DNA from: Bacteroidaceae bacterium
Lineage (GTDB): Bacteria; Bacteroidota; Bacteroidia; Bacteroidales; Bacteroidaceae
Assembly: GCA_016280445.1 (NCBI GenBank)
Contig: JAEEGS010000039.1
Coordinates: 1 to 37,110, forward strand
Length of the DNA: 37,110 bases
Direction of reading: 5' to 3'
Of the stretch, positions 1-37,110 are shown piece by piece (positions within the stretch are counted from its first letter, which is position 1; each line of letters opens with the position of its first letter). Both the position numbers and the translations under genes were made by a program. Under the pieces are notes generated by a model. It did no database searches and had not been told where the DNA came from. It saw only the letters and a program-made list of their open reading frames with translations.

Positions 1-120
1 CCGAAACTGGACTGGAACTTGATAGAACAGCAGCGAGCGCGATGGGTAATGAATCAGAATATCCGACAATTGGACCTTTTCGACACTCAGGAGGGGTTAC
101 TTTTGGAAACGAAGACTTAA
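1..120 (+). CDS. 3' end of an unidentified gene (partial)
   Basis: Frame 1 is open from the window edge to a TAA at 118-120, giving 39 C-terminal residues. The tail is rich in Arg, Gln and Asn and contains RQLDLFD, which matches the QL[S/D]LF beta-sliding-clamp-binding motif found at the C-terminus of some DNA polymerases, repair proteins and transposases. It converges on the truncated methylase gene, whose stop is 33 bp away. I do not recognise the family. A transposase or other replication-associated mobile protein is an inference from the clamp-like motif and from the broken neighbour. Another frame is also open here, so even the reading frame is only likely. Confidence 0.4.
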   Translation, partial: PKLDWNLIEQQRARWVMNQNIRQLDLFDTQEGLLLETKT

Positions 121-152
121 TTTGCCTGTTTAATGACATTACCTAACTAATA

Positions 153-2324
153 TTAATCAATTCCTGTTTTTATCTGACAGCAATAATCTACTATATATGA
201 ACAAAAACCATTATCGTTTGTCAATAGTATACCCTTATTAATAAAAAACTGAACAGAATGAAATCGTCCCTTTGATTTGGGATTTTTTATAAATTTTGAA
301 TTGATTTTTAATGCTTCTAATAAAGAATCATCAATTTTAACAGCTTGACGAGAATAATAACTTATATATGGGGGATTACCAACTACAATATCAAACCCAC
401 CCTGTGAGAATACATCATAGAACCAAGTATGCCAAAGCATGAATTGGTTGTTGCCAGAGAGGTCGAGGTCACCAAAGTCAACATTGATACTTTGCTCGCG
501 GAGTTGTTGCTTTACGTTCTCAACAATCTCTTTACGAAGGGATTGCTTCTCATGATGGTCTGTACAATCATAGTATTTGGCCAACATCTTGCGCAAGTCG
601 AGACGATAAACATCCAGCATACTGTCGAAGATGGAAAGCATACCTGATTCATCGGCCTTCTTTTCTGTCATCGTTGAAAGGTCAACGCCCTTATACTGCT
701 CCAACAGCGAGTTTCCTTGCATAATCTTGAAGTCAAGGTTTGGCAGAGCCTGCGGGGTTTCTTCATCAACAATCAGGGAGAGCCAAAAACGGAGGCGGGC
801 AATATCAACGGCACCACGCTCAATATCTACACCATAGATATTCTGCTGAATGATGTGCTTTTTGATTTCAGCTGCCTGGTGTTGGCTGATTCCTTCAAGG
901 GCTGTGCGGCATTGGAAAAGTTCTTTCAGCAGACCCATTGGGAATGCACCAGAACCAATAGCTGGGTCGCAGATTTTGACGTTCTTCAAGGCTTCATCCA
1001 CTTGCTGACGGAACCTGTCGTTAGTACCAAGAGTATTGACATCGTGTGTGGTCACAAACTGACGGATGGCTTCTTTAGTGGCTTCGTCCTCTATGCCTGT
1101 TTGGAGATAGGCAATGAGGCTTTCGCGACACATATAGCTGACAATTTCCTTTGGTGTGTAGAAGGCACCCTTGTCTTTATTGTCCTCCAACAAGTTCTCA
1201 AAGATACGTCCAAGCATTTCAGGGTCAACACCTACTTCTGCATCATCAGGGTCATTTTCATCAATGGTAAAATTGTAAGAGGCAAAGAAGTCAAGCAAAT
1301 TCTGCATATATTTGCCTGGCAAGGGGAATTGAGTTTCATCAGTTGCTTCACGCTCAAACAAACCGCCATTCAGATATGGAACTCGAATGTTACTACCCAC
1401 AGCTGAGGACACAAGATTATTGGTACGTTCGGAGTTTAAATCATTGAATAGAGGTTCAAGCACCTCGTCTACAAAATGGTCTTTATCCGTAGTTTTCTCA
1501 AAGAGGTGCTGGATGAACTCATAATCACCTTCACCCCATTCTTTATTGATTGGCACACCCAGCCAACCTTTCTTCTGGAGGAACTGTAGGAACACAAGGC
1601 GGCCCATCAGTTTCTTCACATAATCACGGACAGCCTTTTCTGGATTTGAAAAGTGGGCAAACTCCTGCATGATTTCCTCGCAGGGGTCGTTCTTGATTTG
1701 CTCCTCCCATTTGTTAGCCACCTTCACCATTCGCTTTCCTGTGATATATTGGATGATGTCCTCGTACTGCTTTTTGTAGCCATCAAAGAACATATCGCTA
1801 ACAGCATCCACAGAGAACGCTTTGGTCAAGTCTTTCAACGAAAGCGCACTTGCCTTCAACTTCTCGAATTGCTGAATGGCAGTACGGCTTCGATGTCCTT
1901 CACCCAAAAGATAAGTAAAACGCTTGGTGTCTGTGGATTCCTTGTTGTAACTACCATCTTCTGCGAATGTCCATGCTTCACTAACATAAGAAAACCTAAG
2001 CACGCTTTCGTTCTTCCTGTAACAAAACATGAAGGCTCCTGCACCATTGTTGCGCCATTCGGAAAGTAGCATATCACGAATGCCACGACGATTACGTTCG
2101 ATATCAACAGAGTCAGACAATTCCACCTCATAAACGGAAATAGTTTCTCCATCTGACAATGTGATAGAGCCCAGCCATAAGGTCTGTTTAGACAAGGTGC
2201 TATTGGTGCTGATTTCGTAGGGACGACTCCAAAACTCGGCTTTGTTACCAAATATATCGTGAAGAAGCGATAGCCAGTTCTGGCGATTGTAGCGTGATTC
2301 TATGATTTCTTTGTAGTTCACCAT
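153..2324 (-). CDS. Eco57I-class N6-adenine DNA methyltransferase, C-terminally truncated
   Basis: The 723-residue product should transfer a methyl group from SAM to adenine in DNA. Motif X-like GAFYTPKEIV precedes motif I DPAIGSGAF (D453) and IYGVDIE, and the catalytic motif IV is NPPY at 650-653. The first 200 residues (YEVELS, NRRGIR) resemble the N-terminal part of large type IIG/DrmMI-like proteins. Only about 73 residues follow NPPY. Relatives carry several hundred more, including the target-recognition domain. Homology-like sequence runs to YIVD and then ends in about 10 unrelated residues and a stop, so the gene looks broken near position 190. It lies 34 bp downstream of the PLD-helicase gene and is probably cotranscribed with it. 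As seen, it may lack sequence specificity. The truncation is visible; its cause is inferred. Confidence 0.85.
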   Translation of the reverse strand: MVNYKEIIESRYNRQNWLSLLHDIFGNKAEFWSRPYEISTNSTLSKQTLWLGSITLSDGETISVYEVELSDSVDIERNRRGIRDMLLSEWRNNGAGAFMFCYRKNESVLRFSYVSEAWTFAEDGSYNKESTDTKRFTYLLGEGHRSRTAIQQFEKLKASALSLKDLTKAFSVDAVSDMFFDGYKKQYEDIIQYITGKRMVKVANKWEEQIKNDPCEEIMQEFAHFSNPEKAVRDYVKKLMGRLVFLQFLQKKGWLGVPINKEWGEGDYEFIQHLFEKTTDKDHFVDEVLEPLFNDLNSERTNNLVSSAVGSNIRVPYLNGGLFEREATDETQFPLPGKYMQNLLDFFASYNFTIDENDPDDAEVGVDPEMLGRIFENLLEDNKDKGAFYTPKEIVSYMCRESLIAYLQTGIEDEATKEAIRQFVTTHDVNTLGTNDRFRQQVDEALKNVKICDPAIGSGAFPMGLLKELFQCRTALEGISQHQAAEIKKHIIQQNIYGVDIERGAVDIARLRFWLSLIVDEETPQALPNLDFKIMQGNSLLEQYKGVDLSTMTEKKADESGMLSIFDSMLDVYRLDLRKMLAKYYDCTDHHEKQSLRKEIVENVKQQLREQSINVDFGDLDLSGNNQFMLWHTWFYDVFSQGGFDIVVGNPPYISYYSRQAVKIDDSLLEALKINSKFIKNPKSKGRFHSVQFFINKGILLTNDNGFCSYIVDYCCQIKTGID

Positions 2325-2358
2325 AACATTTACAATTTGACGATGTACAATTTACGAT

Positions 2359-5300
2359 TTATTGGAAACTCTCTGAAAGGATGATGGTGGCATCCGACTC
2401 TTCCTCTGCATGTTGAGTGTCTCGATAGTAGGCATTATATTTGTTTGCCATCGCTTGAATTTCAGCTTTGGCTTCTTCTGCTGTGATTTTAACTTTACCA
2501 CCAGTACGTTGCAAATCTTTCTGAATGCGTTGCAGACGTTTGGCTATATCTGTAATGGTGCCTCGTTCCACCAAAGCTTTCAGTTGATTCACTTTCACTT
2601 GCAGATCGGGGTCATCTGCAAATAAAGGCATTATCCTATTCAGCAAGCTTACGGCTGTCGTCACTTGCGCACCAAAATTGTTGCGCTGCCTCTGTGTGAC
2701 TTCCTCTTCCTGAATCTCCTGCACTTTGTCATTATGGAACCTGTTGACGGCTCTTTCCACATGATCGTGATGCTGTTTGATACGTGGTACAGCCTCTTCT
2801 TCTGGTAATGCCTTGAAATAGTTCAAAGCATCGAGCACAGAAAGGTCTCGCACTTGTTCATCTGACACCAGATAGAAGATTTTACGGAAATTGGTTTTGA
2901 GGAACACCATTGTGTCGGCAGACAAAGTCACGCCCTCAATGGTTCGTTTTTCTCTTCCTGTGCGGCTACGCAAGGAAAGTTTCTCAATACGTCTGTACTC
3001 TTTCCTGTTCTGCTGGTATAGGGCACGAAGTTCCTCATAGAATGGGAGTTCCAGATTTCTATCCTCCTCTTCTTCCTTCATTCCTTGTTTGAAGAGTTTG
3101 TCGAGGTCACGATCAATGATTTCTTCTGTAGAGTAAATCTGGTTGTCCTCACCAAAGGTGGTGTGGAAGGTCTGAATCTTGCTGAGGGCAATTTGATTCA
3201 GTTTGATTTGTTCATTACCCTGACGAGAGGGATAGAACACATAATTATAAATGGTGTTTGATTTCGAACCGATACGATTCACACGTCCAATGCGCTGCAT
3301 CAGTCGAGTAGAGTTCCAAGGCGTGTCGTAATTAATGATGATGTTGGAGCGATGCAAGTTGACACCTTCTGCCAGCACATCTGAAGCCAAGATGATGTTA
3401 TAGTCATTCTTCTTGGTCTTCCAATTAGCATCGAAGTTCTCACGGATGGTCTTGAATTCCTGATTGCGATTGCGTGCTGAAATCACCATCACATCAGGAC
3501 GATTGATGCGACGGGCAAGATAATCTATCGTGTCAACAGATTCTGAGAAAATGACCAGCTTTCCCTCAGGATTACGCTCTTTCTTGAACAGCTCATGTTT
3601 CAACAAATCTTCGAACTTGGCAAACTTGGAATCATCATTGTCATCGATGCATTCCCATTCCAACCACATTTCATCAAGAAGTTGTTGGTCTTGACGGAGC
3701 ATATCAATGTATTCAGGTTTGAAATCATCGCAACAGAAAACAGCATTCTTTGGATTAATTTCAGCTTTTTCATTTAGTTTCTCCTCAATCTCATCATCTG
3801 TATAGCCTTGTGCATAGAGCAGATTGATGTCCATGTCTGGAGCAATGAAAATCTTGTCATTCTCCCACATGTTAATCATGTTTTCGTTAGCCTGTCGGAA
3901 GTTCTCCACCGAAATCTTAAAAGCATGAAAACTGCTCTCCAATCGTTTGACGAGACCGTTCTTTCGGATGCCTGCCAAACTGCGGCTGATGGTTTCCGCA
4001 TTGTCGTAGAGACCATTTGAGGATTCTGGCTTCAGATAGGCGATTGCTTGATAACGTGCATAGGATAGTTTCTTATCGAGTGTGTTCATGGCTTCGACAA
4101 AGAGGTTTGCCATGTGGTCATTCAGTTCATATTCTTTCTTGATGGGATCAGCCACTTTGGGGAAACCTTGCACATCCTTGTTGTATCGTTCCACGCTTTC
4201 AATGTCTGAACGCGTGCGTCGGACGGTAATCGGTTTGATGATGCTTTCACGTACTCTTTCTGAAAGTTTCTTGAATCTTGCCACATCAAAATCCTTGTCT
4301 TTCTTCAGTTTCTTGAACATCGCTTCAAGAGGAGCAAAAAAACTGGTCAGATTGGGCACACCATCAATCGTGCATTGACGTGGGTCTTGGAACATCGTGA
4401 TTTGGTAGTAGATGTCGGAAAGTGAGTTGTTCATGGGGGTGGCTGAAATCAGCATCACCTTTTTCTTGTAGCCAGGAATGTACCCCGTTTCCACACGAGG
4501 CATCTTACAGATTTGCTGCAAATCCTTGAAGGCTCCTGTGGTGTGATTGCGGAATTTGTGCGCTTCATCCACCAGCACGAGATCAAAGTCATCAGCATTC
4601 CAATAGTTGTAGTTGTCTGTGTCGAGAATCTTGCTCAAGCTGCCATTGGATACGAATTGTGCGTATTTATCAATACCAAAATCTCTGAATGTGGCTTTCC
4701 AGTTCTGTTCAACGGCAGGAGGATAAACCACCAGAATCTTCGTGTTGTCACGTCCATTTTCTATGAGGAACTTTTTGGCAATCATCGTTGCAATGACTGT
4801 CTTGCCAAGACCTACCACGTCAGCAAGGAAGAAACCATCATAGCGTATCAGTTTTTGATAGCCTTCAATCACAGCGTCCATCTGGTACTCGTATTTATCG
4901 TAGCCTTCTGGCATATCGAATGGATCATCCATATCTATGGCCATCACACGGTCGCTGAAAAATTCCATCAGCATTTTGATATAGAGTTCGTATGGGGTCA
5001 CATCGCCTTTCAAGTAGGTGTTATCCATTGTCTGCTTGAAATCGACAGCTGTTATGGGCACATCCTTTGCCTCTTCCCATAACAAATCAAATTCGTTCTT
5101 GGCAAATTGAACATCATCATAGCGAGTGAGTTTCACATTGAACTCATATTGTTTCTCTTTTGTGATACCCAATCCGTTGCCACTCAGGTTGCTGCTACCA
5201 GTAATGGCTGCACCAAAAGTGTGTTGATTGAAGTTGTCTGGATAGAGGATATAGAATTTGGCATGAATCTTCTTGGAAGGATGGGCACGAAGTTCCAGCT

Positions 5301-5682
5301 TGCCATCGAGCAAGTCTTGAAACATCTGCAACATTCCATCTTCCACCTGCTTGGTATAATCGGAGCTCTCAATATCTTTGCGAAATTGGTTCATGCAGTC
5401 TTCCTTCACCTTCTCTTCCTCACCCATGAAAAGTACACCACGCTGTGTGGCTTTGGCAATATACTTGTCCACATTGATGCCAATCAACACACGTACTTTG
5501 TTGATACTGTCGAGAAAAGGCCGCAAGGAGAAATAGCCTGATGCACGAAGAAATCCTACAACTGCATCAAGGTTCGTCACTTGAGGGTTGTTATTTAAGA
5601 TTCCCTCAAATTCCTTCATCAACGTGTTCCCTTCTCGGTTAGTAAAGAATTGGGAAGAGACAGGAATGGTTTGCTGACTCAT
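2359..5682 (-). CDS. PLD-nuclease/SNF2-family helicase fusion (restriction/defence component)
   Basis: The 1107-residue protein begins with a phospholipase-D-like nuclease module: HAKFYIL (H140, K142) followed by GSSNLSGNG. An SF2/SNF2 ATPase follows: Walker A GLGKT (K294), DEAH at 372-375, SATPMNN, and motif VI QRIGRVNRIG from Q796. The C-terminal 250 residues are charged and helical. The start was placed at 5682 (MSQQTIPV). An upstream in-frame ATG at 5823 exists, but the extra 47 residues look like leader sequence. The gene precedes the adenine methyltransferase in one operon, so the likely role is ATP-dependent DNA translocation and cleavage of unmodified DNA. DISARM also pairs SNF2 and PLD proteins with an adenine methylase, but as separate genes. 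Nuclease activity is inferred from one HKD-like motif, so a dimer may be needed. Confidence 0.85.
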   Translation of the reverse strand: MSQQTIPVSSQFFTNREGNTLMKEFEGILNNNPQVTNLDAVVGFLRASGYFSLRPFLDSINKVRVLIGINVDKYIAKATQRGVLFMGEEEKVKEDCMNQFRKDIESSDYTKQVEDGMLQMFQDLLDGKLELRAHPSKKIHAKFYILYPDNFNQHTFGAAITGSSNLSGNGLGITKEKQYEFNVKLTRYDDVQFAKNEFDLLWEEAKDVPITAVDFKQTMDNTYLKGDVTPYELYIKMLMEFFSDRVMAIDMDDPFDMPEGYDKYEYQMDAVIEGYQKLIRYDGFFLADVVGLGKTVIATMIAKKFLIENGRDNTKILVVYPPAVEQNWKATFRDFGIDKYAQFVSNGSLSKILDTDNYNYWNADDFDLVLVDEAHKFRNHTTGAFKDLQQICKMPRVETGYIPGYKKKVMLISATPMNNSLSDIYYQITMFQDPRQCTIDGVPNLTSFFAPLEAMFKKLKKDKDFDVARFKKLSERVRESIIKPITVRRTRSDIESVERYNKDVQGFPKVADPIKKEYELNDHMANLFVEAMNTLDKKLSYARYQAIAYLKPESSNGLYDNAETISRSLAGIRKNGLVKRLESSFHAFKISVENFRQANENMINMWENDKIFIAPDMDINLLYAQGYTDDEIEEKLNEKAEINPKNAVFCCDDFKPEYIDMLRQDQQLLDEMWLEWECIDDNDDSKFAKFEDLLKHELFKKERNPEGKLVIFSESVDTIDYLARRINRPDVMVISARNRNQEFKTIRENFDANWKTKKNDYNIILASDVLAEGVNLHRSNIIINYDTPWNSTRLMQRIGRVNRIGSKSNTIYNYVFYPSRQGNEQIKLNQIALSKIQTFHTTFGEDNQIYSTEEIIDRDLDKLFKQGMKEEEEDRNLELPFYEELRALYQQNRKEYRRIEKLSLRSRTGREKRTIEGVTLSADTMVFLKTNFRKIFYLVSDEQVRDLSVLDALNYFKALPEEEAVPRIKQHHDHVERAVNRFHNDKVQEIQEEEVTQRQRNNFGAQVTTAVSLLNRIMPLFADDPDLQVKVNQLKALVERGTITDIAKRLQRIQKDLQRTGGKVKITAEEAKAEIQAMANKYNAYYRDTQHAEEESDATIILSESFQ

Positions 5683-6007
5683 AGGTATACGATAGGTTTT
5701 GGGCATCGCACTCGTCGGTAGTTGATAGACAATGAAAGCGAAACCTCTGTATACGAAAAAGCGTGAACGCTTATCGATACGGAGGCTCTCGCATTGCCTA
5801 ACTGATTGATAAGTAACGCCCACGCCAAAGCGTAGGCATTAAACACTTATTCTTTAATCAGTAGATTTTAGAAATTTGCGAGATTCCCGTATCACCGAAT
5901 AACTGCTAATGCTGTTATTATATTACTATGTCATACCGCCACCCTGCGCTCAGGGATTCTTGCCTATCAGCAAGTGCCGTTTACGACGAATCGGCGATAG
6001 TTGATGG
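5683..6007 (-). other. Long untranslated leader of the helicase-methylase operon
   Basis: About 320 nt separate the predicted promoter from the chosen start codon of the helicase gene. The leader contains a hairpin at 5818-5837 (GCCCACGC/GCGTAGGC arms, one G-T pair, CAAA loop) and an A/T-rich stretch. The core of that hairpin (minus strand, ACGCTTTGGCGTGGGC followed by TTACT) recurs near 36940 on the plus strand. An in-frame upstream extension of 47 codons cannot be excluded as coding. I see no convincing separate gene. Confidence 0.4.
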
Positions 6008-6037
6008 CAAAAATACAAAGATTATTTGTTACCACAA
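6008..6037 (-). promoter_or_regulatory. Bacteroidota-type promoter for the helicase-methylase operon
   Basis: Read on the minus strand, TTG (6037-6035) is followed after 19 bp by TATTTTTG (6015-6008), matching TTG-N19-20-TAnnTTTG. It points at the helicase gene and has no other candidate gene downstream. Confidence 0.55.
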
Positions 6038-6110
6038 AGCTTTTTCTGATTAAATCTCAAAAATTGTTTTGATGAGTGGGAAAAAGGGGATGGAAGCTAA
6101 CTGAAAAACA

Positions 6111-6152
6111 CAAAAAGGAGAATGTGTCAAAGTAGGCACATCCTCCTTTTTT
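6111..6152 (-). terminator. Rho-independent terminator downstream of the asnA remnant
   Basis: AAAAAGGAG-x-ATGTG pairs with GCACAT-x-CTCCTTTTT across a short loop. On the minus strand the stem is followed by a T-rich tract broken by one G. It lies just beyond the asnA remnant and separates it from the helicase promoter. It could work in both directions. It differs from the terminator of the intact asnA gene. Confidence 0.7.
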
Positions 6153-6187
6153 CGTTAGGGAAATATTTTGATGTGTTTGTGCGTTCT

Positions 6188-6383
6188 TTAGATGAGGGGC
6201 ATGCCTGCTGCGGCACATTCCTTGCGCATCTCTTCTGGCCAAATGGAGGCTTGGATTTCGCCTACGTGGGCCTTGTGGAGGAGCACCATGCAGAGGCGGC
6301 TCTGACCGATTCCACCACCAATGGAGAGTGGCATTTCGTCGTTGAGTAACGCTTTGTGGAAGAAGAGGTTGGTGCGTTCCATC
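6188..6383 (-). pseudogene. asnA: Remnant of an asnA 3' end (duplicate of 9111-9306)
   Basis: These 196 bp encode the last 64 residues of AsnA, including the IGGGIGQSR active-site segment, through to the same stop codon. Compared with the intact gene at 9111-10148 there are 8 substitutions, 7 of them synonymous and one Ile-to-Thr. Similarity stops abruptly on both sides: just after the stop codon, and just before the Met-Glu-Arg that begins the matching stretch. The remaining 280 residues are absent, so it cannot make a functional ligase. The synonymous bias says the piece came from a working asnA allele of a related lineage rather than from slow decay of a local copy. It has its own terminator. 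Confidence 0.9.
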
Positions 6384-6442
6384 ATCAGGCGAGCACCCAT
6401 AGTTTTGAACGCTTGACCTGCGGTCGAAATTTCTCACGCTCG

Positions 6443-6469
6443 GCAAAGTTCAAACCAGTTTGGCTTTGC
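6443..6469. repeat. Palindromic intergenic element
   Basis: GCAAAGTTCAAAC and GTTTGGCTTTGC form an imperfect inverted repeat with a 2-nt centre. It sits between the asnA remnant and the dipeptidase stop codon, flanked by TCGAAATTT on both sides (about 6424 and 6481). From memory, similar CAAAG...CTTTG palindromes recur between genes in Prevotella and Bacteroides, so it may be a REP-like repeat or the dipeptidase terminator. Confidence 0.45.
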
Positions 6470-6488
6470 TCTCGCTTAATCGAAATTT

Positions 6489-7277
6489 TCATTTACTCAG
6501 TTGCTTGACAGGGAAGGTAAAATAGGTATCTGGAAAGGGCTCGTCCTTCAAGGTAAAGTGCCACCACTCCGTGTCGAAAGGTTTGAAGCCGTGGCGCATC
6601 ATAGCCTGACGCAAGATCATACGGTTCTGGAATTGCTCGGGGGTGATACTGCGACCCTTAGGCGATTTGCTATTGTCACCTGTGTATTCGCCCGTCTCTG
6701 GATTACCGCAGAAGTCGGGATGACTCTCGGGACCGAACCAGTCGAAGGTGCCACCCATATCCACCTCTTTCTCCGTCGTCATGTCAAACAGCGTCAGGTC
6801 AAGGGTGGAGCCACGCGTATGACCGCTTTTCAGACAGATGTAGTCCTGCGGAAAGAGCACGCTCTTGTCAAGGTCAGGATAGAAGTAGGCCTTCATCAGC
6901 GTGTCGGTGATGTCCTCGGCCCAGCGAACAAAATGGTCAACACCCTTCTGCGGACGGTAGGCATCGTAGATTTTCAGGCGATAGCCCTGCTTGATCACAT
7001 CGTCACTCACTGCCTTCAAACTGTCAGCAGCCTGCCTGGTGAGCAGTGCTGTCGGTTCCTCGTAGCCGTCGATGCGGGTTCCCACGAAATTGTACGTGCC
7101 GAAGTAACGTATTTCCAATATAACGTCGGGCACAACATCGGTAATGGTCACAAACTGGCTGGCATCATCAGTCACATTGACTGCTGTGCTCTTCTTCGTG
7201 TCCGAAAAACAGGACACCATCGTCATGCCGCAGATTGCAAAGATGGCGGCCAGCATCCATAGTTTAAACTTATTCAT
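6489..7277 (-). CDS. D-alanyl-D-alanine dipeptidase (VanX/DdpX-like, M15D) lipoprotein
   Basis: This 262-residue protein has a lipoprotein signal (hydrophobic residues 7-20, lipobox VSC with Cys about 23), so it is probably anchored in the periplasm. The zinc peptidase signature is clear: SGHTRGSTLD gives H153 and D160, and EWWHF gives E237 and H240. This is the same H-x6-D and E-x2-H spacing as in VanX. The expected reaction is hydrolysis of D-Ala-D-Ala to free D-alanine. Outside van clusters these enzymes recycle peptidoglycan dipeptide for nutrition. No VanH, VanA or VanRS genes are nearby, so this is not evidence of glycopeptide resistance. A candidate -7 box lies 255 bp upstream, with a large hairpin between it and the start codon. 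Confidence 0.9.
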   Translation of the reverse strand: MNKFKLWMLAAIFAICGMTMVSCFSDTKKSTAVNVTDDASQFVTITDVVPDVILEIRYFGTYNFVGTRIDGYEEPTALLTRQAADSLKAVSDDVIKQGYRLKIYDAYRPQKGVDHFVRWAEDITDTLMKAYFYPDLDKSVLFPQDYICLKSGHTRGSTLDLTLFDMTTEKEVDMGGTFDWFGPESHPDFCGNPETGEYTGDNSKSPKGRSITPEQFQNRMILRQAMMRHGFKPFDTEWWHFTLKDEPFPDTYFTFPVKQLSK

Positions 7278-7306
7278 ACAACTTTCGGAAGTTACCGCTT
7301 CGCTCA

Positions 7307-7423
7307 GGAGTTAAAGGAGTTATAGGAGTTAAAGCCTATACTCTGTCAACTGTGGAGAGGAGTTTTCACGCCAGCATTACAATCGGCTTTAACTCCTCTA
7401 ACTCCTTTAACTTCTTTAACTCC
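7307..7423. repeat. Large inverted repeat built from 9-bp GGAGTTAAA units
   Basis: The left arm 7307-7336 consists of three GGAGTTAAA-like units ending in GCC. The right arm from 7385 starts with GGC and carries the complementary units, with one mismatch over about 30 bp and an extra unit to 7423. The 48-bp loop has no repeats. Any transcript from the candidate upstream promoter into the dipeptidase gene would fold this into a long hairpin in its leader. Confidence 0.75.
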
Positions 7424-7532
7424 AAGAAAGTGGAGCTTGCGAAACTTAAATTATTCATATATTCATTCGACTGATATTACTTTCGTAGTCTAATTTGAGC
7501 AGGTAAAACTTTAATTTCTGAAATATCAGTTG

Positions 7533-7540
7533 CAAAGATA
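7533..7540 (-). promoter_or_regulatory. Candidate -7 box upstream of the dipeptidase gene
   Basis: The minus strand reads TATCTTTG, followed by CAACTG, matching TAnnTTTG. No good -33 TTG is seen at 19-21 bp. It lies just past the end of the HAD gene and would give a leader of about 250 nt. Confidence 0.35.
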
Positions 7541-7561
7541 CGGATATTTAAGGAATTATCG

Positions 7562-8359
7562 CTATGATACCAACCCAAAATGAAGTAAAGCACTCAATAC
7601 TCCGTCATCGTCGACGGAAGTCGTCGTGTAGTTTGCTTCATTCTTGAGGGATTCAAGAGCATTCCCCATCGCCACACCAATGCCAGCAGCCTTGATCATG
7701 GGACTGTCATTGCCGCCATCTCCAAAGGCTATCGTATATTGGGGATCTAATCCGAAATGAGTTGCCATCGTGATGATACCTTCCCCTTTGTCAGCTCCTT
7801 TTGCTGTAATGTCCGTAAAGTCCGGATGCCATCGACCAGAGGTGCAATCTGGAATACGCTTCATCAGGTCGTGTTCATACGCTTCAGGAAAGAACGGCGT
7901 CAGTTGAAGGATTTTCTGTTCAAGTACCACGTCCAATGGCTTGGCTTGGTCAAAATTCTCCACACCTAACCCTCCACGGAATATCCTGTCAACATCTCCT
8001 TGCGGATCAAACACCGCCACATCGTTCTCTCCCACAACTATCAGTCCGTAACGCTTGTCTAAAGCATCCTTTACCACCAACTGTACGGCCTCTTTGGGAA
8101 TGTCTTTGCATCTTACCACCTCATCACCCACAAAGCACAAGGCTCCATTGATGGTCACATAACCATCAATCAGGTGTTCGATGGCTCCGAGGTTGGTGAT
8201 GATCAGCGGTGGACGACCTGTAGCAATAAAGACCTTATGACCGTTAGCTTTGGCTTGGGTAAGGGCGAATATCGTTGAGGACGGGATTTCGTGTGTCTGA
8301 AAGCTCACCAACGTCCCATCTATATCAAAAAACAGAGCATACTTATCCCCTTCTGTCAT
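7562..8359 (-). CDS. Cof-type HAD-superfamily phosphatase
   Basis: The 265-residue protein is a cytoplasmic HAD hydrolase of the Cof/IIB subfamily. Motif I FFDIDGTL gives nucleophile D12 and D14, VFIATGRP is motif II, and GDGGNDSPM is motif IV, followed by GVAMGNA. Family members dephosphorylate small metabolites such as sugar phosphates and flavin or pyridoxal phosphates. The substrate cannot be read from sequence. The frame stays open to an ATG at 8428, but the promoter -7 box at 8390-8397 lies inside that extension, so translation must start later. I chose ATG 8359, just before the conserved core; 8368 or 8371 are possible. It is a single-gene unit. Confidence 0.9.
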   Translation of the reverse strand: MTEGDKYALFFDIDGTLVSFQTHEIPSSTIFALTQAKANGHKVFIATGRPPLIITNLGAIEHLIDGYVTINGALCFVGDEVVRCKDIPKEAVQLVVKDALDKRYGLIVVGENDVAVFDPQGDVDRIFRGGLGVENFDQAKPLDVVLEQKILQLTPFFPEAYEHDLMKRIPDCTSGRWHPDFTDITAKGADKGEGIITMATHFGLDPQYTIAFGDGGNDSPMIKAAGIGVAMGNALESLKNEANYTTTSVDDDGVLSALLHFGLVS

Positions 8360-8389
8360 AACTGTCATCATCCATTTCATTAACTTCTG

Positions 8390-8420
8390 CAAAGGTACTA
8401 ACATTCGACCAAACTGCCAA
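8390..8420 (-). promoter_or_regulatory. Promoter of the HAD phosphatase gene
   Basis: On the minus strand TTG (8420-8418), 20 bp, then TACCTTTG (8397-8390) is an ideal Bacteroidota promoter. Transcription should begin near 8383, which rules out the longer reading frame to 8428. Confidence 0.75.
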
Positions 8421-8586
8421 AGAAACACGGAGAAAGTTTTAGTCCTGTCGCCTCTATGTGATTTCTTGCTGCCTCAACGCACAACATGGATGTGTCGCCG
8501 GTTCTCTGTTGCGTCTGCGGGAAACACAGAGAGAATGAAATAGAGGAGCAACATTGGTTTACCCATATAGCTGTCTTATCTTTTTA

Positions 8587-8659
8587 TTGCACATGCAAAT
8601 GTGCAACATTATTTTCACACAACAATCAAGGTGAGGATTTTTTTCCTCACCTTGATTGT
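8587..8659. repeat. Two consecutive perfect hairpins
   Basis: The first is TTGCACAT-GCAA-ATGTGCAA at 8587-8606. The second has 16-bp arms (ACAATCAAGGTGAGGA, 8622-8637, with its complement at 8644-8659) around a T-only loop. Neither has a T-run after the stem, so they are not typical intrinsic terminators. They lie upstream of the HAD promoter in a region with no gene. Confidence 0.7.
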
Positions 8660-8681
8660 GTGGTGCATGAGAGAACCTTGC

Positions 8682-8842
8682 TGTCACGCTCTCTGCTGGG
8701 TAAGTGTAATATGCTCTGTTGGATTGGTGTAATATGCTCTGCCTGATGACTGAAATGTCCTCGACGGGGTTAGTGTAACAACCTCCAGTGACTCAGTGTA
8801 AGAGTCTCCATCAGGGGAGTGTAAGTGATAAACTCGATTCCT
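8682..8842. repeat. Degenerate 23-bp-period array A (7 units)
   Basis: Units start at 8682, 8705, 8728, 8751, 8774, 8797 and 8820, exactly 23 bp apart. Five of the seven begin with TGTAA and most carry CTC at positions 10-12. The remaining bases are divergent, though two neighbours share TGTAATATGCTCTG. No reading frame fits. The same period and start occur in array B at 35067-35181. Confidence 0.75.
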
Positions 8843-8843
8843 T

Positions 8844-8920
8844 GTTGGAATTGATCAATTCGTAGAAGGAATTGATGAATAAGTAGAAGGAATTGATCAA
8901 TTCATAGAAGGAATTGATGG
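8844..8920. repeat. 21-bp tandem repeat (about 3.7 units)
   Basis: Units begin at 8844, 8865, 8886 and 8907. The core is GAAGGAATTGAT, and two units contain the palindrome GAATTGATCAATTC. The array directly abuts the 23-bp array. In-frame stops on both strands make coding unlikely. Confidence 0.8.
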
Positions 8921-8967
8921 ATACCCTCTCTTATGTGAGTAATGAGTGTATGTCCGGAGAGGGTATC
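8920..8967. repeat. Inverted repeat GATACCCTCTC/GAGAGGGTATC
   Basis: Perfect 11-bp arms at 8920-8930 and 8957-8967 flank a 26-bp loop, immediately next to the last 21-bp repeat. Function unknown. Confidence 0.65.
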
Positions 8968-9043
8968 GTTTCAACTGCAAAGATACAACTTTTTTTCGAC
9001 TTTTGCAACACGTTGTGTTAGTAAAAAAAGAGAAACTGTGTGA

Positions 9044-9075
9044 CAAAAAAACACCCGTCATGATGACGAGTGTTT
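9044..9075 (-). terminator. Rho-independent terminator of asnA
   Basis: Read on the minus strand, AAACAC-x-CGTCA pairs with TGACG-x-GTGTTT, and the stem is followed by an uninterrupted T-run. It begins 36 bp after the asnA stop codon. Confidence 0.85.
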
Positions 9076-9110
9076 GATGCGGATCAATATGGAATTGTGT
9101 TGTATTCAGT

Positions 9111-10148
9111 TTAGATGAGGGGCATGCCTGCTGCGGCACATTCCTTGCGCATCTCTTCTGGCCAGATGGAGGCTTGGATTTCGCCTACATGGGCTTTGTG
9201 GAGGAGCACCATGCAGAGGCGGCTCTGACCGATTCCGCCACCAATGGAGAGTGGCATTTCGTCGTTAAGTAATGCCTTGTGGAAGAAGAGGTTGATGCGT
9301 TCCATCTTATTTTCCAGTTCAAGTTGACGGAGCAGGGATTTTTTGTCCACACGGATGCCCATTGAACTGAGTTCGATGCTGCGGCCGAGAACGGGATACC
9401 AGATGAGGATGTCGCCATTGAGACCGAGATAACCGTCTTCGTTGGGAGTGCTCCAGTCGTCGTAGTCGGGTGCTCGTCCGTCGTGCTTTTTGCCATCTGA
9501 GAGTTTGCCTCCGATGCCCATGATGAAGACGGCTCCGTACTTCTTGCTGATGGCGTCTTCACGCTCTTTTGCGGTCATGTCGGGATACATCTGCAGGAGT
9601 TCCTCTGAGTGGATGAAGTGGATGTCTTCGGGCAGGAAGGGCTTGATTTGCGGATAGGATTCGCAAACCAGGTATTCTGTGCGGAGAATGGCGGCATAGA
9701 TGTCCTTCACGATTTTCTTCAGGAAGGCAAGATTGCGGTTCTCGGGCAGGATGGTGCGCTCCCAATCCCACTGGTCGACGTAGAGTGAGTGGGTGTTGTC
9801 GAGTTCTTCGTCACCACGAATGGCATTCATGTCGGTGTAGAGGCCGTAACCGGGCTGTATGCCGTATTCGGCCAGCATGAGACGCTTCCATTTGGCAAGC
9901 GAGTGAACCACTTCGGCCACGTGGTCGCCCATGTCCTTGATAGGGAACGAAACAGGACGCTCCACGCCGTTGAGGTCGTCGTTGATGCCCAGTCCTCGCA
10001 ACACGAAAAGCGGTGCCGTCACTCTTCTCAAACGCAGCGCTGTGGACAGATTGGCTTGGAAGAAGTCCTTGATCTGCTTGATGCCGAGTTCCGTTTGTGT
10101 AGGGTCGAGGAGTTGTTTGTAGCCCTCCACCCTGATGAGTTTGCTCAT
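9111..10148 (-). CDS. asnA: Aspartate-ammonia ligase (asparagine synthetase A)
   Basis: The 345-residue product makes asparagine from aspartate, ammonia and ATP in the cytoplasm. It belongs to the class II aminoacyl-tRNA-synthetase-like fold. Length and motifs fit AsnA of this phylum: VRGLGINDDLNG, near-N-terminal KQIKDFF, SLYVDQWDWE, and the C-terminal [11 protein letters not shown], which helps bind ATP. It is monocistronic, with its own promoter and terminator, and is divergent from lon. Its last 196 bp are repeated as a remnant at 6188. Regulation by nitrogen or asparagine supply would be expected. A 10-bp inverted repeat between asnA and lon (10270-10298) is an operator candidate. Confidence 0.97.
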   Translation of the reverse strand: MSKLIRVEGYKQLLDPTQTELGIKQIKDFFQANLSTALRLRRVTAPLFVLRGLGINDDLNGVERPVSFPIKDMGDHVAEVVHSLAKWKRLMLAEYGIQPGYGLYTDMNAIRGDEELDNTHSLYVDQWDWERTILPENRNLAFLKKIVKDIYAAILRTEYLVCESYPQIKPFLPEDIHFIHSEELLQMYPDMTAKEREDAISKKYGAVFIMGIGGKLSDGKKHDGRAPDYDDWSTPNEDGYLGLNGDILIWYPVLGRSIELSSMGIRVDKKSLLRQLELENKMERINLFFHKALLNDEMPLSIGGGIGQSRLCMVLLHKAHVGEIQASIWPEEMRKECAAAGMPLI

Positions 10149-10212
10149 ATCTTTGATTCTTTTTTAAGTCTTGGTTGATGTGTTCGTTGGCCTTGTTGGT
10201 CAAAAAGCGCTG

Positions 10213-10220
10213 CAAAGTTA
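10213..10220 (-). promoter_or_regulatory. -7 box of the asnA promoter
   Basis: The minus strand reads TAACTTTG followed by CAGCGC, 65 bp upstream of the asnA start. No clear -33 TTG is seen at 19-21 bp; the nearest TTG is 16 bp away. Confidence 0.6.
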
Positions 10221-10269
10221 CGATTTATTTTAATAACAAAACGAAATTTCTAAGAAAATAATTGCAAAA

Positions 10270-10298
10270 TGTAAGAAAAACGGTGAGATTTTCTTACA
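10270..10298. promoter_or_regulatory. Inverted repeat in the asnA-lon divergent region (possible operator)
   Basis: TGTAAGAAAA and TTTTCTTACA form perfect 10-bp arms around 9 bp. This lies 50 bp upstream of the asnA -7 box and about 140 bp upstream of the lon -7 box. The spacing would suit a dimeric regulator. Confidence 0.5.
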
Positions 10299-10339
10299 CT
10301 ATTATATAAAATTAGGCAATTTTGCTAACTATATATTCT

Positions 10340-10361
10340 TTTCGGGGCCTTTTCCCCGAAA
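10340..10361. repeat. TTTCGGGG-CCTTTT-CCCCGAAA hairpin
   Basis: Perfect 8-bp G/C-rich arms in an otherwise A/T-rich divergent promoter region, upstream of the lon promoter. It could be an operator. It lies outside both predicted transcripts. Confidence 0.5.
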
Positions 10362-10436
10362 TGAGGGTTGGTTTGTTTTCTCCATCTTTTCAGAATGTTT
10401 CACAATTTATATTACGCACGTGTGAAAGTTTTTTCG

Positions 10437-10444
10437 TACCTTTG
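10437..10444 (+). promoter_or_regulatory. -7 box of the lon promoter
   Basis: TACCTTTG lies 37 bp upstream of the chosen lon start. This makes the longer in-frame extension back to 10368 untranslatable. No good -33 TTG was found. No CIRCE-like heat-shock operator was seen. Confidence 0.6.
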
Positions 10445-10481
10445 CACCCGATTTTACATCTTATTCTTAGAATCACAACAC

Positions 10482-12902
10482 ATGACAGACTTTAATTTTG
10501 ACGAAATCATAGACGGAGGACACGTAGAGAGCAAGATTAGCTTCATCACCAGCATCGACAACATAGCCAAGGGAGATTTGGAGCAACACATCTCGCCTGA
10601 TGACTTCATTCCTGTACTGCCATTGCGGGGAGTGATGCTTTTCCCTGAGACGATGGTGCCTATCAGCATTGGGCGTGACTCATCGCTCAAACTGCTGAAG
10701 GATGCCCAGAAGAAGGATGCTCCCGTGGCCGTATTCACGCAGGTGGATGATGCGACGGACGAACCTGACTTTGACCAACTTTACCACACGGGTGTGTTGG
10801 GCAAGGTGCAGAAAATCATCAAATTGCCCGACGGAAGCCGCACCGCTCTCATTCAAGGCTATGGCCGCATCCGCCTGATTGAATTGGATTGGAACGGAAG
10901 TTACAACATCGGCCGTGTGGAGAGTTATCCGGAGGAAGTGCCTGCACGTGGCGACCGCGAGTTCATCGCTGTGGCTGATGCTTGCCGCGAGACAGCGCTC
11001 AAACTGATGCGCACCAGCGAGCAAACCATCGGTTCCGCCTTTGCATTGGGCAACATCAGCGACCGTCCGTTTGCCGTCAACTTCATTTGTGCCAACCTCA
11101 ACATCTCCAACAGCGAGCGCATCATGCTGCTGGAGCAGACGAACCTGTACGACCGCGCCTACCGCCTGTTGGGCATTCTGCAAAGGGAATATCAGTATGT
11201 GACCCTGAAACTGAACTTGCAGATGCGCACCCGTGAGGAACTGGACAAGCAGCAGAAGGAATACTTCCTGCGCCAAGAGATGGAGAACATTCAGGAGGAA
11301 CTGGGCGAGAAGGGAACCGACGAGATTGCCAAGATGCGCGAGGCTGCACAGAAAAAGAAGTGGAGCGAGGCGACAGCAAAAGTGTTCAATGATGCGCTCG
11401 ACAAGATGAGCCACATGAGCAGCCACTCGCCCGACTATCAAACGGAATACACATGGGCACAAACCATGCTCGAACTGCCTTGGGGAGAATATACCAAGGA
11501 CAACCTCAATCTGACCAATGCTGAGCGAGTGCTCAACAAGGACCACTACGGTATGGAGAAGGTGAAGGAGCGCATCATCGAGCATCTGGCGGTGCTGAAG
11601 ATGAGAGGCGACTTCAAGAGCCCCATCCTCTGTTTGTATGGTCCTCCTGGAGTCGGCAAGACTTCGCTGGGCAAGAGCATTGCGAAGGCCATGAAGAGGA
11701 AGTACGTGCGTATGTCGCTGGGCGGCTTGCACGACGAGGCTGAGATTCGCGGTCATCGCCGCACCTATGTGGGTGCGATGGCTGGACAAATCATCAAGAA
11801 CATCAAGAAGGCTGGCTCAAGCAACCCCGTGTTCATTCTCGACGAGATTGACAAGGTGACGCAGCAAACCAATAACGGCGACCCTGCATCGGCCTTGCTC
11901 GAAGTGCTCGACCCTGAACAGAACGTGGCCTTCCACGACAACTATCTCGACACCGATTACGACCTCTCGAAAGTGATGTTCATCGCGACGGCCAACAACA
12001 TCTCGACCATCCCTGCCCCACTCCTCGACCGTATGGAGTTGATTGAGGTGAGCGGCTATCTGACGGAAGAAAAGATTGAGATTGCCAAACGCCATCTCGT
12101 GCCGAAGGAACTCGACAACCTGGGCATGAAGGACAGCGGCGTGAAGATTTCGAAGCCCGCCATCGAGAAGATCATTGAGAATTACACCAGAGAATCGGGT
12201 GTGCGTGACCTCGACAAGAAAATCAACAAGGTGCTCCGCAAGGTGACACTCAAATATGCCAAAGAAAACGTGCTGCCAGAAAGCGAGTTGAAGGTGGAGG
12301 ACATCAAGGAATATCTGGGCACAGAACCGTTCAGCCGCGACAAGTATCAGGGCAACGACTACTTTGGTGTGGTGACAGGCTTGGCTTGGACCAGTGTGGG
12401 CGGCGAAATCCTGTTCATCGAAACGTCCATCGATAACGGCAAGGGCGGCAAACTCGGCTTGACGGGTAATTTGGGCGACGTGATGAAGGAATCGGCCACG
12501 ATTGCCTTGCAGTATCTGAAAGAGCATTGCGACCTCATCGGCATCACGCCTGAGTATTTCGAGAACCACAATATTCATATTCACGTGCCAGAAGGTGCCA
12601 CACCTAAGGATGGGCCATCGGCTGGCATCACGATTGCCACCTCGCTGGCCAGTGCCATCACCAAACGGAAGGTTCGCAAGAATCTGGCCATGACCGGCGA
12701 AATCACCCTGCGCGGCAAGGTGCTTCCTGTGGGTGGCATCAAGGAGAAGATTCTGGCTGCCAAACGTGCCGGCATCACCGACATCCTCATCTGTCACGAG
12801 AACCAGAAGAACATTGAGGAGATACCAGCGAAGTATGTGAAGGGAGTGAAGTTCCACTATGTGGAGAATGTGAAAGATGTACTTGATTTTGCTTTGATAT
12901 GA
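10482..12902 (+). CDS. lon: ATP-dependent Lon protease
   Basis: The 806-residue Lon is an AAA+ serine-lysine protease that degrades damaged and regulatory proteins in the cytosol. The N-terminal LON substrate domain ([14 protein letters not shown]) is followed by a coiled-coil region. The AAA+ module has Walker A GPPGVGKT (from G387) and Walker B FILDEIDK. The protease domain has S713 in DGPSAG and the catalytic lysine K756 in GGIKEK. Start ATG 10482 was chosen because the -7 box at 10437-10444 lies within the longer frame. The stop overlaps the tgt start by ATGA, so the two genes are translationally coupled. Confidence 0.97.
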
Positions 12903-14029
12903 CATTCACCCTCGAACATAACGACTCGAAAACGAACGCCCGTGCCGGTGTCATCCATACAGATCATGGCGACATACAAACGCCCATCTTCATGCCTGTA
13001 GGCACACAAGCCTCTGTGAAGGCGGTGCATCTGCATGAACTGAAGGACGACATCAAGGCACAAATCATCCTCGGCAACACGTATCACCTCTATCTGCGTC
13101 CAGGACTCAAAGTGCTGGAAGCGGCTGGCGGCTTGCACAAGTTCAACGGTTTCGACCGTCCGATGCTGACCGACAGCGGCGGCTTTCAGGTATTCTCGCT
13201 GGCCGGCATCCGCAAAATCAAGGAGGAAGGCGTGGAGTTTCGCAGCCACATCGACGGCAGCAAGCACTTCTTCACACCTGAGGGAGTGATGGACATTGAA
13301 CGTTCGATTGGTGCCGACATCATGATGGCATTCGACGAGTGTCCTCCTGGCACCAGCGACTACAACTACTCCAAGAACTCGCTCGAACTGACGGAACGCT
13401 GGCTCGACCGCTGCATCAAGCGGTTCAACGAGACAGAACCCAAATACGGTTATCAGCAGAGCCTCTTCCCTATCGTTCAGGGATGCACCTTTCGGGATTT
13501 GCGCGAACGTGCAGCCGAGAATGTGGCATCGAAAGGGGCTGACGGCAATGCCATCGGCGGTTTGGCCGTGGGAGAACCCACAGAAGTGATGTATGAAATG
13601 ATAGAGGTGGTGAATGCCATCCTGCCCAAAGACAAGCCGCGCTATCTGATGGGTGTGGGTACCCCCATCAACCTCTTGGAAGCCATCGAGCGGGGTGTGG
13701 ACATGTTTGACTGCGTGATGCCCACCCGCAATGGACGCAATGCCCAAATCTTCACGAAGCACGGCACCATCAACCTGCGCAACCAGAAGTGGGACTTCGA
13801 CTTCTCCCCTCTCGACCCTGAAGGGACATCGTATGTGGACACCGCATACACGAAAGCCTACGTGCACCACCTCTTCAAAGCACAGGAAATTCTTGCCCTG
13901 CAAATCGCCTCCATCCACAACCTCGCCTTCTACCTCTGGCTGGTGGGAGAAGCACGGCAGCACATCGTGGCTGGCGACTTCTGCGTGTGGAAAGCCAAAA
14001 TGGTGGAAGAACTGGGCCGAAGGCTCTGA
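12899..14029 (+). CDS. tgt: tRNA-guanine transglycosylase (Tgt) lacking the zinc cysteines
   Basis: The 376-residue enzyme exchanges guanine-34 of GUN-anticodon tRNAs for preQ1 in the queuosine pathway. The substrate-binding segment TDSGGFQVFSL (D92), GGLAVGEP, and the nucleophile D271 in FDCVMPTRNGRNAQ are intact. The zinc site of bacterial Tgt is C-x-C-x2-C plus a His 31 residues after the first Cys. Here the aligned positions are G309, S311 and D314 (segment DPEGTSYVDT), while H340 in IHN keeps exact spacing. The fold may therefore be stabilised without zinc. The gene overlaps lon by 4 bp and is followed after 59 bp by the Lpt permease gene. Confidence 0.95.
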   Translation: MTFTLEHNDSKTNARAGVIHTDHGDIQTPIFMPVGTQASVKAVHLHELKDDIKAQIILGNTYHLYLRPGLKVLEAAGGLHKFNGFDRPMLTDSGGFQVFSLAGIRKIKEEGVEFRSHIDGSKHFFTPEGVMDIERSIGADIMMAFDECPPGTSDYNYSKNSLELTERWLDRCIKRFNETEPKYGYQQSLFPIVQGCTFRDLRERAAENVASKGADGNAIGGLAVGEPTEVMYEMIEVVNAILPKDKPRYLMGVGTPINLLEAIERGVDMFDCVMPTRNGRNAQIFTKHGTINLRNQKWDFDFSPLDPEGTSYVDTAYTKAYVHHLFKAQEILALQIASIHNLAFYLWLVGEARQHIVAGDFCVWKAKMVEELGRRL

Positions 14030-14088
14030 AAAGCCTGAGAAGTGAGAATCTTGAGATTATACATTATATATAATAAAAAGGTAAAAAG

Positions 14089-15348
14089 TTGGTTACATTT
14101 GAAGAAGTAAACGGGAAACTTGTTCCGCGAGGCAGCGAAGAAGAAATCAAGGCTTATCTTGAGTACCAGAAAGGGAAAAAGAGCACTTCGCGCCGCTCTT
14201 CTCTACGCGAGAGACTGGCGAGGAAAGCATCTGTCTCCAGATGGCTCACCGACCATATGCCCTTCTCGCGCCTTGACCGCTACATCATCGGCAAGTTCCT
14301 GGGCACCTACTTCTTCTCCCTCGTGCTCATCATCAGCATCGCTGTGGTGTTCGACTTCAACGAGAATATCGACAAGTTCCTGCAACACGATGCACCAGCC
14401 GAGGAAATCGCCTTCGACTACTACCTCAACTTCGTTCCCTTCTACTCGAATCTCTTCAGCCAACTTTTCGTCTTCATCGCGGTCATCTTCTTCACGACGA
14501 AACTGGCCGACAACTCTGAAATCATCGCCATGCTCTCTACGGGCACCAGTTTTGCCCAACTCATGCGCCCTTACATGATAGCCGCTGCCATCATCGCCGT
14601 CATCAACTACAGTTTGGGTTCATACGTCATTCCAAAAGGTAATGTGAAACGCGTGAGGTTTGAGAACAAATACAAGAACAGAGGCCGTCAAGACTTCACA
14701 TCGAACGTGCAACTGGAGGTGGAGCCGGGTGTCATCGCATACTTTGGACGGTATGAAGAAGGCATGAAAACGGCTTTTGAGTTCACCCTCGACAAGTTTG
14801 AAAACAAAAAACTCGTCAAGCATCTCCAATCCATGACCATCCAATACGACACCCTCTCTTACGAGCCTTATCATTGGGTGCTCACCAACTATCAGACACG
14901 CGACCTGCAAGGCATGAGAGAAATCATCCAAAACGGCAGCAAGATGGACACCATCATCAAGATTCTGCCGCAAGACCTGATGGCTTCGCGCGACATGGAG
15001 ATGACGCTCACCACACCCGAACTGCGTGAACACATCGACCGGCAGAAAGCCCGCGGATTTGCAAACATACAGCAATTTGAAGTGGAATATTACAAACGAG
15101 GGGCTTCGTCGTTTGCCATCTTCATCCTCACCATCATCGGTGTGTCCATCTCCGCCCGCAAACGGAAAAACGGTATGGGTATCGCGCTGGGCATCGGCTT
15201 GGCGTTGATTCTCGCATACATCATGTTCCAGACGGTGGCTTCCAGTATGGCCATCAACGCCAACTTCCCTGCAGCCATCGCGGTTTGGATTCCCAACACG
15301 CTCTTTGCCATCGTGGCTTTATACTATTACCGCAAAGCACCCCGATGA
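14089..15348 (+). CDS. LptF/LptG-family lipopolysaccharide export permease
   Basis: The 419-residue YjgP/YjgQ-type inner-membrane protein is a transmembrane partner of LptB in LPS extraction to the LptC-LptA bridge. Hydrophobic segments occur near residues 65-90, 115-140 and 155-180. A large periplasmic domain follows, and three helices lie near the C-terminus (about 340-418). No ATG suits the start. The frame is closed by a TAA 15 bp upstream, so TTG 14089 is the first possible start, preceded by a purine-rich AAAAAGGTAAAAAG. This gives a hydrophilic, charged 57-residue cytoplasmic extension before the first helix, and Met-58 is an alternative start. LptC is encoded 4.4 kb downstream. Whether this is LptF or LptG cannot be told. 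Confidence 0.85.
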   Translation: MVTFEEVNGKLVPRGSEEEIKAYLEYQKGKKSTSRRSSLRERLARKASVSRWLTDHMPFSRLDRYIIGKFLGTYFFSLVLIISIAVVFDFNENIDKFLQHDAPAEEIAFDYYLNFVPFYSNLFSQLFVFIAVIFFTTKLADNSEIIAMLSTGTSFAQLMRPYMIAAAIIAVINYSLGSYVIPKGNVKRVRFENKYKNRGRQDFTSNVQLEVEPGVIAYFGRYEEGMKTAFEFTLDKFENKKLVKHLQSMTIQYDTLSYEPYHWVLTNYQTRDLQGMREIIQNGSKMDTIIKILPQDLMASRDMEMTLTTPELREHIDRQKARGFANIQQFEVEYYKRGASSFAIFILTIIGVSISARKRKNGMGIALGIGLALILAYIMFQTVASSMAINANFPAAIAVWIPNTLFAIVALYYYRKAPR

Positions 15349-15390
15349 CTCAAACATAACGATAAATTTCATAAACAATATAACAACGCC

Positions 15391-16668
15391 ATGTATTTTG
15401 ACGAACTTGACATATCAGATGAACTCCTCGATGCGCTTGATGCCATGAACTTCGAGCAATGCACCCCCATTCAGGAGCAAGCCATTCCAAAGATATTGGA
15501 AGGCCACGACCTCATGGGCATCGCACAGACAGGAACAGGAAAAACGGCAGCATATCTGTTGCCTGTGCTTGACGAACTGAGTCACGGCAACTACCCCAAG
15601 GATTCTGTCAATTGTATCATCATGTCGCCAACACGAGAACTGGCACAACAGATTGACCAGCAAGTGGAGGGATTCGGATATTATCTCAACGGAGTCTCCT
15701 CTGTGGCTGTCTATGGCGGCAACGACGGACTTCGGTTTGAACAGGAACGACGTGGGCTTGAACTTGGTGCCGACATCATCATCGCCACTCCAGGACGACT
15801 GATCAGCCATCTGAACGGTGGACACATCGACTTGAAGAAGGTGTCTTTCTTCATTCTTGACGAGGCTGACCGCATGCTGGACATGGGCTTCTACGACGAC
15901 ATCATGAAGATTGCCAGTTATCTGTCGGAAGAACGCCAAACCATCATGTTCTCGGCCACCATGCCTGACAACATCCAGAAGTTGGCACAGAACATTCTTC
16001 ACAACCCTGTGGAAGTGAAGATTGCCGTGTCGAAGCCCGCTGAGAAAATACAACAGACGGCTTATCTGTGCTATGATGGCATGAAAGACCGCATTGTGGA
16101 GAAAGTGCTCAGCCAAGACGATTTGGACCGTGTCATCCTCTTTGCCTCTTCCAAGATGAAAGTCAAGGAACTCAGCATCATTCTCAAACGCAAGGGGTTC
16201 AATGTAGGTGCCATGCACAGCGACTTGGAGCAACGGGAACGGGAAGACATCATGCTTGCCTTCAAGAATCGGCACATCAACATCCTCATCGCTACCGACA
16301 TCGTGAGCCGAGGCATTGACATCGACGACATTCAGATGGTCATCAACTATGATGCACCACGTGACCCAGAGGATTACGTGCACCGCATTGGCCGTACAGC
16401 CCGTGCAAATCGTGAAGGTCAAGCCATCACGCTCGTGACACCCAAAGATTGGCCTCACTTGCTCAAGATTGAGAAACTGATTGAGAAAGAGATTCCAAAG
16501 CCCGATCTGCCAGAAGGATGTGGTGAAAAGCCAGACATGAAGCAGGCTGCTAAAACCCAAAGAAGACATACCCCCGGCCGACATGGCGGAAAGGGACGCT
16601 ATAACAAAAGAGGCGGCGGAAAACATCATGGGAAATCAAAAAACAAGCCCTCAAACACCGCTCAATAA
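15391..16668 (+). CDS. DEAD-box ATP-dependent RNA helicase (RhlE/CsdA-like)
   Basis: The 425-residue protein unwinds structured RNA, probably in ribosome assembly or mRNA decay. All core motifs are present: Q motif CTPIQEQAIP, GTGKT (K51), PTRELAQQ, TPGRL, DEAD from D157, FSAT, DIVSRGIDID and HRIGRTAR. The last 50 residues are a basic Gly/Lys/Arg/His tail that would bind RNA non-specifically. It lies 42 bp after the Lpt permease gene with no visible promoter or terminator between, so they are likely cotranscribed. Confidence 0.95.
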   Translation: MYFDELDISDELLDALDAMNFEQCTPIQEQAIPKILEGHDLMGIAQTGTGKTAAYLLPVLDELSHGNYPKDSVNCIIMSPTRELAQQIDQQVEGFGYYLNGVSSVAVYGGNDGLRFEQERRGLELGADIIIATPGRLISHLNGGHIDLKKVSFFILDEADRMLDMGFYDDIMKIASYLSEERQTIMFSATMPDNIQKLAQNILHNPVEVKIAVSKPAEKIQQTAYLCYDGMKDRIVEKVLSQDDLDRVILFASSKMKVKELSIILKRKGFNVGAMHSDLEQREREDIMLAFKNRHINILIATDIVSRGIDIDDIQMVINYDAPRDPEDYVHRIGRTARANREGQAITLVTPKDWPHLLKIEKLIEKEIPKPDLPEGCGEKPDMKQAAKTQRRHTPGRHGGKGRYNKRGGGKHHGKSKNKPSNTAQ

Positions 16669-16731
16669 TAGGCAATACGCTCTACAACCGAGGACTTTCA
16701 GTTTTTTTAACTCGCTTAGAAAACATTTTTT

Positions 16732-16762
16732 TTGAAGAACTCCACAAAAAGGCTTAATTTTG
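16732..16762 (+). promoter_or_regulatory. Promoter of the outer-membrane protein gene
   Basis: TTG (16732-16734), 20 bp, then TAATTTTG (16755-16762) is an excellent match. It lies 33 bp upstream of the start codon and supports ATG 16796 over the frame's earlier ATG at 16760. Confidence 0.75.
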
Positions 16763-16795
16763 CACTCAAATTCCATACTACTACAAAAAAAGACA

Positions 16796-18148
16796 ATGAA
16801 CAAGATAACACTTGCCATCCTATCGGCACTCTTCGCTACCACTCTCCATGCACAAAACGGCATCAACACGCCCTACTCTCGCTACGGATTTGGTATTCAA
16901 TCGGAACGTGCCATGGGTTTCAACAAAGGCATGGGCGGAGTGGCACAAGGTTTCCGCAACGGGCAACAAATCAACATCGCCAATCCTGCATCCTACTCTG
17001 CCATCGATTCCCTCACCGCTCTCTTCGACATAGGAATCTCGCTACAAAATGGCAACTACAAGATGGAGAATCTGCAGCAGAACATCCGCAACAGCAGTTT
17101 TGACTATTTCGCTTTCCAGTTCCGTGCTGCCAAGAATGTCGGCATGACATTGGGTCTGATGCCCATCACCAACATCAAATACAATTTTGCCTCTTCGAGC
17201 GAAAACCTGCAAGGAACTGAAAACATCACCTCTGCATATAGTTTTAATGGCGACGGAGGATTGCGCGAAGTGATTCTTGGCATCGGATGGCGCCCCTTCA
17301 AGCCCATCAGCATTGGTGTCAACGCCAGTTATCTGTGGGGTGAATATACCCACAACATGACGATGTCGTTCAATCAAACCACTGCTTTCAGCGTGGCACG
17401 TACCTACAACGCAGACATCAGCACATACAATGTACAGGCAGGTCTCCAATATGTACAACCACTCAACAAAAAGGACAGACTTGTTCTCGGAGCCACCTAT
17501 ACGCTGGGACATTATGTGGACAACAACAAGGCCTTTCGCACCACAAGAACCATGAATGGCAGTGCGGTGGAAACAGAAACCATTGACACGATTCAGAATG
17601 CGTTCCAATTGCCACAGAGCATCGCAGCCGGTGTAACTTATTATCATTCAAACAAACTCCGAGTGGGTGTTGACTTTGAACTTCAGAAATGGGCTGACTG
17701 CAAATTTCCCAACCAGCAGACCAATATCTCCACCAACACAACCGACAGGTTTGTATCGACAAAAGGGCAACTGAACGACCGCAAAAAGATTGCGGCAGGA
17801 TTGGATTGGACACCCTCATCAATATCAACCAGCAGTTATTTCAGCCGATGCACCTATAAAGTCGGAGGTTACTACTCACAGACATACGCAAAAGCTGATC
17901 TCACCGGAGCCGTCACAGACAAGCCATACGAATTTGGCGTTTCGGCAGGACTCACTCTGCCCATCTCCAACAACAACACATGGCGAATCACCCCTAAAAT
18001 CAACATGGCAGTACAATGGGTTCACACCAATATTCCCTATTTGAACGCTGCCACTAATCGGCAAAGCACACTCAAGGAGAATTACTTGCGATTCTGCCTG
18101 GGAGTGACTTTCAGCGAACGTTGGTTCTATAAGTCACGCATCAAATAA
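16796..18148 (+). CDS. Outer-membrane beta-barrel protein of the NTPYSRYGFG type
   Basis: The 450-residue protein has a Sec signal peptide (about residues 1-20, ending LHAQ). The mature N-terminus NGINTPYSRYGFG is followed by MGGVAQG and NPASYSAIDSL, a pattern I know from conserved Bacteroidota outer-membrane proteins with a FadL/PorV-like barrel look. Alternating aromatic and polar strands continue to the end (LGVTFSERWFYK). No specific function is established to my knowledge. Such genes commonly sit beside a TPR protein, LptC and a PpiD/SurA foldase, as here, which suggests a role in envelope assembly. Confidence 0.7.
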   Translation: MNKITLAILSALFATTLHAQNGINTPYSRYGFGIQSERAMGFNKGMGGVAQGFRNGQQINIANPASYSAIDSLTALFDIGISLQNGNYKMENLQQNIRNSSFDYFAFQFRAAKNVGMTLGLMPITNIKYNFASSSENLQGTENITSAYSFNGDGGLREVILGIGWRPFKPISIGVNASYLWGEYTHNMTMSFNQTTAFSVARTYNADISTYNVQAGLQYVQPLNKKDRLVLGATYTLGHYVDNNKAFRTTRTMNGSAVETETIDTIQNAFQLPQSIAAGVTYYHSNKLRVGVDFELQKWADCKFPNQQTNISTNTTDRFVSTKGQLNDRKKIAAGLDWTPSSISTSSYFSRCTYKVGGYYSQTYAKADLTGAVTDKPYEFGVSAGLTLPISNNNTWRITPKINMAVQWVHTNIPYLNAATNRQSTLKENYLRFCLGVTFSERWFYKSRIK

Positions 18149-18163
18149 GCACTACTTTGATGC

Positions 18164-18227
18164 CTCAGGAGGTTTTTTCCCGTACAACAATAGGACTTTC
18201 CCCCTGAAATAGACGGAAAAACCTGAG
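18164..18227 (+). terminator. Imperfect inverted repeat after the outer-membrane protein gene
   Basis: CTCAGG plus TTTTTTCC at 18164-18180 pairs with GGAAAAACCTGAG at 18215-18227, leaving a small bulge. It could terminate the upstream gene or shape the region before the next promoter. There is no T-tract after the right arm. Confidence 0.35.
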
Positions 18228-18247
18228 CAGACGTGAAATCAACGCCC

Positions 18248-18255
18248 TACTTTTG
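18248..18255 (+). promoter_or_regulatory. -7 box of the TPR protein-lptC operon
   Basis: TACTTTTG lies 68 bp upstream of the TPR gene start. A -33 TTG is not evident at the usual distance. Confidence 0.5.
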
Positions 18256-18323
18256 CAACATCAAAACGATAAAATCGTTATAACAAGAAAAAGAAAAAAT
18301 ATTCACGAAAAAATAAACTAATT

Positions 18324-19769
18324 ATGAAAAAGATTCTGTTTGTTTGCAGCCTTGCCATCACAAGCATGGCAGCCTATGCACAAGACCTCAGCGGCACTTC
18401 AATCAATGACCGCTTGGCCAACAACCCTGACAGCGCTGAGGTGCTTCAGAGCATCAGCCTCTACCGCGATGCTTTTAAGAACAACAACTATGAAGAAGCC
18501 GTAGAACCTTGGGAGTTTGTGTTCACAAAGGCACCACTTGCACAAATCCGTGTCTATACAGACGGTGCTTGGATGTTTGAAACACTCATCCAGAAAACCA
18601 CTGATGCTGCCAAGAAGAAGGAGTATTTTGACAAACTCATGAACATCTACGACCAACGCGAGAAGAACCTTGACGCGCTGAACTCGTTCGCCACTCCTAA
18701 GACCACTTCCACGAGAGGTAACATCATCTGCCGCAAGGCTTATGACTACTACTATTTCTGCCCACAGATGGACAACAATGTGGCTTACAAGATGTTCAAG
18801 GAAGGTATTGACGACATGGGTCCCAACACTGAGGGTTTTGTCCTCTTTGGATTCATCGAGTGCTCGTACAATCGTTTCCTCCACAACAAGGACAACATTG
18901 ACATCCGCCAGGACTTCATTCAGGACTACATGAACACCAACGACATCTGCGACCGTCTGCTTGATCAGGCCAAGGAATATCCATCAGAGACCATTCCTGC
19001 TGACCCAGATTCTGAAGACTCCACCAAATGGGTAGATCAGGTGGTGCTCTCTCCTGAAGCACAGAAGATTGTGGACAACTACCAGCCAGTACAGAATAAA
19101 GCAAACGAACTCTTCGTTTCCTCTGGAGCTGCTGACTGTGATGCCCTTGAAAAGATTTATGGTGCACAAGTGGAGGCTAACAAGACCAACCTTCAGTATC
19201 TTAACTCTGTGCTTGCCATCCTCAACAATTTCGAGTGCGACAAGTCTAACATCTACTATGTGGCTGCTGATTATGCCTACCAAATCAACAAGACTCCACA
19301 GGCTGCCATCGGTAAGGCATCCAAGCTTCTCAAGGAAGGTGATGTCAACGGTGCCATCAAATACTTCGATGAGGCAATCAGCCTTGAATCTGACAATGCA
19401 AAGAAGGCTAAATACTCTTATGTCATAGCAGCTCTGATGTACAAGAAAGGCAATCTCAGCCAGTGCCGTGCATATTGCCGCAAGACCCTCTCTTACAACC
19501 CATCCAACGGTGGTGCCTATCTGCTTCAGGCAAGTTGTATCGCACGTTCTGCATCGGGAGACATGCTGGAGAAGAGTAAATACTACTGCCTCGCTTATGA
19601 CTATTGCAACAAGGCAAAATCTGTGGATCCAGCATCTGCAGCCAAGGCCAATCGCGCCGCTGCAGGTTACGCTGCCCACTTCTATCCAAAGTCTGAGGCA
19701 TTCTTCCAGGGCGTGAAGGCTGGTCCTGTGACTGTAGCAGGTGAAACAACTACACTCCGCCTCCGCTAA
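18324..19769 (+). CDS. Periplasmic TPR-repeat protein
   Basis: The 481-residue protein begins with a Sec signal peptide (MKKILFVCSLAITSMAAYA-Q, cleavage about residue 19). The rest is helical with TPR-like pairs. The clearest are near residues 335-370 (KLLKEGDVNGAIKYFDEAIS) and 370-410 (YKKGNLSQCRAYCRKTLSYNP). It therefore probably acts as a periplasmic scaffold. It is 8 bp upstream of lptC in the same operon and next to the outer-membrane protein gene, a conserved arrangement in the phylum. A part in LPS export or outer-membrane biogenesis is an inference from context. No catalytic motif is visible. Confidence 0.75.
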   Translation: MKKILFVCSLAITSMAAYAQDLSGTSINDRLANNPDSAEVLQSISLYRDAFKNNNYEEAVEPWEFVFTKAPLAQIRVYTDGAWMFETLIQKTTDAAKKKEYFDKLMNIYDQREKNLDALNSFATPKTTSTRGNIICRKAYDYYYFCPQMDNNVAYKMFKEGIDDMGPNTEGFVLFGFIECSYNRFLHNKDNIDIRQDFIQDYMNTNDICDRLLDQAKEYPSETIPADPDSEDSTKWVDQVVLSPEAQKIVDNYQPVQNKANELFVSSGAADCDALEKIYGAQVEANKTNLQYLNSVLAILNNFECDKSNIYYVAADYAYQINKTPQAAIGKASKLLKEGDVNGAIKYFDEAISLESDNAKKAKYSYVIAALMYKKGNLSQCRAYCRKTLSYNPSNGGAYLLQASCIARSASGDMLEKSKYYCLAYDYCNKAKSVDPASAAKANRAAAGYAAHFYPKSEAFFQGVKAGPVTVAGETTTLRLR

Positions 19770-19777
19770 ACAGAGCC

Positions 19778-20428
19778 ATGAGGTATAGAATCACACAACC
19801 CGTGAAATCTATCACACACATATTCAGCGTTGCAGCAGTCGTCATGGCTGCTGCAACGTTGTCACTCCAATCGTGCGACGATAGCGACAAGAAAATCGGC
19901 CCCACCATTGGAGTACGTGATTCTTTACCTGTTTTGCAATCCGTTGGTGTCAGCACCCTCATCAGCGACTCTGGCATCATCCGTTATAAGATGATTGCGG
20001 AAGAATGGTACATCTACGACAAAAAAGAACCACAATACTGGTCTTTCGAAAAGGGACTTTTCTTGGAGCGGTTCAATGAATCTTATCAAGTAGATGCCTA
20101 CATCTCATGCGACACTGCTTATTTTTACAACCAAAAGCATTTGTGGGAACTTCGAGGCCGTGTTCTCGTTAAGAATCTGAAGGGAGAAACGTTCAAGACA
20201 TCCCTGCTCTTTTGGGATCAATATGCCCACCGCATCTATTCTTCCGCATACATGGAGATTGATGGAGAAACCCGTAAACTATCAGGGTACAACTTCAGCA
20301 GTAACGAGCAGATGACCGACTACATCATCCACTCGTCGAAAGGACAATTCCCGCTTGAAGACCACACACCCACACCTCAACCCGACCCTGCCATCATGGC
20401 TCAACAAGACAGTGTCGTGACACAATGA
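19778..20428 (+). CDS. lptC: LptC, LPS export periplasmic protein
   Basis: The 216-residue protein has a hydrophobic segment ending in LSLQSC at about residue 33. This looks like a lipobox, so it may be lipid-anchored rather than held by a transmembrane helix as in E. coli. The body matches the LptC/DUF1239 beta-jellyroll: SGIIRYKMIAEEWYIY, a mid-domain FERF, DTAYFYNQKHLWELRGRVLV. LptC passes LPS from the LptB2FG transporter to LptA. It is the last gene of the TPR-lptC operon, followed by a strong terminator. The LptF/G-like permease lies at 14089. Confidence 0.88.
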   Translation: MRYRITQPVKSITHIFSVAAVVMAAATLSLQSCDDSDKKIGPTIGVRDSLPVLQSVGVSTLISDSGIIRYKMIAEEWYIYDKKEPQYWSFEKGLFLERFNESYQVDAYISCDTAYFYNQKHLWELRGRVLVKNLKGETFKTSLLFWDQYAHRIYSSAYMEIDGETRKLSGYNFSSNEQMTDYIIHSSKGQFPLEDHTPTPQPDPAIMAQQDSVVTQ

Positions 20429-20458
20429 TGTTTACAACACACTTAAATGCATAACAAA

Positions 20459-20495
20459 CAAAAAGTACGTCCAACGATATTGGGCGTACTTTTTG
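20459..20495 (+). terminator. Terminator after lptC
   Basis: CAAAAAGTACG-x-CCAA pairs with TTGG-x-CGTACTTTTTG, a 15-16-bp stem with the T-run inside the right arm. It works on either strand. Confidence 0.85.
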
Positions 20496-20601
20496 TTTGG
20501 AAGGCTCCATTTATGAAAGAAAATGGCGATGATATGCCGAAAATAGAATGTGAATGTGAAAAAATCCACGTGAACATCATGTTCGGGTGATATTTTTTTC
20601 G

Positions 20602-20609
20602 TAATTTTG
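20602..20609 (+). promoter_or_regulatory. -7 box of the foldase gene
   Basis: TAATTTTG followed by CATG lies 84 bp upstream of the start codon and after the lptC terminator, so the foldase gene has its own promoter. Confidence 0.55.
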
Positions 20610-20692
20610 CATGATTTTGCGATTTGGCGAAGGGGGAAGCCCTGAAGTCATACGTATGACAAAGAAAACATAATCAATAAAAACAATAAAAA

Positions 20693-22849
20693 ATGGCAGC
20701 ATTACAAAAAATCAGAAGCAAGGGCGTGCTCCTTGTGACCATCATCGCCGTGGCGTTGTTCCTCTTCGTTGCCGGCGACTTATTTAGAGGGCTTGAAAGT
20801 CTTTTCCAGAGTTCAAGCCAGCAAGTGGGAGAAGTAGATGGAAAGTCATTGTCCATTCAGGATTTCCAGAAAATGGTGGACGAATACCAAACCTTCTACG
20901 AAGTTGTCGCTCAGCAAAGTTCCTTTAGCGAAAGCGAGATGAATCAACTGAGAGATCAAGCATGGAACGACTATGTACAGTCACAACTCATTCAGAAAGA
21001 ATGTGAAGAACTTGGCATCGGCGTGACAGATGAAGAAATTGCAGAAGTGGTGAAGAATGGTACCAGCCAACTGCTGCAGGCTCCTGTTTTCATGAACCAG
21101 CAAACTGGTCGTTATGACTATGCAACAGTGAACGGCTTCCTCACTGAATACAAGAAACTGAAAGACGCTGGCACACAAATTCCTGAAGCATATGAAAAGA
21201 TCTACAAATACTATCTTTTCGTTCAGCGCCAAATTCGCAATCAGTTGCTTACACAGAAATATCAAGTTCTCCTCTATCAGAGCATCCTGTCCAACCCTGC
21301 AGAAGCAAAACTTGCATTCAACAGCCGTTCGGAGGAGTCTGAAATTTTGTTGGCATCACTGCCTCTTTCTTCTGTACAAGACAATGACATAAAGGTTTCG
21401 GACGAAGAGATTAAGGCAAAGTATGAAGAGAAGAAAGAAATTTTTGCTTTGGATAACGAAACACGCGACCTCAAGGTCATCGACATTCAGGTAGTTGCCA
21501 GCGACGCTGACAAGAAAGCCGCTGAAACAGAGATGGCAGAAGCCGCCACAAAACTGGCTGATGCTGCAACCAACACCGTTGCTGGCAATGTGGTTCGCCA
21601 AGCAGCATCACAACTTCCCTACTCTGACGTGTACAAAATGAAGGAAGCCTTCCCTAACATGATTTCCATCCAGCTCGACTCAACAGCTGTTGGTACTGTC
21701 AAGGCTCCTGCATACGATCCAATGACCAATACGTATTACACCTATAAGGTTCTTGGTAAAGCCACGATGGCCGACTCTATCCTGTTCCGCCAGATTGGTG
21801 TAATCGGTAAGGGTGAAGAAGATATCGCAAAGAAGGCTGACAGCATCATGACTGCATTGACTGCCGGAGCGCAGTTCAAAGACCTTGCCAAGAAGTATAA
21901 CCAGACAGGTGACTCTACATGGATTACAACAGCACAGTTCCAAGCAGCCTCTTTGGACGCAGACAACACCCTCTTCATCAACACACTTTACAGCATGAAT
22001 GCGGGAGAAAGCAAGAAACTGAAACTTGAAAACGGCTCCACTGTGATTCTCCAGGTGATGAAGACGGCTAACCCTGTAACGAAATACAATGTTGCAGCCA
22101 TCGTGAAAGAACTGAGATTCTCTGATGAAACTTACAGCAAGGAATACAACAAGTTCTCTTCTTTCATTGCAGAAAACACCACATTGGAGAAGATTGAAGC
22201 AAACGCATCTAAAAACGGTTACGTTGTTCGTCCAATGGAGAATGTTCCTTCCACAGCTCATGGTATAGCAGGCATCCGTGCTACACGTGATGCACTCAAG
22301 TGGGCATTCGATAATGCAAAAGTGGGTGACATCTCTCAACTCTACGAATGTGGCAATAACGACCACCTCCTCTTGGTCGCTTTGACTGGCATCAACCCTG
22401 TTGGTTACTATTCCGTTGAGAAAGCCAAGGATTTCCTGACAGAAGAAGTAAAGAAAGACAAGAAGATTGAGAAACTTTACGATTCTGCCAAGAATGTGAA
22501 GAACATCGCTGATGCACAGAAACTGAAGAATGTGGTTGTTGATACAGTGAAGCATGTTTCCTTTGCCCAGAACACATTCGTACCTTCCATCAACGCATCA
22601 GAGTCTCTCATCGGTGCTACCGCATCAAAGACTGCCAAAGGTGCTTTTGCCGGTCCAGTGAAGGGTAACTACGGCGTGTACATGTTCCAAGTTCTCGACA
22701 AGACCAAGACTGCAGAGAAATTTGACGCAAAAGCAGAAGAAGCATCAACTGCCGAGCAGAACTCACGTGTTGCCTTGTTTGGCAACACATTCATCCAGTC
22801 GCTGACGAAGAAGGCTTCTGTCATAGACAATCGTTACAAGTTCTTCTAA
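20693..22849 (+). CDS. PpiD/SurA-like peptidyl-prolyl isomerase foldase
   Basis: The 718-residue protein has an N-terminal membrane anchor (residues 12-30, VLLVTIIAVALFLFVAGDLF) and then a periplasmic SurA_N-like chaperone domain (EVDGKSLSIQDFQ through EECEELGIGVTDEEI). Parvulin-type PPIase segments follow near residues 360-440 (ILFRQIGVI, GAQFKDLAKKYNQTGDS, GESKKLKL) and possibly again near 520-600. The order and anchor match PpiD, which helps secreted and outer-membrane proteins fold at the Sec exit. The canonical parvulin active-site residues are not obvious, so it may be mainly a chaperone. It is monocistronic with a strong terminator. Confidence 0.85.
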   Translation: MAALQKIRSKGVLLVTIIAVALFLFVAGDLFRGLESLFQSSSQQVGEVDGKSLSIQDFQKMVDEYQTFYEVVAQQSSFSESEMNQLRDQAWNDYVQSQLIQKECEELGIGVTDEEIAEVVKNGTSQLLQAPVFMNQQTGRYDYATVNGFLTEYKKLKDAGTQIPEAYEKIYKYYLFVQRQIRNQLLTQKYQVLLYQSILSNPAEAKLAFNSRSEESEILLASLPLSSVQDNDIKVSDEEIKAKYEEKKEIFALDNETRDLKVIDIQVVASDADKKAAETEMAEAATKLADAATNTVAGNVVRQAASQLPYSDVYKMKEAFPNMISIQLDSTAVGTVKAPAYDPMTNTYYTYKVLGKATMADSILFRQIGVIGKGEEDIAKKADSIMTALTAGAQFKDLAKKYNQTGDSTWITTAQFQAASLDADNTLFINTLYSMNAGESKKLKLENGSTVILQVMKTANPVTKYNVAAIVKELRFSDETYSKEYNKFSSFIAENTTLEKIEANASKNGYVVRPMENVPSTAHGIAGIRATRDALKWAFDNAKVGDISQLYECGNNDHLLLVALTGINPVGYYSVEKAKDFLTEEVKKDKKIEKLYDSAKNVKNIADAQKLKNVVVDTVKHVSFAQNTFVPSINASESLIGATASKTAKGAFAGPVKGNYGVYMFQVLDKTKTAEKFDAKAEEASTAEQNSRVALFGNTFIQSLTKKASVIDNRYKFF

Positions 22850-22923
22850 GAAATACTGCACGTATAGAGGCGAGAGCTTTCGCCTTCATACACACAGAAA
22901 TAAGTATTACAAGAGAATTGTTG

Positions 22924-22964
22924 GGTATTCACTAACGTGTTTTGTTAGTGAATACCTTTTTTTT
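22924..22964 (+). terminator. Terminator of the foldase gene
   Basis: A perfect 13-bp stem (GGTATTCACTAAC and its complement) with a 7-nt loop is followed by eight T residues. Confidence 0.95.
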
Positions 22965-23000
22965 GATTTCCATCCCATTAAAAATCACATATTTTAGGTA

Positions 23001-23031
23001 TTGCACGAACTTCAAAAAGGCCGTAACTTTG
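23001..23031 (+). promoter_or_regulatory. Strong promoter without an ordinary downstream gene
   Basis: TTG (23001-23003), 20 bp, then TAACTTTG (23024-23031) is a perfect Bacteroidota promoter on the plus strand. The next plus-strand gene is nudC, more than 1.1 kb away beyond the convergent lysozyme gene. The likely product is the short transcript described next. Confidence 0.7.
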
Positions 23032-23037
23032 CAGCGT

Positions 23038-23125
23038 GAATTTAGAATTACGTAAACCATAAAATGTTAGAGACAACAAAAGACCTTCTTTCCTATTCGC
23101 GATGAATCGGGAAGAAGGTCTCTCT
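23038..23125 (+). ncRNA. Candidate small RNA or 13-codon leader with 3' hairpin
   Basis: Transcription from the promoter at 23001-23031 would give about 85 nt ending in a strong hairpin (AGACCTTC... at 23081-23093 pairing with 23110-23121). It could carry a 13-codon frame (ATG 23064 to TGA 23105, MLETTKDLLSYSR), but that frame runs into the hairpin. The T content after the stem is modest on this strand. I cannot tell a small RNA from a fortuitous promoter placed before the lysozyme terminator. Confidence 0.35.
23076..23121 (-). terminator. Terminator of the lysozyme gene (minus strand)
   Basis: On the minus strand the same hairpin (AGACCTTCTTCC / GGAAAGAAGGTCT) is followed by a T-rich tract (TTTTGTTGT). 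It is about 90 bp past the lysozyme stop. Confidence 0.6.
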
Positions 23126-23209
23126 ATTTCTGGAAAATGCGTCACAAGCATCAAGTCATATACCTCTGTCTGTAACTCTGTCTGTAAGGGGACTTGACCA
23201 GAACACTTT

Positions 23210-24034
23210 TCAATAAAGGATGTCTCTGATAGAGTGCCTGCCCACAAATCTGCTCATGTCAACATTTCCTCTAATACCACGCACAGAACCCGTTGATGAA
23301 TACTGCCACATTACATAGTCTGAATTGTCAGATAAAGAAGGTTCGATGGGCGAATAGGCTGCTATAAAATACTTGTAGCCACGCAAACGCGGATTGCTAT
23401 GAATATAATTGTTATAAAAATTCCTACCCGTATATATCAACGGCTTTTTCCCGTATTCCTTCTCCAACAATTCGCACAATTCAATCAATCGAGCCTGCAT
23501 GAGTTCTACGGATGCACCTTTTATCACTTCCACATCCACCATCGGCAAAAGATCCTGCTTCTTTGTGTCAACACGTGAGACAAACAAATCAAATTGTGCC
23601 TTTGCTGGCAAGTTAGGACGGAAAAACAGGTAACTGCCCACCTTCAATCCCATCCGTTTGCACTCTTGGAAATTATATTGATAGGTGTCATCCACCATAG
23701 CCACTCCTTCGGTGGCCTTCAAATAAACGTATGTAACCTGTGGGTCTCTTGACACCTCGTTCCAGTTAATTCTTCCTTGATAATGGCTAACATCTATACC
23801 TTGTGCTCCCCTTACACCTGTAACATGTCGCACCCCTGCCAGCATGGGCATCTCTATTGCTTTTGGATGACGGTCTGGCCTTGATTTTCTTGCAACAGGA
23901 TCAGGTTCGAGATCAACTGTGTTATATTCATGCTTTACTTTCTTCTCCTTCTTATCAGCCCATACTGGCTCAACACAAAGCATTGTAGCCATTACTAATA
24001 ATAAATATATGTACGCGCGATGTACGTGTGTCAT
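23210..24034 (-). CDS. GH25-family lysozyme (muramidase)
   Basis: The 274-residue protein should cleave the MurNAc-GlcNAc bond of peptidoglycan. Residues 7-27 form a signal sequence or N-terminal anchor (IYLLLVMATMLCVEPVWA), followed by a charged linker. The catalytic domain starts at GIDVSHYQG, with YLKATEG, the acidic pair in PMVDVE, KPLIYTG, and MWQYSS near the end. This is the usual GH25 order, and the length is normal. The frame extends to an ATG at 24058, but that codon lies inside the promoter -7 box, so ATG 24034 was chosen. It is divergent from nudC and monocistronic. A role in cell-wall turnover or in competition is possible. Confidence 0.93.
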   Translation of the reverse strand: MTHVHRAYIYLLLVMATMLCVEPVWADKKEKKVKHEYNTVDLEPDPVARKSRPDRHPKAIEMPMLAGVRHVTGVRGAQGIDVSHYQGRINWNEVSRDPQVTYVYLKATEGVAMVDDTYQYNFQECKRMGLKVGSYLFFRPNLPAKAQFDLFVSRVDTKKQDLLPMVDVEVIKGASVELMQARLIELCELLEKEYGKKPLIYTGRNFYNNYIHSNPRLRGYKYFIAAYSPIEPSLSDNSDYVMWQYSSTGSVRGIRGNVDMSRFVGRHSIRDILY

Positions 24035-24055
24035 GTGCAAATGAAATTTTGAGTA

Positions 24056-24086
24056 CAAATGTAGCCTTTTTCAGCCAATTTCACAA
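24056..24086 (-). promoter_or_regulatory. Promoter of the GH25 lysozyme gene
   Basis: On the minus strand TTG (24086-24084), 20 bp, then TACATTTG (24063-24056). It decides the start of the lysozyme gene, which begins 22 bp downstream of the box. Confidence 0.75.
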
Positions 24087-24158
24087 CTAATTAGGCAACT
24101 CTTAACTTTTTTAATGATTTTAAATACAAAAAATGGAGATAATCCCACAATTTATAAC

Positions 24159-24166
24159 TAATTTTG
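24159..24166 (+). promoter_or_regulatory. -7 box of the nudC-lipoprotein operon
   Basis: TAATTTTG lies 23 bp upstream of the nudC start. No clear TTG is seen at -33. Confidence 0.5.
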
Positions 24167-24188
24167 GCCCGAAAAATGAGATTGACAC

Positions 24189-24992
24189 ATGAAAAAACAG
24201 CCTTCATACTGGTTTGTATTCATCAGCAACACTCTACTGTTACAACATGACAGTATGGGATACCATGTGCCCTGCTCGGAGGAACCTCCCTTCCCCTTGA
24301 AAGAATGGACTTCTGTACAAGAATTATCTATCCTGGAGGGGAAGCCATGTATGGCTTACAGCCTTACCACACCGCCCAATGACATGGACGGGTATGTGAC
24401 GATAGGGCTACGAGAGTCGTGGAATGTGTTGCCTCTCCCATTCTATAATATGGCCAGTAAGGCTTCAGAACTCCTCTATTGGGACACCAACACCCATTAT
24501 TGTGGCGTATGTGGCGCTCCCATGAAACGAGTAACCCCCATCAGCAAACAATGCACTCATTGTGGCAAAGAGGTGTGGCCTCAGGTAAGTCCTGCCATCA
24601 TCGTGCGTATCCGTCGGGGAGATGAGATATTGCTTGTTCATGCCAAGAATTTCCGTCGCAATGAGATGTATGGTCTGGTAGCGGGATTTGTCGAAACTGG
24701 TGAAACATTGGAGGATTGCGTTGTAAGAGAGGTGGAAGAAGAAGTAGGATTGAAAATCTGTAACATCCGATATTTTGGAAGTCAGGCTTGGCCCTATCCT
24801 TGTGGCATCATGATTGGTTTCACCGCTGATTATGTAAGTGGAGAACTACATTTGCAAGAAGAGGAACTGAGCAGTGCTGGATGGTTTGACAGGAAACATT
24901 TGCCACCAATTCCAAACAAAATGTCGATAGCACGAAAACTGATTGACGATTATATAGCAGAAAGGGATAATCAACAAGACAAAATTGTTTAA
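24189..24992 (+). CDS. nudC: NADH pyrophosphatase / RNA-decapping Nudix hydrolase NudC
   Basis: The 267-residue protein hydrolyses NAD(H) to NMN(H) and AMP; in E. coli NudC also removes NAD caps from RNA. It has the zinc ribbon typical of the family (C105, C108, C122, C125). The Nudix box runs from G166 (GFVETGETLEDC) through REVEEEVGL. The NudC signature after the box is SQAWPYPCG here, where E. coli has SQPWPFPQS, so Pro, Phe, Gln and Ser are replaced. The N-terminal NUDIX-like domain is present. The gene is followed 19 bp later by a lipoprotein gene. Confidence 0.93.
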   Translation: MKKQPSYWFVFISNTLLLQHDSMGYHVPCSEEPPFPLKEWTSVQELSILEGKPCMAYSLTTPPNDMDGYVTIGLRESWNVLPLPFYNMASKASELLYWDTNTHYCGVCGAPMKRVTPISKQCTHCGKEVWPQVSPAIIVRIRRGDEILLVHAKNFRRNEMYGLVAGFVETGETLEDCVVREVEEEVGLKICNIRYFGSQAWPYPCGIMIGFTADYVSGELHLQEEELSSAGWFDRKHLPPIPNKMSIARKLIDDYIAERDNQQDKIV

Positions 24993-25011
24993 CCCTTAAC
25001 ACGATAGAAAG

Positions 25012-25716
25012 ATGAATACTACTAAATTCACATGCTTAGCTCTAGCCACAGCCATACTGGTTAGCAGTTGCAGCAGTTCATACCAAGCAGCGAGTGGCGC
25101 CACTGGCGCAATGATTGGCAGTCATGTTGGTGGAGCCATTGGTTTCTTATCAGGCCGTGGTCATTTCCGCGGAGAGAATGCAGCACTCGGCAGCCTCATC
25201 GGCATGGGTGTTGGCGCAATGCTCGGAGTGGGCATAGCCAGCCAAAATGAACAACGAGAAAGGGAAGCCCGCCAACGTAATGTATATTCAAGCGGAGAAG
25301 TTCCAACGACACCGGAATATGACAACACCGCAGGAGGCCCCGACTATCAAACTGGTGGAGGGGCATACCAGGGAAGCCTTCCTTCTTCAGTCAGCATCTC
25401 CCCACTTACCTATATGGATGCTGATGGAGACGGATATCTCTCGAAAGGTGAAACCATTGAAGTGGAAGGTTACATCACCAATACTTCCAGTACTGTGCTC
25501 CATGACATCGTCATTTGCTTAACAGTTGATAACCAACGCCATATCCGCTTGTCACCGTCATTGACCACCACTTTGCAACCAGGGCAAAAAATACGCTATA
25601 CAGGACGCGTACATTGTGAGAAATCATTACGCGGACGACCAGTTGGCATCAATCTCTGCACCGATCATAATGGCAAAAAGCATACAAGCACGACCCTGTT
25701 TATTGAGACAAAATAG
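25012..25716 (+). CDS. Glycine-zipper lipoprotein of unknown function
   Basis: The 234-residue protein has a lipoprotein signal with VSSC (Cys about 20). Residues 30-80 are a Gly/Ala-rich glycine-zipper segment (GATGAMIGSHVGGAIG, ALGSLIGMGVGAMLGVG) such as inserts in or lies along membranes. After a Gln/Arg-rich linker and a Gly/Tyr/Gln stretch, the C-terminal half (ISPLTYMDADGDGYLSKGETIEVEG, then NTSSTVLHD) looks like a beta-sandwich with an EF-hand-like DADGDG loop. It is cotranscribed with nudC, though a functional link is not evident. Confidence 0.7.
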   Translation: MNTTKFTCLALATAILVSSCSSSYQAASGATGAMIGSHVGGAIGFLSGRGHFRGENAALGSLIGMGVGAMLGVGIASQNEQREREARQRNVYSSGEVPTTPEYDNTAGGPDYQTGGGAYQGSLPSSVSISPLTYMDADGDGYLSKGETIEVEGYITNTSSTVLHDIVICLTVDNQRHIRLSPSLTTTLQPGQKIRYTGRVHCEKSLRGRPVGINLCTDHNGKKHTSTTLFIETK

Positions 25717-25734
25717 AACGATACAGAAAACTAA

Positions 25735-25772
25735 CAAAACGGATGCACATGACTACTTGTGCATCCGTTTTG
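25735..25772. terminator. Bidirectional terminator
   Basis: Perfect 15-bp arms CAAAACGGATGCACA and complement around an 8-nt loop. It lies between the convergent lipoprotein and TonB-like genes and serves both. Confidence 0.9.
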
Positions 25773-25779
25773 TGATTGA

Positions 25780-26208
25780 TTATACATCAATCGTTGGCAA
25801 GTCTAGAAATGACACTCTGCCATGACTGATAGGAAATGTTATATCAATGCGTCCTTTCACTTTCTTTTTCCCTAATGTGGCTGGTTTGAAACGCATTTTT
25901 CCACATACCCTTTTCGCTTCCTCGTCCAATGCCCTTGTGAGAGAACGAACCACGTGTGTCTCAACGGGTTTGCCCTTGGCATCAACAATCACCGCGATGA
26001 TAATACGGCCCTCCACACGCTCATTTTCAGCGGGTTGCCTGAAGTTCTTACGGATAAATTCTTCCACCCCAGCATCCCCTTTCTTATAGGAAGGCGGCGT
26101 GTATTTTTCCCGTTTCTGTTCCATCTGCTGATACGGAAAATCAAAGAAGAACTGTGCCCGACCTGAGACAGCAAAAAAGAGGAAAGCCACAAAGATAATA
26201 TGTCGCAT
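25780..26208 (-). CDS. Small TonB C-terminal-domain protein
   Basis: The 142-residue protein has a signal peptide (residues 1-18, ending SGRAQ) and a TonB/TolA C-terminal domain (FIRKNFRQPAENERVEGRIIIAVIVDAKGKPVETHVVRS, then MRFKPATLGKKKVKGRIDITFPI). It lacks the long proline-rich spacer and uncleaved helix of a full TonB, so it is probably periplasmic rather than the energy transducer itself. Such stand-alone domains are common in Bacteroidota and their role is usually unknown. It is divergent from the IMP cyclohydrolase gene. Confidence 0.85.
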   Translation of the reverse strand: MRHIIFVAFLFFAVSGRAQFFFDFPYQQMEQKREKYTPPSYKKGDAGVEEFIRKNFRQPAENERVEGRIIIAVIVDAKGKPVETHVVRSLTRALDEEAKRVCGKMRFKPATLGKKKVKGRIDITFPISHGRVSFLDLPTIDV

Positions 26209-26236
26209 TTTATGAACAATTTTGATGTTTACGGGT

Positions 26237-26267
26237 CAAATTTAGCACAAAGTTTTGGTTCCCACAA
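26237..26267 (-). promoter_or_regulatory. Promoter of the TonB-like gene
   Basis: On the minus strand TTG (26267-26265), 20 bp, then TAAATTTG (26244-26237), ending 28 bp before the start codon. Confidence 0.75.
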
Positions 26268-26329
26268 GAATTTTCACCATAAAGATAGAAAAAAATCAAA
26301 ATCTTTAATTTCGTGTCAGAAGAAATGCC

Positions 26330-26337
26330 TAACTTTG
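26330..26337 (+). promoter_or_regulatory. -7 box of the purH-mreBCD-mrdA-rodA operon
   Basis: TAACTTTG lies 101 bp upstream of the IMP cyclohydrolase start. No other TAnnTTTG box was seen before mreB, so the cell-shape genes probably depend on this promoter. Confidence 0.55.
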
Positions 26338-26438
26338 CAGTTCGTTAGGAAGAACGTAAGCACATGGATGTGTGCGCACACAGCGACTACAAAGATCTAT
26401 CATATTTTCGTATATACACAAAATTAAAAATCGGAGAA

Positions 26439-27032
26439 ATGGCTGACGTAAAGAAAATCAAAACGGCGCTCGTTTCCGTATTCCACAAAGACGGGTTGGA
26501 CGAGCTTCTTGCAGAACTGAACAAAAATGGCGTAAAGTTCCTTTCAACAGGCGGAACACAAGCATTTATCGAAAGTCTTGGCTACCCATGCCAAAAGGTT
26601 GAGGATTTGACTACATACCCTTCCATTTTAGGTGGACGTGTAAAGACACTCCATCCAAAAGTGTTTGGCGGCATTTTGGGTCGACGTGAACTGGCAAGCG
26701 ACCAGCAAGAAATGGCAAAGTATGAAATTCCTGAGATTGACCTTGTCATCGTTGATCTTTATCCTTTTGAGGAAACAGTGGCCAGCACCAACGAGGAGGC
26801 AGCCATCATAGAAAAAATCGACATTGGCGGTATCTCACTCATTCGTGCAGCAGCCAAAAACTTCAATGATGTAGTTATTGTGCCCAGCAAGGCTGAGTAC
26901 AAACCTCTGCTTGACATTGTCAAGGCACAAGGTGCCGAAACAACAAAGCAGCAGCGCAAGCAGTTTGCAGAACGCGCTTTTGCCACATCCAGCCATTACG
27001 ACACAGCCATTCATACATATTTTGCAAAATAG
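26439..27032 (+). CDS. Stand-alone IMP cyclohydrolase (PurH N-terminal domain)
   Basis: The 197-residue protein closes FAICAR to IMP, the last step of purine synthesis. It has the MGS-like fold: TALVSVFHKDGLDEL, FLSTGGTQAFIE, GGRVKTLHPKVFGGIL, VDLYPFEETVA, IDIGGISLIRAAAKN. Typical bifunctional PurH is about 510-530 residues, and its C-terminal AICAR transformylase starts near residue 200. Here the protein stops at that boundary (HYDTAIHTYFAK) and no transformylase sequence follows before mreB. The transformylase must be separate or replaced. Start ATG 26439 follows GGAG at a suitable distance. It heads the cell-shape operon. Confidence 0.9.
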   Translation: MADVKKIKTALVSVFHKDGLDELLAELNKNGVKFLSTGGTQAFIESLGYPCQKVEDLTTYPSILGGRVKTLHPKVFGGILGRRELASDQQEMAKYEIPEIDLVIVDLYPFEETVASTNEEAAIIEKIDIGGISLIRAAAKNFNDVVIVPSKAEYKPLLDIVKAQGAETTKQQRKQFAERAFATSSHYDTAIHTYFAK

Positions 27033-27114
27033 TCTCCGCCCCACGTCTGGCGGGTGGACAAAATTGAGAAGTTGAGGATTAAAAAGATTGTAATATAGTA
27101 AATCATAAAGAAAT

Positions 27115-28137
27115 ATGGGATTTTTCTCTTTGACACAAGATATAGCGATGGACCTTGGCACTGCCAACACCATCATTACATCCAATGGTAAGATTGTCGT
27201 AGATGAACCTTCAGTGGTTGCCCTTGACAGAAAGACAAATAAGATGATTGCTGTGGGGACACAGGCCAAAATGATGTATGGAAAAGAGCATGAGGGCATC
27301 CGTACTTGTCGTCCATTGCGTGATGGTGTGATTGCCGATTTCTTTGCCTGCGAGCAGATGATGCGCGGACTCATCAAAATGGTTAAAACAGGCCACCACC
27401 TCTTCACTCCCTCACTCCGCATGGTCATCGGTGTTCCCTCCGGCTCAACCGAAGTGGAGCTTCGTGCCGTTCGCGACAGCGCCGAACACTCTGGAGGTCG
27501 TGATGTCTACCTGATTTATGAGCCAATGGCTGCAGCTATTGGATGTGGAATTGACGTGGAGGCTGCTGAAGGTCAAATGATTGTCGATATAGGTGGCGGC
27601 TCTACTGAAATTGCCATCATTTCATTGGGCGGTATCGTTAGCAACAACTCTATTCGAGTGGCCGGCGATGAATTGACTGCAGACATTCAGGAATATATGG
27701 CTCGCCAACACAATATTAGAGTGGGCGAACGTATGGCTGAGCGCATCAAGATTCATGTGGGTTCAGCATTGACAGACCTTGGCGAAGAGGCTCCTGACGA
27801 TTATATCGTTCATGGTCCAGACCGTGTAACAGCTCTGCCAAAGGAAGTTGCCGTATGTTATCAAGAAATTTCCCATTGTATAGACAAGACCATCGCCAAG
27901 ATTGAGACAGCTGTACTTCAGGCCTTGGAGGCAACCCCACCAGAACTCTATGCAGATATTGTGCATAACGGCATCTGGCTGACAGGTGGTGGTGCTCTTT
28001 TACGTGGTTTGGACAAGCGTCTGACTGACAAAATCCAGATTCCATTCCATGTAGATGACGACCCGTTGCATTCCGTAGCAAAGGGTACAGGCATCGCACT
28101 GAAGAATGTAAATAATTTCCAGTTCTTGATGAGATAA
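27115..28137 (+). CDS. mreB: Rod-shape-determining actin homologue MreB
   Basis: The 340-residue actin-like ATPase forms membrane-bound filaments that direct lateral wall synthesis. Phosphate-1 loop DLGTANT, GVPSGSTEVE, EPMAAAIG, the phosphate-2 motif DIGGGSTEIAIIS and the adenosine motif LTGGGALLRGLD are all present. The hydrophobic N-terminus (MGFFSLTQD) suits membrane contact. It is 8 bp upstream of mreC and 82 bp after the IMP cyclohydrolase gene. Confidence 0.98.
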   Translation: MGFFSLTQDIAMDLGTANTIITSNGKIVVDEPSVVALDRKTNKMIAVGTQAKMMYGKEHEGIRTCRPLRDGVIADFFACEQMMRGLIKMVKTGHHLFTPSLRMVIGVPSGSTEVELRAVRDSAEHSGGRDVYLIYEPMAAAIGCGIDVEAAEGQMIVDIGGGSTEIAIISLGGIVSNNSIRVAGDELTADIQEYMARQHNIRVGERMAERIKIHVGSALTDLGEEAPDDYIVHGPDRVTALPKEVAVCYQEISHCIDKTIAKIETAVLQALEATPPELYADIVHNGIWLTGGGALLRGLDKRLTDKIQIPFHVDDDPLHSVAKGTGIALKNVNNFQFLMR

Positions 28138-28144
28138 GCGTGCA

Positions 28145-29086
28145 ATGCGTGCACTGATTGATTTAATCATAAAAAATCAACACTGGTTTGTTTTCCTGTT
28201 GCTGGAAACAATAAGCCTCGCCTTTCTTTTCAGTTACAACGGATATCAAAAGAGTGTATATTTCACAACCGCTAATGACGTGGTAGGTCTGACCTACGAC
28301 GTCATTAGCGGCATTACATCGCATCTGCATCTGGAAGAAGAAAACCGGGAACTGGAAGCCACAAACGAAAATTTACGAAAGCAGTTGCACGCCATACAGC
28401 AGCAGATGATTGCCATGCAGCAAGACAGCACGAAACGTCTGCCTGCCCTTTCCCCACAATATGATGTTGTGTCAGCCCAAGTGGTCAACATGACAATCCA
28501 CAGGCCCAACAACCTGATTACCATCAACAAGGGAGAAGCTGACGGCATTCATCCCGAAATGGGTGTTGTCTGCTCTCGTGGTGTTGTAGGCATTGTCTAT
28601 ATGACAAGCCGCCATTACAGCATTGTGATGCCCATACTCAACACCAACAGCAAAATCAGTTGTAGGCTGCACAACTCTGAGCATTTCGGTTCTCTTGTAT
28701 GGCAACGTGGAGATGCCGACATTGCTTATGTGACGAACATTCCACGCCACGCACCTGTCAAAGTGAAAGAGATTGTAGAAACCAATGGATTTTCTGACAT
28801 TTTCCCGGCAGGTCTCCCCATTGGAATTGTCCAAAAAATTGAAGATTCCAGTGACGGTATGGCATATATGCTTCGTGTGAAACTGTTTGCTAACTTTTCC
28901 ACGCTCCGCGAGGTGTCGGTCATCACCAACTATAGTTCACCAGAACGAAGAGTCTTGGAGATGATGTCTGAAAATCCGGAGAAACAAGACAGCGTGCTCA
29001 ACAGCCAAGAGAAACGTTCCGACAGCATACATGTCTCTACAACTGGTACAAATGAGAAATCTGTAAAAAACGACACGGTAAGATGA
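28145..29086 (+). CDS. mreC: Rod-shape protein MreC
   Basis: The 313-residue protein has one transmembrane helix (residues about 12-32), a coiled coil (about 55-95, EEENRELEATNENLRKQLHA) and two beta-barrel domains (INKGEADGIHPEMGVV; LPIGIVQKIE). It links MreB to PBP2-RodA outside the membrane. The C-terminal 50 residues are polar and variable. An almost perfect 43-bp inverted repeat lies in codons 42-56 (28269-28311). The stop overlaps the mreD start by ATGA. Confidence 0.95.
   Translation: MRALIDLIIKNQHWFVFLLLETISLAFLFSYNGYQKSVYFTTANDVVGLTYDVISGITSHLHLEEENRELEATNENLRKQLHAIQQQMIAMQQDSTKRLPALSPQYDVVSAQVVNMTIHRPNNLITINKGEADGIHPEMGVVCSRGVVGIVYMTSRHYSIVMPILNTNSKISCRLHNSEHFGSLVWQRGDADIAYVTNIPRHAPVKVKEIVETNGFSDIFPAGLPIGIVQKIEDSSDGMAYMLRVKLFANFSTLREVSVITNYSSPERRVLEMMSENPEKQDSVLNSQEKRSDSIHVSTTGTNEKSVKNDTVR
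28269..28311. repeat. 43-bp inverted repeat inside mreC
   Basis: Two 20-bp arms (28269-28288 and 28292-28311, starting CCGCTAATGACGT) match as reverse complements at 19 of 20 positions around a 3-bp CTG. In mRNA this is a very stable hairpin 124 nt into mreC. It encodes ordinary-looking MreC residues (TANDVVG, LTYDVISG). Confidence 0.9.
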
Positions 29087-29598
29087 GTTCTACATTTCTC
29101 ATACGTCTGATAAGACTCTTCACCACATTAATCTTTCAAGTGTTAGTGTTCAACAACATACACTTGTTTGGCTATATCACACCTTTAGTGATAGGCTACA
29201 TGTTGGTGTGTTTCCATCACAACACATCCCGTACTGGCTTATTGGTGTGGGGATTCGTGACCGGCATACTCTTCGACATTTTCTCCAATACTGCAGGAAT
29301 GGCATCAGCCGCATGCACACTTATGGCCATGCTGCAACCCACCATACTCAATTTGTTTGCGCCACGTGATGCTTCAGAGGATTTCACGCCATCGTTTCTC
29401 TCGATGGGTTTCTTCAACTATCTCACCTACGTGTTGATACTCATGTTTTTATTGCATGGTGTATTCTACTTGCTGGATGCATTCACATTGGTTGAATGGT
29501 CGTTAACCATCATGGCCATTTTCGGTGGAACCATCCTCACTACTCTCATTATCATCTTTATCGAATTGCTTGTTCGTTCGAAGAAAAGAAAAAAGTAA
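29083..29598 (+). CDS. mreD: Rod-shape protein MreD
   Basis: The 171-residue protein is almost wholly hydrophobic with about five transmembrane helices and a basic tail (RSKKRKK). It contains the MreD-like segment GLLVWGFVTGILFDIFSNTAGMASAA. It overlaps mreC by 4 bp and precedes mrdA by 18 bp, the standard order. MreD supports the elongasome, though its exact action is unsettled. Confidence 0.92.
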   Translation: MSSTFLIRLIRLFTTLIFQVLVFNNIHLFGYITPLVIGYMLVCFHHNTSRTGLLVWGFVTGILFDIFSNTAGMASAACTLMAMLQPTILNLFAPRDASEDFTPSFLSMGFFNYLTYVLILMFLLHGVFYLLDAFTLVEWSLTIMAIFGGTILTTLIIIFIELLVRSKKRKK

Positions 29599-29616
29599 CA
29601 ATTGTAGGGAAAGACT

Positions 29617-31458
29617 ATGAAGAGTCAGTTCTATGAATATCGTAAGTATGTTCTTGCCGGCATAGCCCTCATTGTTGTCATAAGCTACATTATTCGTTTG
29701 GCCTTCCTGCAACTTTCGGGCGAAGAATACAAAAGCAGAGCCGACGACAATGCCTTTTTCCACAATGTCATCTTCCCTGCCCGTGGCGTCATCTATGACC
29801 GCAATGGTGAACTTCTTGTTTATAACCAGCCGGCATACGACATCATGGTCATCATGCGTGAAGTGAACAACCTCGACACGCTCGACTTCTGTCAAACACT
29901 TGATATCACCAAAGAGCAGTTTGACGAGCGCATGGCCATCATCAAAGACAAGAACAAGAATCCTGGCTATTCAACCTATACTCCTCAACTTTTCCAAGCC
30001 CAAATTGCTGCGGCTGAATTTGGCGTGTTTCAAGAGAAACTATTCCGTTTTCACGGCTTTTACATCCGCGAGCGCACCATTCGTCGCTACGCCACCAATA
30101 ATTGTGCTCATATTTTGGGCGATGTAGCCGAGGTTTCTTCTGCTGAAGTGGAACGTGACGACTACTATTCCCCTGGTGACTATATTGGAAAGCAGGGAGT
30201 GGAGCGCAGTTACGAGAAGGAATTGAGGGGTGTAAAGGGCATACAGATTCTTTTGCGAGATGCCCGTGGGCGCATACAAGGTCATTACCGCAATGGTGAG
30301 CTCGACCGCAAACCCATACCTGGCAAAAACTTGACACTCTCCATCGACGCAAAATTGCAAGCCCTTGGCGAACGCCTGATGGAAGGCAAGATGGGGGCCA
30401 TTGTGGCCATCGAACCCAAAACAGGCGAAATTCTCTGTATGGTCAGCGCACCCAGTTATGACCCCCATCGCATGGAAGGAAAGCAACGTGGCAAACAAAT
30501 GATGGAGATGCAGCGCGACCCCATGAAGCCGATGCTCAACCGTGCTATTTCCGGAACGTATCCCCCAGGCTCCACCTTCAAGACATCGCAGGGTCTGACG
30601 TTTCTGCAAGAAGGAATCATCACTTCAGCCACCGCCTATCCCTGCCGCCGCGGTTTCTACTGCGGAGGTATGAAGGTCGGTTGTCACGGACACGGTGCTC
30701 CCCTCCCCCTCATCCCAGCCATTGCCACCTCATGCAACGGTTATTTCTGTTGGGGTCTCTACCACATGCTCGGCAACAAGAAGTATCAGAGGATTCAGAA
30801 TGCCATGAACACATGGAAAGACTACATGGTTTCTATGGGATTTGGCTATAAACTCGGTGTGGACCTTCCTGGTGAAGCACGTGGCATGATACCCAATGCA
30901 GAATACTACGACCGCAGGCTCGGCAAGTGGAATGGATTGAGTGTCATCTCCATCGCCATCGGACAGGGAGAGGTGACGCTGACCCCTCTGCAAATAGCTA
31001 ACCTTGGCGCCACCATTGCCAACCGCGGTTATTATATCACGCCACACATCGTCAAGAAAGTGGAAGGTGGGAAAGTGGCTGACAGTTTGCTGGTCAAGCA
31101 TAAAACCAAAGTGGATCAACAGTATTACGAGATGGTGGCAGAGGGCATGCGCAGGGCTGTCACAGGTGGTACATGCCGAAGTGCCAACACCTCTCAATAC
31201 GAAGTGTGTGGAAAGACCGGTACAGCACAAAACCGCGGACAGGACCACTCTGCCTTCATGGGCTTTGCTCCTAAAGATGACCCCAAGATTGCCATTGCCG
31301 TCTATGTGGAGAATGGTGGTTTCGGTGCCCATTACGGTGTGCCTATCGGTGCACTGATGATGGAACAATACATCAACGGGCAACTTTCGCCAGCGAGCGA
31401 AGCCAAAGCGGCATCCTTCCAAAGCAGACACATCAACTATGGAACAAGAGAACGATAG
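29617..31458 (+). CDS. mrdA: Penicillin-binding protein 2 (elongasome transpeptidase)
   Basis: The 613-residue protein has a transmembrane helix at residues 11-31, a pedestal domain (FPARGVIYDRNGELL; YIGKQGVERSYEKELRG) and a class B transpeptidase domain. The domain has S319-T-F-K, S372-C-N and K533-T-G. It crosslinks peptidoglycan during side-wall growth and works with RodA, whose gene starts 20 bp before its stop. No missing catalytic residue is seen. Confidence 0.97.
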   Translation: MKSQFYEYRKYVLAGIALIVVISYIIRLAFLQLSGEEYKSRADDNAFFHNVIFPARGVIYDRNGELLVYNQPAYDIMVIMREVNNLDTLDFCQTLDITKEQFDERMAIIKDKNKNPGYSTYTPQLFQAQIAAAEFGVFQEKLFRFHGFYIRERTIRRYATNNCAHILGDVAEVSSAEVERDDYYSPGDYIGKQGVERSYEKELRGVKGIQILLRDARGRIQGHYRNGELDRKPIPGKNLTLSIDAKLQALGERLMEGKMGAIVAIEPKTGEILCMVSAPSYDPHRMEGKQRGKQMMEMQRDPMKPMLNRAISGTYPPGSTFKTSQGLTFLQEGIITSATAYPCRRGFYCGGMKVGCHGHGAPLPLIPAIATSCNGYFCWGLYHMLGNKKYQRIQNAMNTWKDYMVSMGFGYKLGVDLPGEARGMIPNAEYYDRRLGKWNGLSVISIAIGQGEVTLTPLQIANLGATIANRGYYITPHIVKKVEGGKVADSLLVKHKTKVDQQYYEMVAEGMRRAVTGGTCRSANTSQYEVCGKTGTAQNRGQDHSAFMGFAPKDDPKIAIAVYVENGGFGAHYGVPIGALMMEQYINGQLSPASEAKAASFQSRHINYGTRER

Positions 31459-32905
31459 CAAAGGCATATTTCTAAGCATTGACTGGATTACCATCACGCT
31501 GTATGTCATCCTCATCATTTGGGGATGGTTCAGCGTGTGTGGTGCGTGTTATGATTTCAACCATCCTGACCTTTTCAGTTGGGAGACCAATTCCGGCAAG
31601 CAGATTGTTTGGGGTGGCACATCGCTGATTCTGGCAGCCATTCTCATGCTCATTGAGAAACGCCTTTACGACACGGCGGCCTACGTCATCTACGTTGGCC
31701 TCATGCTCCTGTTGGCTGTCACCATTGTCATTGCGCCCGACACCAAAGGTTCCCGTTCTTGGCTGCCACTCGGCTCCTCTGTCAAGATTCAGCCTGCAGA
31801 GTTTGCCAAGTTTGCAGTCGCTTTGGCGTTAGGGAAATTCATGGACCAATATGGCGTCAACATCAAAAAGTCTAAAGACATCCTCATTGCCATTGGCATC
31901 ATCATACTCCCCATGCTTCTCATCATTGGCCAGAAAGAAACAGGCTCCGCGCTGGTGTATTTGGCTTTCTTTCTCATGCTCTATCGCGAAGGGATGACCG
32001 GTTCCCTGCTTTTCAGCGGTTTTGCATGCGTGGTCTATTTTGTGGTTGGCATGAAATTCCGGGAAGATTATATCGAAAACATGCCTGTTTCCATCGGTGA
32101 GTTTACGGTGCTTCTTTTAGCCATCACCTTCACCATCGGACTGGTATGGGTCTATTGCCGCAACATGAAAGCGGTCCGTATCATGGCCATTGCTTGTTAC
32201 GGCACTATTTTACTGGCCATGCTGTTTTCCATTTATGTTATTCCATTCGATGTCTGCTACGTGATGTTGGGGCTATGTATTCTCCTCATTCTCTATTTGA
32301 TAGGATTGGCCTTCTACACACAACTCTACCGCTATATTTTCATTGCATTCTTTGCTGTCGTTTCCACATCGCTTTTCTATCTGAGCAGCACCATCTTCAA
32401 CCACTTGGCCGACCACCAGCGAACTCGTATCGAGGTGCTTCTTGGTATCAAAGACGACCCGCGAGGCGCTGGCTACAACGTCAATCAGGCAAAGATTGCC
32501 ATTGGCTCTGGAGGACTGTTTGGAAAGGGATTCCTCAATGGCACCCAGACAAAACTGAGATATGTGCCCGAGCAGCATACCGACTTCATCTTCTGCACGG
32601 TAGGTGAAGAAGAAGGTTTTGTAGGTGCAGCCGGAGTGCTCATTGTGTATCTGTTCTTCATTTGGCGACTCATCGCCCTGTCCGAACGACAACCCGACAC
32701 CATGGGACGCGTCTATGGTTATAGCGTCGTCTGCATTTTCCTTTTTCACCTGTTCATCAACGTGGGAATGGTGATAGGCCTCACTCCCGTCATTGGCATT
32801 CCCCTGCCTTTCTTCTCTTATGGCGGTTCGTCTCTATGGGGCTTCACGTTGCTGCTCTTCATTTTCCTCCGCATGGATGCGGAACGAAATCTCAAACGCC
32901 AATAG
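31439..32905 (+). CDS. rodA: RodA, SEDS peptidoglycan glycosyltransferase
   Basis: The 488-residue polytopic membrane protein polymerises lipid II for side-wall synthesis. SEDS signatures are present: GSRSWLPLG near residue 105, FAKFAVALALGKF, DPRGAGYNVNQAKIAIGSGGLFGKGF (catalytic-region Asp), EQHTDFIF, GEEEGFVGA, and GLTPVIGIPLPFFSYGGSS near the end. About 100 residues more than E. coli RodA are accounted for by a middle hydrophobic region (about 200-320), usual in this phylum. It overlaps mrdA by 20 bp. Confidence 0.97.
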   Translation: MEQENDSKGIFLSIDWITITLYVILIIWGWFSVCGACYDFNHPDLFSWETNSGKQIVWGGTSLILAAILMLIEKRLYDTAAYVIYVGLMLLLAVTIVIAPDTKGSRSWLPLGSSVKIQPAEFAKFAVALALGKFMDQYGVNIKKSKDILIAIGIIILPMLLIIGQKETGSALVYLAFFLMLYREGMTGSLLFSGFACVVYFVVGMKFREDYIENMPVSIGEFTVLLLAITFTIGLVWVYCRNMKAVRIMAIACYGTILLAMLFSIYVIPFDVCYVMLGLCILLILYLIGLAFYTQLYRYIFIAFFAVVSTSLFYLSSTIFNHLADHQRTRIEVLLGIKDDPRGAGYNVNQAKIAIGSGGLFGKGFLNGTQTKLRYVPEQHTDFIFCTVGEEEGFVGAAGVLIVYLFFIWRLIALSERQPDTMGRVYGYSVVCIFLFHLFINVGMVIGLTPVIGIPLPFFSYGGSSLWGFTLLLFIFLRMDAERNLKRQ

Positions 32906-32938
32906 TGGCGTCGTTTTTCCATTATTATTAACTTCAAA

Positions 32939-35005
32939 ATGAACATCAAATCAAGATTCAGAAAGCCGGAATCGGTGGTTTGGACACACTTCACACGTCA
33001 CGGTGATGCCATCTTCCTCAGTTTGCGGAGAGAGGTGCTCATTGGTGTGCTCAGTGTGGCCACATTGTCTGTTGCCTGCCCCGATTCTGCTGCGGCCATC
33101 ATGGCCTTCAGTCAGCCTTCTGCTCCAACCGACGACAAGGAGGAGATAGAACTGACGCTGGATAGTGCCGAGGTGGTGGGCACACTCGCCCCCCTGCCTG
33201 CCGACAAGGCGGTGCGCCTCGTGCAAGTGATTAACCGACAGGACATCGAGGCGTCGAGTGCCAACTCCGTCAACGACCTGCTGAAACTCGCTGCTGGCGT
33301 GGATGTGCGGCAACGCGGAGGCTTCGGCATCCAGACGGACATCGGTGTGAACGGAGGCACCGAAGACCAGCTCACCGTTCTGCTGAACGGCATCAACATT
33401 TCCAATCCTCACACAGGTCACCTCACAGTCGATTTGCCTGTCAATGTGGATGACATCGAACGAATCGAGGTGATTGAAGGCGGTGCAAGCCGCATCTATG
33501 GCAGTCAGGCCTTTGCGGGAGCCATCAACATCGTCACCCGCACGGACAAGGAAAACACACTCGGAGCGCACATGCAGGGTGGTTCCTACGGAACTTTTGG
33601 AACCAATGCCCATCTATCCCTCCAAACCACACACTTCAACAACCGGCTGAGCGGCAGTTACACGCGCAGCGATGGCGGCACGTACAACGACGATTTCAAC
33701 AAAGCCAGCGCCTACTGGAACGGCAAATACCAGAGCCAGCACTTCGATGCCACTTTGCAGGCAGGCTTGAGCACCATGAACTATGGCGCGAACACTTTCT
33801 ACGGCACAGGTTCCGATTCTCAATATGAGCAGGACCGACGCTTCCTCTTCGCAGCCAAAGCCGAATACAAAGGCCGAGTGCGCGTGCCCATTCAAGTCTA
33901 TTGGAACCGTTCCCTCGACCACTACGTCTGGAAGCGCGCCAATCCTGCAGCCTATCAGAACTTCCATCAGACGAACGTCTATGGAGCCAATGCCAACGCC
34001 TACACCACATGGGCGCTCGGCAAAACGGCCATCGGTTTCGAGTTCCGTCGGGAGAACATTCTCTCCACCCGTCTCGGCAAAGAAATTCCAGAGGCGGAAC
34101 AGCACAAATACAAAGTGCCCGGACACCACGAGCACTACAAATACAAGGACGGACGCAGCAATGTCGGCATCTATCTGGAGCATGACATCTTGTTGAATCA
34201 CATCACCATCTCACTCGGCACATTGGCCAACCACAATACCTCCGTCGGCAGCGGCATGCACCTCTATCCCGGCATCGACGTAGCGTGGAGACCTGCCGAC
34301 CGATGGAAGTTCTTCATTTCCTTCAACAAGAGCCTTCGAACTCCCACATACACAGATATTTATTATAACGGTCCAGGCCTTCAAGGGAACACATGCTTGA
34401 AGCCCGAAAAGAGCACCGACTGGCACGTTGGAACCACCTATACAGGCACTTGGTTCACCGCACAGGCAAAGGGATTCTACCGCCACGGAACCGACATGAT
34501 TGACTGGGTGAAATACCCCGATGCCACCTTCTACACGACTGCCAACAGCGACATCGACAACATCGGGGCAGAGGCACTTCTTCACCTCAACTTCTCCCGC
34601 CTGTTGGGAGAGAAAGCCCTACCCCAGCGGCTCACCCTCGGCTACTGCTATAACTACAAATATCGGGTGCACAAGGAGCAGGCTGCCAACTACGTCTCGC
34701 GCATGACCTTCCTGCGCCATAAGTTCGTCGCGTCCCTCAATCACCGCATCGTCAGTCATCTTTCCGCCCAATGGGACTTCACGCTGAAAAGCCGTGAAGG
34801 AGAGTTCGAGAATGCCGAGACGGGCGAACGCCAAACCTTCGGCACTTTCGCCACGCTCGACCTCAAGGTGCAATGGGAGAAGCCCCGCTACACCCTCTAC
34901 GTGCAAGCCAACAACCTCACCAACCACAAATACTACGATTTCGCCAATGTGCAGCAACCCGGCATCTGGCTCATGGGTGGTGCCAAAATGAAACTTGGCC
35001 TGTGA
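32939..35005 (+). CDS. TonB-dependent outer-membrane receptor (BtuB/CirA-like)
   Basis: The 688-residue receptor has a plug domain (residues about 95-200: VQVINRQDIEASSANSVNDLLKLAAGVDVRQRGG, RIEVIEGGASRIYGSQAFAGAINIVTR) and a barrel to the C-terminus. It lacks the SusC N-terminal extension and no SusD follows, so a small ligand such as cobalamin or an iron chelate is more likely than a glycan. The N-terminus is odd: 30 polar residues come before the hydrophobic signal core (VLIGVLSVATLSVA). Only 33 bp separate it from rodA, leaving no room for a cobalamin riboswitch. It may read through from the cell-shape operon. Ligand unknown. Confidence 0.88.
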   Translation: MNIKSRFRKPESVVWTHFTRHGDAIFLSLRREVLIGVLSVATLSVACPDSAAAIMAFSQPSAPTDDKEEIELTLDSAEVVGTLAPLPADKAVRLVQVINRQDIEASSANSVNDLLKLAAGVDVRQRGGFGIQTDIGVNGGTEDQLTVLLNGINISNPHTGHLTVDLPVNVDDIERIEVIEGGASRIYGSQAFAGAINIVTRTDKENTLGAHMQGGSYGTFGTNAHLSLQTTHFNNRLSGSYTRSDGGTYNDDFNKASAYWNGKYQSQHFDATLQAGLSTMNYGANTFYGTGSDSQYEQDRRFLFAAKAEYKGRVRVPIQVYWNRSLDHYVWKRANPAAYQNFHQTNVYGANANAYTTWALGKTAIGFEFRRENILSTRLGKEIPEAEQHKYKVPGHHEHYKYKDGRSNVGIYLEHDILLNHITISLGTLANHNTSVGSGMHLYPGIDVAWRPADRWKFFISFNKSLRTPTYTDIYYNGPGLQGNTCLKPEKSTDWHVGTTYTGTWFTAQAKGFYRHGTDMIDWVKYPDATFYTTANSDIDNIGAEALLHLNFSRLLGEKALPQRLTLGYCYNYKYRVHKEQAANYVSRMTFLRHKFVASLNHRIVSHLSAQWDFTLKSREGEFENAETGERQTFGTFATLDLKVQWEKPRYTLYVQANNLTNHKYYDFANVQQPGIWLMGGAKMKLGL

Positions 35006-35066
35006 AAACTGCTCCTTCAACACCACGAAGGAGAGCACGAAACTGACAAAACTGCAATACAGAAAA

Positions 35067-35181
35067 TGTAACATTTTTCACACCAAAACTGTTACACTTG
35101 TAACACACCCAGTGTTACACTTGTAACAGTGGCGGTGTAACATGTGTAACACTGGAACTGTTACAAATGTTACACTGGCGC
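35067..35181. repeat. 23-bp-period array B of TGTTACA/TGTAACA dyads (5 units)
   Basis: Units start at 35067, 35090, 35113, 35136 and 35159, exactly 23 bp apart. Three units begin with TGTTACA and two with TGTAACA. Two carry the palindrome TGTTACACTTGTAACA, and the last three end with a TGG-containing spacer. The array fills the gap between the convergent receptor and TraX genes. Period and unit start match array A at 8682-8842. Confidence 0.9.
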
Positions 35182-35204
35182 TGAAAAACATGCCAAAATC
35201 AAGG

Positions 35205-35933
35205 TCAGCAATCAGCGAAAAGACGGGCCAGCAGGCCTATGAGTGCCATGTGGACCGGATAATAATAGTAGAAGAATTTGCCGAGCCACGAGCAGCGGCC
35301 TCGCTGCCCGTTATACATAGCCAGCACCGGCACTGCCAACCAGCAGGCCAAGTGAACCATACCGTAGATTTGGCTATGGAAAATGAAGAAGGCAACGGCG
35401 TAGAGCGATATAATCAGCATCAGCCACAGCATCTGCTTGTGGAAATTGCCCCGGTTTCGCCCCACCATAAGTATGGCCAACGGGGCTGCACAACTCCAGT
35501 CGGATGTGCAGGTGAGCAGGCACGCCACCAGCGTGACAGCCACCTTCTGCCACCGGGACAGCCGCTTCATGTCCCACACCTTCAGCAGTATCAATCCCCA
35601 CAGGAGTGGCCAGGCGATGCTCGTGGCATTGAAGAGCAAGTTGTCCAGCGGATTGAAGCCCGACATGTTGAAATAGCAGAAAGCGAAGTGACTCACCACA
35701 GCCAGCATGAGCAGACGGAACAGGTAGCGGCGGTAGTTGTGCGTATGGTGATAACCCTCAGCCACGAAGAATATCATCATCGGAGCCGTCAGCCGTCCAA
35801 TGCAGTGCAAAATAATTTGCACGGGCGTTTCTGCCTGCTCATAGGTCTCGATGCCTACCCACGCCAGATGGTCAATCGTCATGGCGACAATGGCAATGAC
35901 TTTCAGGGCATTACCGTTCATTTTGCGAATCAT
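35205..35933 (-). CDS. TraX-family integral membrane protein
   Basis: The 242-residue protein has about seven to eight hydrophobic helices and TraX signatures: N-terminal LKVIAIVAMTIDHLAW, GRLTAPMMIFFVAEGYHHT and C-terminal FFYYYYPVHMALIGLLARLF. F-plasmid TraX N-acetylates pilin. Chromosomal homologues in gut bacteria are membrane acyltransferase-like proteins of unknown substrate, and no conjugation genes are nearby. The start at 35933 was chosen because its ATG overlaps the TGA of the upstream PPC gene (ATGA). A longer frame starts at 35945 and Met at 35921 is also possible. The two genes are probably coupled. Confidence 0.85.
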   Translation of the reverse strand: MIRKMNGNALKVIAIVAMTIDHLAWVGIETYEQAETPVQIILHCIGRLTAPMMIFFVAEGYHHTHNYRRYLFRLLMLAVVSHFAFCYFNMSGFNPLDNLLFNATSIAWPLLWGLILLKVWDMKRLSRWQKVAVTLVACLLTCTSDWSCAAPLAILMVGRNRGNFHKQMLWLMLIISLYAVAFFIFHSQIYGMVHLACWLAVPVLAMYNGQRGRCSWLGKFFYYYYPVHMALIGLLARLFADC

Positions 35934-36367
35934 TTGAAACTCCAAAATCCCGTACCCGTCTCAGGGTCAAACGTTCTCCCGATTGAGCCTCCGACAGTAG
36001 GCCGCAACTCTATCTCGGCAGTATAGAGCACCGTGGTCGAATGAAGGTGACCTCCCGCCATTCCGTGCTGTCCCTCCTTCTTGAACGAGAACAAAGCATG
36101 CGTATGATGAAAGAGCTGGCCATCGTCAGCAGACACAACATTACCGTTGAGAGACACCAGTTCCAGCATTCCCTCAATCTTCTCTGTCTCAAAGCAACCA
36201 CTCTCAGGGATGAACACCTGCAATTCGGCACTACTGCACCCACCGATGCCCGAAAAAATGGCCGACGGAATGGACTCCTTACGGCAAATCTCGAGGATAT
36301 TGCCGATGATTTCATCACCTCTATCCATCCTGACATAGTACGTCTCACCAATCTTTTTGTATTCCAT
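35930..36367 (-). CDS. PPC/DUF296-domain protein
   Basis: The 145-residue protein matches the PPC (DUF296) domain: MDRGDEIIGNILEICRKESIPSAIFSGIGGCSSAEL, then a strand-rich core with HHTHALFS and AGGHLHSTTVLYTAEIEL. The His cluster may bind a metal. In plants PPC accompanies AT-hook DNA-binding motifs. Bacterial single-domain members are trimeric and their role is unclear. It is translationally coupled to the TraX-like gene by a 4-bp overlap. Confidence 0.88.
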   Translation of the reverse strand: MEYKKIGETYYVRMDRGDEIIGNILEICRKESIPSAIFSGIGGCSSAELQVFIPESGCFETEKIEGMLELVSLNGNVVSADDGQLFHHTHALFSFKKEGQHGMAGGHLHSTTVLYTAEIELRPTVGGSIGRTFDPETGTGFWSFK

Positions 36368-36433
36368 ACTTTAGCATTAAGTTAATCTGTTTGATGCTTC
36401 GTTCCTCATCCGTTCTGAAAAACTTAGCAAAGG

Positions 36434-36441
36434 CAAAGCTA
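36434..36441 (-). promoter_or_regulatory. -7 box of the PPC-traX operon
   Basis: The minus strand reads TAGCTTTG, 66 bp upstream of the PPC start. A correctly spaced TTG is not seen. Confidence 0.45.
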
Positions 36442-36973
36442 CAAAAAATCTGACAAACATCTTCCATCAGCCACACGAAAAAATGTGACAGCGCCACCTT
36501 TTGCACCCTTGTTCTCTCAAAATGCCACCTCCACGCTTCCTTTTCCTGTCATGTTTCCTTCGGGAGCACACCCGCAAAGCCCACAGAGGATGTGGAAGGG
36601 TGAAAAACGGAGATGCTTAAGGGTGAATCAGAGAGTTTTTCTCCACTTTTCTTTGGATGTATCAAGAAAAGAATCTATCTTTGCAAGTGAAAACAAATAA
36701 GAAACATGAGATTTCCATCACGAATCGGATTATCTGACGAAGACGGGAGAAGATGAGGAGTTGAGCCGGGTACCGAAGAAGAATAAAATCTTGATTAAAC
36801 CAAAAACTCATGCCTATGGGATAAAAAAGGACTGATACAACAAAGGACATATAGGATGAACATCCACTTTTGGATTCTTGTATTCTGACAATTGGGGAAT
36901 TGAAAGACAACATTCAAGAACGAAAGTAGATAGTTCACGCTATCTGGCGTGGGCTTTTACTCGTTTAAGAATG
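36442..36973. other. Intergenic stretch with an orphan promoter and a repeat core
   Basis: No convincing gene is seen. The only longer frames are low-complexity and lack a start context. It holds a perfect plus-strand promoter (36653-36683). After it come only very short frames (16 codons from ATG 36708, 10 codons from ATG 36855). A hairpin-like core, CACGCTATCTGGCGTGGGC, near 36936-36954 is shared with the helicase leader. Confidence 0.5.
36653..36683 (+). promoter_or_regulatory. Orphan promoter
   Basis: TTG (36653-36655), 20 bp, then TATCTTTG (36676-36683). No gene of normal length follows on the plus strand before the convergent partial gene at 36974. Confidence 0.65.
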
Positions 36974-37110
36974 TCATTCTTCAATCTTATTTTCTCCCCT
37001 CATCAAATGACGCAGGGCACTGAGGAGTTCTTGAGATTCTTGGACAACATTTAGGAATACGGTCATGGCTTCGATGTTGAGTTGTTTGGTCTGGATGTCA
37101 TGAATGATGC
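36974..37110 (-). CDS. 3' end of a small unknown gene (partial)
   Basis: Reading leftwards from the window edge, 44 codons end in TGA (36976-36974). The peptide is strongly helical and amphipathic (IQTKQLNIEAMTVFLNVVQE, SQELLSALRHLMRG) with a charged end. I do not recognise it. A small helical-bundle or regulatory protein is a guess. The start lies outside the window. Confidence 0.45.
   Translation of the reverse strand, partial: IIHDIQTKQLNIEAMTVFLNVVQESQELLSALRHLMRGENKIEE

Follow-up and report, generated by a model that had tools for sequence, protein, structure and literature searches.

The DNA analysed here, referred to below as the window, is a stretch of 37,110 nucleotides from a Bacteroidaceae bacterium (contig JAEEGS010000039.1), and between two of its convergent genes lies a short run of regularly spaced dyads, here called array B. 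The question raised by this locus is whether such a run is a local curiosity or one member of a larger system and, if the latter, at what level it is read and by what kind of molecule. First-pass annotation, made from the sequence alone, had described five units at exact 23-bp steps with a dyad in each of the last four. Both statements are correct: the coordinates were confirmed, the 23-bp period was recovered by Tandem Repeats Finder, and each intact dyad has 0-1 mismatch to TGTTACANNTGTAACA. Array B consists of four 16-bp dyads of the form TGTWAC-N4-GTWACA on an exact 23-bp lattice (35090-35174), with a decayed fifth unit in register. The features of the locus are given below.

32939..35005, plus strand: left neighbour of array B, a TonB-dependent receptor gene whose stop codon (35005) faces the array
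35067..35082, unstranded: decayed fifth lattice unit, TGTAACATTTTTCACA, in register
35090..35105, unstranded: dyad unit 1 of the intact array, TGTTACACTTGTAACA
35113..35128, unstranded: dyad unit 2, TGTTACACTTGTAACA, +23 bp
35136..35151, unstranded: dyad unit 3, TGTAACATGTGTAACA, +23 bp
35159..35174, unstranded: dyad unit 4, TGTTACAAATGTTACA, +23 bp
35205..35945, minus strand: right neighbour of array B, a TraX-family protein gene, convergent with the receptor gene

A promoter-like match lies by array B on the minus strand (35196-35167; mean of shuffles 0.3), as seen in the same scan that looked for terminator-like sites.

Arrays of TGTWAC-N4-GTWACA dyads of the array B type are referred to as family I. 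The genome to which the window belongs (G000) is a 3.07-Mb draft in 84 contigs, and a DNA search of it gave 39 matches at 20 places, the window's own included. It contains 19 arrays of at least two units, array B among them, and 15 of the 19 have four intact units. Its forward strand holds 55 adjacent-dyad pairs (at most three mismatches), as against none for the reversed-pattern control. The expectation of many arrays per genome is therefore borne out by 18 further arrays besides array B, and the reading of array B as the operators of one local regulator is ruled out in favour of a genome-wide family. On contig C55 (L027), two near-parS sites and a lone family I dyad were observed at positions 72, 752 and 4035; this locus has no intact array and one good dyad only, and its sites are perhaps near the origin.

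The first-pass annotation had assigned array B to one dispersed 23-bp family together with array A (8690-8850), which is made of degenerate 23-bp units starting with TGTAA or similar. The dispersed family stands as far as array B is concerned, however, array A has to be removed from it. Array A has eight matches in its own genome, itself included, and shows no dyad within four mismatches of TGTTACANNTGTAACA. In four of six aligned copies, the conserved sequence extends beyond the 23-bp units, the other two being opposite-strand copies that were compared unturned. It is a separate dispersed repeat, perhaps closer in kind to BrickBuilt or another repeat that contains a minisatellite. At window 8847-8918, array A is followed by 3.4 copies of a 21-bp tandem repeat, GGAATTGATCAATTCGTAGAA, which is also present in several of the other array A copies.

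How far does family I extend beyond this genome? Matches with at most one mismatch were obtained in 9 of 61 genomes of the genus and order, all nine from the same genus, with a single match each in G018 and G036. When 84,980 species genomes were searched (contigs of at least 3,000 bases), an exact two-dyad pattern was found in 70 stretches from only seven assemblies (G034, G013, G014, G010, G011, G007 and G062). All seven belong to the window's genus; they are titled Bacteroidaceae, Prevotellaceae or Bacteroidales bacteria, and where a source is named it is horse feces or goat reticulum. Contamination probably accounts for the array of G007 (JAFSKR, L081), since the assembly has two prfA genes, one of which is on the 7.5-kb contig that carries the array. 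This contig (C67 of the RGIG3230 assembly) looks like a contaminant from an RGIG3223-like genome. L081 is counted in the tallies of the 84,980-genome search, array listing (89 arrays) and shared neighbours and left out of those of unit count, offset, orientation and spacing, while the CAMVIM locus L089 is left out of the unit-count (87 arrays) and spacing tallies.

Collections of plasmid and phage records yielded no similar DNA at an E-value of 0.01. Amongst viral contigs, L107 has three identical copies of TGTTACACTTGTAACA (1979-2061), which lie in a long interval separating open reading frames and of which two are 23 bp apart, and L108 has two dyads 31 bp apart; a candidate on L109 was rejected as a coding VTPA repeat that matches by coincidence, and the exact TGTAGC pattern was not found in viral contigs. 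By the searches made, the arrays are limited, in cellular genomes, to one Bacteroidales genus. Within this genus, a generic three-unit TGTNNC-N4-GNNACA pattern (at most one mismatch) matched 11 of 45 genomes and its reversed control none. As the remaining 34 of 45 are without a match, the function of the arrays is non-essential or takes other forms. Searches of the open-access literature gave no description of arrays of this kind.

The number of units is narrowly distributed. When units with at most one mismatch are counted in six genomes, the 87 arrays divide into 62 with four, 19 with three, four with five and two with two; outside the window's own genome, recovery depended on an exact match to two units, a bias towards conserved sites. 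The arrays are intergenic: called-gene interiors hold none of 89 arrays (gene overlap of up to 30 bp allowed; 12 arrays with a called gene on one side only), although 82% of the same loci is coding according to the same caller, a simple purpose-written one that supplied gene starts and ends in place of annotation. Most family I arrays lie within a few hundred base pairs of a called gene. Around 76 arrays, the flanking genes are co-directional in 46 cases, divergent in 19 and convergent in 11, which is indistinguishable from background gaps of at least 100 bp in the same loci (117 co-directional, 47 divergent and 17 convergent; p = 0.49). An earlier suggestion that the arrays might insulate transcripts finds no support, because orientation follows the background and no terminator-like site was found on scanning 34900-35350.

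In the window's own genome, the arrays have 38 immediate neighbour genes, of which 32 were checked against Pfam; these are functionally unrelated, with no visible common function. Array neighbours include release factors, EF-Ts, SAM synthetase, MlaE, DnaB, NqrA, TonB receptors, glycosyltransferases and domains of unknown function. Positions are shared between species, 15 of the 19 arrays of this genome having a neighbour gene in common with an array of another species. No two arrays of the same contig are less than 20 kb apart in the six genomes, against 5.9 such pairs expected (exact matches only outside the own genome), by which a sparse spacing along the chromosome is weakly supported, since the genomes compared are related.

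These placement data bear directly on one alternative, namely that the arrays are operators of an Lrp/AsnC-type, or other multi-dimer, global regulator, an octamer of which would wrap the four dyads while the neighbouring genes respond to a metabolite. By analogy, four dyads per array would suit the four dimers of an octamer, and BarR, an Lrp-type protein, is described with 4 to 5 predicted regular semipalindromes and octamer wrapping (PMC10201364). The proximity of most arrays to a called gene is also as such a regulator would need. However, the pitch for BarR would be about 30-32 bp, if 15-bp sites are combined with the spacers of 15-17 bp given for it (PMC10201364), and not 23 bp; the neighbours share no function; divergent gaps are not enriched (19 of 76 against 47 of 181 in the background); and a simple pattern scan of the DNA around the loci, a small part of the genomes, revealed no Lrp/AsnC-like motif. 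We regard this alternative as unlikely overall, while giving it real weight.

Sequence comparison of the arrays indicates which bases matter. In 28 orthologous array pairs, partly non-independent, the TGT/ACA bases differ at 31 of 1368 positions, W at 41 of 228 and central N at 69 of 228. Spacers of the same pairs differ at 148 of 603 positions and flanks at 1513 of 5445, the latter count being raised because some pairs are orthologous on one flank side only. Between the window's own genome and RGIG3223 (JAFSKK), 11 pairs differ at 1 of 504 TGT/ACA positions as compared with 396 of 2194 flank positions. Recovery by exact match to two adjacent units fixes part of this conservation beforehand; when two units per array are set aside, at most 1 of 240 TGT/ACA positions differs between these two genomes, and therefore the contrast between half-sites and flanks stands. 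Such strong selection on TGT/ACA also leaves the earlier idea of relics of a replicating element unsupported.

Selection of this kind could act on DNA or on a transcribed hairpin. Amongst 262 perfect dyads from six genomes, the W4/W13 combinations TA, AA, TT and AT occur 162, 43, 45 and 12 times, and AT is expected 13.9 times if the two positions are independent, so that there is no overall covariation between the half-sites; JAFSKK alone of the six genomes has the AT class above expectation (4 versus 1.6). Since covariation is expected under hairpin selection, selection most likely acts on half-sites that are read as double-stranded DNA and not on a hairpin. The opposing explanation, RNA-level hairpins that would terminate transcription, stabilise mRNA or mark sites of processing in the manner of REP/BIME elements, draws on the fact that the units are palindromes between genes and that a separate family of arrays, family III below, leans to gene 3' ends. 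Apart from the W4/W13 data, family I placement is blind to orientation, with 19 of 76 arrays in divergent gaps; the terminator scan around array B was negative and the whole window gave no Rfam match at gathering threshold; and both arms keep TGT/ACA nearly unchanged, whereas central N and spacers vary about like flanks. Hairpins in RNA are hence an improbable explanation.

The same design is encountered with a second half-site. Family II comprises TGTAGC-N4-GCTACA dyads at the 23-bp step, and a two-unit TGTAGC pattern (at most two mismatches) matched 31 times in G062, 10 in G035, 6 in G003, 3 in G002 and 2 in G014, with no match in five other genomes. The mlaE-mlaF junction presents these dialects at one position. 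Amongst 26 such junctions examined, eight have arrays, which are TGTWAC in G000, G013 and G014, TGTAGC in G003, G062 and G035, and AGTAC dyads at a 22-bp step in G036 and G033; in 13 of the 26, including the TGTWAC species G011, the gap measures 0-12 bp and holds no array. Individual genomes are dominated by one dialect: 142 of 148 half-sites in G000 are TGTWAC, as are 89 of 114 in G014 (its one TGTAGC array in the total), while 77 of 98 in G062 are TGTAGC or TGTAGT (its one TGTWAC array in the total). The dialects are not exclusive, with G062 keeping one TGTWAC array (L089) and G014 having one TGTAGC array (L284). The latter (L284 2537-2598) has a TGTAGC counterpart in G062 (L272 2459-2520) with the same sequence over three units; both stand beside a DUF6078-like gene. 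The two genomes also have TGTWAC arrays at another common site (L040, L089).

Family II arrays repeatedly occupy the sites of family I. Amongst the 18 loci counted for family II, 14 have at least one immediate neighbour in common with a family I array of another species and 8 (7 sites) have both, as compared with 4 and 0 of 36 control loci. These counts are non-independent because L187 and L192 are one and the same mlaE-mlaF site and because four of the 14 (L272, L280, L283 and L284) rest on a possibly multi-copy DUF6078 gene, matched at 61-71% identity. These 18 are drawn from 20 family II arrays; L191 was dropped by the strict finder and has a neighbour in common with L020, and the mlaE-mlaF array of G035 (L168) was left out. 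The window's own site belongs here as well, since homologues of its TonB receptor are encoded beside arrays of family II in G062 (L274) and of family I in G014/DGSP (L051).

Not only the site but also the register is shared. When arrays of families II and I are compared by their offset from the adjacent stop codon, 15 of 17 pairs (5 of 6 sites) agree modulo 23; within family I, the same holds for 18 of 23 pairs. The two exceptions between families are L270-L090 (17) and the window versus L274 (3; here two residues at one end of the protein are left over by the alignment). At one site, arrays of both families start inside the same stop codon (ATG|TAA for family I, ATG|TAG for family II). The chain at L278 has three intact units versus four in L073.

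A tree of 25 genomes built from four genes, two of them the mla genes that lie beside an array, joins G062 (mostly family II) and G014 (mostly family I) as sisters, with G000 and G013 (family I) next; ultrafast-bootstrap support is 100% at both of these nodes and weak at several deeper ones. The prfA tree alone places G035 and G033, not G062, nearest to G014. Given the four-gene tree, the dialect would have changed from family I to family II in the G062 line. Spacer identity between orthologous family I and II arrays (0.588) is modestly higher than between unrelated ones (0.469, sd 0.150), and N4 identity does not differ (0.559 versus 0.558), so that replacement may have proceeded either by gene conversion from array to array or by point changes.

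A third set of arrays, family III, has AGTAC-N10-GTACT dyads at a 22-bp step and is present in 13 of 45 genomes of the genus, with no match for the control. Its loci are as follows.

L200 1501-1564; also L193-L205 and L250-L269: AGTAC dyads, mostly three units

Using the strict finder, three units were obtained in 26 of 30 loci; these 30 come from a total of 33, L195, L198 and L201 having been dropped by the finder. Middle units of G036 often have the variant sequence AGTACCGCCTAGGAGGTATT. Thirteen of the 30 loci lie between co-directional genes, 10 between convergent and 3 between divergent ones, 3 are at an edge and 1 is inside a called gene, a placement that leans to gene 3' ends. Family III co-occurs with family I or II in G014, G062, G003 and G002, and 4 of its 30 loci have both neighbours in common with a family I array. 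We treat it as separate from families I and II, though sometimes at the same sites.

The presence of several array families with some sites in common, together with a patchy presence within the genus and the 13 of 26 mlaE-mlaF junctions with a gap of 0-12 bp and no array, could suggest a mobile or parasitic repeat, either a BrickBuilt-like MITE or a RAYT-mobilised REP, the dialects then being competing repeat lineages. A precedent exists in BrickBuilt, whose 23-nt repeat is described at 19 intergenic sites (PMC4596501). Nevertheless, no conserved sequence is seen outside the units: with a query of 401 bp, all 38 other matches stay within its bases 163-293, and the 60-bp flanks of 20 loci in the window's own genome look unrelated. 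Strong selection is confined to the half-sites, and copy number is mostly four and not freely variable. A Y1 transposase was detected neither in G010 and G011 nor in G013 and G014, fell under the family cut-off in G000 and is present twice in G034. With none above cut-off in five of six family I genomes, RAYT/REP is not supported, and mobility in either form appears a poor explanation of the arrays.

Which protein could read them? The first-pass annotation had proposed binding platforms for a nucleoid or partition protein, and while the arrays do look like a protein-binding platform, a partition protein, tested for ParB, is unsupported. Extended parS-like clusters read by the chromosomal ParB, or by a Noc-like ParB paralogue, would have the attraction that the dyads fit TGTNNC-N4-GNNACA, as does parS, TGTTTCACGTGAAACA, and that Noc sites are described as dispersed too (PMC7383237). 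No ParB_N paralogue tracks the arrays, however, as G010, G011, G013, G014 and G034 have one ParB_N match each and the extra ParB_N protein of G000 occurs also in G017, G018 and G023, which have 0-1 family I match. The ParB helix-turn-helix region is, moreover, nearly invariant over 18 sequences from TGTWAC, TGTAGC, AGTAC-only and array-negative species. With no tracking paralogue and a recognition region constant across dialects, ParB/Noc was rejected as reader, and parS-like clusters are a very improbable account.

Two further candidates were considered. The operators of BlaI, MecI and CopY have the core TACANNTGTA, which is present in most family I dyads; BlaI/MecI (PF03965) occurs in 38 of 41 genomes with no visible relation to the arrays and was rejected. 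A 113-aa AraC-type protein (L024, 3996-4337) has its stop codon within the array in three species (L024, L105 and L190) and its sequence changes faster than that of its neighbour. As a reader it is unsupported, because two species that use one and the same dialect have different versions of its first helix-turn-helix. No cognate protein was found amongst the candidates considered.

Taking these observations together, our preferred reading, to which we give a probability of roughly 0.5, is that the arrays are platforms for a host dimeric protein acting in chromosome-wide organisation, anchoring or global regulation, and that sites and protein have co-evolved. Each array would be a landing platform on double-stranded DNA for a putative host-encoded, sequence-specific DNA-binding protein, with one dimer reading each 16-bp dyad and TGTWAC as the half-site recognised in the window's species. 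Spaced by a constant 23 bp, or about 2.2 helical turns, four such dimers might then load a defined nucleoprotein complex onto the array of about 85 bp, perhaps an octamer with the DNA wrapped round it. As the roughly 20 arrays lie between unrelated genes regardless of gene orientation, the role of these platforms would most likely be chromosome-wide and not the control of one gene set. In some species, the TGTAGC half-site would be recognised instead, and most arrays found there carry it; because TGTAGC arrays often stand in the same place and the same register as TGTWAC arrays, co-evolution of protein and site is implied. A more specific formulation is that a Bacteroidales genus has a so far undescribed system for organising its chromosome or reading DNA globally, with about 20 four-dimer platforms per genome at sites conserved between species and a half-site switch from TGTWAC to TGTAGC in which most arrays found in the genome were rewritten in register. 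We regard this formulation as plausible but less likely than not.

If true, the arrays are a natural record of a DNA-binding protein changing its specificity together with its set of sites, and they would offer a comparative system for the joint change of DNA specificity and dozens of sites. G014 and G062, close relatives that differ in dialect at common sites, are the pair to compare. The arrays would also provide a handle on chromosome organisation in Bacteroidales, a subject on which our search of the open-access literature returned no paper naming Bacteroidales. Even if they serve ordinary regulation, a lattice of mostly four dyads with conserved positions is unusual.

Amongst the known systems, parS/NBS, BrickBuilt and REP each fail a defining feature tested here. 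Like parS, the arrays are built from 16-bp palindromes of the form TGTNNC-N4-GNNACA, a form that NBS itself, TATTTCCC-GGGAAATA, does not have. The NBS of Bacillus are described as 16-bp palindromes widely spread on the chromosome, and the parS/NBS pair as related sites of diverged specificity (PMC7383237). NBS is read by a ParB paralogue, whereas here none tracks the arrays, which also differ from NBS in having mostly four units at a 23-bp pitch and a half-site that differs between species of one genus.

The Porphyromonas analogue suggested by the first-pass annotation is in print as the BrickBuilt MITE of Porphyromonas gingivalis, described with a 23-nt direct repeat in 1 to 22.8 copies at 19 intergenic sites and, in many copies, a leader, a tail and IS5-like terminal inverted repeats (PMC4596501). 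The period of 23 nt and the intergenic copies in a Bacteroidales genome are in common; however, two defining features of BrickBuilt do not hold here, since no leader and tail with terminal inverted repeats were found, the array flanks being unconserved, and repeat number does not vary freely, all 87 arrays having two to five units and mostly four. REP/BIME elements are likewise short extragenic palindromes, of several types in one genome and with some families species-specific (PMC3733652). Unlike REP/RAYT, the arrays have no Y1 transposase over cut-off in five of six family I genomes, their hairpin is not under selection (W4/W13 near independence, one genome slightly above), and the neighbour genes that 15 of 19 own arrays share with arrays of another species also set them apart from REP.

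With Lrp/AsnC operators, the arrays share several regularly spaced dyads, and the regular semipalindromes of BarR are thought to be contacted by the dimers of an octamer, with wrapping of the DNA (PMC10201364). The BarR sites, however, are described for a particular intergenic region and with spacers of 15-17 bp (PMC10201364), not 7 as here. The presence of arrays at about 20 places without promoter bias is also unlike described Lrp operators.

A last comparison is with the dispersed palindromes of enterobacteria that are bound by chromosome-organising proteins, namely the sites of MatP (matS, about 20 in number) and of SlmA. The arrays resemble matS in being dispersed palindromic sites, about 20 per genome; however, matS and SlmA sites are single and of different sequence, whereas here the palindromes stand in arrays of four units.
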